A DNA stretch of 64,000 bases from Woeseia sp. (GTDB lineage: Bacteria > Pseudomonadota > Gammaproteobacteria > Steroidobacterales > Woeseiaceae). The stretch is from positions 310,001-374,000 of the forward strand of contig JAJFKW010000001.1 in the NCBI GenBank assembly GCA_021773015.1, given 5' to 3'. The notes below the pieces were generated by a model that searched no databases, was not told the DNA's origin, and saw nothing but the letters and a program-made list of their open reading frames with translations. This document shows, piece by piece, positions 1-64,000 of this stretch; the stretch's first letter is position 1, and each line of letters opens with the position of its first letter. Both the position numbers and the translations under genes were made by a program.

Positions 1-336
1 GACGTTTACCAATGACATCGCACTTCTCGGGTGCAATTCGCCGGTCGCGCCAACCGAAACCGGCAAGCCGTCTGTAAATGCGAATTTCTGTTGGTGACAG
101 GTAGCACAAGACGTACTACCGTTAATCGAAAATCGTTGATCGTAAAATAGCCGTCGACCCAATTCGATTTTATCCTCGTTCAACAAATTGTCGACAGGAA
201 CCACCGGCTGCGGATATCCACTAGGGAGCGTCCAAAAATTGTCGCCCTTGAGCCAGGTAAATTGGCCTACACTAGCGATGGCGACGGCAATAATGCCAAG
301 GCCGCTCAATATCGTCGCAATTCTCATGCGATTCAT
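1..336 (-). CDS. mbnH: MbnH-like di-haem cytochrome c peroxidase family protein, N-terminal part (runs off the left edge)
   Basis: Only the first 112 codons lie in the window. The ATG at 336-334 overlaps the TGA stop of the upstream mbnP-like gene, which indicates translational coupling. Residues 5-25 form a hydrophobic export segment. A c-type haem motif C-A-T-C-H lies at residues 77-81, after a family-typical R-R-L-F-Y-D stretch and before F-T-D-G and H-P-R-S-A-M-S-L motifs. Proteins of this family are periplasmic di-haem enzymes related to bacterial cytochrome c peroxidase and MauG. The characterised MbnH oxidises a tryptophan of its partner MbnP to kynurenine, which creates a copper site. 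The second haem site is outside the window, so the subfamily rests on this N-terminus and on the partner gene. Confidence 0.85.
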   Translation of the reverse strand, partial: MNRMRIATILSGLGIIAVAIASVGQFTWLKGDNFWTLPSGYPQPVVPVDNLLNEDKIELGRRLFYDQRFSINGSTSCATCHQQKFAFTDGLPVSVGATGELHPRSAMSLVNV

Positions 337-1142
337 CAGCGCTGCCCGCTTCTAAACACAGCGGTATCGCTGACCATATCGCCAGACTCCAAGTCCAAGC
401 CCAGGCGAGAAAACGGAATTCGACAAGCCGCCTCTATCGGTCCTGAGGAACAACTGTCGTCCACACCCTCAGCAATTCCGACGCCGGCAAACAATTGTTT
501 TATATCAATCACGACTTTGTGTTTACCAACCTCGAAGTTCGCAAGATCGACGATCACTCTGTTCGAAGCCTGGCATCCGGTTGGCTCCGGCAAACTACCG
601 GTACATCGCGCGCTACCAAGGTGCAGCCAGAATTGGCTCTGTCCTTGCCGCAAACCCGCGCGAAGAAACTTATAACCTGATCGCCAATGCCAATGCATGT
701 CGCTAAAACTAAGAGGACCTTTGGCTGTTAACGGGCTCGCATGATTGTATTCTTCCGGAACTCCAACGACGAAACGCAATCCGCGCAACTGTTCAGCATC
801 GACGATTACACGAACAATATTATTGGCGCGCATCGTTCCGCTGACACAGTTATCGGTCGAATCCTCCAAGTCCACTAACGCTAATTCGCCGTTCTGCCAC
901 AGGGCATCGTCAACTAATTCGGCTGGTCGTCCTGCTACCTCTACCCGGTAGACAAAAAACCTCAGATCGCTCAAAGCTGCACCGCCCTGTGTGCTTTTAC
1001 ATGCCAGCGGCAGCTCGCCATAAACTGCTGCAAACTCGATCTGGATCTCTTGTTTTGGGCGCGAGCAAGCTGCCATTAACGCAACGAGCGCGAAAACGGT
1101 GAACAGTGCCACGCCATTTCGAATACGCCTATGAAAGCTCAT
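336..1142 (-). CDS. mbnP: MbnP family copper-binding lipoprotein (metallo-mystery pair partner)
   Basis: A 268-residue exported protein. It starts with a signal peptide ending in the lipobox L-M-A-A-C, so Cys26 should be lipidated. The mature part carries further scattered cysteines (for example Cys48 and Cys99) and the family block around residues 127-162, which contains N-H-A-S-P-L-T and M-H-W-H-W-R-S-G-Y-K-F-L-R. In characterised MbnP a tryptophan in this region is converted to kynurenine by MbnH, and the protein then binds copper. The next gene, overlapping by one base, is the MbnH-like oxidase, so the pair is complete in order. No methanobactin biosynthesis gene is visible, as is common for pairs outside methanotrophs. 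The role is inferred to be periplasmic copper handling. Confidence 0.87.
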   Translation of the reverse strand: MSFHRRIRNGVALFTVFALVALMAACSRPKQEIQIEFAAVYGELPLACKSTQGGAALSDLRFFVYRVEVAGRPAELVDDALWQNGELALVDLEDSTDNCVSGTMRANNIVRVIVDAEQLRGLRFVVGVPEEYNHASPLTAKGPLSFSDMHWHWRSGYKFLRAGLRQGQSQFWLHLGSARCTGSLPEPTGCQASNRVIVDLANFEVGKHKVVIDIKQLFAGVGIAEGVDDSCSSGPIEAACRIPFSRLGLDLESGDMVSDTAVFRSGQR

Positions 1143-1269
1143 CGCAAAGCTAGCGGTCGCATTGGATTTTGCAACGCCCCATTCAAAAATTAGATTGTAC
1201 GGCAGACTCGATGTCGCTTACGACTACCGTGCCTAGACTAGGCGTGCCGACTTAGTTGCCAAAATGCAG

Positions 1270-1797
1270 TTACGTTGCAGCTTTGTAAGCGCTCGGTTGG
1301 TCGGCTTCGTCCTCGTCGTCATCAGGCGCCACGGAGTAGTCCAGCACACCCGTCGCGATCAGGTCAGTTGATGCCCGCGAGACTTCCAATTCTGTTTCGA
1401 CTTCTCGCAATTTCACCTCGGAGCGTACATTTTCCGTCGCCCGGTTCGACAACTCCTCGCGTAATTCCCGCGTTTTTAGTACCGAATCTTTTAGGTCACT
1501 GCGCAACTGTCTGCCGGCTTCCATTTGATCGTCAATAACCTTGTCGCGCTTTTCAATGGACTCCTGAGCTTCCTTCGCTTCGGCCTGTAATTTTGAGATT
1601 TCGTCTTGTGCTTTATCGACATCTGTCTTGGCAATGCGATGTTCCGCCTCAAGGGAACGAATTCTATCATCGCGAGGATCGCGCCGGCGATCGCGGATTC
1701 GATTGCTTAGAAATGTTCCGAATTTCGCAACCAGCCAGCCAAGCACGAACGCTCCGCCGATTAGCATCAGAAATTGCTCTGGAATTTCTTCGAACAT
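1270..1797 (-). CDS. Small membrane-anchored coiled-coil protein of unknown function
   Basis: This 175-residue protein has one hydrophobic segment near the N-terminus (about residues 8-28). A very basic R-D-R-R-R-D patch follows, then a long, charged, heptad-like helix (about 45-140). The C-terminal tail is acidic, including D-D-D-E-D-E. I chose the ATG at 1797 over a TTG two codons upstream because an AAGG lies 7 nt before it. The architecture resembles small inner-membrane proteins with a cytoplasmic coiled coil, such as YhcB-like proteins, but I do not recognise a family. Neighbouring genes give no functional clue, since the gaps on both sides exceed 100 bp. Confidence 0.7.
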   Translation of the reverse strand: MFEEIPEQFLMLIGGAFVLGWLVAKFGTFLSNRIRDRRRDPRDDRIRSLEAEHRIAKTDVDKAQDEISKLQAEAKEAQESIEKRDKVIDDQMEAGRQLRSDLKDSVLKTRELREELSNRATENVRSEVKLREVETELEVSRASTDLIATGVLDYSVAPDDDEDEADQPSAYKAAT

Positions 1798-2062
1798 GAA
1801 CAAACCTTGATTTTGTCCCCGTCCTATAGGTTATTCGGTTTTTAGCCTCAATAAAGGACCGAGTTCTCAGTCTTTTCGCCAGAAGGACCAAACGATCTAG
1901 CAGACACAACTTCAGCGATGAAAGGGAAATTTCTTCTTATCTTTATAAAACAATCACTTACCGTTTTTTTCCTGAAATCACACTAATTAGGTACCGGCAG
2001 ACGATCATTTCGTCAAAACCGCCGTTCGCCAGTGTCATCGCGCTAAACTGACGGCTTCGCTG

Positions 2063-3007
2063 TCACTCAAGCAGGCGTCGGGTAACGTCAGGAAAATCCG
2101 TAAATAAACCGTCAATAGCCAATTCATCGACGAACCAATTCACCATTTCCGCATAATTATCGAATCCCGTGCCGAGTTCGTCGGTCCTAAAGGTATAGGG
2201 GTGCACCTGCAGCCCGTTTTCGTGAGCCACGTTAACCAACCCCGAAGAAACTGGTTGGCCGTCAATCGCTTGGCAAGCGTAGAGGTGCTCAACCCAGGGC
2301 CCTATCCCGTCCGCCACCCCAGAGACTTTCTTAAGGCCAGCACTCGTTCGCATATCTGCGTAATTATTATTTGATTCGTTCCAACTGTCTTCCGCAATCA
2401 ACTGCAGCAGCCGCAACTTGCAGCCGTGCTGCTCTCGAATCCGTTGCAATTCGTCGTAGTCGAAACACTGCACAAATATTGGGTCTGTTGGTTCGGTGTA
2501 GCCGTAATTCGCTAACACTCTAAGTAACTGCCGACTAACGTCGATCCCCTCCGCGTGATGCCAAGCAGGACTTTTCACCTCAGGATAGATGCCGACATTT
2601 TCGCCAGTCGACCTATTGAGGCCTTGGACCAGCTCGATTTCCTCCTCCAGCGTTGACACGGAAAATCGGCCTGTATTTGTCGGAAAACGCCCTGGATATA
2701 CCGCGCTAATGCCGTCTGTCGCCCGTCGTTCATGGACGTTGAGACGCTTAAGTTCAGCCAGATCAAAGTCTCGCGCGTAATATCGACCGTCAGCTCTCGC
2801 TCGGCTGGGAAATTGCTCAACGACGTTGGTAACGGAATCGATGTGAATATCGTGCAATACAACCAAGCGGTCGTCCCGCGTCGCCACAACATCCTGTTCG
2901 AGAAAATCGGCCCCCATCGCATACGCCATCGCCTTGGCTTCCAAAGTATGTTCCGGCAAGTAGCCACAGGCACCGCGGTGTGCAATCAACAGGGGTTTGT
3001 CACTCAT
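2063..3007 (-). CDS. glpQ: Glycerophosphodiester phosphodiesterase
   Basis: A 314-residue GDPD-family TIM-barrel enzyme that hydrolyses glycerophosphodiesters to sn-glycerol 3-phosphate and an alcohol. The N-terminus has the catalytic H-R-G (His10-Arg11). Glu37 and Asp39 sit in L-E-Q-D-V, and His52 in V-L-H-D, matching the metal and acid-base residues of the family. Internal stretches such as V-L-H-D-I-H-I and P-E-V-K-S-P are of the GlpQ type. No signal peptide is seen, so it is probably cytoplasmic, unlike the longer periplasmic E. coli GlpQ (358 residues). No glycerol-3-phosphate transporter gene lies nearby, so the substrate range is open. Confidence 0.88.
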   Translation of the reverse strand: MSDKPLLIAHRGACGYLPEHTLEAKAMAYAMGADFLEQDVVATRDDRLVVLHDIHIDSVTNVVEQFPSRARADGRYYARDFDLAELKRLNVHERRATDGISAVYPGRFPTNTGRFSVSTLEEEIELVQGLNRSTGENVGIYPEVKSPAWHHAEGIDVSRQLLRVLANYGYTEPTDPIFVQCFDYDELQRIREQHGCKLRLLQLIAEDSWNESNNNYADMRTSAGLKKVSGVADGIGPWVEHLYACQAIDGQPVSSGLVNVAHENGLQVHPYTFRTDELGTGFDNYAEMVNWFVDELAIDGLFTDFPDVTRRLLE

Positions 3008-3077
3008 GGTATTGCGGCTCCCGCTACCGGCTGCTCAACGGTAGCGTAATACGACACTGAATGTAGAGGTTGGCAAG

Positions 3078-3527
3078 TTAAGGGAAGTCGATGACATCCC
3101 ATCGCGCGGTGTCTTCCAGTCTCGCTTGGCGCCGAATGGCATCGGCAATTTCGCGGTTATTCCATTCGATATGTTCGGCGACGCGCTCCACCAGTTCTGG
3201 CGCAGTTTCTGCAACCCCGGCAAATGGCTTGATGGCGATGACGGGTTTTTCGTTAGCCTCAGCCACGTCCATCTGATATTTCACCAGGTCCGCATTTTCG
3301 CTGTACAGACTGGCCAATACGACCACCACCTCACATTCTTTGATTTGCAGGATGAGTTGATCCTTGATGGCCTCGATTCCGCCGGACCCTGGCATTTCTT
3401 CCGGCCTACTGACATTTAAGTAAAAAAACCGGTCGACACCCTCCAAAAACTCAAAAACTCGAAGGTAATCATCGGTTTCTGCGAATAAATGGGTGACAAA
3501 CACTTTAATGGGATTCTTTTCCGACAC
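3078..3527 (-). CDS. Orphan TIR-like domain protein (DUF1863/ThsB-like fold)
   Basis: A 149-residue single-domain protein. The start I-K-V-F-V-T-H, a central E-V-V-V-V-L-A-S strand with a following S-E-N-A-D-L-V segment, and K-P-V-I-A-I resemble the TIR-like domain of MTH538/DUF1863 proteins, the fold used by Thoeris ThsB. At the position where NADase TIRs have the catalytic Glu (W/R-x-E-I), this protein reads V-K-Y-Q-M, so the acid is apparently missing. No ThsA-like effector, membrane segment or DNA-binding domain lies next to it. It may be a signalling or nucleotide-binding protein rather than a defence enzyme. The family call rests on pattern similarity only. Confidence 0.6.
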   Translation of the reverse strand: MSEKNPIKVFVTHLFAETDDYLRVFEFLEGVDRFFYLNVSRPEEMPGSGGIEAIKDQLILQIKECEVVVVLASLYSENADLVKYQMDVAEANEKPVIAIKPFAGVAETAPELVERVAEHIEWNNREIADAIRRQARLEDTARWDVIDFP

Positions 3528-3716
3528 GCTTATCTCCGCTGATCGTGGTCTACGCGGCTAGTTTAGCCAATACAGTGATTGTCTGACTAGTCGAAAGTAC
3601 CACCGCGCTGTCGCAAAGAGACACCAAATGATGTTTCAAAGGACATGGCGATTCTGTATCGTAGCCGTCGATCTGCATGTATCGCACAGCCCACAGGACG
3701 AGCACGGCAACCCGAG

Positions 3717-4454
3717 ATGCGCCTTCTTCTTTACAATATTCGATATGCTGTTGGCGCAGGTGCATCCATGCATATGCCAGTTCCTGGTGCTGGCTATGTG
3801 CTCGGAAATCAAACCGTACTTCCGGACATTACCGAGTTTATCCGCTCAGTGGACCCGGACATTGCCGGCTTGATTGAAGTTGATACAGGATCTATACGCA
3901 GCCGCAAAATAAACCAGGCAGAGAAAATCGCGGCAGACCTCCAACTAAACTCGTCCTACGAAGTGAATAAATACGGTGAGAGTTCGCTCAATCAACTTAT
4001 TCCCATTATCCGCAAACAGGGCAATGCATTCCTCGCGGCAGCGCGCGTTCACGGCGAGTCTTTTCACTACTTTGACACCGGCATAAAACGTCTTATCATC
4101 GAGTTGGAGATGCGCAATTTTTCGGTCTTTCTCGTCCATCTATCGCTAAAATACCGGCATCGTCATCTGCAGCTACGTAAGCTGTATGACCTCATCGAAG
4201 CTACAAAAAAACCGGTAATTGTTGCTGGGGACTTCAACACTTTTTGGGGACAGGACGAAATATATTTATTTATGCGTGCAGCCGGATTGACAAGTGCGAA
4301 CGTCGAACGTTTGCCATCCTATCCCGCTCGGTCGCCACGAAAAGAGCTGGACTTTATTTTGTATCAGGACGGTATTGACGTTTCGAATTTCGAAATACCA
4401 CAAATTCGACTGTCGGACCATCTCCCTCTCGTTTGCGATTTCGATATTCGTTGA
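3717..4454 (+). CDS. Endonuclease/exonuclease/phosphatase (EEP) family protein
   Basis: A 245-residue EEP-fold hydrolase. Recognisable active-site elements are N7 in L-L-L-Y-N-I-R-Y, E54 in G-L-I-E-V-D, D172 and N174 in A-G-D-F-N-T-F, D212 in L-D-F-I-L-Y, and S-D-H at 233-235. Members of this fold cut phosphodiester or phosphomonoester bonds in DNA, RNA, lipids or inositol phosphates, so the substrate cannot be read from sequence. A longer reading from 3645 exists, but its extra 24 residues are basic and unlike the family, whose members begin at the first strand as here. There is no signal peptide. The fadJ-like gene follows on the same strand 33 bp downstream. Confidence 0.85.
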   Translation: MRLLLYNIRYAVGAGASMHMPVPGAGYVLGNQTVLPDITEFIRSVDPDIAGLIEVDTGSIRSRKINQAEKIAADLQLNSSYEVNKYGESSLNQLIPIIRKQGNAFLAAARVHGESFHYFDTGIKRLIIELEMRNFSVFLVHLSLKYRHRHLQLRKLYDLIEATKKPVIVAGDFNTFWGQDEIYLFMRAAGLTSANVERLPSYPARSPRKELDFILYQDGIDVSNFEIPQIRLSDHLPLVCDFDIR

Positions 4455-4487
4455 GCGAGTAACCACAGGAGTTCGAAATAGACGTCT

Positions 4488-6539
4488 ATGACTAACACAA
4501 CGCTCAATATCACAGCAGATATTCGTCATTGGTCGTTCGAATTCGACGATGATCGCGTTCTGTGGCTTTGTTTTGACAATGCCGATGGCAACGCTAACGT
4601 CTTGTCTGCGGCTGCTATGACAGAGTTAGGGGAAATCCTCACTGCGCTGCCGCAAGCCGACGCTAGCGGGATGATCGTCTATTCCGCGAAGTCGAACGGT
4701 TTCGTCATGGGCGCAGACATTAAAGACTTCACCACCATCCAGACAGCGGACGAAGCCTATGAACTGATCCGTCAAGGTCAAAGTGTGATGGACGCTGTCG
4801 AGAATCTCCGTTGCCCTTCCGTAGCGGTCATCGGCGGATTTGCGCTCGGCGGCGGGCTTGAGTTTGCGATGGCTTGTAAATATCGACTGGCACTAGAAAA
4901 CAAGAAACCCATTATCGGTCTTCCTGAAGTGCAGCTCGGACTACATCCGGGTTTTGGCGGAACTGTGAGGGCCGTGCAGATCTCTGGTGTGCGAGCGGCT
5001 ATGGAGCTAATGCTGACAGGAAAATCGATAACCGTCGGTAAGGCACGAAAATTTGGCCTCGTTGATCAGGTTTGCGAGGCGGCGGATTGGAAAACGCAGG
5101 CAAAACTATTGCTGCGATCTAGTCGGCCCAAGGCCTCCGCACCACTGCTTGACAAGATTCTCAACTTGAAACTATTTCGTGGTTTTCTTGCCGGCACATT
5201 GCGGGGTCAGGTGGCACGCAAGGCCAAGCAGCAACACTACCCTGCGCCCTACGCCATTATTGACCTATGGCGAACGTACGGCGCGTCGCCGGGCAAAGGC
5301 TATGAGGCCGAAGCTAAGTCGATGTCGAAGTTAATGGTTGGTTCGACTTCGCGAAATTTGGTGCGCGTGTTTTTTCTGCAAAATAAACTCAAATCGCAAG
5401 GCGCAAAACCACAGCAAAAGATTGCAAAGGTACACGTTGTGGGCGCGGGTGTTATGGGTGGCGATATTGCCGCCTGGTGTGCGCTGCGCGGACTTGAGGT
5501 TACGCTTCAGGACAGAACGGAAGAATATATACAACCTGCAATGGCACGTGCGCAGAAATTATTCGACAAGAAAACCTACAACGAGACGGATCGACAGGCG
5601 GCCAGCGGGCGGTTACGGGCGGATGTTGCTGGCGAGGGCGTCGGCGACGCAGATCTGATCATCGAAGCAATCTATGAAAACCTCGACGCTAAGCAAGCGT
5701 TATATCAGGACTTGCAGGAGAAAATGAAGGCGGGAGCGGTATTGGCGACCAACACCTCAAGTATTCCGCTCGAGGAACTGCGGACCGTTCTGAATAATCC
5801 ACAGCGGTTTGTCGGTATCCATTTTTTCAATCCCGTTGCACAAATGCCGTTGGTCGAACTGATTAAGTGCGCCGATACAGATCCATCGGTGCTCGATTTG
5901 GGATTTTCGTTCGTCAAGTCGATCGGCAAATACGGCCTTGAGTGTCTTAGTTCACCTGGCTTTGTTGTCAATCGCTTGCTTATGCCATACATGGCCGAAG
6001 CTATGCATCTAGCCGAAGAAGGCGTATCGCTTGTCACGATCGATCAAACGGCGGAAGCGTTTGGAATGCCGATGGGGCCGGTTGAGCTGGTGGATACTGT
6101 CGGAATCGATGTCGCTCAACACGTAGCCAAGGTGCTGGGCAGTGCCTTTGATCGGCCTGTTCCGAACCGCTTGTCGGAAATGGTCGCAAATAAGCAACTC
6201 GGCCGAAAATCTGGGCAAGGGTTTTACAAGTGGGTCGACGGAAAAGCACAAAAAGATGCGCAGGCCAGTACATCTGAAACGCCCCGTGACGTTACGGACC
6301 GCCTTATGCTGCCAATGGTAAACGAAGCAGTTGCTTGTTTGAGCGAAGGCGTGGTGACAGACGCCGATTTGCTCGATGCTGGGGTGATATTCGGCACCGG
6401 ATTTGCGCCTTTTCGTGGCGGTCCACTGCAATATGCAAGGGACCGGGGAGTCGATGAAATACAACAAAAATTGACCGAGTTCGCCGCAATTCACGGCGAG
6501 CGCTATGCGCCGCACCGCGGCTGGGAGACGCTGTCTTAG
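4488..6539 (+). CDS. fadJ: FadJ-like enoyl-CoA hydratase/3-hydroxyacyl-CoA dehydrogenase
   Basis: A 683-residue multifunctional beta-oxidation enzyme. Residues 1-190 form a crotonase domain with oxyanion-hole glycines in A-L-G-G-G-L-E and catalytic Glu125 and Glu147 (G-L-P-E-V-Q-L-G-L-H-P-G-F-G-G), so hydratase activity should be intact. From about residue 310 a Rossmann domain begins (V-V-G-A-G-V-M-G-G-D-I-A). The dehydrogenase signature H-F-F-N-P-V follows, then two C-terminal dehydrogenase domains. It hydrates trans-2-enoyl-CoA and oxidises 3-hydroxyacyl-CoA. It is slightly shorter than FadB and FadJ of E. coli (about 715-730). The thiolase partner normally encoded alongside is absent here. 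Confidence 0.92.
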   Translation: MTNTTLNITADIRHWSFEFDDDRVLWLCFDNADGNANVLSAAAMTELGEILTALPQADASGMIVYSAKSNGFVMGADIKDFTTIQTADEAYELIRQGQSVMDAVENLRCPSVAVIGGFALGGGLEFAMACKYRLALENKKPIIGLPEVQLGLHPGFGGTVRAVQISGVRAAMELMLTGKSITVGKARKFGLVDQVCEAADWKTQAKLLLRSSRPKASAPLLDKILNLKLFRGFLAGTLRGQVARKAKQQHYPAPYAIIDLWRTYGASPGKGYEAEAKSMSKLMVGSTSRNLVRVFFLQNKLKSQGAKPQQKIAKVHVVGAGVMGGDIAAWCALRGLEVTLQDRTEEYIQPAMARAQKLFDKKTYNETDRQAASGRLRADVAGEGVGDADLIIEAIYENLDAKQALYQDLQEKMKAGAVLATNTSSIPLEELRTVLNNPQRFVGIHFFNPVAQMPLVELIKCADTDPSVLDLGFSFVKSIGKYGLECLSSPGFVVNRLLMPYMAEAMHLAEEGVSLVTIDQTAEAFGMPMGPVELVDTVGIDVAQHVAKVLGSAFDRPVPNRLSEMVANKQLGRKSGQGFYKWVDGKAQKDAQASTSETPRDVTDRLMLPMVNEAVACLSEGVVTDADLLDAGVIFGTGFAPFRGGPLQYARDRGVDEIQQKLTEFAAIHGERYAPHRGWETLS

Positions 6540-6713
6540 CGAGATTGGCGTGAAACGACGGAGATGCATGACTGGCAAACTGTGCGCCGCTTCACGCTGG
6601 TGTAAGGGGAAGCTATCGATAGGCGACAATTTGAAGGTAGAATAAGGGCTTACGCTTTTCCGCGAAGCGAGCCGGCAACGGCCCAAGGCAACAATAGGCA
6701 GATAGGATGATTT

Positions 6714-7754
6714 ATGAGCGATGAGCAGATAAGTATAGACCTGCTCAAACAATTTTCCCCTTTGGACGGCCTCAAAAGGGACAATCTGGCGGCACTGGCA
6801 CGAAAAGTTCAAGTTCGCGAGCTCTCCCCGCAACAGTTTCTATTCAAGGAGGGCGACGCGGAAAAACGGACCGTCTATGTTGTAACTGGCTCGCTCGAAT
6901 TGCTCGACGATGCGCAAGTACAAGAAATCATCGAAGGCGGTTCCGACGCCGCGCGCAATCCAGTCGCCCCCATTTTTCCACGTCGCGTAGGCGCCCGCGC
7001 CAAGGATCGCGTCCAATACATATCGATTGATAGTGATTTGCTCGATGTCATGCTGACTTGGGACCAAACCGGGTCATATGAGGTCTCCGAATTGCAAGGC
7101 AGTGCGGATATCGGTGGCGATGACTGGATGACCATGCTGTTGCAGGCGAAGGCGTTCCACAAAATTCCGCCTGCCAATATTCAAGCCATTTTTATGCGAA
7201 TGCAGCAGATTAATTATAAGACTGGTGACGTTGTGCTGAAGCAAGGCGCGGAAGGCGACTTTTTTTATGTTCTGACGCGCGGCAAATGCCTGGTCACCCG
7301 AGAAACACCACTGAACAAGGAAGGCATCAAGCTCGCGGAGCTCATTGTTGGCGATACGTTCGGCGAAGAAGCGCTGATTTCCGATGCCAAACGAAATGCG
7401 ACGGTGACCATGCAGACGGATGGCGCCGTCATGCGGCTTGGCAAAGACGACTTCAAACGTCTGTTGAATGAACCCATGCTGGACTGGGTCACTCAACAAG
7501 AGGCCGAAGAAATCATTGCCAGTGGCGGTAAATGGTTGGATGTTCGCCTACCGAGCGAATTTGAAAATCAGCATCGTGATGGCGCAGTAAACATTCCGCT
7601 TTATTTTATCCGGCTGAAGATAAATACACTGGATCAAAACATCCGCTACGTTGTCTGCTGCGATACGGGCCGACGAAGTTCGGCCGGTGCCTACATACTC
7701 AGCGAGCGGGGGTATCAGGCTTATGTACTGCGTGGTGGAGTCAACGTCGCCTAG
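6714..7754 (+). CDS. Tandem cyclic-nucleotide-binding domains fused to a rhodanese domain
   Basis: A 346-residue three-part protein. Residues 8-120 resemble a degenerate cNMP-binding domain (F-S-P-L-D-G-L, then F-L-F-K-E-G-D). Residues 135-240 are a second, better-kept one, with V-L-K-Q-G-A-E-G-D-F-F-Y-V and G-D-T-F-G-E-E-A-L, the phosphate-binding-cassette region. Residues 245-346 form a rhodanese domain with a plausible active-site Cys316 in C-D-T-G-R-R-S-S. There is no helix-turn-helix, so it is not a CRP-type regulator. It is plausibly a cytoplasmic sulfur-transfer or redox protein gated by a nucleotide, but the substrate is unknown. It lies 174 bp after fadJ with its own likely promoter. 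Confidence 0.85.
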   Translation: MSDEQISIDLLKQFSPLDGLKRDNLAALARKVQVRELSPQQFLFKEGDAEKRTVYVVTGSLELLDDAQVQEIIEGGSDAARNPVAPIFPRRVGARAKDRVQYISIDSDLLDVMLTWDQTGSYEVSELQGSADIGGDDWMTMLLQAKAFHKIPPANIQAIFMRMQQINYKTGDVVLKQGAEGDFFYVLTRGKCLVTRETPLNKEGIKLAELIVGDTFGEEALISDAKRNATVTMQTDGAVMRLGKDDFKRLLNEPMLDWVTQQEAEEIIASGGKWLDVRLPSEFENQHRDGAVNIPLYFIRLKINTLDQNIRYVVCCDTGRRSSAGAYILSERGYQAYVLRGGVNVA

Positions 7755-7824
7755 TTAGACCTACCGTGCATGGGTTTGCCCCATGTTCGCGCGCTATGAA
7801 ATCTGCGGAACCGCCTGTTGAGTA
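7755..7824. other. Convergent intergenic spacer with a small hairpin
   Basis: Between the convergent rhodanese-fusion and pilZ genes the bases CATGGG and CCCATG flank a short loop near 7767-7784. No T-tract follows on either strand, so it is at best a weak terminator. Confidence 0.35.
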
Positions 7825-8163
7825 CTACATCGTGTGCGTCGGCTTATCTCCGCCAAGTGCACCCGCAAGGTAGTTTTCGATTTTCTTTTGCGTGTTTCCC
7901 TGGTCCTGATCGCTGAACTGTACGCCAATTCCCGCAGTACGTTTTCCCTGGGCACCCTTGGGCGTCATCCAGATTACTGTTCCTGCTACCGGAATCTTTT
8001 CTTCCTCGCCCATCAAATTGAGCAGCATGAAGACTTCGTCTCCGAGTCGGTAGGAACTATTGGTTGGAATGAACAGACCGCCATTAATGACGTAGGGCAT
8101 ATACGCAAGATACAGCGCACTCTTGTCCTTAATGGTTAGTGTCAAAAGTCCTGGTTTAGCCAT
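7825..8163 (-). CDS. pilZ: PilZ domain protein, type IV pilus PilZ homologue
   Basis: A 112-residue PilZ-fold protein. The start M-A-K-P-G-L-L-T-L at 8163 is supported by a one-base TAATG overlap with holB. A longer in-frame reading inside holB adds 28 basic residues unlike the family. It contains P-Y-V-I-N-G-G-L-F-I-P-T, typical of pilus-associated PilZ. It lacks the RxxxR and D/NxSxxG residues that bind c-di-GMP in other PilZ proteins. Orthologues are needed for type IV pilus assembly and bind partners such as PilB and FimX. The location next to holB and tmk is the common gammaproteobacterial arrangement. Confidence 0.88.
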   Translation of the reverse strand: MAKPGLLTLTIKDKSALYLAYMPYVINGGLFIPTNSSYRLGDEVFMLLNLMGEEEKIPVAGTVIWMTPKGAQGKRTAGIGVQFSDQDQGNTQKKIENYLAGALGGDKPTHTM

Positions 8164-9167
8164 TATTTCCTGTGCCCATTCATGAATGACAGACCTGCGA
8201 CCGGTTCGCGACCGCTTTGATTTACGGTTTGCAGGCCCTGCGCCCAATCTATCAGCAGGCTTTCAAACGTAAGCTGGACGTTAAAAGAACCGACGGCTTG
8301 GCTGCGCAAGCGGTTAACCATGTCTAGATAGCAGAACAAATTTCTTGTGTCTATGCGCGTCAGCACAGAATCGCTGATGAGCCCTTCTGCTCCGGGGGTC
8401 GGATTGCCGAAAGCGCGGTGAATACAATAGATAATTTGGCCGCAAAGCCAGTCTAGTACAAACGCCGGATCATATTTGGCCCAGCGTCCGGCAACTGCCA
8501 GTGGCAGCGCTGATCGTTCCGCAACTCCTGCAAATTCTGTAATCATCACGTCAGTTTCCGCAAGCTGCTCAAGCGTAGTAATCGCCAATATTGGTGCACC
8601 TGCTGCCCTATGTAACGCTTCGGGCCATCGATCGCTAAATTGATACGCATTCAGCCATGCATCGCCTTCGTGAAGTGGTGGGCAGTTGACGTTCAGTCGT
8701 TGGCAACGACTAAATATGGTGGCGGGCAGCTTGCCAACCCTGTCGGCGATCAAAATGATCAACGTATCACCAGCAGGCTCTTCCAACGACTTGAGTAGGC
8801 TGTTCGCCGCATTTGCCGTCATTACATCCGCGGGCTCTATAATCGCGACCTTACCGCGGCCCTCATAACTCGTCAGGCTCAGATCGGCACCCAACTGTCG
8901 AATTTGATCCACACCAATTGTGTGCTTATCTTCGAGCGGACGAATCCAGCGCAAGTCTGCGTGATGAAAAGCATCAAAAGGATACTCCGGGACCGAGGTG
9001 GGATCCCTGGTTAGCAACTGTCGTTTGCTCATCCAACTGGCGAGTGCGCGCTTCCCCGTCCCTGCCGGCCCAAGCAGCAATACAGCATGCGGCCGACGCC
9101 CTTCTTTGATCGCGCCGAGCCAATTAGCGGCGTGCGCAGATAGCCATTTTATTTCTTGTTTCTTCAA
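8163..9167 (-). CDS. holB: DNA polymerase III delta-prime subunit
   Basis: A 334-residue clamp-loader subunit of the chromosomal replicase. The N-terminal AAA+ domain has a Walker-A-like G-P-A-G-T-G-K-R around residues 33-40 and a conserved S-L-L-K-S-L-E-E-P segment. The S-R-C-Q segment follows, as in other delta-prime proteins. The zinc-binding cysteines of the E. coli protein are only partly evident. Length matches E. coli HolB (334). It lies 23 bp after tmk and overlaps pilZ by one base, so it is probably cotranscribed with both. Confidence 0.93.
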   Translation of the reverse strand: MKKQEIKWLSAHAANWLGAIKEGRRPHAVLLLGPAGTGKRALASWMSKRQLLTRDPTSVPEYPFDAFHHADLRWIRPLEDKHTIGVDQIRQLGADLSLTSYEGRGKVAIIEPADVMTANAANSLLKSLEEPAGDTLIILIADRVGKLPATIFSRCQRLNVNCPPLHEGDAWLNAYQFSDRWPEALHRAAGAPILAITTLEQLAETDVMITEFAGVAERSALPLAVAGRWAKYDPAFVLDWLCGQIIYCIHRAFGNPTPGAEGLISDSVLTRIDTRNLFCYLDMVNRLRSQAVGSFNVQLTFESLLIDWAQGLQTVNQSGREPVAGLSFMNGHRK

Positions 9168-9190
9168 TATGTTATCTGGATAAGTTGATG

Positions 9191-9820
9191 TTAATTATTC
9201 GACAGAAGTGCGTCGACAACATCAGCAATCTGGGTTTGCACTTCAAGCAGTGTCTTGCTCGCGTCAACAACCGCAAACCTCGCAGGCTCGTTCTTGGCCA
9301 ATAAGAGATATCGTGCACGAACCGCGTTGTAAAATGACATTTGCTCCGACTCAAGGCGGTCCGTAGCCCCGCGCTTTTGTGCCCGCCTCATACCGACTTC
9401 CGCAGGCGCGTCCAGCAACAAGGTCGTATGCGGATTCAAATCGCCGTGAACCCACTTAGCTAGTGTATCAATTCGCTCGCTGCCAAGACCACGTGCGGCG
9501 CCTTGATAGGCACGGCTCGCATCCGTGAATCTGTCACACAACACCCACACGCCTTTCCGCAGAGCAGGTCGAATCGCATTTTCGATGTGCAGCGAGCGTG
9601 ACGCGAAGAACAGTAGCAACTCAGCGACATCGGGCACCGGTTCGTCTCCGTGCTCAAGCAATATTGTGCGGATTTTCTCCGCAAGTGGCGTACCGCCCGG
9701 TTCACGCGTACACAGCACCTCTTTCCCAGCTGCCCTTATGCGTTCAGCCATAAACTCCATATTGGTCGACTTGCCAACGCCTTCGACCCCTTCAATCGTG
9801 ATAAACAACCCCGTATCCAA
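9191..9820 (-). CDS. tmk: Thymidylate kinase
   Basis: A 209-residue kinase that phosphorylates dTMP to dTDP for DNA synthesis. The P-loop G-V-E-G-V-G-K-S-T lies at residues 11-19. The D-R-F motif (C-D-R-F-T-D-A-S-R-A-Y-Q-G) follows near residue 95, and a lid region R-A-Q-K-R-G-A-T-D-R-L-E near 150. The length is the usual one. It lies 9 bp downstream of mltG and just upstream of holB in the conserved mltG-tmk-holB order. Confidence 0.95.
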   Translation of the reverse strand: MDTGLFITIEGVEGVGKSTNMEFMAERIRAAGKEVLCTREPGGTPLAEKIRTILLEHGDEPVPDVAELLLFFASRSLHIENAIRPALRKGVWVLCDRFTDASRAYQGAARGLGSERIDTLAKWVHGDLNPHTTLLLDAPAEVGMRRAQKRGATDRLESEQMSFYNAVRARYLLLAKNEPARFAVVDASKTLLEVQTQIADVVDALLSNN

Positions 9821-9829
9821 ATTATCGCC

Positions 9830-10858
9830 TCAATTACGCCGGTTTGCTCGTTGTCGAGCAAGGTATTCGCGCACTGCCGCATCGTGTTCTAGTTTGGTTG
9901 TCGAAAATTTATGGCTACCGTCGCCAATTCCGGTCGCGACAAAATACAATTCATCCCCAGGCGCCGGATTGAGCGCCGCATGGATTGACGCTCTACCCGG
10001 CAGTGCAATGGGCGTCGGCGGCAAACCCTTTCGAGTGTAAGTGTTGTATGGCGTATCTGTTTTTAGATGCCTACGAGTGATGTTGCCGTCAAAGCTTTCG
10101 CCAATCCCATATATTACTGTCGGATCCGTTTGAAGCCGCATACCCTTGTACAAGCGACGGATAAATACTCCAGATATACGCGTTCTTTCGTCCACTCTGG
10201 CTGTTTCCTTTTCGATAATCGATGCAAGAATTAGCGCATCATACGGATCATCAAGCGGCACCGTCGCGTCGCGGTACTGCCACTCTTCCGCCAACGCATC
10301 ACGCATTAAGTCATTGGCCTGGCCGAGCACTTCAAGATCCGTTGTAAATTTCGGAAACCGGTAGGTCTCTGGCAAAAACAATCCTTCTGGATGACCTTCA
10401 GTTGCGCCGAATTGTTGCAGTATGCTGGGCCAGTCTTCGTACACGATACTTGATCGAATAATTTCCGATTGGGCCATCGCAGCGATGAGTTCACGATACG
10501 TCCAGCCTTCGACGATCGTGAATGAATGCAATTCAACCTCGCCGACAACGAATTTCTGCAGTATGTCTGCCGGTGAATCGCCGCTGGCAAGCCGGTATTG
10601 ACCCGCACGAACGGACGCCGCCTTGCCAGTCAATCGAGCGTACCAACGAAACCAATCGGGATGTTCGATCACCCGCAAGCGCGCAAGATCGGCACTGACG
10701 CGTCCGAACGACGATCCCGGCTCAATGACGATCTCAAGCCCCGCTTCGTCGATATTCGCTGGCTGCTCAAGAAAATTATTGACCCTCGCAATCGATACCA
10801 GGGCGGTGATCAGTGCAGCGGCAAGGACCAACAAAATCGCAAGAACCCATCGATTCAC
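9830..10858 (-). CDS. mltG: Endolytic peptidoglycan transglycosylase MltG
   Basis: A 342-residue inner-membrane enzyme that cleaves nascent glycan strands and limits their length. One transmembrane helix lies at about residues 4-24, followed by a LysM-like region and the YceG catalytic domain. The domain shows E-G-L-F-L-P-E-T-Y and the catalytic-glutamate segment S-I-I-E-K-E-T near residue 215. A later T-P-Y-N-T-Y-T motif and the P-I-A-L-P-G-R-A-S-I motif are family signatures. The first four bases overlap the end of pabC (ATGA), so the two are translationally coupled. Confidence 0.94.
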   Translation of the reverse strand: MNRWVLAILLVLAAALITALVSIARVNNFLEQPANIDEAGLEIVIEPGSSFGRVSADLARLRVIEHPDWFRWYARLTGKAASVRAGQYRLASGDSPADILQKFVVGEVELHSFTIVEGWTYRELIAAMAQSEIIRSSIVYEDWPSILQQFGATEGHPEGLFLPETYRFPKFTTDLEVLGQANDLMRDALAEEWQYRDATVPLDDPYDALILASIIEKETARVDERTRISGVFIRRLYKGMRLQTDPTVIYGIGESFDGNITRRHLKTDTPYNTYTRKGLPPTPIALPGRASIHAALNPAPGDELYFVATGIGDGSHKFSTTKLEHDAAVREYLARQRANRRN

Positions 10859-11703
10859 GGCGGCCCCTCTAAGACGCCCGATTCACGCAAATAGCCCATC
10901 ACATCTCGTGTCGTCGGCCACGCCGAAAATCGCTTTTGCCCACATCGGGCTACCGGCCAAATACCGAACTGACTATTGCAAATAAACATCTCTCCGGCGG
11001 ATGCCAGGGTCTCGAAATTGAATTCGGCAACCTCAACGATTCGCCGGCGTATTCGCAGCAACTCCAGAATATGCCCTCGCATAATCCCAGATACACCGCA
11101 ATTCACAATTTCGGGCGTCAAAATGCGCTTGTCTTTGACCATAAACACATTACTCATCGTGCCACATATCAACGCCCCCTGCTGATCAAGCATGATGCCC
11201 TCCGCGATCTGCGGATCGTTCCACTCCATTCGCGCTAAAACTTGATCCACACGGCCCAACAATTTCATACCTGCGGTTTGTGGCTGTGTTGCCAACCGGC
11301 TATGACAAATTCGTGTATGAATACCCTGTGTATAGTTTTTGGTCGGAGGCCGATGATGATCAAAGACACCGATCAATATCGTTGGATCCATATTGCGCGC
11401 AACTGCGTAACCGCGTGCGCTACTGCCACGGGTGACAATAATTTTGACAAGCGCGTCTCCATCATTGTGTGAATCTGTCGCAAGCGCGCCCTGAATTTGA
11501 CTCAATAGGGTGTCGACTTCCGGCTCTTGAATCGCGAGGCGACGACACGCCAGTTGCAAACGAGCGACATGTGCATCCCACAAACGCGGCTCACCATTAC
11601 GTACCGCAATCGTTTCGAACAGTCCGTCGCCGTAACTAAACCCACGATCAGCAATTGCGACTGAGTTTACGTGTTCACCATCTTGATACCAATTCCCAGT
11701 CAT
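10855..11703 (-). CDS. pabC: Aminodeoxychorismate lyase
   Basis: A 282-residue fold-type IV PLP enzyme that releases 4-aminobenzoate and pyruvate from aminodeoxychorismate for folate synthesis. It begins with the family pattern (D-R-G-F-S-Y-G-D-G-L-F-E-T) at residues 19-31. The PLP lysine is probably that in G-M-K-L-L-G-R-V-D-Q. The late G-V-S-G-I-M-R-G motif also fits. It overlaps pabB and mltG by four bases on either side, so pabB-pabC-mltG form one tightly coupled block. Confidence 0.92.
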   Translation of the reverse strand: MTGNWYQDGEHVNSVAIADRGFSYGDGLFETIAVRNGEPRLWDAHVARLQLACRRLAIQEPEVDTLLSQIQGALATDSHNDGDALVKIIVTRGSSARGYAVARNMDPTILIGVFDHHRPPTKNYTQGIHTRICHSRLATQPQTAGMKLLGRVDQVLARMEWNDPQIAEGIMLDQQGALICGTMSNVFMVKDKRILTPEIVNCGVSGIMRGHILELLRIRRRIVEVAEFNFETLASAGEMFICNSQFGIWPVARCGQKRFSAWPTTRDVMGYLRESGVLEGPP

Positions 11704-13073
11704 TGCAGCGCCATCAACAGCCCTTTAGCCTTGGCTCGCGTTTCTTCGAGCTCCGCTATTGGATTCGAATCGGCGACAATGCCGCAGCCGGCCTTGAATT
11801 CGATACCGTTTTTGGAAATCACCATAGTTCGAATGAGAATATTTAGGTCGAGATTTCCGTCGCGATTTAGATAGCCGAACGAACCGGTATACGCACCACG
11901 CGGCGATGACTCAAGTTCTGAAATGATTTCCATACAGCGGACCTTTGGGCAACCAGTGATTGTGCCTCCCGGAAAAACCGCGCGAATTGCATCCCCTGGT
12001 GTCACACCATCGCTTAGTGTCCCCTTAACATTGGAGACGATGTGATGAACATGCGCGTAACTCTCCAGCACCATAAGCTCGTTAACCTCAACCGTGCCCG
12101 CAACGCATACTCTGCCCAGGTCATTGCGCTCCAAATCGATTAACATCACATGTTCCGCACGTTCTTTTGGATGATCGATCAATTCAAGAGACAGTGCGTC
12201 GTCGGACGAAACCGTTGCACCGCGTGGCCGAGTACCGGCAATTGGTCTGGTTGATATTTCGCGTTCGCGAATCGTGATCAGTCGCTCGGGCGACGATGAC
12301 AGGACATTGACGCCGCGCCAATACACACTACCTGCGAAGGGCGCGGGGTTTGCAGTGCACAGCCGTCGATACACTTCGTCAACGTCAATGGCATTCTCAA
12401 AATCCACTTTCCATGATCTAGATAAGTTTGCCTGAAATACGTCGCCATCGACAATATACTGCTTGGCCGTATCGACAGACCTCAAAAATTCGCTCGGATC
12501 TGCCTCCGTAACATGCCGTAATTCGACGTCGGGATTTCTATCCAATATTTCGCTTGCAGCATTTGCGTCAAGTAACATCTCTTCGATTTTTGTGTCATGC
12601 CCGACCTCGCAAATAACGTGTATGTCCCCCGATTTGTGGTCCCTAATAAATGCAGCCGGACAGCGCACTGCGAAGGCGACGGGCAAGTGTCGGTCACGTT
12701 CTAACGTGAGCGACGATTCGACCTCCGCGGCTAATTCATAACTTAGATACAAGAACCAGCCGCCATGAAACGGCAAAGCAATGTCAGCACCTGTCGTTTT
12801 TTCCCTATCCCACCAAGCATCCAGGCCGCGCAAGAATTCGCTGTGCTGTTCTGCCTCCGGGCCGGCAAGCGCTCCCGCACTGTCGAGTACCAGTTCTTCC
12901 TGGGGATACGCAAACAGAATGTCATAGCGACCCAATTGAGATTGCTCGGTAGTGCTCTGCAATAAAAAAGGATAGCGCGAGCGATTCGCCCGATGCAATG
13001 CTCGAAAATCAAAGTCTTGTTCCGGCGGCAATGTGAAATGGCATATTGCTGCCTGCGTGAGGTGCGGACGCAT
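11700..13073 (-). CDS. pabB: Aminodeoxychorismate synthase component I
   Basis: A chorismate-binding enzyme of about 457 residues that converts chorismate to 4-amino-4-deoxychorismate with PabA. The C-terminal catalytic domain shows G-G-T-I-T-G-C-P-K and E-R-A-E-H-V-M-L-I-D-L-E-R-N-D-L-G-R. The active-site segment reads R-P-I-A-G-T-R-P-R-G. In many PabB proteins this Ala is a Lys (P-I-K-G-T), while anthranilate synthase TrpE has Ala. The adjacent pabC and the PabB-like N-terminal segment (Y-D-I-L) favour PabB. I chose the ATG at 13073; a TTG at 13082 is possible and neither has a good ribosome site. No pabA lies in the window. Confidence 0.85.
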   Translation of the reverse strand: MRPHLTQAAICHFTLPPEQDFDFRALHRANRSRYPFLLQSTTEQSQLGRYDILFAYPQEELVLDSAGALAGPEAEQHSEFLRGLDAWWDREKTTGADIALPFHGGWFLYLSYELAAEVESSLTLERDRHLPVAFAVRCPAAFIRDHKSGDIHVICEVGHDTKIEEMLLDANAASEILDRNPDVELRHVTEADPSEFLRSVDTAKQYIVDGDVFQANLSRSWKVDFENAIDVDEVYRRLCTANPAPFAGSVYWRGVNVLSSSPERLITIREREISTRPIAGTRPRGATVSSDDALSLELIDHPKERAEHVMLIDLERNDLGRVCVAGTVEVNELMVLESYAHVHHIVSNVKGTLSDGVTPGDAIRAVFPGGTITGCPKVRCMEIISELESSPRGAYTGSFGYLNRDGNLDLNILIRTMVISKNGIEFKAGCGIVADSNPIAELEETRAKAKGLLMALQ

Positions 13074-13084
13074 GCCAAGCAACG

Positions 13085-14326
13085 CTAGTTAAGTAGACTA
13101 AATACTAAGCTTCCATTTGTGCCGCCAAATCCGAACGAATTTGAAATAGCTGATTTGAACGTTGCGTCTCTCGCCTCATGTGCAACGTAATCCAAATCGC
13201 ATTGCGGATCAGGGTCATCGAGATTTATCGTTGGCGGCAATACCTGATCACGTAATGCAAGAATCGAAAATATCGCCTCGACCGCGCCAGCTGCACCAAG
13301 CAAGTGACCTGTCATAGACTTTGTAGAACTCACCGCGATATTCTCTGAGGCGGCGCCGAACGCGCGCTTAATTGCGATCGTCTCACCTAGATCTCCTACT
13401 GGCGTAGATGTTCCGTGCGCGTTGAGATAACCAATATCGGCTGCATCCAATCCGGCATCGTTCATCGCAGCAACCATGCACTTTCTAGCGCCTTCGCCAT
13501 CTGGAGGCGGAGAAGTTATGTGATAGGCATCGCCGCTCATACCAAATCCGACCAACTCAGCATAAATGGTCGCTCCCCTAGATTTTGCGTGCTCAAGTTC
13601 TTCGAGAATCAGACTGCCAGCACCATTACTCAACACGAATCCGTCACGTCCGGAGTCAAATGGCCGACTTGCTGCCTGCGGATCATCATTGCGAGTCGTC
13701 ATTGCTCGCGCTGAACAGAATCCGCCGAGCGCCGTGTGCGTTGTGGCAAATTCGGCGCCACCGGCGATCATTACGTCTGCGTCGCCATACGCAATAGTGC
13801 GCCCAGCGATACCGATACAATGCGTCGAAGTTGTACACGCTGTTACCACAGAAATATTGGGCCCAGTGATTCCGCGCATGATACTGACATGCCCTGAAAT
13901 CATATTGATGATGCTGCCAGGAATATAAAACGGCGAAATCTTGCGAGGACCGCCATTCAGATATTTACTATGGTTTTTCTCAATAGTATCCAGACCGCCG
14001 ATACCCGCGCCCATCGCAACGCCCGCCCGATGACTATTTGATTCAGTGAATTCGATACCCGAGTGGGCTAGTGCCATTTCTGTTGCGCCGATTCCATAGT
14101 GCATGAAGCGATCCATCTTTCTCGCTTCTTTTGGCGCAAGATAATCGTTAATGTCAAAGTCTCGAACGCTGCCAGCAATCCGCGTAGCGAAGGCACTCGC
14201 ATCGAAATCATCGATCGCCGAAATCCCGGATTGACCCTCACGAATATTTCGCCAAGCCAATTCGAGTTCACTGCCGACAGGCGAAACTATGCCCATGCCA
14301 GTTACCACAACACGTCGCTTGCTCAA
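13085..14326 (-). CDS. fabF: 3-oxoacyl-[ACP] synthase II
   Basis: A 413-residue condensing enzyme that elongates acyl-ACP with malonyl-ACP in type II fatty-acid synthesis. The Cys-His-His triad is visible: Cys in T-A-C-T-T-S-T-H near residue 163, His in N-A-H-G-T-S-T-P near 303, and His in T-G-H-L-L-G-A-A-G near 340. Length equals E. coli FabF (413). It follows acpP by 85 bp, a spacer that holds a GC-rich hairpin, and precedes pabB by a few bases. Confidence 0.96.
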
Positions 14327-14383
14327 TGAATCATCCTGAGTCAGATGGCAGAATTGCCAACATCAAAGGCTTGGAATAAAGAC

Positions 14384-14404
14384 GGCGCGGCCGATCGCCG
14401 CGCC
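14384..14404 (-). terminator. GC-rich hairpin between acpP and fabF (partial attenuator or processing site)
   Basis: GGCGCGG and CCGCGCC pair as a perfect 7-bp stem around a 7-nt loop, directly after the acpP stop codon. There is no T-tract on the minus strand, so it is not a complete intrinsic terminator. A stabilising or partially terminating hairpin after acpP would fit the much higher ACP demand relative to fabF. Confidence 0.4.
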
Positions 14405-14411
14405 TATCGCA

Positions 14412-14654
14412 TCAGTTTGCGCTGCGCCTGGCAGTCACAAAGTCGATGGCTTGCTGAACTGTCGTTATTTTCTCGGCATCTTCGTCAGGAATCTCAGTTT
14501 CAAATTCCTCTTCAAGTGCCATAACCAATTCAACGGTGTCCAGGGAATCAGCACCTAGATCGTCTACGAAAGACGCGTCGTTAGTGACCTCGTCCTCTTT
14601 GACGCCGAGTTGCTCCGCAACGATACCCTTAACCTGTTCTTCAATACTGCTCAT
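14412..14654 (-). CDS. acpP: Acyl carrier protein
   Basis: An 80-residue acidic protein carrying growing acyl chains on a phosphopantetheine arm. The attachment serine is in [11 protein letters not shown] (about residue 38). The helix-II acid cluster [12 protein letters not shown] follows. A strong ribosome site AAGGAG lies 11 nt before the ATG, fitting high expression. It sits between fabG and fabF in the standard cluster order. Confidence 0.97.
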
Positions 14655-14962
14655 AGTGATCGCTTCTCCTTAGAAGAGATATGGAAATTGTGTCCGGCGC
14701 TTATGCCGGTTTGTAGTGCGCGGGCGCCCTGTCTCCAACCCTGCTACCGCGCAAATTTGGCGTGGTCTTAGCTGTAAGTTATTGATATTTCGAGTTTCAG
14801 CCAATCCGTGGACGCGTATTGTATGTGAAAGCCATTAGGCAATCTACAGAAATTCGCACCACAAATCGTTCTTTTTCCTGTGGATTATTTGCTATCGGGG
14901 TAACTGGCGGTCACGGCGTACGATTATGCCCGTCTCAAATCGGTAGCCACAGCATGCTCGAG
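14655..14962. other. 308-bp gap between fabG and acpP: leader and probable acpP promoter
   Basis: No gene is supported here. On the minus strand the acpP leader carries a hairpin (CCGGC at 14705-14709 pairing with GCCGG at 14694-14698) and then the AAGGAG ribosome site. The gap is long enough for an acpP promoter, but I could not settle on -35 and -10 boxes. A short open frame on the plus strand has no ribosome site or recognisable content. Confidence 0.5.
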
Positions 14963-15718
14963 CTAGTCCATCAGCATGCCACCGTTCACGTGCAATGTTT
15001 CGCCAGTGATATACGCGGCGGCATCGGAGGCCAGAAAGATAACCGAGTCCGCTATATTCTGAACGTCGCCTAGCCGGCCAAGTGGAATTTGTTGCAACAT
15101 AGATTCGCGCTGTTCTTCCGGAAGGACACGCGTCATATCAGTATCGATAAACCCTGGCGCCACGACATTGACTGTAATATTCCGAGAACCCACTTCGCGT
15201 GCGAGTGACTTGGAAAAACCAATTATTCCTGCTTTCGCGGCAGCATAATTTGCTTGCCCCGCGTTTCCCATGACACCGATAACGGATGCAATATTGATGA
15301 TCCTTCCTTGCTTCGCTTTCATCATTCCGCGCAAGCTTGATTTACACACACGGAAAATTCCCGATAGGTTAGTGGAAATTACCGCGTCCCAATCATCTGA
15401 TTTCATGCGCATCAACAAATTGTCTCTGGTTATCCCAGCGTTGTTGACAACAATTATCGGCGCACCTTCGTTACTTCGAATGTTCTTGAATACAGCCCCA
15501 ACCGATTCTTCGTCAGTCACGTCCAATGCTATTCCGCGACCACGCGAACCCAACATATTGCTGATGGCATCGGCGCCGGTGTCGCTGGTCGCAGTACCAA
15601 TAACGGTTGCACCACAATTTGCCATAGAGCTCGCGATCGCGGCACCAATACCGCGCGAGGCTCCCGTGACTAATGCGATTTTCCCGCTTAAATTATTCGA
15701 AGTCATAGTGTCATTCAT
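14963..15718 (-). CDS. fabG: 3-oxoacyl-[ACP] reductase
   Basis: A 251-residue short-chain dehydrogenase that reduces 3-oxoacyl-ACP with NADPH. The cofactor motif T-G-A-S-R-G-I-G is at residues 19-26, N-N-A-G near 92, and the catalytic S, Y and K (A-S-V-I-G, Y-A-A-A-K) at about 145-165. It ends with the family tail G-G-M-L-M-D. Several ATGs lie close together at the start; the first, at 15718, is used here, and one four codons in is equally possible. It follows fabD. Confidence 0.95.
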   Translation of the reverse strand: MNDTMTSNNLSGKIALVTGASRGIGAAIASSMANCGATVIGTATSDTGADAISNMLGSRGRGIALDVTDEESVGAVFKNIRSNEGAPIIVVNNAGITRDNLLMRMKSDDWDAVISTNLSGIFRVCKSSLRGMMKAKQGRIINIASVIGVMGNAGQANYAAAKAGIIGFSKSLAREVGSRNITVNVVAPGFIDTDMTRVLPEEQRESMLQQIPLGRLGDVQNIADSVIFLASDAAAYITGETLHVNGGMLMD

Positions 15719-15764
15719 AGCATTTTTGTCCGCGCGGTTTCGTTTGTAGATCGGCCAGCTTCTC

Positions 15765-16688
15765 TTACGCTAGCGCTTTGTCTATCGATTCGGCCGAATC
15801 GATACAGGTAGTAGCTAGCGCACGATCGATTCTCTTGTTTAACCCGGTCAGTACTTTGCCAGGTCCGGACTCCACCGCGGCCGTTGCTCCGTTTGAAGTT
15901 AGATATTGTATTGTCTCGACCCACCTTACCGGGCTGAATAGTTGCCTCGTCAAGCCAGATCGAATGGCGTCGGCATCGGCATAAACTGCGACATCGACAT
16001 TGCTAACCACGGCGATGTCCGGTGTGCGAATATCGGTTGCCCGCAACTCAACCGCTAGGACCTCCGCAGCGGGTCGCATCAGCGCGCAATGTGATGGCAC
16101 GCTTACACTTAACATCATCGCTCGTCTGGCGCCTGCGATTTTTGCCGCTTCGATGGCTCGCTGCACCGCGTTCACGTTGCCCGCGATAACGACCTGACCG
16201 GGCGCATTGAAGTTGACTGCATCAACCACCTCGCCCTCCGCCACGTCGGCACACACTCGAACAATGGCGGCGTCATCCAATCCCAAAATAGCGGCCATCG
16301 CACCACTGCCCGCGGGGACCGCTTCCTGCATTAGTTCCGCTCTGCGCCTTACCATCGAAACCGCTTGCTCAAACCTCAACGCACCTGACATTACCAACGC
16401 ACTGTATTCACCGAGGCTATGGCCGGCAACAAAAGTCGGCGTCGCACCACCGGCAGATTGCCAGCAGCGCCATGCCGCAACGCCTGCTGTCAGCATTGCC
16501 GGTTGTGTCACTACTGTCTCGTTTAAGCGAGTATCAGGTCCATCTTGAACTAACGCCCATAGATCGTAGCCAAGCACATCGCTCGCCTGCTGGTATGTCT
16601 CATAAACCTGGGAGTAAGCGTCTGCAAGCTGCGCCTGCATGCCAAGTGCCTGAGAACCCTGACCTGGAAATAGAAATACTAAACTCAA
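15765..16688 (-). CDS. fabD: Malonyl-CoA:ACP transacylase
   Basis: A 307-residue enzyme that loads malonate onto ACP. The nucleophile serine is in G-H-S-L-G-E-Y (about residue 93), the N-terminal F-P-G-Q-G-S-Q motif at 7-13, and the His of P-S-H-C-A-L-M near 202. Length matches FabD. It is the first gene of this fatty-acid block. The rpmF, plsX and fabH genes that often precede it in gammaproteobacteria are not here; a rhombosortase gene lies upstream instead. Confidence 0.96.
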   Translation of the reverse strand: MSLVFLFPGQGSQALGMQAQLADAYSQVYETYQQASDVLGYDLWALVQDGPDTRLNETVVTQPAMLTAGVAAWRCWQSAGGATPTFVAGHSLGEYSALVMSGALRFEQAVSMVRRRAELMQEAVPAGSGAMAAILGLDDAAIVRVCADVAEGEVVDAVNFNAPGQVVIAGNVNAVQRAIEAAKIAGARRAMMLSVSVPSHCALMRPAAEVLAVELRATDIRTPDIAVVSNVDVAVYADADAIRSGLTRQLFSPVRWVETIQYLTSNGATAAVESGPGKVLTGLNKRIDRALATTCIDSAESIDKALA

Positions 16689-16728
16689 CCTGCGGCTCCA
16701 ATGACAAATTCAATTGTCGGGCGGGGCA

Positions 16729-17343
16729 TTATATAGACCTCTCAGCAATGACTCTACGCGCGAGCAACAATAGACCCACGCAACCGGCAATTGCGCCGTA
16801 AAAGTGCGCGTTGACAACCACGGGCCCACCCGTAGTCGCCTCAGAGCCGGGCACGGGCCCTACAATCTGTTCAAAGGCGACTTTGCCAAAAACAATCGCC
16901 AGAATCACGATCGATTCCAAGGTGGTATCCACAAGACCGGCAACTGCGCCGGCCACCAGAATGCTGTGCAACAGACCGGACAATCCGACATACCAAATGA
17001 GATTTTCGTCCAAAAACCAAAAGCCGGCGTCGATACCAACGATGCCGAACAGCACAACGAGCAACCAGGATCTAGCGGACAAATTTTCACCGACCAAAAA
17101 AAACGCCAATAGCAGGCCCGCCATATTCAAACCAAGATGCGTCGGATTCAGATGCGAAAAATGGCCGCTAAGCAACCGCCACCACTGCCCTTGCTCTATC
17201 GCTAGCCGGTCGTATTTAAGTAACTCGCGCCAATTGTCGCCGCCAGCCGCAACGGCGACGCAAAATAGCGCCACCAGCAAGCCAACGATCCAGTATGTTC
17301 GGGGCTTTCTAGCGGCATTATCGTGATCTTGATTGAACCCCAT
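16729..17343 (-). CDS. rrtA: Rhombosortase (rhomboid-family intramembrane serine protease)
   Basis: A 204-residue polytopic membrane protein with about five to six hydrophobic helices. The catalytic dyad is visible as Ser122 in Y-V-G-L-S-G-L-L-H and His180 in V-N-A-H-F-Y-G-A. The early W-W-R-L-L-S-G-H-F-S-H-L-N and H-L-G-L-N motifs match the rhombosortase subfamily. Rhombosortases cleave the GlyGly-CTERM tail of proteins exported by type II secretion. Here the gene is divergent from a gspG-N operon with only 79 bp between, which supports that link. It is shorter than E. coli GlpG and has no extra N-terminal domain. Confidence 0.85.
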   Translation of the reverse strand: MGFNQDHDNAARKPRTYWIVGLLVALFCVAVAAGGDNWRELLKYDRLAIEQGQWWRLLSGHFSHLNPTHLGLNMAGLLLAFFLVGENLSARSWLLVVLFGIVGIDAGFWFLDENLIWYVGLSGLLHSILVAGAVAGLVDTTLESIVILAIVFGKVAFEQIVGPVPGSEATTGGPVVVNAHFYGAIAGCVGLLLLARRVIAERSI

Positions 17344-17422
17344 ATTTGCTATACTGACGTTTAAATCATCATAGAGTCAACGCTACGCCGCACAGCGGCG
17401 CGGCAACCAGTCGGAGTGCATT
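17344..17422. promoter_or_regulatory. Divergent promoter region between rhombosortase and gspG
   Basis: The 79 bp between the two divergent start codons must hold the promoters for both units. It contains a GGAG ribosome site (about 17412-17416) 9 nt ahead of the gspG GTG start. A GCCGC-rich inverted patch lies near 17386-17403. I could not identify -10 and -35 boxes with confidence. Confidence 0.45.
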
Positions 17423-17872
17423 GTGGGTAACGGATATCGAGAGTTGCGGAGATTGTCATCTCAACGCGGATTTACACTGATCGAGATCATGGTCGTGGTG
17501 GTTATTTTGGGCATTCTGGTGGCAATTGTTGCACCCAACGTCATTGGCAAAATTGACGATGCGCAGATAACTAAGGTGAAAACTGACCTAAGAGCGATTG
17601 AGAGTTCTTTGAAATTTTATCGAATCGATAACTTCGCCTATCCAACCACTGAACAGGGCCTTGATGCTCTCGTAACTCGGCCTGCCGACCCAAATATCAA
17701 AAATTGGAGTCGCGGCGGCTATATGGATCGCTTGCCGGAAGACCCTTGGGGCAACGCGTATCTCTACCTGAATCCGGGCACGCACGGCGAAATAGATGTC
17801 TATACATTAGGTAAGAGCGGCCAGCCGGGAGGCGAAGAATTGGAAAGTGATATCGGCAATTGGGACTTGTGA
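17423..17872 (+). CDS. gspG: Type II secretion major pseudopilin GspG
   Basis: A 149-residue prepilin-like protein. The class III signal ends at R-G|F-T-L-I-E with Glu at mature position 5, then a hydrophobic helix. The C-terminal D-P-W-G-N-A-Y-L-Y-L-N-P-G and D-I-G-N-W region is typical of GspG and holds its calcium site. The start is GTG with GGAG nine bases upstream. GspG polymerises into the pseudopilus that drives substrates through the outer-membrane secretin. It leads a contiguous gspG-N operon. Confidence 0.95.
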   Translation: MGNGYRELRRLSSQRGFTLIEIMVVVVILGILVAIVAPNVIGKIDDAQITKVKTDLRAIESSLKFYRIDNFAYPTTEQGLDALVTRPADPNIKNWSRGGYMDRLPEDPWGNAYLYLNPGTHGEIDVYTLGKSGQPGGEELESDIGNWDL

Positions 17873-17919
17873 AATCGGATTGACCGGCCGATTCGTCGAC
17901 GGTTGCTGCAGGCGACTCG

Positions 17920-18480
17920 ATGACTAGCAAAACTCAAAAAGCATTCACCCTTGTCGAGCTGTTGGTGGTCATTGCACTGATCGGCATCATCGTCGCGTTT
18001 GCGTTGATCTCTTCCAACCTCCTACGTTCGGACCGCAACGTTCAAGATCAAGTCTACAAACTTGCATCCATTATGGCTGCGTTGTCGGAAGAATCACAGA
18101 TGCAGGGCCGCGAATTCGGCTTGGAAATTACCCGTACAGGCTATCGATTCGTTGAGTTTGATCCGCTTGCGGAAGTCTGGGCGGAAACCATTGGTGACGA
18201 CCTGTTGCAGGCACAATCATTGGAAGAAGACGTCGTATTTGAGCTGATCATCGAAGATCGCCAAATAGCGTTGGAGGACGAGCCCATCGATTTGGAGATC
18301 GCTGACGACGATAAGCGTGACACAGTCGACGACTACTTGCCGCATATTTGGATATTGTCCAGCGGAGATATTTCCCCATTTCAGCTAAACGTCGTCCGCG
18401 CCACTGATAATGCGACAGCCGGGCTGAAGGTTGAAATCGGCGGAATCATCGAGGTCATCCAAGATGAATCGGAAATTTAA
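17920..18480 (+). CDS. gspH: Type II secretion minor pseudopilin GspH
   Basis: A 186-residue minor pseudopilin with a short leader, M-T-S-K-T-Q-K-A, then F-T-L-V-E-L-L-V-V and a hydrophobic helix. Position -1 is Ala rather than the usual Gly, which prepilin peptidase can tolerate but which is unusual. The rest matches GspH in size and acidic character. It lies 47 bp after gspG and overlaps gspI by 17 bp. Confidence 0.88.
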   Translation: MTSKTQKAFTLVELLVVIALIGIIVAFALISSNLLRSDRNVQDQVYKLASIMAALSEESQMQGREFGLEITRTGYRFVEFDPLAEVWAETIGDDLLQAQSLEEDVVFELIIEDRQIALEDEPIDLEIADDDKRDTVDDYLPHIWILSSGDISPFQLNVVRATDNATAGLKVEIGGIIEVIQDESEI

Positions 18481-18895
18481 CAGCCGCAGCCTAGTACGTG
18501 GCTTTACGTTGATAGAAGTAATGGTGGCGATGGTTATTGTCGCTGTATCACTGTCTGCGGTTCTGGCGTCGGTCAGCAAACAATTGCACGACGCCACCGC
18601 CATCACCGAGCGTACCTACGCGAGCTGGATTGCACAAAACAAAATCGCCGAGATTCGTCTTACCAATGTGTTGCCGGAGGTCAGCAGCAACGACGAAGAA
18701 GTGCAGTACGCGGGTTTGGAATGGCTACTAAAAACAACGATTTCCGCTACCGACGTTGAAAATTTATTTCGTATAGATGTGGAAGTTTCGTTTTTGGACC
18801 AAGAGGGGGTGATACGCAGCGTCAGTGGATTTGTCGGCGAGCCCAGTATCCCGGGACAGGCAAATTCGGTGTGGTCTGGCGTTAGCCGAAATTAA
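18464..18895 (+). CDS. gspI: Type II secretion minor pseudopilin GspI
   Basis: A 143-residue minor pseudopilin with cleavage site V-R-G|F-T-L-I-E-V and a helix M-V-A-M-V-I-V-A-V-S. The later W-I-A-Q-N-K-I-A-E-I-R segment is a GspI signature. The start at 18464 gives a normal short leader; an earlier in-frame start at 18431 would lengthen it inside gspH. GspI forms the pseudopilus tip with GspJ and GspK. Confidence 0.92.
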   Translation: MNRKFNSRSLVRGFTLIEVMVAMVIVAVSLSAVLASVSKQLHDATAITERTYASWIAQNKIAEIRLTNVLPEVSSNDEEVQYAGLEWLLKTTISATDVENLFRIDVEVSFLDQEGVIRSVSGFVGEPSIPGQANSVWSGVSRN

Positions 18896-18902
18896 ACCAA
18901 CT

Positions 18903-19532
18903 ATGCTGAAAACATCCATCGACAATCGGCAACACCGCGGATTCACGCTAATTGAATTGATGGTCTCGATGGCCATTTTTGCCATTCTCGCCGCCCTCGC
19001 CTACGGCGCGCTAAATCAATCGCTGGCAAACTCCGAAATGTTGAATTCGCGCATGGAGCGTCTCAAATCGCTGCAACGTACAATGCGTGTCATCAGTGAC
19101 GACTTCATGCAACTCAACCCAAGATCGATTCGCCAGGATATATCGCAGGGAGTGGGCGCTGCGCTGAGCACCAATTTTGAGACGACTTTTGCCTTGGAAT
19201 TGACTCGCGCAGGATGGGGAAATCCGATGGTATTGAAGCGCGGGACCCTGCAGCGCGTGGCCTACCGGTTGGAGGAAGACGAACTTATACGCTACCACTG
19301 GAATGTCCTCGACCGGACGCTCGCAAATGAACCCGTCGGCGTTGTTTTGGTAGATGGCGTAGAAAACATTATCTTCCGTTTCCTACAATCAAATGGTGAA
19401 TGGACGGAGCAGTGGCCAGTCGCAAATCGCACAGGCCCTGCAGGTGCGAGCGCACGACCGCGTGCTGTCGAATTCGTGGTGTCACTGCAACGTGAAGGCG
19501 AATTATCCCGGCTAATCGAGGTATCGCCATGA
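18903..19532 (+). CDS. gspJ: Type II secretion minor pseudopilin GspJ
   Basis: A 209-residue tip pseudopilin with leader ending H-R-G|F-T-L-I-E-L and the GspJ block that includes M-E-R-L-K-S-L-Q-R and F-R-F-L. The ATG at 18903 gives a leader of usual length; a reading from 18825 would run inside gspI. It ends in a four-base overlap with gspK. Confidence 0.92.
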   Translation: MLKTSIDNRQHRGFTLIELMVSMAIFAILAALAYGALNQSLANSEMLNSRMERLKSLQRTMRVISDDFMQLNPRSIRQDISQGVGAALSTNFETTFALELTRAGWGNPMVLKRGTLQRVAYRLEEDELIRYHWNVLDRTLANEPVGVVLVDGVENIIFRFLQSNGEWTEQWPVANRTGPAGASARPRAVEFVVSLQREGELSRLIEVSP

Positions 19533-20488
19533 AATTTCCGCAGGCGATCGCAAAAACGTATTCGCGCGGCGTCGCATTAATCACGGCGATGTTGATTTTC
19601 GCATTGGTCACAGTCATCGCAACGAACTTACAATGGGACACCGCTCTGGACGTGCGCCGCACAATGGTTTTGTTGAATCGGGATCAGGCGATACAAGTTG
19701 CGTTGGGCGCTGAAAGTTGGGCGATGAATTTCTTGCGCCAAGACCTATCGGACGGTTCTACCGATCACCTCGGCGAAATTTGGGCAAGCGATTTGCCTCC
19801 GTTACCGTTCGAGGGCGGCGAAGCTTTCGCCGCAATCACGGATTTGCAGGGAAGGTTCAACATCAACAACTTGACGAACCAAAACGGCGAAGTCGATACT
19901 GAAATGCTCGATCAATTTACACGTTTATTGGAGGCACTCGAGATTGATCCACGGTTTGCTGGTATCACGGCCGATTGGCTCGACAAAGATCAAGACGCCG
20001 GGTTTCCCGACGGGGCCGAAGATGCAATCTATTCGACCCTAATTCCGCCCTATCAACCGCCGAATCGGCCAATAACCAGCGTTAGCGAGTTGGCTGCACT
20101 GGACGGCATGGAGGGCGGCATATTTAGATCATTGGAAGAGCACATTGCCGCTCTGCCACCATCGGGAAGCGGCCAGCCTACGAAGATTAACGTCAATACT
20201 GCAACACCAGCTGTTTTACAATCACTCGACGAGCAAATTTCAGTGGCCGATGTCGAACGTCTGGTGAGTGAGCGTGAAGAATCGGGTTTTGCGGACGTCA
20301 ACACGACATTTGGTGCTCTGGTACCACCCAAGTCGCTAGTTGCAGGCACAATAGCGGAGAATACCGAGTATTTTCAATTGAAGGTCGTCGTACGGGTTGA
20401 TACGGTGCGCATAACATTGATCAGTATCTTGAACCGCAACAATAATGGCGCTGTTGCTGCGGTTTCGCGCAGCTTTGGGGCATTCTAG
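19529..20488 (+). CDS. gspK: Type II secretion tip protein GspK
   Basis: A 319-residue pseudopilin with R-G|V-A-L-I-T-A-M at the cleavage site and no Glu5, as is normal for GspK. The body has D-L-Q-G-R-F-N-I-N-N-L and a later K-I-N-V-N-T-A-T-P-A-V-L helix-hairpin-helix-like stretch, both family markers. GspK caps the pseudopilus. Its ATG overlaps the gspJ stop. Confidence 0.94.
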   Translation: MKFPQAIAKTYSRGVALITAMLIFALVTVIATNLQWDTALDVRRTMVLLNRDQAIQVALGAESWAMNFLRQDLSDGSTDHLGEIWASDLPPLPFEGGEAFAAITDLQGRFNINNLTNQNGEVDTEMLDQFTRLLEALEIDPRFAGITADWLDKDQDAGFPDGAEDAIYSTLIPPYQPPNRPITSVSELAALDGMEGGIFRSLEEHIAALPPSGSGQPTKINVNTATPAVLQSLDEQISVADVERLVSEREESGFADVNTTFGALVPPKSLVAGTIAENTEYFQLKVVVRVDTVRITLISILNRNNNGAVAAVSRSFGAF

Positions 20489-20491
20489 ATT

Positions 20492-21793
20492 ATGGCCGAT
20501 ATTCTGGTAATTCGAATGGGTGCGGGCGAGCACGACCCGGCGCATTGGATGGTCATGGACGCATCCGGAACTCGCAAGAGTCCGCCAGTCACTGGTGCGC
20601 TGGTAGCTGCGAGTGCCGACGTTGGCGACAAACGAGTGATGGTGCTTGTCCCTAGCACTGAAGTGCTGTCAACCAGCATCGATATTCCGGTAAAAAATGT
20701 TAGCAAGTTGCAGGCAGCGCTTCCGTTTGCCCTTGAAGAAGTGGTAGCGGACGATATCGACAATCTGCACTTCTCCGCAGGATCGCGACGTAGCAACGGC
20801 CAAGTACCCGTATCGGTCGTCGCCGTGGATGTCCTGGACGAATGGCTTTCCCGCTTAGCTGCGGCCAGCATAAGGGCAGATGCCGTGATTTCCGAAAGCT
20901 ACGGGCTCGCACGAATTCCGGGCACCATCAGTTTGTTGCTGGCGGAAAACCAGGTCATCATCAACGACGGCGCAGACATCGAGTTGGCCATTCAAGATGT
21001 TACGCCTGGAGACGCGCTTGCCGCAATTGGTGCGTTTGACGACAGCGACAGTATCGAAAATACAAATGGCGATAGCGACAGTGATACGTCTGAATCGCCG
21101 GCAATGAATTTGCCACGCCACGTTCTCGTCTACTGCGATGCCGCTGATGAAGAACGTTATGAACATGACTGGATTGCAGTTCGACAAGCATTCGAAAGCC
21201 TCGACGTCAAAGTTCTGGCAGACGGCATAATGCCGCGACTAGCATCTACGGTAGCCGCCGGCGCTGGTGTAAACTTACTGCAAGGGGCCTATGGTCAAAG
21301 CGGCGATTACCTCGCCATATTTAAACCATGGAAATACGCTGCAATGCTACTTGGCGCATTTATCGTGGTCAGTATTGCGGGCAAGGCGGCAGATTACGTT
21401 GTCGCGAAACGCCAGGTCGATCAATTACAACAGCAATTTTATGCTGAATACCAGGCCATTGTGCCTGGCGCAGATATGCCCCGTGACCCTAACGCGGCGC
21501 TGCAGTCACTTATCGCCCGCGTGCAAGGGAACGGCACTGCACCTGCAATTTTTTTGCAGTCCTTAGAACAACTCGGCAAGGCGATGCGCGCCAACGAGAG
21601 CGCAAATATTCAAACTATCACCTTTCGCGCCGGCGTCATAAACGTTCGAATAACAGCGCCGGACGTATCGACACTCGACGACATCCAACGCGCTGTCGCC
21701 CAGAGTGGACAATTTTCCGCAACCATACAGTCCACCACTCAAGATGGAGATCAGGTGAATAGCAGAATTCAAATACAGGCGACCGGTGCATGA
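20492..21793 (+). CDS. gspL: Type II secretion inner-membrane platform protein GspL
   Basis: A 433-residue bitopic protein. The cytoplasmic actin-like half binds the GspE ATPase; the visible family marker is A-L-P-F-A-L-E-E near residue 73. A single transmembrane helix (A-M-L-L-G-A-F-I-V-V) lies near residue 285, followed by a periplasmic ferredoxin-like domain. A low-complexity acidic insert with repeated D-S-D, around residues 185-205, is unusual and separates two parts of the cytoplasmic half. It overlaps gspM by four bases. Confidence 0.92.
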   Translation: MADILVIRMGAGEHDPAHWMVMDASGTRKSPPVTGALVAASADVGDKRVMVLVPSTEVLSTSIDIPVKNVSKLQAALPFALEEVVADDIDNLHFSAGSRRSNGQVPVSVVAVDVLDEWLSRLAAASIRADAVISESYGLARIPGTISLLLAENQVIINDGADIELAIQDVTPGDALAAIGAFDDSDSIENTNGDSDSDTSESPAMNLPRHVLVYCDAADEERYEHDWIAVRQAFESLDVKVLADGIMPRLASTVAAGAGVNLLQGAYGQSGDYLAIFKPWKYAAMLLGAFIVVSIAGKAADYVVAKRQVDQLQQQFYAEYQAIVPGADMPRDPNAALQSLIARVQGNGTAPAIFLQSLEQLGKAMRANESANIQTITFRAGVINVRITAPDVSTLDDIQRAVAQSGQFSATIQSTTQDGDQVNSRIQIQATGA

Positions 21794-22269
21794 AGGCTTG
21801 GTTCACGGCACTTTCCGAACGAGAACAGCAATATGTTTTGTTAGCAGCGGCATTTGTCGTTTTCGCGATCGCTTATTTTGGTGCGTGGCTGCCACTCAAT
21901 AAGGCACAGACACAGCTGGGCACAAGCGTTGAAGTCTGGCGAGAAGCCGTAGATAGACTGCGGCCACTAAAAGGTCGAATAGCTGGCAATTCAAGCAATC
22001 CCTCGAGCGCAAGAAATCTATCGCAGTCTTTAGTCGTCATTGTCGATACAACATTAAGGGCACATAATTTGAATAGTGCCTTGCAACGCAGCCAACCTAC
22101 CGGAAATAATATTCGTGTCGAGTTTGAGAACGTTGCATTCGACGATCTTGTCCGCTGGCTCGGTGCCATCAATCAACAGTACGCTTTGCAAGTTTTGTCC
22201 GGAAGCTTCAGTCAATCGGGCAATAACGTCGTTGGTCGTATCAGTGCTCAGCTAACACTTGGCAGATAG
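21790..22269 (+). CDS. gspM: Type II secretion protein GspM
   Basis: A 159-residue bitopic inner-membrane protein, starting with W-F-T-A-L-S-E-R-E-Q and one transmembrane helix at about residues 17-36. It pairs with GspL in the assembly platform. Sequence conservation in GspM is low, so position in the operon (L-M-N) carries much of the assignment. Its stop codon overlaps the GTG start of gspN. Confidence 0.9.
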   Translation: MKAWFTALSEREQQYVLLAAAFVVFAIAYFGAWLPLNKAQTQLGTSVEVWREAVDRLRPLKGRIAGNSSNPSSARNLSQSLVVIVDTTLRAHNLNSALQRSQPTGNNIRVEFENVAFDDLVRWLGAINQQYALQVLSGSFSQSGNNVVGRISAQLTLGR

Positions 22270-23012
22270 TGTTTGTGTTGCGACGTAAGTCACTTATCGT
22301 AATTGGCATATGCACGTTTATGTTTGGCGGCATCATGATGCTACCAGCCCACGTTGCCTATTCCTGGTTTGCGCCACCAAGCCTAAAACTAATCGGCATA
22401 AGCGGAACCGCTTGGCGCGGCGCGGCATTACAAGGTGCGGTCAATGATGTCTATATTCGAGATTTGACTTGGCGCATTAAGCCGCTTGCGTTGTTCACCG
22501 GAAAAGCAGCATTTGAAACTTCCGTGGCGACCGCTGCGGGCTCAGTTAGTGGGGATATCTACGCCGGCATCGGCGGATCAATTACGCTGCATGATGCGAG
22601 TGGACGCCTATCGCTTGCCGACGTGCACCCGGCTTTGAGGCAAAATCGCATTGCCGGTTCGCTTGAATTTGATTTGGATTCGCTTGACTTGCGTGACGGT
22701 TTGCCGGTGCAAGCCGCAGGCAAGCTGACACTCAATAACCTAACCGCTGGAGCATTTGGAAGCGCGCCTCTAGGTACGTTCGAAGCAACATTCAGCTCAC
22801 AGGAAAACGGTATCGTTGGCAGCGTAGCGGATGTCGCGGCGGTAGTGGACGTCGTCGGCACCATAGAGCTTAACCAAGATCGTACGTATTTGTTTCTCGG
22901 TTCGGTGGCGGAAACGTCTAAGACTCCGGCAAATATTTCACAGAACTTACGTTTTTTGGGCTCGGCCGATGCCAATGGCCGCCGTCAATTTCGTTTTGAA
23001 GGCGAGTTGTAG
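22269..23012 (+). CDS. gspN: Type II secretion protein GspN
   Basis: A 247-residue protein with one N-terminal membrane helix and a beta-rich periplasmic body typical of GspN (G-I-S-G-T-A-W-R-G near residue 43). It starts with GTG inside the stop codon of gspM. GspN is an accessory subunit found only in some type II systems. It is the last gene of this operon: gspC, D, E and F are not present here. Confidence 0.9.
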   Translation: MFVLRRKSLIVIGICTFMFGGIMMLPAHVAYSWFAPPSLKLIGISGTAWRGAALQGAVNDVYIRDLTWRIKPLALFTGKAAFETSVATAAGSVSGDIYAGIGGSITLHDASGRLSLADVHPALRQNRIAGSLEFDLDSLDLRDGLPVQAAGKLTLNNLTAGAFGSAPLGTFEATFSSQENGIVGSVADVAAVVDVVGTIELNQDRTYLFLGSVAETSKTPANISQNLRFLGSADANGRRQFRFEGEL

Positions 23013-23035
23013 CATTCCTCACTCCGGCCGGACTA

Positions 23036-23145
23036 TTAGTGGGCTAGATCTAAATCAATTGCTCGAGAGGCCTGCAACATCGGAAAACAAATCGCTGTTT
23101 TTACCAGCTTATGTGTGGTCGCCGAATATAACAGCGTGTGTTTTT
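23036..23145 (-). pseudogene. Untranslated remnant copy of the addA C-terminal codons
   Basis: Read in the frame that corresponds to addA, this copy has no internal stop and ends in TAA exactly where addA ends in TAG. It keeps L-Y-S-A-T-T and F-P-M-L-Q-A. About 22 of 37 residues match the real tail, with many amino-acid changes. It follows the addA stop in a different frame, because 110 is not a multiple of three, and it has no start, so it is unlikely to be translated. Confidence 0.7.
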
Positions 23146-23255
23146 CTAGTTGGCTTGATCCAAACTAACTTCTCGAAATGCCTGCAGCATCGGAAAATAG
23201 AGCGCCGTCCTCACCGGCTGATCTGTCGTCGCCGAATATAGCCGCATGTATTTTT
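23036..23255. repeat. 110-bp imperfect tandem duplication of the addA 3' end
   Basis: Two adjacent 110-bp units, 23036-23145 and 23146-23255, align without gaps. I count 77 of 100 identical bases for 23051-23150 against 23161-23260, with a perfect 10-base match in two blocks. The right unit is the last 36 codons of the addA-like gene with its stop; the left unit lies just beyond that stop and is a diverged second copy. Confidence 0.85.
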
Positions 23256-26200
23256 CTAGTTGTTGGCGATAACGCCGGGCTTCATCATCCAAAAAGTGCT
23301 CAACGTCAGCCCCTTCATGACTGCTCGTTTTGTAGTCAACAATCCAGTGGATGCCATCTTCATCGACACGAATGCGATCAATTACAATTGATGAAACTGT
23401 GCCGTTCCAAATACCCGTAAGCGCTAACTCGGCATGACCGGCACCCGCGAGAAGCCAGCGGCCCTTTTCATCACCAAGCATGCCATCTAAGGCCACGGAT
23501 ACTCTGGCGCAGACATCTTCGAGATCCTGTTGTGGGACACCCAATTGGCGTGCCCATCGCCGGCTAATTTTGGCGCGATATTCGAGATCTAGCGCCAACG
23601 CATCGCTACCCAACGGTGTCATTCGTTGCAACCAACGATGCACGATTGTTCCCGCTTGCCTCGCTTGTGTACCAACCCATTGGTATTCTACCTCCTCTAG
23701 CATTTGCGTAGCGGGTGCTTGAAGTTCCAAACCGCGAGATGGCAATGCTGGTGCTTCACCTGTCTCCCAGGGCGTCGCATAGCGCTGGCATATCGGCTTC
23801 TTGGAATTTACCGCTGAAACTTTTCCTGATCCTCTTTGCGCCTGTGATTGCTGACTAAACGCTTCTTCAAATGCGCTTTGCACGACTGGCCAGAGCCGAT
23901 TGAGAAGACTGTCCTTGCGTGGCCGAGTCAACTGCTCCCCTGTAGAAGTCGATGCCACATTGCCGATTATCGTTAGTGTCTTTCTGGCCCTGGTACACGC
24001 GACATACAACAATCGATCTAGCTCATTTCGCTGCTTTAGCGACTCAGTCGATTCTATGAACTGGTGCAACGGATCCTGATCTAATTCGTTTCTAGAGCCG
24101 ACCGGGCTGACAATAATGTCACTGCGATCACTATGCGTAAGATTCAGCCAACTTAATACGGATTTTTGATTAGCCCGGCTACCACGGCCGAGACCGTAGA
24201 GCACAACGTGATCGAATTGCAGGCCCTTGGCTTTGTGCATTGTCATGATTTGCAGTCGGCAACTATCTTCGACGCGACTGGTCACGCGCTCCTGATCTAG
24301 TAGCGACTCCAATTCACTGACGTCCGGCAACGTGCCGTGTTGCTCTAATTTCTCAATGACATCCAGAAAGTGATAGACGTTATCAAGCTGCTGTGTCGAT
24401 TTAAGGATGCCGGGACCGCCAAGTTCAAACCAACAGTTCTCCACTCTATTCCGAAGGCTTTGTGCGCCTGGGCGCAACATGTGTTTCGACATGATGCCCG
24501 CAAAATTGATAGAGCGCGATTGGCCATCCTCGGACAATGTAACCCTGCGTTTAGAGTCGTCCATCAATTCCAGCACCGTGCTACGGAGATTACCTGCCAC
24601 CAAAGCAACGATATCCATCCAACTCAGACCGACCATTGGGCCGTGCAGTAATCCAAGCCATGCAATTCTGTCGGCGTCATGGCACAGAGCTCTGGTCAAT
24701 GCCAGCAAATCGATAATTTCAGGCAAGTCAGTTAACCGATCAATTTCAATACCCTGATAGCTAATACTGCGTGTTCGAAGGCTTGTCAGAAGTTCTGTTA
24801 GTTGTGGTCGGCTTCGAACGAGTACTACGACGGACTCGTCCGAATGATTTGCAAGACAATCGCCTATCGCGTCAGCCGCAACGTCGGCCTCTTCCCTCGG
24901 CGTATTATCAATCAGTGGGAGAATCTGCAACTCACCCGCATCGCTAAGTGCCGGTACTGATTCTGCGTATGCAATAGCGCCAGTTGCGAGGTCATCATTC
25001 TGCGGCATAATTTGTCCAAACGCCGTGTTGAACCAATGCACCAAATATTCGCCAGAGCGAAAATTCTTACGTAAAAGTAGCGATTCGACTTGAAGCGTGT
25101 TCAGTCCTGAATCCCGAGTAACAACAAATTGTGCAACTTCAGCTTCGCGAAATCGGTAGATGGACTGCATTGGATCACCCACACCAAAGAATGTGCGACC
25201 ATCGTTAGGCGTCCATCCACTGGTGATTTTTTCCAAAAGTCGGTATTGGCCCAGCGATGTATCCTGCATTTCATCGACCAACAAATGCTTGATCTGCTTA
25301 TCTAGTATTAGCGTCATATCACCCGGGTTATCATCGGAACCTAAAGCAGAACCCGCGGCAAGCGATACCTCGATGTGATCGCATATGCTTTTTTCTGCAA
25401 ATAGACGACGTAGTTCCGCAACCGCAATTGGCAATACCTCGAATAATGCGACCAGTACATTCCATTGAGCATTGCTATAACACGGAGGTGGCAATAGTCG
25501 TACGCGGTTCAGTTCCGCGCAGAGGTCGTCGAGGCCGCTTAGTCGCTGCAAAATCTCAATGAACGCTTTTTTCTGGCCGTCGTCTTTTGCTGGAAATCCG
25601 ATTTTTACATTAGCAGACTTGCGAAATCCTCCGCTTTTAACTAGCAAGAGGGCTGTAATCGCCTGCCACGTCGCAGTATCGCCAAGCGATTTTCCCGGCC
25701 AATGACTAAGCCCACGAAGAACCTGCAGAGCGCCGTTTTCAGCGTGTTCCACAGGCAGGTGTTCAGCAGAATAAGCAAGTAACCCGCACAGCTCTTCTTG
25801 GAATTGAACTGGGAATAAACTGTGTGCGCGGCTTAGCTGCGCTTCGATTGCTCGTCCGATATTGTCTTCCAACAAACCTCGGGCACTTTCACCCTCGCGT
25901 TTTAGCTGCGTTCCGCTGCCGACGAGTTCGAGCCATTGATCGCGGTTTTGCAACATTCGTGCGACATAGGTGACATAGGCATTTACATTGCTATCGAGGT
26001 GAGCAAGCACGCTAGTCACCGATTTTCCAATCGACTTGCTCTCAGCAATCCAATCCAACGACGCTGAGGCCGCGAGCCTGTAGAGATTGGACATCTCTGC
26101 ATCGGCTACGGTTTGCTTGATGCCGCCAAGACCGGAGGTTACTGGCAGAGAGCGGGCGATGCCAGAATTGAATGAATCCAGCGTCTGTATGCGCAACCGG

Positions 26201-26544
26201 CCAGGCGTCGCCATCAATTGCCAGCCTAAAGCCTCGCTGCGTGCCAATGCAGCGCGGGCAGCATCCATCGTGATCTGTCGATGTTTTTCTAGTGTCACCG
26301 TTGGCACTGCCACGGCCCGCAGCGCCTCGATCACTCTTTGGTGCATTTCCTGCGCCGCTTTTCTCGTGAACGTAATCGCCAATACTTCTTCTGGCTCATC
26401 TACTAGCGCCAGTAGTCGCAGAAATCTCTGAATGAGCAATTCTGTTTTTCCTGAACCGGCGGGGGCCTGCACGATAAAAGAACGCGCGGGATCCAATGCG
26501 ACGATACGCGCGCGCTGATCAGCTTCGACGAGGAGACTATCCAA
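23146..26544 (-). CDS. addA: AddA/RecB-like helicase-nuclease (UvrD superfamily)
   Basis: A 1132-residue double-strand-break repair enzyme subunit. The N-terminal Walker A is Q-A-P-A-G-S-G-K-T-E near residues 27-36. Further SF1A motifs include A-I-T-F-T-R-K-A-A, V-D-E-M-Q-D-T-S, G-D-P-M-Q-S-I-Y-R-F and T-M-H-K-A-K-G-L-Q. A C-terminal RecB-family nuclease domain carries W-I-V-D-Y-K-T-S. The start is TTG at 26544, eight bases after a GGAG and overlapping the upstream gene by 8 bp. With the adjacent AddB-like protein it should process DNA ends for recombination. Its last 110 bp are duplicated downstream. Confidence 0.9.
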   Translation of the reverse strand: MDSLLVEADQRARIVALDPARSFIVQAPAGSGKTELLIQRFLRLLALVDEPEEVLAITFTRKAAQEMHQRVIEALRAVAVPTVTLEKHRQITMDAARAALARSEALGWQLMATPGRLRIQTLDSFNSGIARSLPVTSGLGGIKQTVADAEMSNLYRLAASASLDWIAESKSIGKSVTSVLAHLDSNVNAYVTYVARMLQNRDQWLELVGSGTQLKREGESARGLLEDNIGRAIEAQLSRAHSLFPVQFQEELCGLLAYSAEHLPVEHAENGALQVLRGLSHWPGKSLGDTATWQAITALLLVKSGGFRKSANVKIGFPAKDDGQKKAFIEILQRLSGLDDLCAELNRVRLLPPPCYSNAQWNVLVALFEVLPIAVAELRRLFAEKSICDHIEVSLAAGSALGSDDNPGDMTLILDKQIKHLLVDEMQDTSLGQYRLLEKITSGWTPNDGRTFFGVGDPMQSIYRFREAEVAQFVVTRDSGLNTLQVESLLLRKNFRSGEYLVHWFNTAFGQIMPQNDDLATGAIAYAESVPALSDAGELQILPLIDNTPREEADVAADAIGDCLANHSDESVVVLVRSRPQLTELLTSLRTRSISYQGIEIDRLTDLPEIIDLLALTRALCHDADRIAWLGLLHGPMVGLSWMDIVALVAGNLRSTVLELMDDSKRRVTLSEDGQSRSINFAGIMSKHMLRPGAQSLRNRVENCWFELGGPGILKSTQQLDNVYHFLDVIEKLEQHGTLPDVSELESLLDQERVTSRVEDSCRLQIMTMHKAKGLQFDHVVLYGLGRGSRANQKSVLSWLNLTHSDRSDIIVSPVGSRNELDQDPLHQFIESTESLKQRNELDRLLYVACTRARKTLTIIGNVASTSTGEQLTRPRKDSLLNRLWPVVQSAFEEAFSQQSQAQRGSGKVSAVNSKKPICQRYATPWETGEAPALPSRGLELQAPATQMLEEVEYQWVGTQARQAGTIVHRWLQRMTPLGSDALALDLEYRAKISRRWARQLGVPQQDLEDVCARVSVALDGMLGDEKGRWLLAGAGHAELALTGIWNGTVSSIVIDRIRVDEDGIHWIVDYKTSSHEGADVEHFLDDEARRYRQQLEKYMRLYSATTDQPVRTALYFPMLQAFREVSLDQAN

Positions 26545-29113
26545 GCCGTAACTCCTGAAAGCGGCTTAAAACGTTGAGTACACGTCCCTGCTCCACATTT
26601 AAGCTCAAATTAACTTCCGCCTCGCCATCAACCAACTCGTCTATGACATCGCGAACCTGTTCCTTCCAAGCAGCGTATTGTGTAGGCCAGCGGTCGTCGT
26701 CTGCAGTTTTCTTAATAGAAATTACTCGGCTATCGAGATTGAAAATTGCCAAGCCAGCGACAGATCCCTGAAGCGCCATCGCGTAAATCAATAGCTGTAA
26801 TTCCTTTAGTTCGCCGTTGCCATCTAACAGCGATTTCTCGGCACCAGTTTTGTAGTCGATGACCAACATTTCGTTTTCGCCGACATAGTCAACACGATCT
26901 AAGCGTAGGTCGAGCTGCGCATTGCCATGGTTTAGTTGTAACGGCTGCTCTAGCATTGCTACTCGAAACGGCGCGCGCAATAGTTCCTGTGCGACAAAGT
27001 CTTGCACCAGCTTGCGACTACGGTCGCGCTCAAGATATAGGACTCGTTTCAGGGTCTCGTCTGCATACCTCTCGAGTCGAAAGTATGACTTCGTCAATCC
27101 AATTTCGATTTTCCCCAGCAGCATATCGTCATCCCAGTCGGCTATTTCGCTTTGAGACGGGAGACCGTCGTAAAGGATACTGAGAATTTTATGCAAGGCA
27201 CTGCCACGCATGCTGGGCGAAATGCCGATTTGAAAACGAGGTAGTTCGTTCACGCCGAGACGGCCAAACGCGAATCCCGAAAACTGATCCGTCGCCTGGC
27301 GTTGAATTGTGTAGGCCCCGCCGCTTAACGCCTCATTGTCGCTTAGTGCCGGTACCACGTTGTCGGGAAAACTGCTGAGATCGCTACTATCCAATAATTG
27401 GCACGCGAAGTATCCCGGATCCGCCGACTGCAATTGGGTTGTTTCTCCATCGGTCTCCACTAACGGACTCAAAGATTGCTCAATCCCATCGTCAGCGCGT
27501 GCCCAGCTGAACACAACTTCGTCTGCACTAGCGACAATCCGCTGTAATACGCATCGAGCATATTCGAGCGTATGAATCGCCGTCGCATCCGGCATGTCAT
27601 AGTCTCGTTGCAGCCGCTTGGAGATAAACTGTAGCGGGTTTCCGCTGCCCGGCCAGCGACTTGCATCGACGCCGACCAGCCAAATCTTGTCAAACTCCAT
27701 ACCCGCCGCTTCTAACTTACCAAGCGCCGGTAGTATGACGCCATCCAATTGCGGCTGATATATCGTGTCGGCCGCGAGACGCATGAGGCGGCTTACCGCA
27801 GTGCGGAATTCGACCTGCGGCATGACGATTTCAAGCTGAGCCAATTCGTTGAGAGCCTCGCGCCAGCGATTAAGCAATTGAAACTCAGAACTATTCGGCG
27901 CAGTAGCAACCTGCCAACCAACCTCCCCTAAGAGCCAGTCGATATCCAACGCCCATGCAGACAATGGCTTTCGCCCCTGAAACCGATCCTGCGCATTGAC
28001 GATGCAGTTCATACTTTGCGCCCACAATTGCGCATCTTCGCCAGCAAATTCCGCATCGAGAGAGCCAAGCAAACTACTGACCGCCCAAAATCGGTCAGGA
28101 AGCTGGCGCAGTTGCAATTCCATACGACAGCGTCCACCAATCGGCCCGGGGCGAATATTTCTCGAGCGCAAAAGAATACTCACCTCTCGCGACGACAAAT
28201 TATCCGTAACCCAACGTAGCAATAGCAATGCAATTCCAATGGCGGGATACGTGCTCAGTGGTTGACCAAAAGAGACGTCGACGGCGGAATCGTGACTTGT
28301 ACCGGCGATTTGCCGGCCAGGTGCAATGCCCTCCAATAGCATTCGCGATACCCGAACCGAGGACGACTCCAAGTCTGGACTGATGATCGCAAGTTTCATC
28401 GCAGGGTTTTCGCTCAGGCAACGCCGCGCCCAAGCGCCCGCTGCACGCAATTCTGCGTCCGAGTCCGGAAAAGACTTAACGTCGAGGCTCCCAACAGCAC
28501 TATCAGCCTCAAGCACGTGCACTTCGCAGCCGGCAGCTTTCAAGCAACTTATCAGGTATTGCTCGATCGGAGTAAATCGATCAAATCCTAGAAAAGTCGC
28601 TCTTTTCGGCACGCGTGTGATACCGCTTTCAATGAGGTTAACGACGTGACCTGCAATTGTCGCATCATCCATCCAATCGTTTTCTTGAAGCGCGTTCGAA
28701 TACTCAATTGCCGCAGCTACAAATTGGCGCTGTTCCACGCCATTCGAGTTCGCACCAACTTCCTCCAAGGGCAGCCGCCATTCGTTAATGCGTTTCCAGG
28801 TGTGTACACACTGCTTAATGATTGAAAAAAACGCTGGAATTTCGTCGCCACTTTTCTTCGCGTAGCATTGCTCCCAAAGTACGGCACTTGCTTGTGCACT
28901 AATTTTTGTATGTCTAAAGTCTGCAGACGAACAGTCAGTAACTAATTTTTGCAGCCAGTCACCAATAAATAGTACCGACGGAGTGGACCACGTTTTCCGA
29001 CCATTGGCGATTTCCCGTGCACCATATATCTCACGGATAAGCTTTGCAGATCGTCGATTACTTGTAACGATATCACCGTCGAAATAGTGCGCATCATCCA
29101 GCCATGAATACAT
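26537..29113 (-). CDS. addB: AddB-like PD-(D/E)XK nuclease, double-strand-break repair
   Basis: An 858-residue partner of the AddA-like protein. The C-terminal nuclease domain is recognisable by M-R-G-S-A-L-H-K-I-L, then R-L-D-R-V-D and M-L-V-I-D-Y-K-T-G, the catalytic core of RecB-type nucleases. The N-terminal part is an inactivated-helicase-like region, as in AddB-type proteins. Gammaproteobacteria without RecBCD often carry this pair, where the protein is called a probable DNA repair protein. No recC- or recD-like gene is present here. It lies 4 bp downstream of alaA. Confidence 0.85.
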   Translation of the reverse strand: MYSWLDDAHYFDGDIVTSNRRSAKLIREIYGAREIANGRKTWSTPSVLFIGDWLQKLVTDCSSADFRHTKISAQASAVLWEQCYAKKSGDEIPAFFSIIKQCVHTWKRINEWRLPLEEVGANSNGVEQRQFVAAAIEYSNALQENDWMDDATIAGHVVNLIESGITRVPKRATFLGFDRFTPIEQYLISCLKAAGCEVHVLEADSAVGSLDVKSFPDSDAELRAAGAWARRCLSENPAMKLAIISPDLESSSVRVSRMLLEGIAPGRQIAGTSHDSAVDVSFGQPLSTYPAIGIALLLLRWVTDNLSSREVSILLRSRNIRPGPIGGRCRMELQLRQLPDRFWAVSSLLGSLDAEFAGEDAQLWAQSMNCIVNAQDRFQGRKPLSAWALDIDWLLGEVGWQVATAPNSSEFQLLNRWREALNELAQLEIVMPQVEFRTAVSRLMRLAADTIYQPQLDGVILPALGKLEAAGMEFDKIWLVGVDASRWPGSGNPLQFISKRLQRDYDMPDATAIHTLEYARCVLQRIVASADEVVFSWARADDGIEQSLSPLVETDGETTQLQSADPGYFACQLLDSSDLSSFPDNVVPALSDNEALSGGAYTIQRQATDQFSGFAFGRLGVNELPRFQIGISPSMRGSALHKILSILYDGLPSQSEIADWDDDMLLGKIEIGLTKSYFRLERYADETLKRVLYLERDRSRKLVQDFVAQELLRAPFRVAMLEQPLQLNHGNAQLDLRLDRVDYVGENEMLVIDYKTGAEKSLLDGNGELKELQLLIYAMALQGSVAGLAIFNLDSRVISIKKTADDDRWPTQYAAWKEQVRDVIDELVDGEAEVNLSLNVEQGRVLNVLSRFQELRLG

Positions 29114-29117
29114 CGGT

Positions 29118-30335
29118 TTAGAGTCGTTGCGCGAGCATTTCCTCGATTCGAGAAAATATGTCGTGCAGGACGTCGGGGTCCGGCAACGTGGTGATACGAA
29201 AATGATCCGAATAGCGGGTGTTGAAGCTAGTACCGGGCGCTACCAAAATGTGTTCTTCCTCCAGCAGTCTTAAGGCAAATTCTTGATCGTCGATGACGCT
29301 TGATACGGATTCACCTAGCTTTATGAACGCATACATTGCCCCCATGGGAGGGACTACGCTCAAAAATTCGCTTCTCGCAACGCAATCGATCACTGCCTGG
29401 CGAGACTGATAAAGCCGCCCGCCCGGCTCAACCAAATTTACAATGCTCTGAAAGCCTCCAAGCGCAGTTTGTACTGACCACTGCGCTGGAACGTTGCTGC
29501 AAAGCCGCAAGGCGGCAAGCAACTCCATCGAATTCAACAACGCTTGCGCCCTTTCCAATTCTCCCGAAAAGATACACCAACCTACACGATAACCGCACGC
29601 CCGATACACTTTCGATAATCCTGAGTACGTTAGGCACACTGTATTTTGCACCATTGTTGCCAGCGGTATGAATTCTGCGTCGTCATACGTCATCTGATCG
29701 TATATTTCATCTGCATGAATGACTAAGTTATGTCGCTCTGCGATTTCGATGAGGTTTTGTAAGCACTGTCGACTATAGACCGCGCCAGTAGGATTATTCG
29801 GGTTAATCAACACAATTGAACGGGTCTTTTCACTGATCAAAGACTCGAGCGCCGACAAATCCGGTTCGAAGTTCATTTCGGCGGGACACGGATAGTGCAC
29901 GACCTTGCCGCCGTTCAGGGCCACCGCAGCCGACCATAGTGGGTAATCCGGGCTTGGCACCAGCACTTCATCGCCAGGATTCAGCAGCGCCCGCAAAGAC
30001 AAATCGATCAATTCGCTGACGCCATTGCCGATAAACACTTCGTTAACCGTAACATCCATTACACCGCGATCCTGTTGCTGCATCACAATCGCTTCACGGG
30101 CTGGAAAAATACCCTTTTGATGACTGTAAGGTTCGGCCTGTCCGAGGTTTTCAATCATTGCCAAGCGCATTGTTTCCGGTGTTCGATATCCGAACAGTCC
30201 GGGGTTGCCAATATTCAACGAAATTACTTCGTATCCATGACGCTCAAGGTCATTGGCGCGGCGCGACAATTCGCCTCGAATTTCGTATTTAACACCTGCC
30301 AAGGCGTTGCTGGTTTTTACTGGCTTTCTATTCAT
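29118..30335 (-). CDS. alaA: Glutamate-pyruvate aminotransferase AlaA
   Basis: A 405-residue class I PLP aminotransferase that makes alanine from pyruvate and glutamate. Family marks include L-N-I-G-N-P, P-S-P-D-Y-P-L-W, N-P-N-N-P-T-G-A-V-Y, D-E-I-Y-D, and the PLP lysine in S-G-L-S-K-V-Y-R-A. Length equals E. coli AlaA (405) and the N-terminal K-Y-E-I-R-G is typical of it. It is encoded just upstream of the addBA genes, an apparently unrelated neighbourhood. Confidence 0.92.
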   Translation of the reverse strand: MNRKPVKTSNALAGVKYEIRGELSRRANDLERHGYEVISLNIGNPGLFGYRTPETMRLAMIENLGQAEPYSHQKGIFPAREAIVMQQQDRGVMDVTVNEVFIGNGVSELIDLSLRALLNPGDEVLVPSPDYPLWSAAVALNGGKVVHYPCPAEMNFEPDLSALESLISEKTRSIVLINPNNPTGAVYSRQCLQNLIEIAERHNLVIHADEIYDQMTYDDAEFIPLATMVQNTVCLTYSGLSKVYRACGYRVGWCIFSGELERAQALLNSMELLAALRLCSNVPAQWSVQTALGGFQSIVNLVEPGGRLYQSRQAVIDCVARSEFLSVVPPMGAMYAFIKLGESVSSVIDDQEFALRLLEEEHILVAPGTSFNTRYSDHFRITTLPDPDVLHDIFSRIEEMLAQRL

Positions 30336-30398
30336 AGATCTCGGTCACGTCGGTTGCTGACACATGCACACAGAGAGGATGCGTTTGATGGGCTACCG

Positions 30399-31613
30399 CT
30401 AAACAACGCCGATTTCGCGAAGCTTCTTAATATCGCGGTCCGAATATCCAAGCTCACCGCGCAAAATTTCGTCCGTATGAGCACCCAACTCGGGTGGCGC
30501 AAGTGTATATTCCACGGCAGCCTCAGAAAAGCGCACAGGGTTCGCGACGGTTGGCACCATACCCGACGATGAATCCTCAATGGTACGCACCAATTTTCGT
30601 TCCTCCGCGTAATCGTCTGTTAATACAGTTTCAATAGAATTAATAGGCCCAGCTGGAATACCATATTTCGCAAGGTGCTCGAGCCAATAATCAACGGTTT
30701 GTAGCTTTAGCACACTCTGCATATTTTCTACGAGTATGTGCCGGTTCTCGACGCGCGCCTCATTACTGTGAAATCGCGCGTCATCCGCATAATCGGCAAG
30801 TCCTATACATTCGACACAACGTCTAAATTGCTCATCACTGCCTACAGCGAGCATGAAATGACCATCCGCGGCCCCGAACGACTGGTACGGAACGATATTC
30901 GGATGAGCCGTCCCCTCGCGAACCGGTGACTGGCCGCTCAGCAAATAATTCATGTTTTGATTTGCTAGCCAGGCAACTTGACTGTCATAAAGCGGAACGT
31001 CGATGTGCTGACCACGCCCGGTCTGTCCGCGCTCATTGAGAGCCGCTAAAATCGCCGTTACCGCGTACATCCCGGCCATGATATCGGCCGCAGCGACACC
31101 CACTTTTTGCGGCGAACCATCTATGTCTCCCGTGATGCTCATTAGCCCCCCGGAAGCTTGAATCATTGCATCATAGCCCGGGCGCGTTGCGCGGCTGCCG
31201 GTTTGGCCAAATGCGGAAATCGAGCAGTAAATGAGATAAGGATTTGCTTCACACAGGTGCTTGGCGCCCAGCCCATGACGTTGCAGCGTTCCAACTTTGT
31301 AATTTTCGATCAGGATGTCCGAATCTGCCGCCAACTGTTGGATCACCCGCCGACCTAGCTTGTGGCTAAAATCCACCGTGAGCGACCGCTTATTGCGATT
31401 AGCTGAAAGAAAATATGCAGCCGTACGTTCGTCTTGATCCGTTTTGCCGACCGTCCAAGGCGGCCCCCAATGGCGCGTTTCATCACCGCGCTTGGGTCGC
31501 TCGACCTTGATTACCTCGGCACCGTAATCGCCGAGAAGCTGCGCAGCCCAAGGACCGGCCAGAACTCGGCTGAGATCAAGTACTTTTAAACCTTGTAGAG
31601 GGCCTTTTGACAC
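30399..31613 (-). CDS. CaiB/BaiF class III CoA-transferase
   Basis: A protein of about 404 residues that moves CoA between carboxylic acids. It begins with G-P-L-Q-G-L-K-V-L-D-L-S-R-V-L-A-G-P-W and has V-I-K-V-E-R-P, N-K-R-S-L-T-V-D and the aspartate of A-A-D-I-M-A-G-M, the likely catalytic acid. I chose the GTG at 31613 because GAGG lies nine bases upstream and the protein then begins like the family; a GTG at 31628 would add five residues. The acyl substrate is not evident. Several acyl-CoA genes lie within 12 kb. Confidence 0.88.
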   Translation of the reverse strand: MSKGPLQGLKVLDLSRVLAGPWAAQLLGDYGAEVIKVERPKRGDETRHWGPPWTVGKTDQDERTAAYFLSANRNKRSLTVDFSHKLGRRVIQQLAADSDILIENYKVGTLQRHGLGAKHLCEANPYLIYCSISAFGQTGSRATRPGYDAMIQASGGLMSITGDIDGSPQKVGVAAADIMAGMYAVTAILAALNERGQTGRGQHIDVPLYDSQVAWLANQNMNYLLSGQSPVREGTAHPNIVPYQSFGAADGHFMLAVGSDEQFRRCVECIGLADYADDARFHSNEARVENRHILVENMQSVLKLQTVDYWLEHLAKYGIPAGPINSIETVLTDDYAEERKLVRTIEDSSSGMVPTVANPVRFSEAAVEYTLAPPELGAHTDEILRGELGYSDRDIKKLREIGVV

Positions 31614-31721
31614 GAAATTTAGCCTCACGCAAAAACTGCATGGAATTGTCGGCAGCTGCGCCGGTTAGCGCAAGGACTAAGTTTCGTTTTGCTGGATAAA
31701 TTGCTATCGAGCAAAATCGAT

Positions 31722-31762
31722 CCTAGAAAAAATAAAACCCGGCCAACCTTTCGGTCGGCCGG
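31722..31762 (-). terminator. Intrinsic terminator after the DUF6491 gene
   Basis: Read on the minus strand, an 11-bp stem (CCCGGCCGACC pairing with GGTTGGCCGGG, one G-U pair) is closed by a GAAA tetraloop and followed by TTTTATTTTTT. This is a strong rho-independent terminator for the minus-strand gene at 31813-32292 and separates it from the CoA-transferase gene. Confidence 0.9.
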
Positions 31763-31812
31763 GCGGGTCCGCACGGAGATTGCGGATTGCGCGACTAAAA
31801 CGCCGAAGCGAT

Positions 31813-32292
31813 TCAGTCTAGCTCTTCTACCTCAGCTCCACCCACGTCTCTTGGAGCTGGGGTCTGTGGTTCTTCAGTTTCCTTCTTGCCGTGACGAATC
31901 AACAATTCGTCTGCCTGATCTATGCTTATTCTACTGATCGATCGGATTCCAACTGGAAACCGCTCGAAACTACCAAACAAAAGACCATCGCCCCCATAGG
32001 GACAAAGTCGATCATCGCGCGATTCGACGCGGATGTTGAACGCGGATCGCATGTCCCGGGTCGACCGAAATAAACGTACGTAATATGGTCGGCGCGGCCC
32101 ACTCCAGATCAACAAGCTTTGATCATCCAGGGGTGTATAGTCTCGGATACTCCGTATCCAGATGCAATCAGAACCGTTGAAATCGACATCTGGATCAACC
32201 CGAGTCTCAGTCTCATCTGCCCATATCACAGTTGATGCAAAACATAAAGAAAATGGTATAACCATTTGTTTTATTAATCTTTTATGCTTCAT
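31813..32292 (-). CDS. Exported DUF6491 family protein
   Basis: A 159-residue protein with a signal peptide (I-P-F-S-L-C-F-A-S-T-V-I-W-A-D). The body, with D-C-I-W-I-R-S-I-R-D-Y-T-P-L-D, matches the DUF6491 pattern. A conserved pair of cysteines (D-C-I-W and L-C-P-Y-G-G-D) could form a disulfide. The start at 32292 gives a proper signal peptide; a longer reading from 32508 adds 72 residues that do not look secreted. Function is unknown. The acidic C-terminal tail (E-T-E-E-P, V-E-E-L-D) is atypical. It has its own terminator. Confidence 0.8.
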   Translation of the reverse strand: MKHKRLIKQMVIPFSLCFASTVIWADETETRVDPDVDFNGSDCIWIRSIRDYTPLDDQSLLIWSGPRRPYYVRLFRSTRDMRSAFNIRVESRDDRLCPYGGDGLLFGSFERFPVGIRSISRISIDQADELLIRHGKKETEEPQTPAPRDVGGAEVEELD

Positions 32293-32626
32293 CAACCAAT
32301 ACTCTTCGGCAACTGGAGGTCGCCGACATAATGAGCTGAATTTAGTTATTCGACAAGCGTAATCTGTATTAAGTTCATCTGGTATCCGCACCAGCCAGAC
32401 GCTATATCGGCGTTTCGCAGTGCTTGGAGCCTGAGTTGCTTCGCCCCAAATTTTCGCCCAAAAGACCAGCCGGGAGGCAGTCAATATGCTTGCAGTAAAC
32501 CATCTCATCTAAAGGCCGCCGCAACCCTATAGACGACGTGTTTGTAGCTTGCCTCAGTCTCATCGCTCAGGGACAATACGTCGCCGGAAAACAGCCGCGT
32601 TATTGTAAATGCTGGAGATCGATAAA
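32293..32626. other. Divergent spacer between DUF6491 gene and etfB
   Basis: About 330 bp with no supported gene. It must contain promoters for both divergent units. A GGAG ribosome site at 32614-32617 precedes the TTG chosen for etfB. I did not find a clear -35/-10 pair, and no hairpin stands out. Confidence 0.4.
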
Positions 32627-33376
32627 TTGGAAAAAATACTAGTTGGGCTCAAACGTGTAGTGGACTATAACGTTCGGGTAAGAGTCAAAGCCGACGCCAG
32701 TGGCGTCGAGACTGACGGCGTAAAAATGAGCATCAACCCGTTCGACGAAATTGCTCTCGAAGAAGCGCTACGAATCAAGGAGCGTGGCGAAGCTGACGAA
32801 GTTGTCGTTGTCTCTATGGGACGTACGGAATGTCAGCAGCAGCTGCGCACCGGACTAGCCATGGGTGCTGATCGAGCGATATTGGTTGAATCAGATGACG
32901 AAATTGATTCACTGACCGGAGCAAAAATTCTATTGGCCTTGGTGGAGCGCGAACATCCGGGTCTCGTTATTCTCGGCAAACAGGCCATTGACAACGACAA
33001 CAACCAAACCGGACAAATGTTGGCGGCGTTGTGGGACAGACCACAAGCCACATTCGCTTCAGAGCTCACAATCAGCGGTGATTCGGCAACTGTCACGCGC
33101 GAGGTGGATGTAGGACTTGAGACTATTGAGATCGACTTACCTGCGGTGGTTACGGCTGATCTCCGACTCAATGAACCTCGCTACGTCAAGTTACCGGACA
33201 TCATGAAAGCCAAAAAGAAGCCTCTCGACATAGTACCTCTCGCAGACCTTAGCGTAGCTCCCGCGCCGCGTCTGACAAGTGTGGAATACACCGCGCCTGA
33301 ACAGCGGCAAAAGGGCGTCATAGTTGACGATGTCGCTGGCTTGGTTGCGGCATTGAAAGAAAAGGGACTCGCCTAA
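32627..33376 (+). CDS. etfB: Electron transfer flavoprotein beta subunit
   Basis: A 249-residue subunit that binds AMP and, with EtfA, passes electrons from acyl-CoA dehydrogenases to the ETF:quinone oxidoreductase. It contains G-L-K-R-V-V-D-Y-N-V-R-V and I-L-G-K-Q-A-I-D-N-D. I prefer the TTG at 32627: GGAG lies nine bases before it, the protein then starts like other EtfB proteins, and its length equals Pseudomonas EtfB. An ATG at 32609 in frame has no ribosome site. It overlaps etfA by one base. Confidence 0.93.
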   Translation: MEKILVGLKRVVDYNVRVRVKADASGVETDGVKMSINPFDEIALEEALRIKERGEADEVVVVSMGRTECQQQLRTGLAMGADRAILVESDDEIDSLTGAKILLALVEREHPGLVILGKQAIDNDNNQTGQMLAALWDRPQATFASELTISGDSATVTREVDVGLETIEIDLPAVVTADLRLNEPRYVKLPDIMKAKKKPLDIVPLADLSVAPAPRLTSVEYTAPEQRQKGVIVDDVAGLVAALKEKGLA

Positions 33377-34317
33377 TGTCGAACATTCTCGTAATAGCAG
33401 AACATGATACAGGCACCCTAAACCCAAGTGTCGCGAAGACCGTCGCCTGCGCTGCAAGCATACAAGATGCGAAAATAACGATTGCCGTTTTCGTCAACGG
33501 CGACGACTCAATTGCGCTCCAAGCGGCGAAATTGAATGCGGTGGACAATGTACTGCAAATTAACAATGCAGCAAATGAGCATGCACTCGCCGCCGTTATT
33601 GCACCTCAAGTCGCATCAATCGCAAGCCGCTACTCACATGTCTTTGGTCCGTCGACGACATTTGGCAAAGACCTAATGCCGAGAATCGCGGCACTGCTAA
33701 ACGTCAATCAAATTAGTGACGTGATGGAGGCAATCGATAGCCATAAGTTTAGACGGCCGATTTATGCTGGCAACGCAATACTGACGGTTGAGGCGCAACC
33801 GGACAGTATTGTCATAGCAACCGTTCGAACCGCTTCCTATCAGGCCGTTGACAGCGACAACACGGCCCCAGTCGAAGTGCAATCCAGCGACGCGGATATT
33901 CCAAGTCACACCCGCTTCGTAGAATTGAAAGCCGGTAAATCAGATCGTCCAGATTTACAAAGTGCATCCAAGGTTGTGTCTGGCGGACGAGCACTTGCCA
34001 GTGCCGAGAACTTCGACATTATCTATTCGCTAGCGGATACGATGGGTGCTGGAGTCGGCGCCTCTCGAGCAGCGGTTGATGCAGGCTACGTTCCAAATGA
34101 AATGCAAGTTGGCCAAACCGGTAAAATAATCGCACCGGACTTGTACGTTGCCATCGGAATATCTGGTGCAATTCAACACCTCACCGGCATTAAGGATGCC
34201 GGCACTATTGTTGCAATTAACAAAGATGAGGAAGCACCCATTTTTGAAGTAGCCGACATCGGCCTGGTCGGCGATCTGTTTAAGATCGTTCCAGAACTCG
34301 AGCAAGCATTGAAATAG
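33376..34317 (+). CDS. etfA: Electron transfer flavoprotein alpha subunit
   Basis: A 313-residue FAD-binding subunit. The C-terminal domain has G-A-G-V-G-A-S-R-A-A-V-D-A-G, G-Q-T-G-K and A-I-G-I-S-G-A-I-Q-H, the FAD site, and the family tail D-L-F-K-I-V-P-E-L. The start ATG overlaps the etfB stop (TAATG). The redox partner enzymes are probably the two acyl-CoA dehydrogenases encoded at 35017-36183 and 42246-43460. Confidence 0.96.
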   Translation: MSNILVIAEHDTGTLNPSVAKTVACAASIQDAKITIAVFVNGDDSIALQAAKLNAVDNVLQINNAANEHALAAVIAPQVASIASRYSHVFGPSTTFGKDLMPRIAALLNVNQISDVMEAIDSHKFRRPIYAGNAILTVEAQPDSIVIATVRTASYQAVDSDNTAPVEVQSSDADIPSHTRFVELKAGKSDRPDLQSASKVVSGGRALASAENFDIIYSLADTMGAGVGASRAAVDAGYVPNEMQVGQTGKIIAPDLYVAIGISGAIQHLTGIKDAGTIVAINKDEEAPIFEVADIGLVGDLFKIVPELEQALK

Positions 34318-34375
34318 GTCGAATTTGAGTACGCCGGCCGGACATTGCCAGCGTGCTCATTACCAAATATATAGC

Positions 34376-34858
34376 CTATAGCGCTGCTAGGATGCTTTCC
34401 GCTTTGCTGACTTCGAATTGGCCAGGTGCTTCTATTGCCACGTGGCTAACAATGCCATCGTCAACAACGATCGCAAAGCGTTGGCCACGCATACCGAGTC
34501 CAAAAGCACTGCCATCCATTTCCAAATCCAACGCCTTTGCGTACTCACCATTACCGTCCGCCAACATCAGTACCTTGTCTTCGACAGACCTGTCTTTTCC
34601 CCAAGCATCCATAACAAACACGTCATTGACGGCCATGCAGGCAACGGTATCTATACCTTTTGAAGCAATATCTGCAGCGTGATCAACGAAGCCCGGCAAA
34701 TGGTTGGCAGAACATGTTGGTGTAAATGCACCTGGGACAGACACTAGCACTACTTTTTTGTTGGAAAACAGCTCATCTGTCGACATCGCACCCGGCCCCG
34801 CTTCGGTCATCACGCCGAATACACCGGATGGCATCTTGTCACCTACCTGTATAGCCAT
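34376..34858 (-). CDS. Peroxiredoxin, Prx5-like
   Basis: A 160-residue thioredoxin-fold peroxidase. The peroxidatic Cys49 is in V-P-G-A-F-T-P-T-C-S, and the later R-G-Q-R-F-A segment is also typical. This type reduces hydrogen and organic hydroperoxides, using glutathione or glutaredoxin or a resolving cysteine. It stands alone between convergent etfA and a divergent acyl-CoA dehydrogenase. A strong AAGGAGC ribosome site precedes its ATG. Confidence 0.92.
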   Translation of the reverse strand: MAIQVGDKMPSGVFGVMTEAGPGAMSTDELFSNKKVVLVSVPGAFTPTCSANHLPGFVDHAADIASKGIDTVACMAVNDVFVMDAWGKDRSVEDKVLMLADGNGEYAKALDLEMDGSAFGLGMRGQRFAIVVDDGIVSHVAIEAPGQFEVSKAESILAAL

Positions 34859-35016
34859 TGACTAGCTCCTTGTTAATTATGTGGTTGTCGATTCGGTATG
34901 ATTATCTGGTTTATGATGCACCGAGTCTAGCGAAGTTTTGGCGACAGAATTGTCTGTACTCTGTTGCGGGACACAAAAAATGAAAACAAAAAGTATTGCA
35001 ACGTTTTGGGGCAAAT

Positions 35017-36183
35017 ATGCACTTTAAGTTTACTGACGAACAGGAGTTGATCAGAAACGCTGTTCGAGAATTTGCACAGAGTGAGATTGCGCCGGTAGCG
35101 GCTCAATTTGATGAGCGGTCGGAATTTCCTGCGGATACAATTCAACAGGCAGCTGAGCTCGGCTTCATGGGCGTGGAGACCCCGGAACGCTACGGCGGAT
35201 CTGGATTGGACCCCATATGTTATGCGGTTGTCATGGAGGAAATATCGGCAGCCGACGCGGCTCACGGGACCATTGTTTCCGTCAATAACTCACTCTATGG
35301 GGTTCCTCTGCTTGAGTTCGGCAGCGAAGAACAAATTGAAAAATATCTGACACCCGTTGCAACCGGTCAAATCAACGGGGCCTATGCGCTAACTGAGCCG
35401 CACTCCGGGTCCGATGCAGCAGCAATGCGATCGAGAGCGAGTCTGTCCAAAGATGGCAGCCATTACGTCATCAATGGCAAAAAGGCCTGGATTACCAACG
35501 CGCCAATCGCCAAATACGTTGTGCTATTTGCTCAGACTATGCATGGCGAATCGGAACCTGTTGGTATCAGCGCATTCATTATCGACACCGAACAAACCGG
35601 CTTTCACCGCGGCAAAACGGAGGCCAAGCTTGGCATCCGCGCGGCCGCAAGCTGCGAAATTGAGTTGACGGACTATGAATGCCCGATTGAAAACCGCATT
35701 GGCGATGAAGGTAAGGGTTTTAGAATCGCCATGACCGTACTCGACGCGGGAAGAGTAGGAATCGCCGCACAAGCCCTTGGTATAGCGCAGGCAGCTTACG
35801 ACGCGGCTGTGAACTACTCGCGCGAACGACACGCATTCGGTGCCCCCATTGGCACATTTCAGGCAATACAGGGCAAACTAGCGGATATGCGGTGTCGTAT
35901 CGATGCCTCTCGATTATTGACCTACAATGCGGCCTGGAATAAAGCGGAGGCCAAAAAACACGGCACAAAGAACACGCTCAATGGAAGCGTGGCGAAACTA
36001 TTCGCATCGGAAACGGCAATGTTCGTCACCCACCAGGCGCTGCAAATCCACGGCGGCATGGGATTCAGCAAAGAGATGCCGTTAGAGCGCTATTTCCGGG
36101 ACGCGAAAATTACCGAGATTTATGAAGGCACAAGCGAAATTCAGAGAATGGTGATTGGCCGGCTTGTCACCGGCTTGCGTTAA
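35017..36183 (+). CDS. Acyl-CoA dehydrogenase
   Basis: A 388-residue flavoenzyme introducing a trans-2 double bond into acyl-CoA. Motifs include A-L-T-E-P-H-S-G-S-D, R-A-A-S-C-E-I, Q-I-H-G-G-M-G-F-S, and the catalytic-base segment I-Y-E-G-T-S-E-I-Q. Chain-length preference is not clear; it resembles short- and branched-chain enzymes. I chose the ATG at 35017, with GGGGC just upstream, over a TTG seven codons earlier. The etfBA genes nearby encode its electron acceptor. Confidence 0.92.
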   Translation: MHFKFTDEQELIRNAVREFAQSEIAPVAAQFDERSEFPADTIQQAAELGFMGVETPERYGGSGLDPICYAVVMEEISAADAAHGTIVSVNNSLYGVPLLEFGSEEQIEKYLTPVATGQINGAYALTEPHSGSDAAAMRSRASLSKDGSHYVINGKKAWITNAPIAKYVVLFAQTMHGESEPVGISAFIIDTEQTGFHRGKTEAKLGIRAAASCEIELTDYECPIENRIGDEGKGFRIAMTVLDAGRVGIAAQALGIAQAAYDAAVNYSRERHAFGAPIGTFQAIQGKLADMRCRIDASRLLTYNAAWNKAEAKKHGTKNTLNGSVAKLFASETAMFVTHQALQIHGGMGFSKEMPLERYFRDAKITEIYEGTSEIQRMVIGRLVTGLR

Positions 36184-36202
36184 TGTCGCCAGTTCGAATG
36201 GC

Positions 36203-36523
36203 TTATGCGTCGTTGTCCGCCACGTGCACGACAAGCCCGTCAAGATCATCCGACATTTCAATTTGACAGGTAAGCCTGCTGTTGTCCTTTCGCTCATAAG
36301 CGGCATCCAACATGCTGTCTTCCATATCGTCCAGCTCAGGCAACTTGCCAAACCAAGCCTCGTCAATATAACTATGACAAGTCGCGCAGGCACAGGCGCC
36401 ACCACATTCGGCCACAATTCCATCGATATTATTATTGATGGCACCTTCCATCACTGAGTAGCCATTTTCGACTTCTACTTCATGGCGCTCGCCTTGCGGC
36501 GTAATGTATATCACTTTCGGCAT
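36203..36523 (-). CDS. fdx: Adrenodoxin-type 2Fe-2S ferredoxin
   Basis: A 106-residue electron carrier. Cluster ligands are Cys40, Cys46, Cys49 (C-x5-C-x2-C) and Cys86, within C-G-G-A-C-A-C-A-T-C-H and R-L-T-C-Q. The helix D-E-A-W-F-G-K-L is typical of ferredoxins that serve P450s and hydroxylases (terpredoxin and putidaredoxin class) rather than the isc Fdx, which lies with iscSUA elsewhere. No P450 or ferredoxin-reductase gene is present here. It is convergent with the acyl-CoA dehydrogenase gene. Confidence 0.9.
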   Translation of the reverse strand: MPKVIYITPQGERHEVEVENGYSVMEGAINNNIDGIVAECGGACACATCHSYIDEAWFGKLPELDDMEDSMLDAAYERKDNSRLTCQIEMSDDLDGLVVHVADNDA

Positions 36524-36623
36524 TATTGTGGTCCTGGGCCTAGTGGGCGCACTATTTTAGAAGCGCAATACAATAACCGTCAATGCTTTGGCCTCAGACA
36601 GCGCATTTTGGTCAAATAACATC

Positions 36624-36660
36624 AAAAAAAACACCGGCATCCAAGATGCCGGTGTTTTTC
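36624..36660 (-). terminator. Intrinsic terminator closing the TonB/ExbBD operon
   Basis: ACACCGGCATC and GATGCCGGTGT form a perfect 11-bp stem with a 3-base loop. On the minus strand it is followed by an eight-base T run. The plus strand also has a T5 run after it, so it may work in both directions. Confidence 0.92.
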
Positions 36661-36682
36661 CGATACCCGGTTGAAAATCTAT

Positions 36683-38026
36683 CTAAATACGATCGGTTGC
36701 CTGACGACGTTTCGCAAGTTCTTCTTGACGCTTTCGCGCTGCATTTTCCGCCAGCCGTATTTGTTCGTTTCGCGCAAGGTCGCTATCTATGACGGCAATC
36801 CATTGTCCGGCAATTTTGCGGGAACGTGGGGTTTTTCGCGCTTCAGAAAACGCTTTCTTTGAGGCGATGTACTTCTTCTGATTGTAGAGACACATACCTA
36901 ATGAAATTTGTGCATTGTCAGGACTCTTAATGCCACCTTTCTTGATACCGTTTCGCACAGCGGACACGCACTCGCCGTATTGACCGAGATTTAGATGTGC
37001 ATTGCCCAGCCGCAGGTCAAGTTCCCCCTCACCTGAAAGTTTAGCTGCCTGCTGCAGTGCAGGTATGGCCTTTGCATCTTCCATGGATAATGACCAAGCC
37101 TGTGACATTAGCCGGTAGTTTTTGGCGTTACCTTTAACCCGCCCTGACTTCATTTCCTTCTCGAGCAACTGGCCCGCCTTGTAAGGCACTTCTTGCTGCA
37201 TATAAAGTTGCGCCATTGTTACCAATTCAGATTCTTTCTCAAGTAATCCTTGGGTATGAGCGGCATCGTAGGCTGAAACCAAATTGCCCTCTTCTCCTAG
37301 CTCGGTGTACGCCCCCGCCAGCGAGAACCAGTAACGCTTCTTCGGCCAATTGACCAGCAAAATTTTCTGAATATCACGAACTTTCCTATAATTTTCCTGC
37401 TGAAAATACGCAAAATTCAACAGCACATACCAGTCTTCTTTTATTGTAAGCTGACGCTTATTCGCAACCGCAATCGCGGCTTCTATAGGCTTGACCATGT
37501 CAGCATGGCGTTCCACCTGATACAGGTTTTGCGCGTACAGAATGTAGGGCTGTGGCCCAGGATTTGGCTCGAGGGTAAACCATTGTTCGATCAACCGTAT
37601 CGCTTCAGGGTATTGCTCCTCCATCGTCATTAATTGCGACAACGTATAAACCGTTTGCTTCTTCAGCTGCGGCTCAAGATCAGGAATGGTGATCAACTCT
37701 TTGTAGGTGCGAATGGCGCCACCAATATCGTCCGTGCTGTATTGAACGAAGCCGACATAATTCAGGACGTTAGTACGTTCATAGTTAGTGAGTTCGTCAT
37801 TTTTGCGAAGTGCGTTAAGAATCTTCAGTGCACTCGGGTAGTTCTCCGCATCAATTTGCTCTTGTGCTTGAGTGATCTTATCGAAGACTTTCTTGGAGAC
37901 GGCTTGCGCCTCCTTGGTCTTCTGCTCTGGCTGTTCTTCTTTTTGTGCGAATACGTTGCCGAAAGCCAATATTGTACCTACTAGCACAATCAGCAATTTT
38001 GAAATCAGCTTGTTATCTGTATTCAT
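36683..38026 (-). CDS. TPR-repeat protein of a TonB2-type system
   Basis: A protein of about 447 residues with a signal peptide (L-I-V-L-V-G-T-I-L-A-F-G-N-V-F-A). A helical repeat body follows, including A-L-K-I-L-N-A-L, A-I-R-T-Y-K-E-L, A-Q-N-L-Y and L-R-L-G-N-A-H-L-N-L-G units, and a basic C-terminal helix. I chose the ATG at 38026 over one at 38056 because GGGA lies nine bases before it. A TPR protein as last gene after tonB is the usual order of Vibrio-type TonB2 operons. It is presumed to act in the periplasm. Confidence 0.85.
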   Translation of the reverse strand: MNTDNKLISKLLIVLVGTILAFGNVFAQKEEQPEQKTKEAQAVSKKVFDKITQAQEQIDAENYPSALKILNALRKNDELTNYERTNVLNYVGFVQYSTDDIGGAIRTYKELITIPDLEPQLKKQTVYTLSQLMTMEEQYPEAIRLIEQWFTLEPNPGPQPYILYAQNLYQVERHADMVKPIEAAIAVANKRQLTIKEDWYVLLNFAYFQQENYRKVRDIQKILLVNWPKKRYWFSLAGAYTELGEEGNLVSAYDAAHTQGLLEKESELVTMAQLYMQQEVPYKAGQLLEKEMKSGRVKGNAKNYRLMSQAWSLSMEDAKAIPALQQAAKLSGEGELDLRLGNAHLNLGQYGECVSAVRNGIKKGGIKSPDNAQISLGMCLYNQKKYIASKKAFSEARKTPRSRKIAGQWIAVIDSDLARNEQIRLAENAARKRQEELAKRRQATDRI

Positions 38027-38091
38027 TTCGCTATTTCCCTTTTTTGGATCCCGCACTATCCAATAGTCTTTCCAACCGTCTATTCGACTAA

Positions 38092-38697
38092 CTATTCTTC
38101 AATCTTGAACGTAATTCGAGTTTTTACATTCGGCACGTCGACCGGCACACCATCGACTACCCGAGGTTTGTATTTAAACTTGAGAACGGCTCGAGTTGCA
38201 GCCCGATTAAACAAACTGCTGGTTGAAAACAATACGATCGGATCCGCGACTGTTCCGGTGGTGGTCACCGTAAAACTCATATCGACGTACCCTTCAACAC
38301 CGCGCGAAAGCGCTCTGGCCGGGTAGACAGGCGCAACCCTAACGATCGGCAAATAGTCGCCTTCCGCTACATTCATACCGCCCGGACCGCCGATATCAAG
38401 ATTATTGTTGACCGCGGGTGGCGGGATATTAATCGTTGGTGCGTTCGGGTCGACAGAATCCATATCCTGCGGTGGCACCTCAGGTGGCACCTCAGGTGGC
38501 TTTTCCGGTTTCTCCGGTTGAATATCCTCAACATTGAGATTTTCGTTTCGTTTGACTCGCACAAAGTCGAGCGTGTGGCGCGTTTTCTCTTTGCTTATAG
38601 CGTCGACACCAAATGCAATCAACAGGTGCATCACAAAGATCAACGTAAACGTTATAACTGTACCCATAACGATAGAAAACAAATATCTGCCTAACAT
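38092..38697 (-). CDS. tonB: TonB-family protein of a TonB2-type system
   Basis: A 201-residue energy transducer. One N-terminal transmembrane helix (about residues 8-28) is followed by a P-E-K-P-x-E-V-P-P proline-rich linker at about 60-78. The C-terminal TonB domain contains Y-P-A-R-A-L-S-R-G-V-E-G-Y-V-D. The short linker and C-terminal domain are of the TonB2 kind. It passes proton-motive force from the ExbB/D-TtpC complex to outer-membrane receptors. Confidence 0.92.
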   Translation of the reverse strand: MLGRYLFSIVMGTVITFTLIFVMHLLIAFGVDAISKEKTRHTLDFVRVKRNENLNVEDIQPEKPEKPPEVPPEVPPQDMDSVDPNAPTINIPPPAVNNNLDIGGPGGMNVAEGDYLPIVRVAPVYPARALSRGVEGYVDMSFTVTTTGTVADPIVLFSTSSLFNRAATRAVLKFKYKPRVVDGVPVDVPNVKTRITFKIEE

Positions 38698-38767
38698 GCG
38701 CTACGTCTCCTATTCTCTCCGGTAAACAACGCTCTCGCCGCTTTTACCAGCCCGCCTGTATCTCGCA

Positions 38768-39175
38768 TTATTGATTGGCCGCAATTGACACGTTATACAC
38801 ACCGGCCGCCCGCGACGCGTCCATAACCGTGACCAGCATCTCATTGGTCGACTTCTTATCGGCTTGAATAACAACAGAGCCCTTCGGATTTTCCGCGTGC
38901 AATCGCTCTATATTGGCCCGCACTGCCCGCGGGTCAATTAAACGGCGATCAATCCAAATTTCGTCAGTCGGACTAATTGCGATAAGTATATTGGCATCTT
39001 CAACACGCTCTGATGTCGGTGCGTCGGGTCGATTCACATCGATACCGGCTTCTTTAATGAAAGATGCCGTAACAATGAAAAAGATGAGCATGATGAAGAC
39101 AACGTCAAGCATGGGCGTGAGATTGATTTCATTGTCCTCGTCGTCAACCTCCATACCTCCGTGTGATCTACGCAT
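38768..39175 (-). CDS. exbD: ExbD-family proton channel subunit
   Basis: A 135-residue bitopic protein. The single membrane helix has the family motif I-N-L-T-P-M-L-D-V-V-F-I-M-L, with the proton-pathway Asp. A periplasmic domain follows. It pairs with the ExbB-like protein encoded 14 bp upstream. Confidence 0.94.
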   Translation of the reverse strand: MRRSHGGMEVDDEDNEINLTPMLDVVFIMLIFFIVTASFIKEAGIDVNRPDAPTSERVEDANILIAISPTDEIWIDRRLIDPRAVRANIERLHAENPKGSVVIQADKKSTNEMLVTVMDASRAAGVYNVSIAANQ

Positions 39176-39189
39176 AGTAATCTACCTTA

Positions 39190-39717
39190 TCAATGATCCA
39201 TTGTGAGCGAGTCCTCTAGGAACTCGACTTCACGCGCCGCCCGGCGGCTTAACAAAGTTACCAGGAGCACTCCAGAAAGTGCTCCCACCATTCCCGCCAT
39301 TGTCGGCACAGTTGCTTGCGAAACGCCTGCGGCCATACCCCGAACATTGCCGGAACCTGAAACCGCCATGACTTCAAACACCTTGATCATGCCGGTGACC
39401 GTACCCATCAAACCTAATAATGGGCACAACGCCACCAATGTCTGAATCATCGGAATTGACTGATTGGTCTGCATTGAAAATCGCGAGATCATTGCCTCAC
39501 GAATTTGGTGTGCATACCAAGACCTACGTTCCGAGCGTGCTTCCCAGCTATCACGAATACTGTTCGCGCTCGCCTTCATTTGTGTCCGAAAGAACATCAG
39601 TCTTTCAATAATGAAAACCCACATGAAAAATATCGTTACCGCGATATATGTTAGAACGCTGCCACCCAGCTCCATAAAGTCCCGGATGGCTTCAAACGCG
39701 TCATTTAACCAAAGCAT
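39190..39717 (-). CDS. exbB: ExbB/TolQ/MotA-family proton channel subunit
   Basis: A 175-residue membrane protein with the short ExbB2 topology: a first membrane helix at about residues 20-40 and two more near residues 90-150. The motif L-G-L-M-G-T-V-T-G-M-I is the family signature. It is the second ExbB-like gene of the operon, after the larger TtpC-type gene. Confidence 0.93.
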   Translation of the reverse strand: MLWLNDAFEAIRDFMELGGSVLTYIAVTIFFMWVFIIERLMFFRTQMKASANSIRDSWEARSERRSWYAHQIREAMISRFSMQTNQSIPMIQTLVALCPLLGLMGTVTGMIKVFEVMAVSGSGNVRGMAAGVSQATVPTMAGMVGALSGVLLVTLLSRRAAREVEFLEDSLTMDH

Positions 39718-39735
39718 AGCGACTCCTCGCAGATC

Positions 39736-41094
39736 TTACCCATGCTGCTCTGAGTGCTGCGCAACAATTCCAGCACTTTGAGAGTTGAGAATATTGACGA
39801 TCTTTCGACTCTGGCCGCTAACCAGCGTGTGAATCAACACCATTGGTATGGCAACTACCAGACCCAATACAGTCGTCATCAATGCCTGCGAGATACCACC
39901 GGCCATAAGCTTGGGATCGCCTGCGCCATACAAGGTGATAACCTGGAAGGTCTTGATCATGCCGGTAACGGTGCCGAGTAGCCCAGCCAACGGGGCAACC
40001 ACCGAAACCACTTTGATAAACAAGAGTCCCTTCGTTAGCCCAGGCATTTCCTTCAATGCCGCCTCGCTCAGTTTCAGCTCAATGGTCTCAGTATCCGCAC
40101 TGCGGTTTGACTCGTAGGCAGCCAAAACACGGCCTAACGGATTATCTGTGCTGGCGGAATCGCGTTTCAGCTGGGCGGTAACCTTGCGGCTATCCGAGCT
40201 CAAGCCGATCCAGCGCCATATCGCGATCAATAATCCGACAATGCCCAAACCTATAATGCAGTAACCGACAATGCCACCTTGATTAATGCGATCTGTAATT
40301 GTAGGTGACTCGACCAGCAGTCCGAGAATTCCGCCACGCGTACCGTCATAGCCAAATCGAACAACACCATCGGTCGCTTCCGCCATGTCCTCAGCCGAAC
40401 TAGTGTAGCGCCCCTGTGGTGGTTGCTTCGATAGTTCCTTGATACCTCCTGTCGCCGGGTTGTACTCAAGGTAACCGCCATCTGAAACGATGTTGAACAG
40501 ACCAACTCGAACAACGTCTGCGTTGACGACATCTCCCCCAGCGGTTGTTACATCATGTTTAAAGCGAACAATCTTGCCGGATTCTGCGACCTCACGGTGC
40601 AGCTCAAACCACAGGCGCTCGATTTCTTCGATCGACGCTAAAGAACTTGCACCCGCCATTTTACCACCCAATTCGACTAGGAAGTCCGAGCGGTCCGGAA
40701 ATTGAATATCGGTCAGCGAGGATTTGAAGCGCCCTTGTGCGTCTCCAGTAACGGTCTGCAAAACGCCAAAAAGCTCTTTCAGTGCGCCGAGCCGTTCGTC
40801 GAGTGCGGCCCGCGCCAACACGATTTCCGCTTGTTGATTCTTGAACAGCGACTCGAGACGCTCGCTATTTCGTTCTTGGCGTGTTCGCTCCGCTCTTGAC
40901 TGATTCAACAGACTCTGTTGCTGATTCTTGGCTGCAGCAAAACGTGCCTCGCGATCACGTGCCTCTTGGGAGTCCCTGGTCTTACCACGTTCAATTTGCT
41001 GTAACAGCTCACTCATGCTGCTCGCGGCTTCCTGGGCGTTTACCGACGTAAATCCGAAGATCCCGGCGGCAAGTAATATAACTAGTCGTTTCAT
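39736..41094 (-). CDS. ttpC: TtpC-like ExbB/MotA-TolQ protein with periplasmic extension
   Basis: A 452-residue protein. A signal peptide (L-V-I-L-L-A-A-G-I-F-G-F) is followed by a long coiled-coil periplasmic domain (about residues 25-140, with R-E-A-R-F-A-A-A-K-N). A C-terminal proton-channel domain has three membrane helices and L-A-G-L-L-G-T-V-T-G-M-I. In Vibrio the TtpC subunit works with TonB2-ExbB2-ExbD2, and the gene order here matches that operon. Start at 41094. Confidence 0.9.
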   Translation of the reverse strand: MKRLVILLAAGIFGFTSVNAQEAASSMSELLQQIERGKTRDSQEARDREARFAAAKNQQQSLLNQSRAERTRQERNSERLESLFKNQQAEIVLARAALDERLGALKELFGVLQTVTGDAQGRFKSSLTDIQFPDRSDFLVELGGKMAGASSLASIEEIERLWFELHREVAESGKIVRFKHDVTTAGGDVVNADVVRVGLFNIVSDGGYLEYNPATGGIKELSKQPPQGRYTSSAEDMAEATDGVVRFGYDGTRGGILGLLVESPTITDRINQGGIVGYCIIGLGIVGLLIAIWRWIGLSSDSRKVTAQLKRDSASTDNPLGRVLAAYESNRSADTETIELKLSEAALKEMPGLTKGLLFIKVVSVVAPLAGLLGTVTGMIKTFQVITLYGAGDPKLMAGGISQALMTTVLGLVVAIPMVLIHTLVSGQSRKIVNILNSQSAGIVAQHSEQHG

Positions 41095-41096
41095 GC

Positions 41097-41894
41097 TTAC
41101 GCCCCTCCTGCGGCAGACGCCGCCGGTAATGGAATCATTACAAGTTCTGGCGCAATCAAGGCCCGGGCAATTCTCAAACCTTTGCGGATTTCATTTCGAT
41201 TTTCGGTATCCAGAAGTTCGTATTTTCGCGTTTCTGTGTTGTACCACCCGGTGATGCTGGCATCATCCGATTGAAAATAGAGGCCGATCCGGCCAACGCG
41301 CAGTACTTTATAGTCGCGGGCAACCGTCTCGCCGTCGACATCCAGCTGATCATTGTAGAATTCGCTAGAGGAGCCATAGTCATTTTCGATTTGGTAGGCT
41401 TCCATGACTTTGCGAAATTTCTCAGCAACACTGACGTCAGAGCGCTCCATGATTTCTTTGAGCGTGTTCACCCGATTGGTGCGTTCGGTGATTAGGAACG
41501 GAATGTCCAAGTCAACCAGTTGCTCGACGCCGTCAATCATTTTTTCCATCAATGGAAAAATTTGCCGATTGATTACATCAACCTGATCCATTGACAGCGC
41601 AATGTCCTCAAGTGTTGCCTTTTGACCGTTGGTTTGTGCCGTCATGAGGCGGTTATAAACGCGAAGACCATCGATCTCTTTGTTGATTGCGCGGTATTGA
41701 TCTTCAAGAGAACGCGTACGCTCAACGACTTCATTGATTCGTTCCTGCGACTCTTGAGCGAGTTTCAGTCGTCGTTGATCAGCCTTCAGAACATCGTCAA
41801 CACCTTGTGCGAAGACACTGCCTGATACGAGCACGATCGCTGTAGCGATGACAGCAGTTGCTTTACGCCGACTGCTATTTTTGCACCGTTTCAT
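41097..41894 (-). CDS. DUF3450 periplasmic coiled-coil protein, first gene of the TonB2-type operon
   Basis: A 265-residue exported protein with an N-terminal signal peptide (A-V-I-A-T-A-I-V-L-V-S-G-S-V-F-A). A long alpha-helical body contains a coiled coil (about residues 40-90) with R-S-L-E-D-Q-Y-R-A-I. The DUF3450 call fits its position directly before ttpC, as in Vibrio TonB2 loci. An AAGGAG ribosome site lies six bases before the ATG at 41894; a GTG two codons upstream overlaps that site and is unlikely. The role is inferred to be a periplasmic accessory of the energy complex. Confidence 0.87.
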   Translation of the reverse strand: MKRCKNSSRRKATAVIATAIVLVSGSVFAQGVDDVLKADQRRLKLAQESQERINEVVERTRSLEDQYRAINKEIDGLRVYNRLMTAQTNGQKATLEDIALSMDQVDVINRQIFPLMEKMIDGVEQLVDLDIPFLITERTNRVNTLKEIMERSDVSVAEKFRKVMEAYQIENDYGSSSEFYNDQLDVDGETVARDYKVLRVGRIGLYFQSDDASITGWYNTETRKYELLDTENRNEIRKGLRIARALIAPELVMIPLPAASAAGGA

Positions 41895-42245
41895 GGACAC
41901 TCCTTAAACATCGTTTTGTAATGATTTAGTTATAAGATTTTTTAGTTATATGATTTTCGGAGAAGGTTGTACTGCATCCCGCAGGGTACATGCACAAAAA
42001 ATGAGTGAACTGTTGTCGAATGACTACAGCTCGCCCCCGCGCTCGCGACCCTCTCCACCAACGCCGCGGCGTATATTCTAGTTTTAACCCTATTTGTTTA
42101 ATTATATTGGACCATTTTGACTTCGCCCCCCCCCTGGGGAATGGAGTCACCTTATACTGGTCCCGCCTCGCTTCTGGCCAAGAATACCACAAGCCTGATA
42201 TATCGCCAGCCCATCGGCAACATAACCTCCTGTCCGTATGGGAAG
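41895..42245. promoter_or_regulatory. 350-bp spacer with tandem 16-bp direct repeat upstream of the TonB2-type operon
   Basis: No gene is supported. At 41927-41958 two copies of a TAGTTATAxGATTTTT-like unit follow each other with a 16-bp period, just upstream of the operon start and overlapping where a promoter would lie. Farther on there is an uninterrupted C9 run at 42128-42136. A reading frame on the minus strand over 41926-42249 has no ribosome site and looks random. Confidence 0.5.
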
Positions 42246-43460
42246 TCAATTTGTCTCAGCGTGCCGTCCAAGTTCCAGCTTGGCCACCGATACCCTGTGC
42301 ACCTCGTCCGGTCCGTCCGCCAACCGAAGCGTTCTCGAGCCGGCCCAGGCCGCTGCCAAACCGAAGTCCTGACTCACCCCTGCGCCGCCGTGTATTTGAA
42401 TTGCCCGATCGATAACACGTAATGCCATGCTTGGCGCGACAACCTTGATCATGGCGATTTCACTTTTTGCGGTCTTGTTGCCGACTTTGTCCATCATATC
42501 CGCAGCCTTCAGCGTCAGTAACCGAGCCTGATCAATCTCAATTCGCGAATCGGCAATCGCTTCCCGCACAACGCCCTGAGCCGCCAGCGGTTTACCGAAT
42601 GCAACCCGTTCGTTGGCGCGGCGACACATCGCCGCAAGCGATCGTTCAGCTAAACCGATTAAGCGCATACAATGGTGTATTCGCCCCGGACCCAAGCGAC
42701 CTTGTGCGATTTCAAATCCGCGCCCCTCGCCTAGCAATATATTGTCGAGTGGAACTCTGACGTCAGTAAAACGCATCTCTGCATGGCCATGCGGGGCATC
42801 GTCATAGCCAAATACCGAGAGCGGCCGAATAACTTCCACGCCCGGAGTATCCATTGGCACTAATATCATCGACTGCTGGCTATGCCGTTTTGCATCGGGA
42901 TTTGTTTTACCCATAAAGATGAGAATTTCGCAGCGCGGGTCCATTGCGCCGGATGTCCACCATTTGCGACCATTTATGACATATCCATCTCCGTCGCGCA
43001 GAATGGTAGACGATATATTTGTGGCATCAGACGAGGCGACCTCTGGTTCGGTCATGGCAAACGCGGATCGAATTTGCCCATTCAACAACGGTTGTAACCA
43101 TCTTTTTTGCTGCTCTTGTGTCGCATAGCGGACCAAGACTTCCATATTTCCAGTGTCGGGTGCCGCACAATTGAATGGCTCGGATCCGATCAGAGAGCGC
43201 CCCATCAGTTCCGCCAACGGCGCATACTCAAGATTGCTAAGTCCCGCTCCTTGATCGCTGTCGGGCAAAAACAAATTCCACAGCCCGGCATCCTTGGCTC
43301 GTTTCTTTAACGTTTCCATTACCGCTGGGACAATCCACCGGTCCTGCGAGTCGTTTACAGATTGAAGGTAAGTCTGCTCTGCCGGAAATACATGCTCGCA
43401 CATGAAGTCGTCGAGCGCTTTTTGCAGCGTCTGCACTTTGTCGCTGTAATCAAAATCCAT
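42246..43460 (-). CDS. Acyl-CoA dehydrogenase, ACAD10/11-like
   Basis: A 404-residue acyl-CoA dehydrogenase. Family motifs include F-A-M-T-E-P-x-V-A-S-S-D, the flavin-binding K-W-W-T-S-G-A-M and R-L-G-P-G-R-I-H-H. Near the C-terminus A-D-G-P-D-E-V-H takes the place of the usual E-G-T segment. Such enzymes belong to the ACAD10/11-type subfamily acting on long or hydroxylated acyl-CoA. A potential palindromic element lies upstream at 43649-43665. Confidence 0.9.
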
Positions 43461-43856
43461 AGTGGTCCCTAATAAATTACGCGGTTATGCTGGTCACCTG
43501 ACTTCGGTAGCAGAATAACGCCAGAACTCAATCGCCACCACGCTTTCGAAATACTGCCTAGCGGACGGCTTCGAACGCTACTGACAACAAGACATCGTAT
43601 GCGCATAAATCGCCAATTATCAGGATGTCTATGTCACTCTGATATGTAATAAATCAATGATTTATGCTCTTATTCTCAAAATTTTATTAAGAGAAAATCA
43701 CTTCCGATCAAGCCATCGAAGTCGCTGTTGCGGGTTACTTGAAAAGAAGTCTTGACGGGTTCAAGCGCATTCCAGCGCGAAATCCATCACGCGCAACTTA
43801 AGATGTTGAATTTGTGGCGTTGACTTCGTGATTGCATTGCAACATTATCGCCTATA
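43461..43856. promoter_or_regulatory. Divergent spacer: promoter region of acyl-CoA dehydrogenase and of the ilv-leu leader
   Basis: A 396-bp AT-richer stretch without a supported gene. A perfect 8-bp inverted repeat, ATAAATCA-A-TGATTTAT, lies at 43649-43665, about 190 bp from either divergent start, and a TCTC/GAGA element follows near 43675-43695. Near the right end, TTGACT (43820-43825) and CATTAT (43843-43848) are 17 bases apart and could be the promoter of the leader transcript. Confidence 0.5.
43820..43848 (+). promoter_or_regulatory. Probable sigma-70 promoter of the ilvC-leuB operon
   Basis: TTGACT at 43820-43825 (5 of 6 consensus bases) is 17 bp from CATTAT at 43843-43848 (4 of 6). 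Transcription would then start near 43855-43857, right at the leader ATG. A perfect TATAAT at 43853-43858 overlaps that ATG; it has only a poor TTGCAT 15 bases upstream. Confidence 0.5.
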
Positions 43857-43934
43857 ATGAATATGGTATTGACAACCGGTTTCCTGCGAACCTGCCTCCT
43901 TCTCATCCTTCTAAGCGGGGATCTGAGCGGGTAG
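43857..43934 (+). CDS. Leucine-rich leader peptide of the ilv-leu operon
   Basis: A 25-codon reading frame from ATG to TAG. It contains T-C-L-L-L-I-L-L-S, so CTC CTT CTC ATC CTT CTA run in a row, with more Leu codons before and after. It is followed by an intrinsic terminator and then ilvC. This is the layout of leucine/branched-chain attenuation leaders such as leuL. There is no Shine-Dalgarno sequence; translation may begin at the very 5' end of the transcript. The peptide itself should have no function beyond sensing charged tRNA-Leu. Confidence 0.75.
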   Translation: MNMVLTTGFLRTCLLLILLSGDLSG

Positions 43935-43958
43935 CCAATAACCATACGAATTTAAAGC

Positions 43959-43994
43959 AACCCCGCATTCCATAAGGATCGTGGGGTTTTTTTT
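43959..43994 (+). terminator. Attenuator terminator ahead of ilvC
   Basis: AACCCCGC (43959-43966) pairs with GTGGGGTT (43981-43988), with extra TCC/GGA pairs closing the loop, followed by a T8 run. An alternative pairing exists: GCGGGG at 43915-43920, inside the leader frame just after the Leu codons, complements CCCCGC at 43961-43966. That gives the classic antiterminator if a ribosome stalls on the Leu codons. Confidence 0.85.
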
Positions 43995-44045
43995 GGCAAC
44001 AAACGACGAGAACTAATGTGGCTCGCCACAAACGGGAAAAGTGAC

Positions 44046-45032
44046 ATGCAAATGTATTCGGAAGCAGATGTAGATGCCGCCAAGCTCAATGGCAAACGTA
44101 TCGCCATACTAGGCTATGGCAGTCAGGGCAAAGCGCACGCCCTTAACTTGAAAGACAGTGGCCATGACGTGGTCGTTGGCTTGCGGCCGGATGGTGCAAG
44201 TTGGGCGAAAGCAACTGCAGATGGTCTACAGGTCGCGGCACCCCGAGATGCAGTCAAGGGCTCGGCGATTGTTATGTTTCTGACCCCCGACACCGTGCAA
44301 GGGCAATTATACGGCACCGTAGAGTCTGCCGTTGATGACGGTGCAATGCTGATGTTCGCACATGGATTCAACATCCACTTTAAGCAAATTCAACCACGAG
44401 CGGACCTTGATGTCTCGCTAATTGCACCAAAAGGACCTGGCGATCTCGTTCGGCGACAATATCAAGAAGGCCATGGAGTTCCTTGCTTAGTAGCGGTTGA
44501 ACAAGATGCTACGGGCAATGCCCTGCCGCTGGCGCTCGCTTACGCGCACGGTATCGGCGGCGCGCGTGCAGGCGTCATTGAAACGACATTCAAAGAAGAA
44601 ACCGAAACAGACCTGTTCGGCGAACAAGCAGTACTTTGTGGTGGCGCGACCGAATTGGTCGTGGCGGGATTTGAGACGTTGGTAAATGCCGGCTATCAAC
44701 CCGAGGTTGCCTATTACGAGTGCATGCACGAACTCAAGCTTATTGTGGATCTATTGCACGAAGGCGGCATGAAAAAAATGCATGAATTCATCAGCGAAAC
44801 TGCCGCCTACGGCGACCTAACGCGCGGACCCCGAATAGTCGACGATCATGTTCGCGCGAAAATGAAAGAAGTGCTGACAGAAATACAAGACGGCACTTTT
44901 GCTAAGCAGTGGATTGCTGAAAACGACGCCGGGCAACCGGAATACAAGCGCATGATGCAAAACGATCTCGACCATTCCATTGAAGTCGTCGGTGCGAATT
45001 TGCGGAGTCGCATGGATTGGTTGGAAAACTAG
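44046..45032 (+). CDS. ilvC: Ketol-acid reductoisomerase
   Basis: A 328-residue class I enzyme that converts acetolactate to 2,3-dihydroxy-isovalerate (valine/leucine path) and does the parallel isoleucine step, with Mg2+ and NADPH. The Rossmann motif [10 protein letters not shown] is followed by D-V-V-V-G-L-R-P; the C-terminal domain has [15 protein letters not shown] and E-x-x-H-E-L-K-L. The start at 44046 has GGGA nine bases upstream and the usual M-Q-M-Y start; a reading from 44016 adds ten residues. First gene of the operon; no ilvBN or ilvGM is beside it. Confidence 0.96.
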
Positions 45033-45121
45033 CGAAGTAGATCGGCCAGCGCATCGGCTGCAACAATTTGGTCGGCGTTACTGAATGGCGGATCGCGAAA
45101 CCTGATTTGGGAGCGAAAATT

Positions 45122-46690
45122 ATGAGCAACTCGCACGTAAAAATCTTCGATACGACACTGAGAGATGGTGAACAGGCTCCTGGCTGTAGTATGACCCTGC
45201 GCGAAAAACTCCGCGTTGCTAAAGCGCTCTCAGAACTTAATGTCGACATTATCGAAGCTGGGTTTCCGGCTGCATCTCCTGGCGACTTCGACGCTGTCAA
45301 GGCGATCGCAGATGAAAATCGCGGTCCGATTATTTGTGGTTTGGCGCGCTGCAATCCGGACGACATTGAAAAAGTCCATGCCGCCGTAAAAGGTGCAGAC
45401 AGCCATCGCATCCATGTATTCGTGGCGACCAGTGCAATTCACCGTGAGCACAAATTGAAAATGGCGAAGGAAGAAATTATTCGTAGCGCGGTGGGCGCAA
45501 TCAAGATGGCGCGCGAGCTATGTGATGACGTCGAGTTTTCACCGGAGGATGCTTCACGAACAGAACTTGCCTATTTGGCGGAAGTTGTCACTGCAGCCAT
45601 TGAAGCAGGTGCAACTACGGTGAACATCCCCGATACAGTGGGCTATACAGTGCCGCATGAATTTCACCAGCTGTTTCGTTACCTCAAAAAACACGTCAAA
45701 AATCTCGACGCCGCAACGCTCAGCGTACACTGTCATGATGATCTCGGGATGGCGGTGGCAAACAGCCTTGCGGCTACCAACGCCGGCGCAAGGCAGGTTG
45801 AATGCACAATCAATGGCATCGGAGAACGTGCAGGAAATTGCTCACTGGAAGAAGTTGTCATGGCGCTGAAAACGCGAGAGGAATTTTTCGGCCTGACAAC
45901 GCAAATTGATTCTACGAGGCTTTACCCGACTTCTCGTTTGGTCGCTGGTATCACCGGTATGCACGTTCCCCGCAACAAAGCGATCGTCGGCGAAAATGCA
46001 TTCGCGCATGAAGCCGGAATCCATCAGCACGGCATGCTTCAACATGCTTCCACATACGAGATTATGAAGCCGGATGACGTCGGCATCAGCAAGTCCAATC
46101 TTGTTCTCGGAAAACACAGCGGGCGCCACGCCTTCCGAAGCCGGGTGCAGGAATTGGGTTTCGACTTAGACGAATTTGAAACCAACCGTGCGTTTCAGGA
46201 ATTCAAGAAACTTGCGGATAAAAAAAAGGATATGTTCGATGGCGACATCGAAGCTATCATCATGAATGCAGATGGTGCGTCCACCGGGCCGTGGATTCTG
46301 CAGGCATTGCAATTTCAATCCGCAACAGATGAAACCGCGTCCGCATCGGTAAAACTCATACACGAAAATGGCACGACCAACGAAATTAGTGCTACGGCCG
46401 ATGGCCCGGTCGAAGCAGCGCTAATGGGATTGGAAAAAGTCACTGGCATCGCTTTGACGTTGCGCAACTTTGAGCTTCGAAGCGCGACCGCCGGCGATGA
46501 CGCCCAGGGGGAAGCAACGGTGACAGCAGACTTTGAAGGCGAGAGCTATCGAGGCCACAGCGCCAGCGTGGATATCGTAGAAGCCGCGACCAGAGCTTAC
46601 CTTGAAGTCATCAATCGCATTCTGCGACGACAGGAACGTGGTGTGTTAAAAAATCGGCAAACTGCGGACGTAAACCAGGCATCCATTTGA
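45122..46690 (+). CDS. leuA: 2-Isopropylmalate synthase
   Basis: A 522-residue enzyme that condenses acetyl-CoA with 2-oxoisovalerate, the first committed leucine step. The TIM-barrel half has F-D-T-T-L-R-D-G-E-Q-A-P-G and the metal-binding H-C-H-D-D-L-G. A C-terminal regulatory domain (from about residue 390, with D-G-P-V-E-A-A) binds leucine for feedback inhibition. The ATG at 45122 has GGGAG upstream; a reading from 45068 adds 18 residues without family support. It lies 89 bp after ilvC. Confidence 0.95.
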   Translation: MSNSHVKIFDTTLRDGEQAPGCSMTLREKLRVAKALSELNVDIIEAGFPAASPGDFDAVKAIADENRGPIICGLARCNPDDIEKVHAAVKGADSHRIHVFVATSAIHREHKLKMAKEEIIRSAVGAIKMARELCDDVEFSPEDASRTELAYLAEVVTAAIEAGATTVNIPDTVGYTVPHEFHQLFRYLKKHVKNLDAATLSVHCHDDLGMAVANSLAATNAGARQVECTINGIGERAGNCSLEEVVMALKTREEFFGLTTQIDSTRLYPTSRLVAGITGMHVPRNKAIVGENAFAHEAGIHQHGMLQHASTYEIMKPDDVGISKSNLVLGKHSGRHAFRSRVQELGFDLDEFETNRAFQEFKKLADKKKDMFDGDIEAIIMNADGASTGPWILQALQFQSATDETASASVKLIHENGTTNEISATADGPVEAALMGLEKVTGIALTLRNFELRSATAGDDAQGEATVTADFEGESYRGHSASVDIVEAATRAYLEVINRILRRQERGVLKNRQTADVNQASI

Positions 46691-46808
46691 ACTGCATCAC
46701 AATTCCGACTGGTCTACCTCTAACGTGGTATGTAATTCTGATGCGTCGCTATATTGCGCTTGTTAAGCTACGCGCTCGTTTAGGTGGACAACAAGTCCGG
46801 AGCAAATA

Positions 46809-47768
46809 ATGAGTTTCAAAGGCGCGAAGTATATTTGGATGAACGGGAAGATGGTTGCATGGGAGCAGGCTTCCGTTCACGTGATGGCACATGCGTTGCA
46901 CTATGGATCATCCGTATTTGAAGGGATCCGAGTGTACAAGACGCCGCAAGGCCCAAAGATTTTCCGCCTAACCGATCATATTCGTAGGCTATTCGACTCC
47001 GCGAAAATATATCGTATGGCCATCCCATACGGCTTCGATGAGTTGATCGCCGTCAGCAAACAAATCATTGATGCAAACGACCTTAACGACGGCGCCTACA
47101 TTCGACCGATTGCCTTTCGCGGTCTAGGAGGCGTCGGCCTCGCTCCGCAACCGGACGATCCCGTTGATGTAGCCATCGCTGCCTGGGAATGGGGCGCATA
47201 CCTTGGTGCCGACGGACTCGAAAAAGGCGTGGATGTTTGCATATCAAGCTGGCAGCGGGTTGCGCCCAACACCGTTCCTGCGCTTGCAAAAGCGGGTGGC
47301 AACTATTTGTCGAGCCAGCTCATCAGCACGGAGGCCAAGCGGCTAGGTTTTGCCGAGGGTATTGCTTTATCCACCGATGGGACGGTTAGCGAAGGCGCTG
47401 GCGAAAATCTATTCGTCATCAAAGACGGGGAAATTATGACGCCGCCGGCGGCGTCATCGATATTGACCGGCATCACCCGAAATACGGTCATGAAACTTGC
47501 TGCACGATTCGGTTATACGGTCAGCGAAAAATCAATCCCGCGAGAGATGCTTTATTTGTCCGATGAAATGTTTTTTACCGGCACTGCCGCGGAAATTACG
47601 CCGATCCGATCTGTCGACCATATTCAAATCGGTACGGGTAAACGCGGACCAATAACCGAATCCATTCAATCCGCATTTTTTGGTTTGTTCAGCGGTGATA
47701 CCGAAGATTCCGATGGATGGCTAGAGAGTGTCGATACCGCACCGGTCGCCGTGGCGAGCGGTTCATAA
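46809..47768 (+). CDS. ilvE: Branched-chain amino acid aminotransferase
   Basis: A 319-residue fold-type IV PLP enzyme that does the last step of valine, leucine and isoleucine synthesis. Family marks are H-A-L-H-Y-G-S-S-V-F-E-G-I-R, the N-Y-L-S-S-Q and E-G-A-G-E-N-L-F segments, and the late T-G-T-A-A-E-I-T-P. GGAG precedes the ATG by about nine bases. Its place between leuA and leuC is unusual. The 118-bp gap before it holds no clear terminator. Confidence 0.95.
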   Translation: MSFKGAKYIWMNGKMVAWEQASVHVMAHALHYGSSVFEGIRVYKTPQGPKIFRLTDHIRRLFDSAKIYRMAIPYGFDELIAVSKQIIDANDLNDGAYIRPIAFRGLGGVGLAPQPDDPVDVAIAAWEWGAYLGADGLEKGVDVCISSWQRVAPNTVPALAKAGGNYLSSQLISTEAKRLGFAEGIALSTDGTVSEGAGENLFVIKDGEIMTPPAASSILTGITRNTVMKLAARFGYTVSEKSIPREMLYLSDEMFFTGTAAEITPIRSVDHIQIGTGKRGPITESIQSAFFGLFSGDTEDSDGWLESVDTAPVAVASGS

Positions 47769-47794
47769 TCTGTAAAGGTTTGATCCGATAAGAC

Positions 47795-49204
47795 ATGAGC
47801 AACACGAAACGTAGGACCCTATACGAAAAAGTCTGGTCGGATCATTTAGTTGTTGATGAATCGCGAGATACTCCGGCGATTCTCTACATCGATCTGCATC
47901 TCATTCACGAGGTGACCACGCCACAAGCATTTTCTGTTTTGCGTAGTCTCGAATTACCGGTAAGACGGCCAGATCTCACTCTGGGGACACTCGACCACTC
48001 TACGCCCACCCTGCCCGTTCGCACTTTCAAGGACTTGCAAATCGCTGGCAACGATGCAGCCAACCAAGTCCGGAAAATGCAGCAAAACTGCCAGGAGTTT
48101 GGCGTTGAACTGCATGATTTTGACAGCATTCACCGCGGAATAGTGCATGTAATTGGCCCCGAACTCGGTGCGACGCAACCGGGTAAAACAATCGTCTGTG
48201 GAGATAGCCACACCAGTACACACGGAGCGTTTGGCGCGCTGGCTTTCGGCATCGGTACAACTGAAGTCGGACACGTACTAGCAACGCAATGCCTATTGCA
48301 GAGAAAAGCGAGGACCTTCGCAGTCGAGATAAGCGGCCAACTAGCACACGGTGTCACTGCCAAGGATGTGGTCCTCGCAATCATTGGCAAAATCGGCGTC
48401 GATGGCGGCACTGGGCACGTTATCGAGTTTTGCGGCGACACTATTCGATCTATGGGAATGGAAAGCAGAATGACAGTCTGCAATATGTCGATCGAGGCAG
48501 GCGCGCGAGCCGGCATGATCGCGCCCGATACAACGACGTTTGAATATCTGAAGGGCCGCGATAACGCCCCCCAGGGCGCCGCATGGAAACGCGCGGTGAA
48601 TCGCTGGCAAGCGCTCGCAAGCGATACCGACGCGGCTTACGATAAAACAGTGAGTTTGTCGGCGAGCGATCTCGCGCCGATGGTCACGTTCGGCACCAAT
48701 CCCGGCATGGTTGTCCCGATTGACGCCGATGTCCCGCATCATGACGGTAGTACGAGTTACAAGAAGGCGCTCGACTATATGCAGTTGGAATCGGGCAAGC
48801 CACTTTCGCAATCGCCGGTAGACGTTGTATTTGTTGGCAGTTGCACCAACTCGCGACTGACCGATCTGCAGGAAGCTGCGAATATACTGGAAGGCCGCAA
48901 AGTTGCCGACGGCGTTAGAATGCTGGTCGTGCCTGGCTCGCAGCAAATAAAGAACGATGCGGAAGCGCTCGGCCTGCACAAAATATTTACAGCCGCCGGT
49001 GCCGAGTGGCGTGAATCTGGTTGCTCAATGTGTCTTGGCATGAATGGCGACACCGTTGGTCAAGGACAGTTGAGCGTTAGCACGAGTAATCGTAATTTCG
49101 AAGGCCGGCAAGGCGTTGGCGCTCGCACGGTGTTGGCGAGTCCGATGACTGCAGCCGCTTCCGCCATAGAAGGCCGCGTTGCGGACCCACGTCGTTACCT
49201 CTGA
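47795..49204 (+). CDS. leuC: 3-Isopropylmalate dehydratase large subunit
   Basis: A 469-residue aconitase-family subunit holding a 4Fe-4S cluster. Cluster cysteines are visible in G-S-C-T-N-S-R and [11 protein letters not shown]. It isomerises 2- to 3-isopropylmalate together with LeuD, whose gene follows directly. Length matches E. coli LeuC (466). Confidence 0.96.
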
Positions 49205-49217
49205 TACATCAATTCCA

Positions 49218-49802
49218 ATGAAACCAATAAAAATCCTCACGTCAAATACGGTGATTCTGCCAAGTACTGATATCGACACGGACCAAATAATTCCTGCGCG
49301 ATTTTTGACGACGACAACACGTGAAGGACTCGGAAAACATCTGTTCTCCGAGTGGCGATATTTGAAAGATGGCAGCGACAATCCTGACTTCGCCTTAAAT
49401 GCGCCGGCTGCAAAAGGTAGTGAAATTTTGGTTGCCGGCAATAATTTTGGCTGCGGATCTTCACGGGAGCATGCGCCGTGGGCGTTGCTGGATTTTGGAA
49501 TCAAGGCAGTCATTAGTACCGAAATTGCGGATATTTTTCGTAGCAATTCTTTGAAAAACGGTTTGTTGCCCATCGTCGTGGGCCCGTCGGTTCACGATTG
49601 GCTGCTTGACAACCCAGGCGCGAGTATTTCGATTGACGTGGAAACCTCAAAAATCACCTTGCCGAATAATGAGCAATGCACATATCCAATCGATAGCTTC
49701 GCACGGCACTGCCTTTTAGAGGGCATTGACCAGCTGGGCTTTTTGCAGAATCATATTACCGATATTGAGAAATTCGAAGAAAAGCGATCATGGAAGCCCT
49801 AA
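49218..49802 (+). CDS. leuD: 3-Isopropylmalate dehydratase small subunit
   Basis: A 194-residue swivel-domain subunit with D-I-D-T-D-Q-I-I-P-A-R-F and G-x-N-F-G-C-G-S-S-R-E-H-A-P-W. The ATG at 49218 is 13 bp after the leuC stop and starts like the family; a reading from 49179 overlaps leuC. It is slightly shorter than E. coli LeuD (201). It overlaps leuB by 13 bp. Confidence 0.95.
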   Translation: MKPIKILTSNTVILPSTDIDTDQIIPARFLTTTTREGLGKHLFSEWRYLKDGSDNPDFALNAPAAKGSEILVAGNNFGCGSSREHAPWALLDFGIKAVISTEIADIFRSNSLKNGLLPIVVGPSVHDWLLDNPGASISIDVETSKITLPNNEQCTYPIDSFARHCLLEGIDQLGFLQNHITDIEKFEEKRSWKP

Positions 49803-50851
49803 TTGCCGTACTACCCGGCGATGGAATCGGGCCAGAAGTTGCGCGCGCCGGGAGTGCTGTTTTACAGGCTGTAGCCGACAAATTCGGCCATAAATTCGAG
49901 CTAGTTGAATCAGCGATCGGCGGCGACGCGATCGATCAACATAATGACCCTCTTCCAAAAGATACGATTGCCAAATGTCGAGACAGCAACGCAGTGCTGC
50001 TTGGCGCCGTTGGTGGACCTAAATGGTCAGATCCAAACGCAGAAGTGAGGCCTGAACAAGGTCTACTACGATTGCGCGCGGAATTAGAAGTCTTCGCAAA
50101 CCTCAGGCCAATTCAAATCCATCCAGCGCTGGTTGGTGCATCGCCATTGCGTCCAGAGTTATTGCAAAACGTCGACATGATCGTCGTTCGCGAGCTAACA
50201 GGCGGAATTTATTTCGGCGAGAAAACCCGTGACGAAAACTCAGCCAGCGATCTTTGCGTTTACCACACCCATGAGATCGAGCGCATAGTCCGAGTTGCAG
50301 CAAACTTGGCGGCGCAACGAAAGAATCGACTTTGCTCTGTCGACAAGGCCAATGTACTGGAAACGTCGCGACTGTGGCGTGCGGTGACAGCGCAAGTCGT
50401 TACAGAAGAATTCACAGAGATTGACTTGGAAGTGCTGTTAGTCGATGCGGCGGCTATGCACTTGCTAAGTCGTCCAGCCGACTTCGATGTAATTGTCACC
50501 GAAAATATGTTTGGCGACATTCTTACCGACGAAGCGTCAATGCTCGCCGGCTCACTCGGTATGTTGCCATCCGCGAGTATTGGCAGCGGTACGCGTGGCC
50601 TGTATGAGCCAATACATGGCTCGGCACCGGACATTGCAGGACGAGGCATCGCCAACCCTTGCGGTACCATTGCTAGCGCGGCGTTATTGCTTCGCCACAG
50701 CCTTGGATTGGACGATGAGGCAATTGCTATCGAAGACGCGCTTGCCAAGCTGATCGAAAACGGCGCGCGAACTGCTGACATTGCCACGCCCAACGAAAAG
50801 ACGCTTACAACCGACGAAATGACGGCATCGTTACTGCAAATCCTAAACTAG
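49790..50851 (+). CDS. leuB: 3-Isopropylmalate dehydrogenase
   Basis: A 353-residue NAD-dependent oxidative decarboxylase completing the leucine-specific chain. It has L-P-G-D-G-I-G-P-E-V, R-P-E-Q-G-L-L-R-L-R, the V-R-E-L-T-G-G-I-Y-F-G substrate loop and E-P-I-H-G-S-A-P-D-I-A-G. Last gene of the operon; it ends seven bases before the convergent metB stop. Confidence 0.96.
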   Translation: MEALIAVLPGDGIGPEVARAGSAVLQAVADKFGHKFELVESAIGGDAIDQHNDPLPKDTIAKCRDSNAVLLGAVGGPKWSDPNAEVRPEQGLLRLRAELEVFANLRPIQIHPALVGASPLRPELLQNVDMIVVRELTGGIYFGEKTRDENSASDLCVYHTHEIERIVRVAANLAAQRKNRLCSVDKANVLETSRLWRAVTAQVVTEEFTEIDLEVLLVDAAAMHLLSRPADFDVIVTENMFGDILTDEASMLAGSLGMLPSASIGSGTRGLYEPIHGSAPDIAGRGIANPCGTIASAALLLRHSLGLDDEAIAIEDALAKLIENGARTADIATPNEKTLTTDEMTASLLQILN

Positions 50852-50858
50852 TCGCATT

Positions 50859-52049
50859 TCATGCCACATTTGCCTCAGCCTGCAGACCTGCGACCAAAGC
50901 AACATTCAATGCCCGGCGAACATCCGCCAACAAGTCCTCCCCATGTTCAATACCAACGGATAAACGAATCAGGGTCGACGAAATACCGGCAGTGGCCAGC
51001 GCCTCATCGGACAGTGGCGCATGCGTCATCGTGGCCGGGTGACAAACCAAGCTTTCAACGCCACCAAGCGATTCGGCGAGACAGAAAAGCTCTAAGCTCG
51101 ACAAGAACGATGTCACCGACTGTAAACCCCCTGCCAATTCGAAACTGACCATACCGCCAAATCCAGCTTGCTGCTCGCATGCAATTTGATGCCCCGGATG
51201 AAATTTTAGGCCGGGATAATAGACATGGTTGACTGCAGCATGCTCTTTCAAGAGGTTTGCTACTGCGGCTGCATTTTCCTCGTGTTGGCGAATCCTCGTA
51301 TGGATAGTCCGAATGCCGCGAAGCGTTAAGAAACTATCAAACGGAGCGCCTGTAATGCCCAAGCAATTGGCCCACCAGGAAAGCCGCTCAAATAGATCAT
51401 CATTTACCGCGACCACTGCGCCTCCCACAACGTCGCTATGACCATTGAGATACTTCGTTGTTGAGTGGATAACCAAGTCCGCGCCAAGCGAAATCGGTTG
51501 CTGTAAAACAGGCGACAAAAAAGTATTGTCGACCGCCAATAGCGCACCGACGTCTTTGGCGACCGACGCAATCGCACGAATATCCGTGATGCGCAGTAAC
51601 GGATTGGATGGCGATTCAAGCAGAATTAACGTTGGCTTCAGGGCTCGAATTTCTGCGCTCGCGGAATTGCTGGTCTGATTGACAAACTCCAATCGAAATT
51701 GTCCACGCTCGGCCAATGCACTGAGCAAACGATGGGTACCGCCATAGCAATCATGTGGAGCAACCAGCAAATCCCCGGGACGCAGCAACTGTACAACCAA
51801 AGTGATGGCAGCCATGCCCGACGATGTCACGACACTTCCAACGCCTCCTTCAAGTTGAGCCAGCGCCTCTCCTAATGCGTCACGCGTAGGATTTCCGCTG
51901 CGCGTGTAGTCATACTGACGTTTCTCGCCAAATTCGCGAAAGGTGAAATTTGTCGACAAATGAAGCGGTGGCACAACAGCTCCGTGCTGCTGATCCGATT
52001 CAATTGCAGCGCGAACAGCCGCAGTTGCAGAATTGATTGCTTTTGTCAT
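50859..52049 (-). CDS. metB: Cystathionine gamma-synthase
   Basis: A 396-residue PLP enzyme of the Cys/Met family that joins an activated homoserine ester to cysteine. The PLP lysine lies in I-H-S-T-T-K-Y-L-N-G-H-S-D. The Y-D-Y-T-R-S-G-N-P-T-R and S-S-G-M-A-A-I segments bind cofactor. Close relatives (MetC, MetY, MetZ) cannot be excluded by motif alone, but the S-box riboswitch upstream fits a methionine-biosynthesis role. GGAG precedes the ATG by nine bases. Confidence 0.88.
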   Translation of the reverse strand: MTKAINSATAAVRAAIESDQQHGAVVPPLHLSTNFTFREFGEKRQYDYTRSGNPTRDALGEALAQLEGGVGSVVTSSGMAAITLVVQLLRPGDLLVAPHDCYGGTHRLLSALAERGQFRLEFVNQTSNSASAEIRALKPTLILLESPSNPLLRITDIRAIASVAKDVGALLAVDNTFLSPVLQQPISLGADLVIHSTTKYLNGHSDVVGGAVVAVNDDLFERLSWWANCLGITGAPFDSFLTLRGIRTIHTRIRQHEENAAAVANLLKEHAAVNHVYYPGLKFHPGHQIACEQQAGFGGMVSFELAGGLQSVTSFLSSLELFCLAESLGGVESLVCHPATMTHAPLSDEALATAGISSTLIRLSVGIEHGEDLLADVRRALNVALVAGLQAEANVA

Positions 52050-52052
52050 GGG

Positions 52053-52063
52053 TTGGTCTCCAA
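52053..52063 (-). promoter_or_regulatory. metB ribosome site within a small TTGG/CCAA stem
   Basis: On the minus strand TTGGAGACCAA ends four bases before ATG. The GGAG ribosome site lies within the possible stem. A stem of only 4 bp is weak on its own, but larger upstream pairings could hide the site as part of a translational riboswitch switch. Confidence 0.35.
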
Positions 52064-52176
52064 TGTCCCGATTCTCATATTGCGACCAAATTACGTCGCC
52101 TCATCGGAACCCTGCGGAAACCACAAGGGAAAGTGCCGTACCCTGCGCCACTGAAAATCCAATTGGCGTTGTACTG

Positions 52177-52300
52177 ACACTCATCTATCGGATGCAACAT
52201 TCGATGCACCGCAGGAGTTGGCACCTTTTCAGAATGGTAAGTTCTGAAGGTTGCCCCAGCTTCAATGGGCCTTTCCCTCGGCTGGTCTCGATGAGTTGGC
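52177..52300 (-). promoter_or_regulatory. SAM-I (S-box) riboswitch upstream of metB
   Basis: On the minus strand this 120-nt stretch matches the S-box aptamer. P1 pairs ACTCATC (52296-52290) with GATGAGT (52185-52179). A CCAGC/GCTGG P2 encloses a GAGGGAAAGGCCC loop, followed by GGGGCAACC. A P3 hairpin (TTCAGAA/TTCTGAA) and the segment AAGGTGCCAACTCC complete the conserved core. It lies about 128 nt before the metB ATG. No T-tract terminator follows, so control is probably at translation, lowering MetB synthesis when SAM is plentiful. Confidence 0.93.
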
Positions 52301-52394
52301 GCAAGTTTAATGAGTTTTGCGGCGCCACGTCAAGCAACACCATCGGAGATTGGTACATAAGCGCGTAATTAGGCATTGCACCGTTTGTAATAAT

Positions 52395-52412
52395 GTAATA
52401 ACGTACTATTAC
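52395..52412. promoter_or_regulatory. Palindromic operator in front of the TrpR-like/his operon
   Basis: GTAATA at 52395-52400 and TATTAC at 52407-52412 form an inverted repeat with a 6-bp centre, 22 bp before the TrpR-like gene. TrpR-family proteins bind sites of this style, and a related TrpR-family regulator is predicted to control histidine genes in Xanthomonadales. It is a good candidate for autoregulation plus his-operon control. Confidence 0.6.
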
Positions 52413-52434
52413 GCTACTACAGTGGAATATTCTG

Positions 52435-52749
52435 ATGAAACCGAACCGCCAGGAATCCGCCCGTCAAAAAGCACACGCCGAAACCGCACTAAGCGAAGCT
52501 TTAGTGAGCCTGCAGACTGCGGACGAATGCCGAAATTTCCTCAAGGACTTATGCACACCCGCAGAGCTGCAAGCGCTTGTCGACCGTTGGCAGGTCGTCA
52601 ATATGTTGCAACAGGACCTGCCGTATCGCCAGATTCATGAAATTACGGGCGTCAGCGTGACCACAATTGGCCGCGTCGCCAGATTCGTGAGTGACGGATT
52701 TGGGGGTTACCAGACAGCGCTTGATCGAGCCAGCGATATGGCCGGCTAG
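52435..52749 (+). CDS. TrpR-family regulator (YerC/YecD-like), likely histidine regulator
   Basis: A 104-residue DNA-binding protein of the TrpR superfamily. The helix-turn-helix region is at about residues 58-85 (Y-R-Q-I-H-E-I-T-G-V-S-V-T-T-I-G-R-V). The L-C-T-P-A-E-L segment is typical of YerC/YecD proteins, which differ from TrpR. It lies 33 bp upstream of hisG on the same strand with a palindrome before it, so it probably senses histidine or a pathway signal and represses the operon. The ligand is not established here. Confidence 0.85.
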   Translation: MKPNRQESARQKAHAETALSEALVSLQTADECRNFLKDLCTPAELQALVDRWQVVNMLQQDLPYRQIHEITGVSVTTIGRVARFVSDGFGGYQTALDRASDMAG

Positions 52750-52782
52750 CCGATATTTAGAAGCATTATCAGGACCAGCAGA

Positions 52783-53685
52783 ATGGACTCAACTGAACAA
52801 CGTATCAAAATCGCGATTCAAAAATCTGGGCGGCTGACCGATCACTCGTTGGATTTACTCGAACGCTGCGGGCTCAAATTTACGCAAAGCAAAGACCAGT
52901 TGTTCTGCTATGGGGAGAATATGCCGATCGACTTGTTACTCGTGCGCGACGACGATATTCCTGGGCTAGTCAGCGATGACGTTTGCGACTTGGGTATTGC
53001 AGGATTGAACGTCATCAACGAAAAACGGCTAGGTCTACTCAGTAGTGGCGGTTGCGCCCAATTTCGCCAAGTATTTGCGCTGGACTTCGGACATTGCCGA
53101 CTCGCAATTGCGGCACCTTATGACGTTGCGTACGAAAACGTGGCCTCGCTGCAGGGCTCGAGAATTGCAACGAGCTACGTTCAAACGTTGCGTCACTACC
53201 TAGAGAAAAACAACGTGCAGGCCGACATCGAGTATTTTTCTGGAGCCGTGGAAATTGCGCCGAAACTCGGCAAAGCTGACTTTATTTGTGATTTGGTTTC
53301 TACAGGCAACACGCTAACCGCCAATCAACTGGTCGAAGTCGAAACAGTATTGCAAAGCGAAGCCGTCGTGATACAGACAAGTGCCCCGCTCGCTGAGCAC
53401 AAGCAACAACTCGTAAACAGGATTTTGCAGCGGCTTGACGGCGTTTTGCAGGTTAGAGAAAGCAAATACATTATGTTGCACGCGCCACGATCCGCGCTTG
53501 CCGAAATCGCAGACCTATTACCTGGTTCTGAGTATCCGACCGTAATTCCACTCGATAGCTGCGATGACAAAGTCGCAGTACATGCGGTGTGCCGCGAAAA
53601 CGTATTCTGGGAAACCCTGGAGAACCTCAAAGAGGCCGGCGCCAGCTCGCTTCTAGTATTACCCGTAGAAAAAATGCTGGCGTAG
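52783..53685 (+). CDS. hisG: ATP phosphoribosyltransferase, long form
   Basis: A 300-residue enzyme that starts histidine synthesis by joining ATP with PRPP. It has the N-terminal I-A-I-Q-K-S-G-R-L, the C-D-L-G-I-A-G-L motif and the D-L-V-S-T-G-N-T-L PRPP loop. The C-terminal ACT-like domain (about 225-300) provides feedback by histidine, which marks the long form that needs no HisZ. E. coli HisG has 299 residues. Confidence 0.96.
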   Translation: MDSTEQRIKIAIQKSGRLTDHSLDLLERCGLKFTQSKDQLFCYGENMPIDLLLVRDDDIPGLVSDDVCDLGIAGLNVINEKRLGLLSSGGCAQFRQVFALDFGHCRLAIAAPYDVAYENVASLQGSRIATSYVQTLRHYLEKNNVQADIEYFSGAVEIAPKLGKADFICDLVSTGNTLTANQLVEVETVLQSEAVVIQTSAPLAEHKQQLVNRILQRLDGVLQVRESKYIMLHAPRSALAEIADLLPGSEYPTVIPLDSCDDKVAVHAVCRENVFWETLENLKEAGASSLLVLPVEKMLA

Positions 53686-53708
53686 GGTACTGACAGGTCG
53701 ACTAATAA

Positions 53709-55016
53709 ATGCGCATAGTTAGCTGGAATACCATCGATAATTTAGAGAAGCGAGACATACTGCGGCGTCCGGCTATTAATTCAGACCGGGAAGTCCGCGC
53801 TGCTGCCGCGCGAATTATTGACGACGTCAAGCAGCGCGGTGATGATGCAATTCGGGGTTTTGCCCGCGAATTCGACAAGGTTGAATTGGGCGATTTTCTT
53901 GTTACGGAACAAGAACACAAGGATGCCGAAGACTCGCTTGACTCCGTGCAACTTGGCGCAATTGACATCGCCATAGAAAATGTCCGCCGATTTCACCTGC
54001 CGCAAATTCCGCAAGACATCACAGTGGAGACGCAACCGGGTGTTCACTGCCAGCTAATTAGCCATCCCATCTCAGCAGTGGGTTTGTACGTACCCGCAGG
54101 CACCGCTCCGCTTCCGTCCACAGCAATCATGTTGGCGGTGCCTGCCGCGATAGCCGGCTGTAGCACGCGAATACTGTGTACGCCATGTCGTGCCAATGGA
54201 TTGGCAGACCCAGCCGTTGTGGTTGCGGCAAAACGCGCGGGTGTTACCCAGATATTCAAAGTGGGTGGTGCTCAAGCGATCGCCGCTATGGCTTTTGGAA
54301 CCCAATCGATTCCAAAAACAGACAAGATATTTGGTCCGGGAAATGCGTGGGTAACGGCCGCGAAGACACAGGTCGCCGGTCGCTTGCACGGCACCGCCAT
54401 TGATATGCCTGCAGGGCCGTCCGAATTACTGGTCATAGCAGATGACAGCGCGAATGCATCGTTCGTCGCAGCAGATTTGTTATCGCAAGCCGAACACGGC
54501 CGGGACTCCCAAGTGCTGCTCATCTGTACGTCCGCGAAATTTGCGGCAACTGCTGTGGCTACGATAGAACAACAAATCTCCTCACTACCTAGGCAGGAGA
54601 TTGCCCGTGCAGCACTCGAACACAGCAAGATAATCGTTGTTGATGATCTCAGCACCGGGATTCAAATTAGCAATGAGTACGCACCCGAGCACCTAATCGT
54701 GCATTGCGCTACGCCGCGAGCATTTTTGGGCGATATTCGAAATGCAGGCTCAATATTCCTTGGTCCGTGGTCGCCAGAGTCCGTTGGCGACTACTGCAGT
54801 GGGACCAATCATGTTTTGCCCACCTATGGATTCGCAAAAAGTTACAGCGGATTAGGCGTTGCTCAATTCATGCGGCAGATGACTGTTCAGCAGCTCACCA
54901 AAGAAGGTCTAGAACGACTCGCGCCCACGGCGATTGAACTTGCCCAGATGGAGGGACTGGCAGCGCATGCCAACGCAGTGCGCCGTCGATTTCAAGAGGA
55001 TATTCCTGGAATATGA
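53709..55016 (+). CDS. hisD: Histidinol dehydrogenase
   Basis: A 435-residue zinc enzyme that oxidises histidinol to histidine in two NAD-dependent steps. Family marks are G-L-Y-V-P-A-G-T-A-P-L-P-S-T, F-K-V-G-G-A-Q-A-I-A-A-M-A-F-G-T, P-A-G-P-S-E, the zinc-site segment S-Q-A-E-H-G-R-D-S, and the N-H-V-L-P-T motif. It overlaps hisC by four bases. Confidence 0.96.
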   Translation: MRIVSWNTIDNLEKRDILRRPAINSDREVRAAAARIIDDVKQRGDDAIRGFAREFDKVELGDFLVTEQEHKDAEDSLDSVQLGAIDIAIENVRRFHLPQIPQDITVETQPGVHCQLISHPISAVGLYVPAGTAPLPSTAIMLAVPAAIAGCSTRILCTPCRANGLADPAVVVAAKRAGVTQIFKVGGAQAIAAMAFGTQSIPKTDKIFGPGNAWVTAAKTQVAGRLHGTAIDMPAGPSELLVIADDSANASFVAADLLSQAEHGRDSQVLLICTSAKFAATAVATIEQQISSLPRQEIARAALEHSKIIVVDDLSTGIQISNEYAPEHLIVHCATPRAFLGDIRNAGSIFLGPWSPESVGDYCSGTNHVLPTYGFAKSYSGLGVAQFMRQMTVQQLTKEGLERLAPTAIELAQMEGLAAHANAVRRRFQEDIPGI

Positions 55017-56080
55017 GCATCTGTAATCTTGCACGCCCAGAAATTCGGCAAATGCGCCCTTACGACGCGCCCACAATTGCTACCTCGTGGTCTCGTCTCA
55101 ACGCCAACGAGGCAGCCGAGTTTCCATACCAGCTGTCTGGCTCCGGGGATGTCAATCGCTACCCCGAAATGCGCCCGCATAAACTCAGCGAGGCCATCGC
55201 AGAGTGCTTTGGAATTACTGCCAATTGCGTGTGCCCTACTCGCGGGAGCAGCGAGGGAATTGACCTACTAATTCGTACGTTTTGTCGAGCCTACACCGAC
55301 AATATCGTTATTTTGCCGCCGACATTTGAAATGTATTCCGTATACGCTCGAATGCAAGCCGCAGAAGTCCGAGAGGTACCTTTACTGAGTGAGGACGATT
55401 TCAAGATCGATTGGTCCGGTATTGAATCAGCCTGCGACGACAATACGCATCTAATATTTTTTTGCTCGCCAAACAATCCAAGCGGCTCGCTGGTTGATCC
55501 CGAAGCGCTTATCGAATTTGCAAATCGACGAGGCAATCGGTCGATTATTGTCGTCGACGAAGCCTATGTCGAATTTAGTGGCCGCGAGTCGCTCATCGCA
55601 CAGATCGGAAAAATCGAAAATTTGGTCGTCTTACGAACTTTTTCGAAGGCGTTTGCGTTGGCTGGCGCACGATGCGGCGCCGTCGTCAGCACCCCAGAAA
55701 TCACCAAGCTCATTTCGGCAATGATGTCACCGTACGCTATAAGCGCCCCGGTCACAGAAATCATGTTGGAGGCTTTACAGCCAAATAATCAGAATGCTGC
55801 GAGGAAGCAGATTAGCCGCATAGTTGCAGCCCGCGATGCATTAGCGAAAGAACTCGCCAAAATTGATCAAATCACTAGAGTGTGGGCTAGCTTTACAAAT
55901 TTCCTGTTAGTGAAGTTCGCGAGTTCATCAATCGTCTGTCGATCATTGGAAAAGCAAAAAATAATGATACGTGAATTTCAAGGCGTCGCGACTCTGGAGA
56001 ATTGCGCCCGCATCACGGTCGGCTCTACATCGGAAAATGACCGATTGCTAAACGCATTACGCAGCATCGGAGCGACCTGA
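55013..56080 (+). CDS. hisC: Histidinol-phosphate aminotransferase
   Basis: A 355-residue PLP aminotransferase. It has N-A-N-E-A-x-E (residues 28-34), S-P-N-N-P-S-G-S, V-V-D-E-A-Y-V-E-F and the PLP lysine in R-T-F-S-K-A-F-A-L-A-G-A-R-C-G. Length matches E. coli HisC (356). The ATG overlaps the hisD stop. Confidence 0.95.
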   Translation: MSICNLARPEIRQMRPYDAPTIATSWSRLNANEAAEFPYQLSGSGDVNRYPEMRPHKLSEAIAECFGITANCVCPTRGSSEGIDLLIRTFCRAYTDNIVILPPTFEMYSVYARMQAAEVREVPLLSEDDFKIDWSGIESACDDNTHLIFFCSPNNPSGSLVDPEALIEFANRRGNRSIIVVDEAYVEFSGRESLIAQIGKIENLVVLRTFSKAFALAGARCGAVVSTPEITKLISAMMSPYAISAPVTEIMLEALQPNNQNAARKQISRIVAARDALAKELAKIDQITRVWASFTNFLLVKFASSSIVCRSLEKQKIMIREFQGVATLENCARITVGSTSENDRLLNALRSIGAT

Positions 56081-56082
56081 CG

Positions 56083-57159
56083 ATGGCATCAAAAGTACTG
56101 TTCATCGACCGCGATGGAACGCTGGTGGAAGAACCCGCCGATTTTCAGATAGATCGCATTGAAAAAATACGGTTGATGAAAAACGTCATTCCAGCGCTCC
56201 TGGAAATGAGGTCGGCAGGTTATCAATTCGTAATGGTGAGTAATCAAGATGGTCTTGGAACGCCAGCTTTCCCACAGGTGGACTTCGATATATCGCACCG
56301 GCACATTCTCGCTCTGTTTTCTTCACAAGGCATCGAATTCGATGAAGTCTTTATTTGCCCGCATTTCGAAGAAGACGCCTGTGGTTGCAGAAAACCGAAA
56401 GCCGGACTACTGGCAAATTACCTGGCAAAGACTCACCTAAGCATCGCCGATTGCGCAGTGGTTGGCGATCGGTCAACCGATCTGGAACTTGCCGAAGCCA
56501 TCGGGGTAAGAGGATTTTTGGTCTCGACCGATGCCAAAGACGGCGGGAATTGGACGTCAGTTGTTGCTGCACTACTACGCAGCAAACGTACCGGAAGCGT
56601 CTCGCGCCAAACGAACGAAACAAATATTAGCGTTGATGTAAATCTCGATCGCGCATCGCCAATCGTGGTGAGCACTGGTATTGGATTTCTCGATCATATG
56701 CTGCAACAAATTTCAAAACACGCTGGGTTTGCGCTTCAAGTTCGTTGCAACGGTGACCTGGACGTTGACGAACATCATACTGTGGAAGATGTTGCGATTT
56801 GCCTTGGTAGCGCATTAAAAAAGGCACTAGGCGATAAACGCGGAATTTGCCGTTTTGGATTCCTGTTACCAATGGACGAAAGTGAAGCCAAAGTGACACT
56901 GGATTTGTCCGGTCGCGCCCATTTCTCATTTAGCGGTGAATTTGGCCGGGAGGCAGTCGGTGGCTTGCCAACCGAACTTGTTCCCCATTTCTTTCAATCG
57001 TTTGCGGAGTCTTTAGGTGCAGCGCTGCATATAGAGGTCCAGGGCAACAATGCCCATCATATGATTGAGGCTTGCTTCAAATCGGTTGGTCGCACTCTTC
57101 GTCAAGCGATAAGGCTCGAAGGAACGGAACTGCCGACCACGAAAGGCCTGTTGAGCTGA
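56083..57159 (+). CDS. hisB: Bifunctional histidinol-phosphatase/imidazoleglycerol-phosphate dehydratase
   Basis: A 358-residue fusion protein, the gammaproteobacterial form. The N-terminal HAD phosphatase domain has D-R-D-G-T-L-V-E-E-P (Asp9 and Asp11) and a zinc-type C-P-H-F-E-E-D-A-C-G-C. From about residue 170 the dehydratase domain has G-F-L-D-H-M-L, D-E-H-H-T-V-E-D-V-A and a later N-A-H-H-M-I-E-A-C-F-K. It lies two bases after hisC. Confidence 0.96.
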   Translation: MASKVLFIDRDGTLVEEPADFQIDRIEKIRLMKNVIPALLEMRSAGYQFVMVSNQDGLGTPAFPQVDFDISHRHILALFSSQGIEFDEVFICPHFEEDACGCRKPKAGLLANYLAKTHLSIADCAVVGDRSTDLELAEAIGVRGFLVSTDAKDGGNWTSVVAALLRSKRTGSVSRQTNETNISVDVNLDRASPIVVSTGIGFLDHMLQQISKHAGFALQVRCNGDLDVDEHHTVEDVAICLGSALKKALGDKRGICRFGFLLPMDESEAKVTLDLSGRAHFSFSGEFGREAVGGLPTELVPHFFQSFAESLGAALHIEVQGNNAHHMIEACFKSVGRTLRQAIRLEGTELPTTKGLLS

Positions 57160-57160
57160 G

Positions 57161-57766
57161 ATGGTCGATTCACCAGTTGCAATAATCGATAGTGGTGGCG
57201 CCAATATTGCGTCATTGCGTTTTGCTTTGCAGCGTTTGGATGCGGATAGCGTGTTGACGACAAATACAAACGTCATTAGACGCGCAAAACACGTCATTTT
57301 ACCGGGCGTAGGCGCAGCAGCGAGCGCGATGCATAAATTACAAAAAACTGGGTTGGACGAGGTAATTCCCAAATTACAACAACCGGTCCTCGGCATCTGC
57401 CTGGGGATGCAATTGTTGGCCGATGGTTCAGATGAGAACGATGCAAATTGCCTGAATATCTTCGCTGGATCTGCAACAAAGCTGCCTGGAAGTGTTTCCC
57501 ACCCGGTTCCGAACATGGGATGGTGCCCACTCAAAATATTGCAATCCAATCCACTATTATCAGGAATATATGACGGTGCCCACTTTTACTTTCTACACAG
57601 CTACGCGCTGCCGGTACGTGGCTCGACACTAGCGTCGGCAACGCATATGGGAGACTTCGCTGCTGTGATTGCTGAACGCAATTTTTATGCAACGCAATTT
57701 CACCCTGAACGATCAGGGAGCGCTGGATCGCGACTACTAAAAAACTTTCTGGAGATCGGTCAATGA
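57161..57766 (+). CDS. hisH: Imidazole glycerol phosphate synthase, glutaminase subunit
   Basis: A 201-residue class I glutamine amidotransferase that channels ammonia to HisF. Nucleophile Cys80 is in G-I-C-L-G-M-Q-L, and the His-Glu pair is in F-H-P-E-R-S-G near residue 180. N-terminal P-G-V-G-A-A holds the oxyanion site. It overlaps hisA by four bases. Confidence 0.95.
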   Translation: MVDSPVAIIDSGGANIASLRFALQRLDADSVLTTNTNVIRRAKHVILPGVGAAASAMHKLQKTGLDEVIPKLQQPVLGICLGMQLLADGSDENDANCLNIFAGSATKLPGSVSHPVPNMGWCPLKILQSNPLLSGIYDGAHFYFLHSYALPVRGSTLASATHMGDFAAVIAERNFYATQFHPERSGSAGSRLLKNFLEIGQ

Positions 57767-58503
57767 TAATAATACCGGCCATCGATCTAAAGGCCGGGCA
57801 GTGCGTCCGCCTTTTTCAAGGAAACTTTGGCGATGTTACCGAATATAGCGATGACCCAGCGGCACTCGCTCAAGAATTTGCGGACATGGGATTTCGCTAC
57901 ATTCATGTCGTTGATCTGGATGGCGCCAAAGCCGGCTCACAACAGAATCAAGAGAGCATTAGAGCTATCTGCGCCGCAACATCGATGTCCGTTCAGCTTG
58001 GCGGTGGCATTCGACAAGTGGAAACGCTGAAACAGTGGTTTGGGAATGGCGTTGAACGCTGCGTCATAGGAAGTTTGGCGGTAACCGATAGAGACGCCGT
58101 TAGCGGTTGGCTAGGCGACTACTCGCCTGACCGCCTCGTTCTCGCACTTGACGTGCGCATCGACGCAAATGGCGTTCCATTACTGGCTACACACGGATGG
58201 ACGCAAACTTCGGCTACGGTTCTTTGGGAGTGCATAGAGCATTACGTCTCTGTCGGCTTAACTCACGTACTGTGTACCGACGTTAGTCGGGACGGCGCAC
58301 TTGCTGGACCCAATTTGGATCTGTACGTCGAATTCGCTCGCCGATACCCGGACGTACGCCTACAAGCGTCGGGCGGTGTACGCGATATTAAAGATCTCGA
58401 GGCAACAGCACGGACCGGCGCCAGCGCTGCCATCAGCGGTCGTGCGCTCTTGGATGGCCGCATATCGCCCATGGAGATCGCGTCATTCCGACAAAACGCA
58501 TAA
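57763..58503 (+). CDS. hisA: ProFAR isomerase
   Basis: A 246-residue half-barrel-repeat TIM barrel. Catalytic Asp8 is in I-P-A-I-D-L-K, and the second acid is in L-A-L-D-V-R-I-D near residue 128. G-G-G-I-R and A-S-G-G-V-R motifs bind the two phosphates. It isomerises ProFAR to PRFAR. Its last 19 bases overlap the proposed hisF start. Confidence 0.95.
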
Positions 58504-59252
58504 TTCCATGCCTAGACGTGAAAAACGGCAGGGTCGTTAAGGGCGTCAAATTTCGCGATCACGAAATCGTCGGTGACATCGTCGAGCTTGCAAGACGTTA
58601 CTGTGAAACGGGCGCCGATGAGCTGGTATTCTACGACATCACCGCAAGTCCGGACGGGCGCAGTGTCGACCGTCGCTGGGTAACCGAAGTCGCTGCCGTA
58701 TTGGACATCCCGTTTAGCGTTGCCGGAGGTATTCGCAATATCGCAGATGCCGAGGACATCCTCAATCGGGGCGCCGACAAAATATCAATCAATTCACCGG
58801 CATTGCAACGCCCGAACTTGATCAGCGAACTTGCCAATCGTTTTGGCTGTCAATGCGTTGTTATTGGCATTGACAGTTTTGAGCGAAACGGCGAATACCA
58901 CGTTTTTCAGAACACTGGCGACCCGGAAAAAACGTCCGACACAGGTTTTGCCACCGCAACGTGGCTAACTCGTGCAATAAGTCTTGGGGCCGGCGAAATT
59001 GTGCTGAATTGCATGAACATGGACGGTGTTAGGGAGGGCTACGATACCCGTCAGCTCGCAAACCTCCGCACAAACTGTGAGATACCGCTTGTTGCATCCG
59101 GCGGCGCCGGAAGCATGCAACACTTTGCAAATGTGTTTTCCGATGCCAATGTTGACGGCGCTTTGGCGGCAAGTGTGTTTCACAAACGATTGATCGATAT
59201 TCCAGAGCTAAAGCATTTTCTCAAAGCTGCGAATATCGACGTGCGAATTTAG
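58485..59252 (+). CDS. hisF: Imidazole glycerol phosphate synthase, cyclase subunit, with apparent ATT start
   Basis: A 255-residue TIM barrel that forms imidazole glycerol phosphate and AICAR. The first canonical start is a GTG at 58518, but the frame upstream encodes K-R-I-I-P-C-L-D-V, the conserved N-terminus that carries catalytic Asp11. No ATG, GTG or TTG is available upstream in frame. ATT at 58485 restores the family start and places Asp at residue 11. A GGAG ribosome site sits eight bases before it, inside hisA. The second acid is in V-I-G-I-D-S-F. Later N-C-M-N-M-D-G and A-S-G-G-A-G segments fit the family. Confidence 0.88.
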
Positions 59253-59264
59253 GAACCAGTATTC

Positions 59265-59564
59265 ATGAACACTAATTCAACGTTTCTTGAAGAACTCGAG
59301 GACATCATTAGAGCAAGAATCCAGTCCGCCAATCCAAGTAGTTACACATCGCAACTTGTCGAGAGCGGGAAGCTACGAGTAGCGCAAAAAGTCGGGGAAG
59401 AAGCGGTAGAGGTCGCACTGGCGGCGGCAACCGAAAATTCCGCTGAGCTTTTGCAGGAATCCGCCGATCTGATTTTTCATTTGCTAGTACTGCTGAACTG
59501 CCACTCCGTCCGGCTAACTGATGTTTGCGACGTTTTACAACAACGACATGTCCGCTCGGTGTGA
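59265..59564 (+). CDS. hisE: Phosphoribosyl-ATP pyrophosphohydrolase, stand-alone
   Basis: A 99-residue all-alpha MazG-like enzyme that hydrolyses PR-ATP to PR-AMP. The metal-binding segment is K-V-G-E-E-A-V-E-V-A-L-A-A, followed by E-S-A-D-L-I-F-H-L-L. In many gammaproteobacteria it is the C-terminal half of a HisIE fusion; here there is no cyclohydrolase half, and only 12 bp separate it from hisF. Its first residues M-N-T-N-S-T-F-L look like a genuine start. The cyclohydrolase HisI must be encoded elsewhere. Confidence 0.93.
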   Translation: MNTNSTFLEELEDIIRARIQSANPSSYTSQLVESGKLRVAQKVGEEAVEVALAAATENSAELLQESADLIFHLLVLLNCHSVRLTDVCDVLQQRHVRSV

Positions 59565-59603
59565 CAGACTACAGTCTCTAGGATTAAAGACCTCCAAACG
59601 CCC

Positions 59604-62222
59604 CTAGATCACAATTTCCGCTGCAATTTCTCGCATGTTGTAGTCGGATGCCATGACTCTACCGTAGGCTCCCGCGTTAGCGATCAATACCACGTCGCCT
59701 TCCTTGGTCTCCGGAAACATTCGATCGCTTCCGAGCTTATCGCCGGTTTCACAGATCGGACCCACGATAGTGACCATCTGAGTCGCCATATCTTCGATGC
59801 GACTCAAGTTCACGATCTCGTGATAGGCACCATATAGTGCCGGACGAATTAGCGAATTCATGCCGGTGCCTATGCCCACATATCTAAAATCGCCCTTACC
59901 CTTCATTTGCGTAACTCGACTAATGAGTACCCCAGCTTGTGCAACTAAAAATCGACCAGGCTCGACCCACAGACCGTAATCCGGGTGGCGGGCCCGAAAT
60001 GCGGTCAACAACTTGTCGAATGACACTAGATCAAAGGCCTCGTCGCCGCTTTTCTCCGGCACCCCTATGCCACCGCCTAAATCCAAATATTTCACTTCGG
60101 GGAAACGCTGCGCAACATCGACAAGACTTTCGGCCACTGAATTCCAATTGTCGGGATCGAGTATTCCGCTACCGGTATGCGCATGCAGCCCGACGATTGT
60201 GGCGCCTGCTTCGTCGGCCAATCGCGCCAGCTCGTCAATCTCAAAAAGAGGAATGCCGAATTTTGACTGTACCCCCGCAGTCTTTACATGTTCGTGATGT
60301 CCGCGGCCGCGTCCGGGATCGACGCGAATAAATAGCTTTTGACCCAGAAAAATTTCTGGCCAATGCTGTAACGGGTACAAATTGTCGAGCGTCAGCTGCA
60401 GTCCATTCTCTATAGCCCAAACATACTCGTCTTTAGGCGCAAAATTAGGCGTAAACAGAATTCTATCGTTGTCGAATTTCGGAATAAGTCGCTGCAGCTC
60501 ACGTACTTCTCCCGGCGAAACGCAATCGAAATCAACTCCCAAGGAAGCCAACTCCCGAATGATCGACGGATTTGAATTCGCTTTCATCGCGTACAACACA
60601 CGATCCAGCGAGGTCAGTCCCAAAAGTCCATTCGCGGATTCTCGCACCGTTTGCAAATCGTAAACATAGGCGTTCGGGTGATGCGCTGTGATTTTCAATA
60701 ACTGTTCACGACGGTCTTGCCACCAAGCATCCTTCGCGACCACTTTGGCGACACCCTGGTTTAACTGCTCCCACGATGGTCCGAAATTCTTGCCACCACC
60801 CTCTTTACGGATTATTGAAGAGTGTAGTTTTGTTAGCAGACGCTGCGCCTGGCTCGCATCGATGACAAAACTTAGATTTAGATCATTCGCCGCCTGCGAC
60901 AGCAGATGTATTTTTTCATCTTCAAACGCACTCAGAACGGGAGCGAGCCGGGGTAATATTGTACGAATTTTCTGACCAACCAAAGTTACAACCGCGCAGT
61001 TTCGAACGACATTTACCCTACAAAGTGTTTGTAGATCGGCAACCAAAGCCTCGAGCACCGAATTGGGAGACAAGTCTTCCGCCGTATCAATGGTAACGGT
61101 CACATTGGTTTCAGACGTCGAAATTAGATCCACAGATACGCCATGCCTCTTGAAACTCGCAAAGGCGTCGGCGAGAAATCCAACTTCGTGCCACATGGCG
61201 GCGCTTTGCATCGCGATCAGTGTCACGTCAGCTCGCATTGACAGGCCTTTTACTTGTGGTTCATTGTCATCGACGCTCGGGCCGATTCGCGTACCTGCAA
61301 TTTCCGGCATAGCAGTACAGCGGATGAATAGCGGTATACCCTGTATTTTCAGCGGCGATATGCTTCTGGGATGCAGGACTTTGCTACCGGTCGAGGCCAA
61401 TTCCTGCGCTTCCTCGTAACTCAGCTCATTGAGCAGCCGCGCGGAAGATACCTGCCGCGGATCTGCACTGAACATTCCCGGCACGTCAGTCCAAATTTCA
61501 AGTCGCTCCGCCGATAAGATGGAGGCGAGGTACGCGGCCGAGGTGTCAGAGCCTTCGCGACCCAATAACACGGTCTCGCCATCCTCGTTGGAAGCGAGAA
61601 ATCCCTGGGTAACCAAAGCTGCGGGAGAATTGCCGAGTGACTGCGCCAGCGATGCATCGGCATCATGATCACAAATTGCGGACAAATAATTTTGCAATGC
61701 AGAGCGCTCAGCCAATTTACGGCTTCGCAGCAGCGTCCTAGCGTCAACCCAACCGGCGTCGATATCGCAGTTGGTAAGTGACGCTACGCCAAGTCGTGTG
61801 GAAAGCAGCTCTCCTTGCGCCACAATTGCCGCACGAGCATGCGGACTAGGCGCCGACAAATTGCCGGCCTGTAAAGCAATACTCTCTAGCTCATTAATCT
61901 GAGCCGCGAGTACTGCCGTACCGTCCAGATTCAGTTGTGCCGCGAGGGCATAGTGTTGTTCTACAACAGAATTCAATAATCGCCGTCGCTCGTCCAACGT
62001 CGCTGCGGCCGCAACGGCTTCCAGCAAGTTTGATACGTTCTCTAACGCCGACAGCACTACAAGCGGCCGTCGCCCATCTGCGAGGCAAGCGCGCACCTGA
62101 GTTGCGATAGTTGGCCAATTGCCTGCTGCAGACACACTGCTACCGCCGAATTTCAATATCACCCAGTTTGCGTTTGCGATCTGGTCGCTATTGTTGGTCG
62201 CTAGACCATCATTCGATTGCAT
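59604..62222 (-). CDS. Bifunctional aspartate kinase/diaminopimelate decarboxylase
   Basis: An 872-residue fusion. The N-terminal aspartate kinase has V-I-L-K-F-G-G-S-S-V-S, and regulatory ACT-like domains follow at about 300-450. The C-terminal half, from about residue 500, is a LysA-type PLP decarboxylase with the cofactor lysine in Y-A-M-K-A-N-S-N-P and G-G-G-I-G-V-P. It thus has the first and last enzymes of lysine synthesis in one chain, as in Xanthomonas and relatives. The ATG at 62222 is used; a TTG at 62249 would start inside the terminator's T-run region. It is convergent with hisE. Confidence 0.94.
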   Translation of the reverse strand: MQSNDGLATNNSDQIANANWVILKFGGSSVSAAGNWPTIATQVRACLADGRRPLVVLSALENVSNLLEAVAAAATLDERRRLLNSVVEQHYALAAQLNLDGTAVLAAQINELESIALQAGNLSAPSPHARAAIVAQGELLSTRLGVASLTNCDIDAGWVDARTLLRSRKLAERSALQNYLSAICDHDADASLAQSLGNSPAALVTQGFLASNEDGETVLLGREGSDTSAAYLASILSAERLEIWTDVPGMFSADPRQVSSARLLNELSYEEAQELASTGSKVLHPRSISPLKIQGIPLFIRCTAMPEIAGTRIGPSVDDNEPQVKGLSMRADVTLIAMQSAAMWHEVGFLADAFASFKRHGVSVDLISTSETNVTVTIDTAEDLSPNSVLEALVADLQTLCRVNVVRNCAVVTLVGQKIRTILPRLAPVLSAFEDEKIHLLSQAANDLNLSFVIDASQAQRLLTKLHSSIIRKEGGGKNFGPSWEQLNQGVAKVVAKDAWWQDRREQLLKITAHHPNAYVYDLQTVRESANGLLGLTSLDRVLYAMKANSNPSIIRELASLGVDFDCVSPGEVRELQRLIPKFDNDRILFTPNFAPKDEYVWAIENGLQLTLDNLYPLQHWPEIFLGQKLFIRVDPGRGRGHHEHVKTAGVQSKFGIPLFEIDELARLADEAGATIVGLHAHTGSGILDPDNWNSVAESLVDVAQRFPEVKYLDLGGGIGVPEKSGDEAFDLVSFDKLLTAFRARHPDYGLWVEPGRFLVAQAGVLISRVTQMKGKGDFRYVGIGTGMNSLIRPALYGAYHEIVNLSRIEDMATQMVTIVGPICETGDKLGSDRMFPETKEGDVVLIANAGAYGRVMASDYNMREIAAEIVI

Positions 62223-62247
62223 TGCAGTGCTAATTCTCTCTAGTGGC

Positions 62248-62282
62248 AAAAAAAAACCCGCTCGGACAACTCCTTGCGGGTT
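62248..62282 (-). terminator. Intrinsic terminator just ahead of the lysine fusion gene
   Basis: On the minus strand AACCCGC pairs with GCGGGTT, with an inner GGA/UCC stem, and a T9 run follows. It ends about 26 bases before the ATG at 62222, too little room for a promoter in between. It can end ilvD transcription and also act as an attenuator for the lysine gene. Confidence 0.85.
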
Positions 62283-62456
62283 CTATGACAATAGTCGCTG
62301 TTGTTTTAGCTTCTTCTACTGCCTCTCGTACCCACGTACCTCTGGCGCGCCGTTTTGTTTTAAGAATTTTAAAGCGTCGATCATATCGAGCCTCAGCACA
62401 CTACGTGGAGCGAATAATGTTTGGACGGTGGAGTTAAGCGAACAATTGCGGACAGG
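62283..62456 (-). promoter_or_regulatory. Leader region between ilvD and the lysine fusion gene
   Basis: About 170 bases on the minus strand between the ilvD stop and the terminator. A 22-codon reading frame (ATG at 62384, stop at 62316) has GAGG upstream and three Lys-containing stretches (A-L-K-F-L-K-Q). A second, start-less frame reads K-T-T-A-T-I-V-I just before the hairpin. I found no lysine-riboswitch core. A promoter here would give the lysine gene its own attenuated transcript. Confidence 0.4.
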
Positions 62457-64000
62457 TCAAGTTTCGGACGCATTTTTTTCCCATTCCGGTGCTACTGTGA
62501 CTGCGCCTTCGGATGCAGTACCCACCATCGCACGATACTTTGCGAGCGTCCCACGCGTGACATTGGACTTCGGCCGCTGCCATCGGTCACGTCGGCGCGC
62601 CAGTTCGTCATCACTGACATTGACGTCTATCCGCTTGTCTTGCGCGTCAATCGTGATTTGGTCGCCGTCTTCGAGCAGCGCAATGGGTCCACCCAATGCG
62701 GCCTCAGGAGTCACATGACCGACTACGAAACCGTGACTACCGCCAGAGAATCGACCGTCGGTAATAAGCGCAACGTCGGCGCCGAGCCCTTTGCCCATGA
62801 TTGCGCTCGTCGGACTCAACATTTCTCGCATGCCCGGCCCCCCGCGTGGACCCTCGTATCGAATAACCACGACATCACCTGCCGCAACGATACCGTCGAG
62901 GATAGCCTGCAGGGCAAGCTCCTCTGACGGATAAACGCGAGCGCGACCAACGAACCTTAATCCTTCTTTGCCACTGATTTTCGCAACTGCGCCATCCGGA
63001 GCAACGTTCCCGTATAGCACCACGAGATGACTATCGGCTTTGATAGGCTTGTCAAATCCTCGAACTACCGTTTGCTCAGCGGGATAGTCGTCGACATCCG
63101 ACAAGTTCTCAGCCATTGTCTTGCCGGTCACAGTTAGGCAATCGCCATGCAGCAATCCTTTATCCAACAGGCGTTTCATCAAAGGCTGAATACCGCCAAT
63201 CGCTATTAACTCGGACATCAGATATTTTCCGCTTGGTTTGACGTCAGCAAGGACCGGCACGCGCTTGCCGACCCGCTCAAAATCATCCAACGACAACGCC
63301 ACACTTGCTTCATTTGCCATGGCAAGCAGATGCAAGACCGCATTCGTGGATCCGCCCAGCGCGATAACGACAGTCATCGCATTCTCAAATGCTTCAAAGG
63401 TAAGAATATCGGAAGGTCGGATATTTCGTTCTATGAGGTTCATTACCGCCGCACCAGCACGTCGACAGTCTTCAATCTTGCTGCTTGATACTGCTTCTTG
63501 CGCCGAACTATTGCCTAAACTCAAACCTAATGCCTCAATAGCGGACGCCATCGTGTTCGCCGTATACATTCCACCGCAAGCTCCAGGACCAGGAATAGCG
63601 GTCTGCTCAACCTCCAGAAGTTGCTGATCGCTGATATTGCCGGCGGCGTGAGCGCCGACTGCTTCAAATACCGAAACAATATCGCGTCGACCGGCACCTG
63701 GTTTAATCGTGCCACCGTAGACAAAAATGGATGGCCGATTGATGCGTGCCAACGCCATTACGCATGCCGGCATATTTTTGTCGCAGCCACCAATCGTAAT
63801 AACACCATCGAAGCCCTGCGCCCCGGTTACCGCCTCAATCGAATCAGCAATAATTTCCCGCGAAACTAATGAATAGCGCATGCCCTCCGTGCCCATGGAG
63901 ATGCCGTCAGAAACGGTAATGGTATTGAAGATAACCGCCTTGCCGTCGGACTGGTCCACGCCGCTAGCCGCTTCGCGGGCTAGATCGTCGAGATGCATAT
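62457..64000 (-). CDS. ilvD: Dihydroxy-acid dehydratase, C-terminal part (runs off the right edge)
   Basis: More than 510 residues of an enzyme of about 560-610, truncated at its N-terminus by the window edge. It dehydrates 2,3-dihydroxy acids in the valine, leucine and isoleucine path. Visible Fe-S-cluster cysteines are in G-G-C-D-K-N-M-P-A and G-P-G-A-C-G-G-M-Y. Later [22 protein letters not shown] and [10 protein letters not shown] are signatures. The first cluster cysteine lies outside. It is 7 kb from the ilvC-leuB operon and separately transcribed. Confidence 0.95.

Follow-up and report, generated by a model that had tools for sequence, protein, structure and literature searches.

The leu and ilv attenuators of Escherichia coli combine runs of regulatory codons, competing hairpins and an intrinsic terminator with an ordinary 5' untranslated region. 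Proteobacterial attenuators are said to be treated by Vitreschak et al. (2004), and the title of Morbach et al. (2000), on the ilvBNC operon of Corynebacterium glutamicum, reportedly speaks of a missing ribosome binding site. Attenuators with leaderless leader peptides are a kind already known, from Corynebacterium, Streptomyces and Sinorhizobium. Transcription of C. glutamicum ilvBNC is described as starting one nucleotide from the start codon of the leader peptide IlvL (PMC11857589), the LeuL (leuA, leuS) and IlvL (ilvBHC) leaders of Streptomyces lividans are reported to be leaderless (PMC8079986), and rnTrpL of Sinorhizobium meliloti, for which roles in trans are reported, is described as beginning with the ATG of trpL (PMC7298713). 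For Campylobacter jejuni, a 28-residue leader, LeuL, is described upstream of the leucine operon, with orthologs of 20–35 residues and C-terminal leucines in most Epsilonproteobacteria that have the genes (PMC3847290). The titles and abstract starts listed in searches of the open-licence PMC literature contained no report on an ilvC leader in the family examined here and no report of leaderless leader peptides in Gammaproteobacteria.

Here we analyze the region in front of an operon of the order ilvC-leuA-ilvE-leuC-leuD-leuB in a stretch of 64,000 nucleotides (hereafter, the window). On the strength of a comparison among related genomes that takes in the leader frame, its Leu run, the promoter-to-start distance, a conserved GCGGG and the terminator, it is highly probable (roughly 0.84) that this region is a leucine-responsive, ribosome-mediated attenuator, with a leader frame starting at most 1 nt from the 5' end of the RNA. 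Its parts and the genes behind it are as follows.

43820–43825, plus strand: -35 hexamer TTGACT of the family-conserved promoter, recognized by the conservation of TTGAC[AT]-17-nAnnnT
43843–43848, plus strand: -10 hexamer CATTAT, conserved in the family leaders
43857–43934, plus strand: leader peptide frame of 25 codons plus TAG, MNMVLTTGFLRTCLLLILLSGDLSG, with the start 8 nt past the -10; predicted to be leaderless
43896–43913, plus strand: regulatory codons Leu-Leu-Leu-Ile-Leu-Leu, from the sequence and the in-frame Leu enrichment in 84 leaders
43915–43920, plus strand: GCGGGG, local alternative partner of 43961–43966, from folding
43927–43931, plus strand: GCGGG abutting the stop codon, putative family-conserved 5' strand of the antiterminator, from conservation; pairs with 43962–43966
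43961–43986, plus strand: terminator hairpin, from the fold and the conservation in the family alignment
43961–43966 and 43981–43986, plus strand: left arm CCCCGC and right arm GTGGGG of the terminator, from sequence and fold
43987–43994, plus strand: T8 tract of the terminator, from the sequence
44046–45032, plus strand: ilvC, ketol-acid reductoisomerase (TIGR00465)
45122–46690, plus strand: leuA, 2-isopropylmalate synthase (TIGR00973); start chosen by us
46809–47768, plus strand: ilvE, branched-chain amino acid transaminase (TIGR01122)
47795–49204, plus strand: leuC, isopropylmalate dehydratase large subunit (TIGR00170)
49218–49802, plus strand: leuD, isopropylmalate dehydratase small subunit (TIGR00171); start chosen by us
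49790–50851, plus strand: leuB, isopropylmalate dehydrogenase (TIGR00169)

All six genes score over the curated NCBIfam cut-offs, and with leuA, leuC, leuD and leuB thus identified, the operon makes the amino acid that would be sensed. The start of ilvC was set at the ATG seen in relatives (44046) instead of the listed 44016. The nearest long frame upstream of the leader (42246–43460) is on the opposite strand, so that the terminator at 43961–43986 does not serve that frame.

Like the E. coli leu and ilv attenuators, this region has a run of regulatory codons, competing hairpins and an intrinsic terminator, and it differs from them in the predicted leaderless start. It resembles C. glutamicum ilvBNC as a branched-chain amino acid operon with a terminator, an antiterminator and a start, here predicted, at the leader codon; IlvL, as described, is a 15-residue peptide with mixed Ile, Val and Leu codons, and the phylum, the operon and the hairpins are different (PMC11857589). 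The S. lividans leaders, reported to be leaderless, as is predicted here, encode leucine or branched-chain leader peptides, but the leucine leaders are given as 12–15 residues long, belong to Actinobacteria and, in the case of LeuL1 with its five leucines, are described as being without a typical terminator (PMC8079986). The trpL attenuator of S. meliloti is a proteobacterial one in which the RNA begins at the leader ATG, as predicted here; according to its description, it precedes a tryptophan operon and encodes a 14-residue peptide in an alphaproteobacterium (PMC7298713). LeuL of C. jejuni is alike as a peptide, but its relatives, unlike the leader analyzed here, are described as called with a ribosome site (PMC3847290).

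A match to ilvC was detected in 97 of the 107 genomes of the same GTDB family, probably Woeseiaceae-like Gammaproteobacteria, among which the source genome is the sole member of its genus. With 7 genomes left out for partial or contig-edge matches, 91 loci from 90 genomes (one genome has two) were analyzed. The promoter, in the form TTGAC[AT]-17 nt-nAnnnT, is found upstream of ilvC in 86 of the 91 loci; of the other five, four (L084, L096, L097 and L167) have an upstream region that is absent or too short, and L170 has, by eye, an ilvD-like coding sequence directly upstream of ilvC and lacks a leader. A leucine-rich leader frame followed by a T-tract precedes ilvC in 84 of the 86 promoter-bearing loci, the window included, which supports the leucine attenuator proposed in the initial annotation. 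L164 and L165 have no leader frame, the ilvC promoter being followed straight by the terminator; either the switch was naturally lost there or the assembly is at fault.

The start codon (sought 0–44 nt past the -10, with ATG preferred) is located 6 nt past the -10 in 7, 7 nt in 15 and 8 nt in 54 of the 84 loci, consistent with the leaderless start that had been suggested from the position of the -35/-10 pair. When the 60 nt behind the -10 were shuffled in 1000 rounds, an ATG or GTG 6–8 nt past the -10 appeared in 6.4 loci on average and 14 at most, compared to 76 in the actual leaders, a result that is not to be taken as a probability because the related loci share ancestry. The remaining eight leaders start further from the -10, six at 10–12 nt (four at 10, the others at 11 and 12) and two at 24 nt (L089, the frame of which looks broken) and 28 nt (L166). 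The start codon is ATG in 81 leaders and GTG in 3. Among the 76 leaders with the 6–8 nt spacing, mean pairwise identity is 97% in the -35 hexamer, 88% in the -10 hexamer and 97% in the start codon but only 31% in the 21 nt past the start codon (codons 2–8). The observation that the leader ATG has no ribosome site applies across the family: AGGA, GGAG and GAGG are all absent between the -10 and the start in 83 of the 84 leaders, including that of the window, the sole exception being L166, and only 1 of the 84 has a further in-frame start inside the leader that is accompanied by a ribosome-site-like motif. A pyrimidine precedes the start codon in 72 of the 76 leaders, and in 68 of the 76, the start codon supplies the first purine at or beyond position 7 past the -10. 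The window is one of the four exceptions, with an A before the ATG, so that the 5' end of its RNA may lie at 43856 or 43857, with one extra nucleotide or none. The combination of a fixed spacing, a drifting code and a ribosome-site core in 1 of 84 leaders suggests, at the level of sequence comparison, that transcription and translation of the leader very probably start at the same place.

An automated promoter scan yielded a single match, TTGACT-17-CATTAT, whereas 1.3 were expected in shuffled sequence; because this count is no better than that in shuffles, the promoter call rests on conservation. A perfect TATAAT (43853–43858) overlaps the leader ATG in the window. This box was rejected as the main -10, the family keeping a CATTAT-type box 17 nt behind TTGAC, but it is a possible minor start in this species; such a second start would place codon 3 (ATG 43863) near the 5' end.

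The same promoter-to-start distance recurs in front of trpE. In the source genome, a Trp leader, MKHPTRNANRQNRNWWWSLPKEMAVN, precedes trpE (L232), with the ATG 36 nt behind TTGACG (promoter to ATG at G000:C1:2561474-2561512, L273) and a terminator-like sequence behind the leader. A trpE match was found in 101 of the 107 family genomes, and among the best 30 of these 101 (L273–L302), 29 carry a leader that contains WW or WxW (WWW or WLW) and has its ATG 35 nt (4 loci), 36 nt (21) or 37 nt (4) behind TTGAC[GC]; a terminator-like sequence follows 27 of the 29 leaders, and at the one other locus, L296, the upstream sequence is just 222 nt long. In some trpE loci, the open frame extends upstream of the ATG and into the promoter. 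In the ilvC leaders, the distance from TTGAC to the start is 35–37 nt in 76 of the 84. The promoters of ilvC and trpE differ in sequence, so that the same spacing appears to have been kept twice. Judging from these alignments, the trpE leader is apparently a second leaderless attenuator in the same family, and because this Trp leader is independent and has the same spacing, it supports the attenuator reading of the ilvC leader. Inspection by eye upstream of an acetolactate synthase gene (L224) revealed no leader, and the region upstream of a chorismate-binding gene (L231) shows only long coding-like frames.

Leaderless genes seem to be present but uncommon in the source genome. In 800 kb of it, a -10-like box (five of six bases) is located 6–8 nt before the first ATG in 16 of 568 genes, compared to about 7 expected from other distances. 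Across the same 800 kb and the window (864 kb together), a promoter with a start 6–9 nt past the -10 and a short frame was found at 14 sites, among which the ilvC leader alone has a terminator-like sequence behind it; trpE lies outside the scanned stretch. A search of the whole source genome for TTGAC-16..18-nAnnnT-6..8-ATG gave 122 matches, against 34 in a reversed control that was not matched for ATG frequency. At the 70 of these 122 places inspected by eye, no third leader with an amino acid run and a terminator was seen; the trpE leader falls among the other 52.

Beyond the family, leader-like frames were found at 28 of 40 ilvC loci from other families of the same order (L184–L223), chosen among the matches listed and searched with a rough script 30–79 nt behind TTGAC. 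The distance from TTGAC to the start is 31–42 nt in 13 of these frames and 50–74 nt in 15, with none in between. By eye, some of these peptides shift from Leu to Ile, Leu and Val codons. Eight loci of Lysobacterales (Xanthomonadales), picked by eye from 36 ilvC loci on the basis of a visible leader, have a distance of 36–37 nt and peptides rich in Leu, Val and Ile, for example, LLVLVLIT, whereas most of the other loci among the 36 have, again by eye, an ilvD-like coding sequence directly upstream. From these sequences, the leaderless arrangement seems to reach beyond the family, with apparent losses or gains inside the order.

These distributions bear on the possibility that the region is a classical attenuator, in which the RNA starts upstream of 43857 and the leader frame follows a conventional 5' untranslated region; the spacing to the -10 would then be coincidental or belong to a second promoter. 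The 15 of 28 frames with starts at 50–74 nt in other families would fit such an arrangement, as would the apparent scarcity of leaderless starts in the source genome. Nevertheless, we hold it to be improbable: 76 of the 84 leaders hold the start 6–8 nt past a conserved promoter while the code behind is nearly saturated, 83 have no ribosome-site core in the interval, and the trpE leaders, whose promoter differs in sequence, keep this spacing as well.

The leader frame itself (ATG at 43857, TAG at 43932–43934) proved to be as first annotated, with 25 codons and five Leu codons and one Ile codon in six consecutive positions: codons 14–19 are CTC CTT CTC ATC CTT CTA (43896–43913). Across the family, the peptide varies from 20 to 36 codons, but in the 84 leaders, 33% of the last 20 in-frame codons are Leu, compared to 10% and 3% in the shifted frames. 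CTT is the preferred Leu codon in the family leaders (42%), versus 16% in twelve genes of the window. Gly is the final residue in 76 leaders; 72 of these encode it by GGG, and 71 of the 76 have AGC, GGC, TGC or CGC as the penultimate codon. The resulting GCGGG, which shows 93% pairwise identity across the leaders, is thus fixed as a nucleotide sequence while the residue before the Gly varies, which points to RNA pairing.

The terminator with its T8 tract behind the frame, also noted initially, was confirmed at 43961–43986 and 43987–43994. An automated terminator scan did not list this hairpin, probably because the loop limit of the scan was 8 and the CCCCGC and GTGGGG arms enclose 14 bases, but it is seen in the RNA fold; it is conserved in the family alignment, and the consensus fold of the whole leader tail consists of the terminator only. 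For the antiterminator, the initial annotation had proposed GCGGGG at 43915–43920 as the partner of the left terminator arm. As a general antiterminator strand, this segment was rejected, since the family consensus at the site is gggaG, each base in more than half of the rows. Conservation and the folding of truncated RNAs indicate that GCGGG at 43927–43931 pairs with CCCGC at 43962–43966. The proposed segment is retained as a local alternative, being the stronger partner for early stalls in the window: with the ribosome at codons 14–16, GCGGGG pairs with the left arm at a probability of 0.99, and with stalls at codons 18 and 19, which leave GCGGG at 43927–43931 as the one accessible strand, the latter does so at 0.76. 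In this model, both strands appear to be usable in the window, and only the latter is common to the family.

Three folding states were computed under a simple model in which the ribosome is assumed to occupy 13 nt beginning with the A-site codon, with the RNA ended just behind the left terminator arm, in 71 of the 84 leaders (in the rest, the motif or the Leu position was missed by the script). With a ribosome on the Leu codons, the GCGGG-CCCGC pairing is predicted at a mean probability of 0.83 (median 0.93). With no ribosome, the mean is 0.25 (median 0.06), and GCGGG is held by the upstream leader RNA (mean 0.61, median 0.73). The pairing reaches at least 0.5 in 66 of the 71 leaders when stalled compared to 15 of the 71 without a ribosome and is more probable when stalled in 69 of the 71. 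In the third state, a ribosome at the stop codon, the model takes GCGGG to be covered. When the full-length RNA is folded to equilibrium, the terminator prevails on average whatever the state (0.97–1.00), with L083 and L087 as the exceptions, so that the switch must be decided during transcription, by kinetic folding, as in classical attenuation.

Covariation in relatives, which the initial annotation had named as a check, was examined in 79 of the 84 leaders, those in which the script located the motif or Leu position, with a mixed outcome. The outer helix, GCGGG-CCCGC, is nearly invariant and hence uninformative in this respect. The inner antiterminator helix, which occurs as GCGT-ACGC in 17 leaders, GCG-CGC in 16 and GTTAAT-ATTGAC in 3, and is poor in the window, scores 4.90, above the 4.09 obtained with shuffled strands (maximum of 200, 4.40), but within the range reached when strands are swapped between species (4.69; maximum of 200, 4.94); the signal of species-specific covariation in these alignments is accordingly weak. 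The alignment of the antiterminator region, likewise of 79 leaders, gives a consensus helix at -2.97, which was reached by none of 100 column shuffles and which we count as support only, as its register is slightly offset from that of the single-sequence folds.

From these features, we infer the 5' end of the RNA, initiation by 70S ribosomes, a response to leucine and read-through into the operon, in the following scheme. RNA polymerase would start at about 43856–43857 from TTGACT-17-CATTAT, and a ribosome, presumably 70S, would bind the bare 5' AUG and trail the polymerase. With ample charged Leu-tRNA, the ribosome would reach the UAG and cover GCGGG (43927–43931), such that CCCCGC would pair with GUGGGG and transcription would stop after the U8. 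When leucine is short, the ribosome would stall on codons 14–19, leaving GCGGG free to capture CCCGC (43962–43966) while the right terminator arm is still to be synthesized, and the polymerase would continue into the operon. If no ribosome initiates, the upstream leader RNA would hold GCGGG, and the terminator would form.

The same parts could, in principle, belong to a constitutive partial stop or to the source of a small RNA or peptide that acts elsewhere, with leucine control being secondary. Termination would yield a short leaderless RNA, about 138 nt long, to which rnTrpL of S. meliloti, as described, is comparable (PMC7298713). However, a peptide acting in trans hardly agrees with an N-terminal half as little conserved as codons 2–8, and the parts that are conserved are those of a cis switch, so that we regard this explanation as very improbable.

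At the curated thresholds, Rfam gave only one match in the window, to a SAM riboswitch elsewhere, and no leader family; relaxing the search at the ilvC leader to E values up to 10 gave six sub-threshold matches, none of them to a leader family, and ten related loci gave no match at threshold. We see hardly any chance for a structural switch (a riboswitch, a T-box or a protein-bound leader) with a chance open frame and an untranslated peptide: the conservation of GCGGG and the terminator as RNA and the lack of conservation in the first 21 nt of the frame would suit it, but no Rfam family is found at threshold here or at the ten related loci, and Leu is enriched in a single frame while length and sequence drift.

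Returning to the leucine attenuator with a leaderless start, the 84 Leu and 29 Trp leaders of a single family, in which the promoter-to-start distance is held while the code drifts, together with the sister families in which the Leu start has moved downstream, make up a natural data set on which one can test why several unrelated lineages have put attenuator leader peptides on leaderless ends. For this family, the analysis also puts names to the leader peptides of leucine and tryptophan synthesis and to the regulatory sites concerned. One tentative extension, which we consider rather doubtful, is that the leaderless start is itself a part of the sensor and the usual attenuator build in this lineage (Leu at ilvC, Trp at trpE). 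If so, forced initiation on the bare 5' AUG would couple ribosome and polymerase as soon as the RNA emerges, the switch would read, besides the amino acid, the state of the 70S ribosomes or of initiation factors, and sister families that lost the leaderless start would have changed the input of the switch rather than drifted.

Downstream of the operon, the SAM riboswitch (52178–52297, minus strand, 81.8 bits) lies upstream of a minus-strand frame (50859–52049) that, by eye, resembles a PLP enzyme of Cys/Met metabolism. Upstream of the promoter, an element like GTAWCACAAGTAACTGA begins 28 nt before the -35 in 66 of the 84 leaders and is present anywhere in the 45 nt searched in 70 of the 84. 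With one mismatch allowed, it has 5 matches in 13 genomes, 3 of these at ilvC, compared to 0 in a reversed control. The version in the window, at 43786–43801, is weak, degenerate and displaced. This element may be the site of a regulator.
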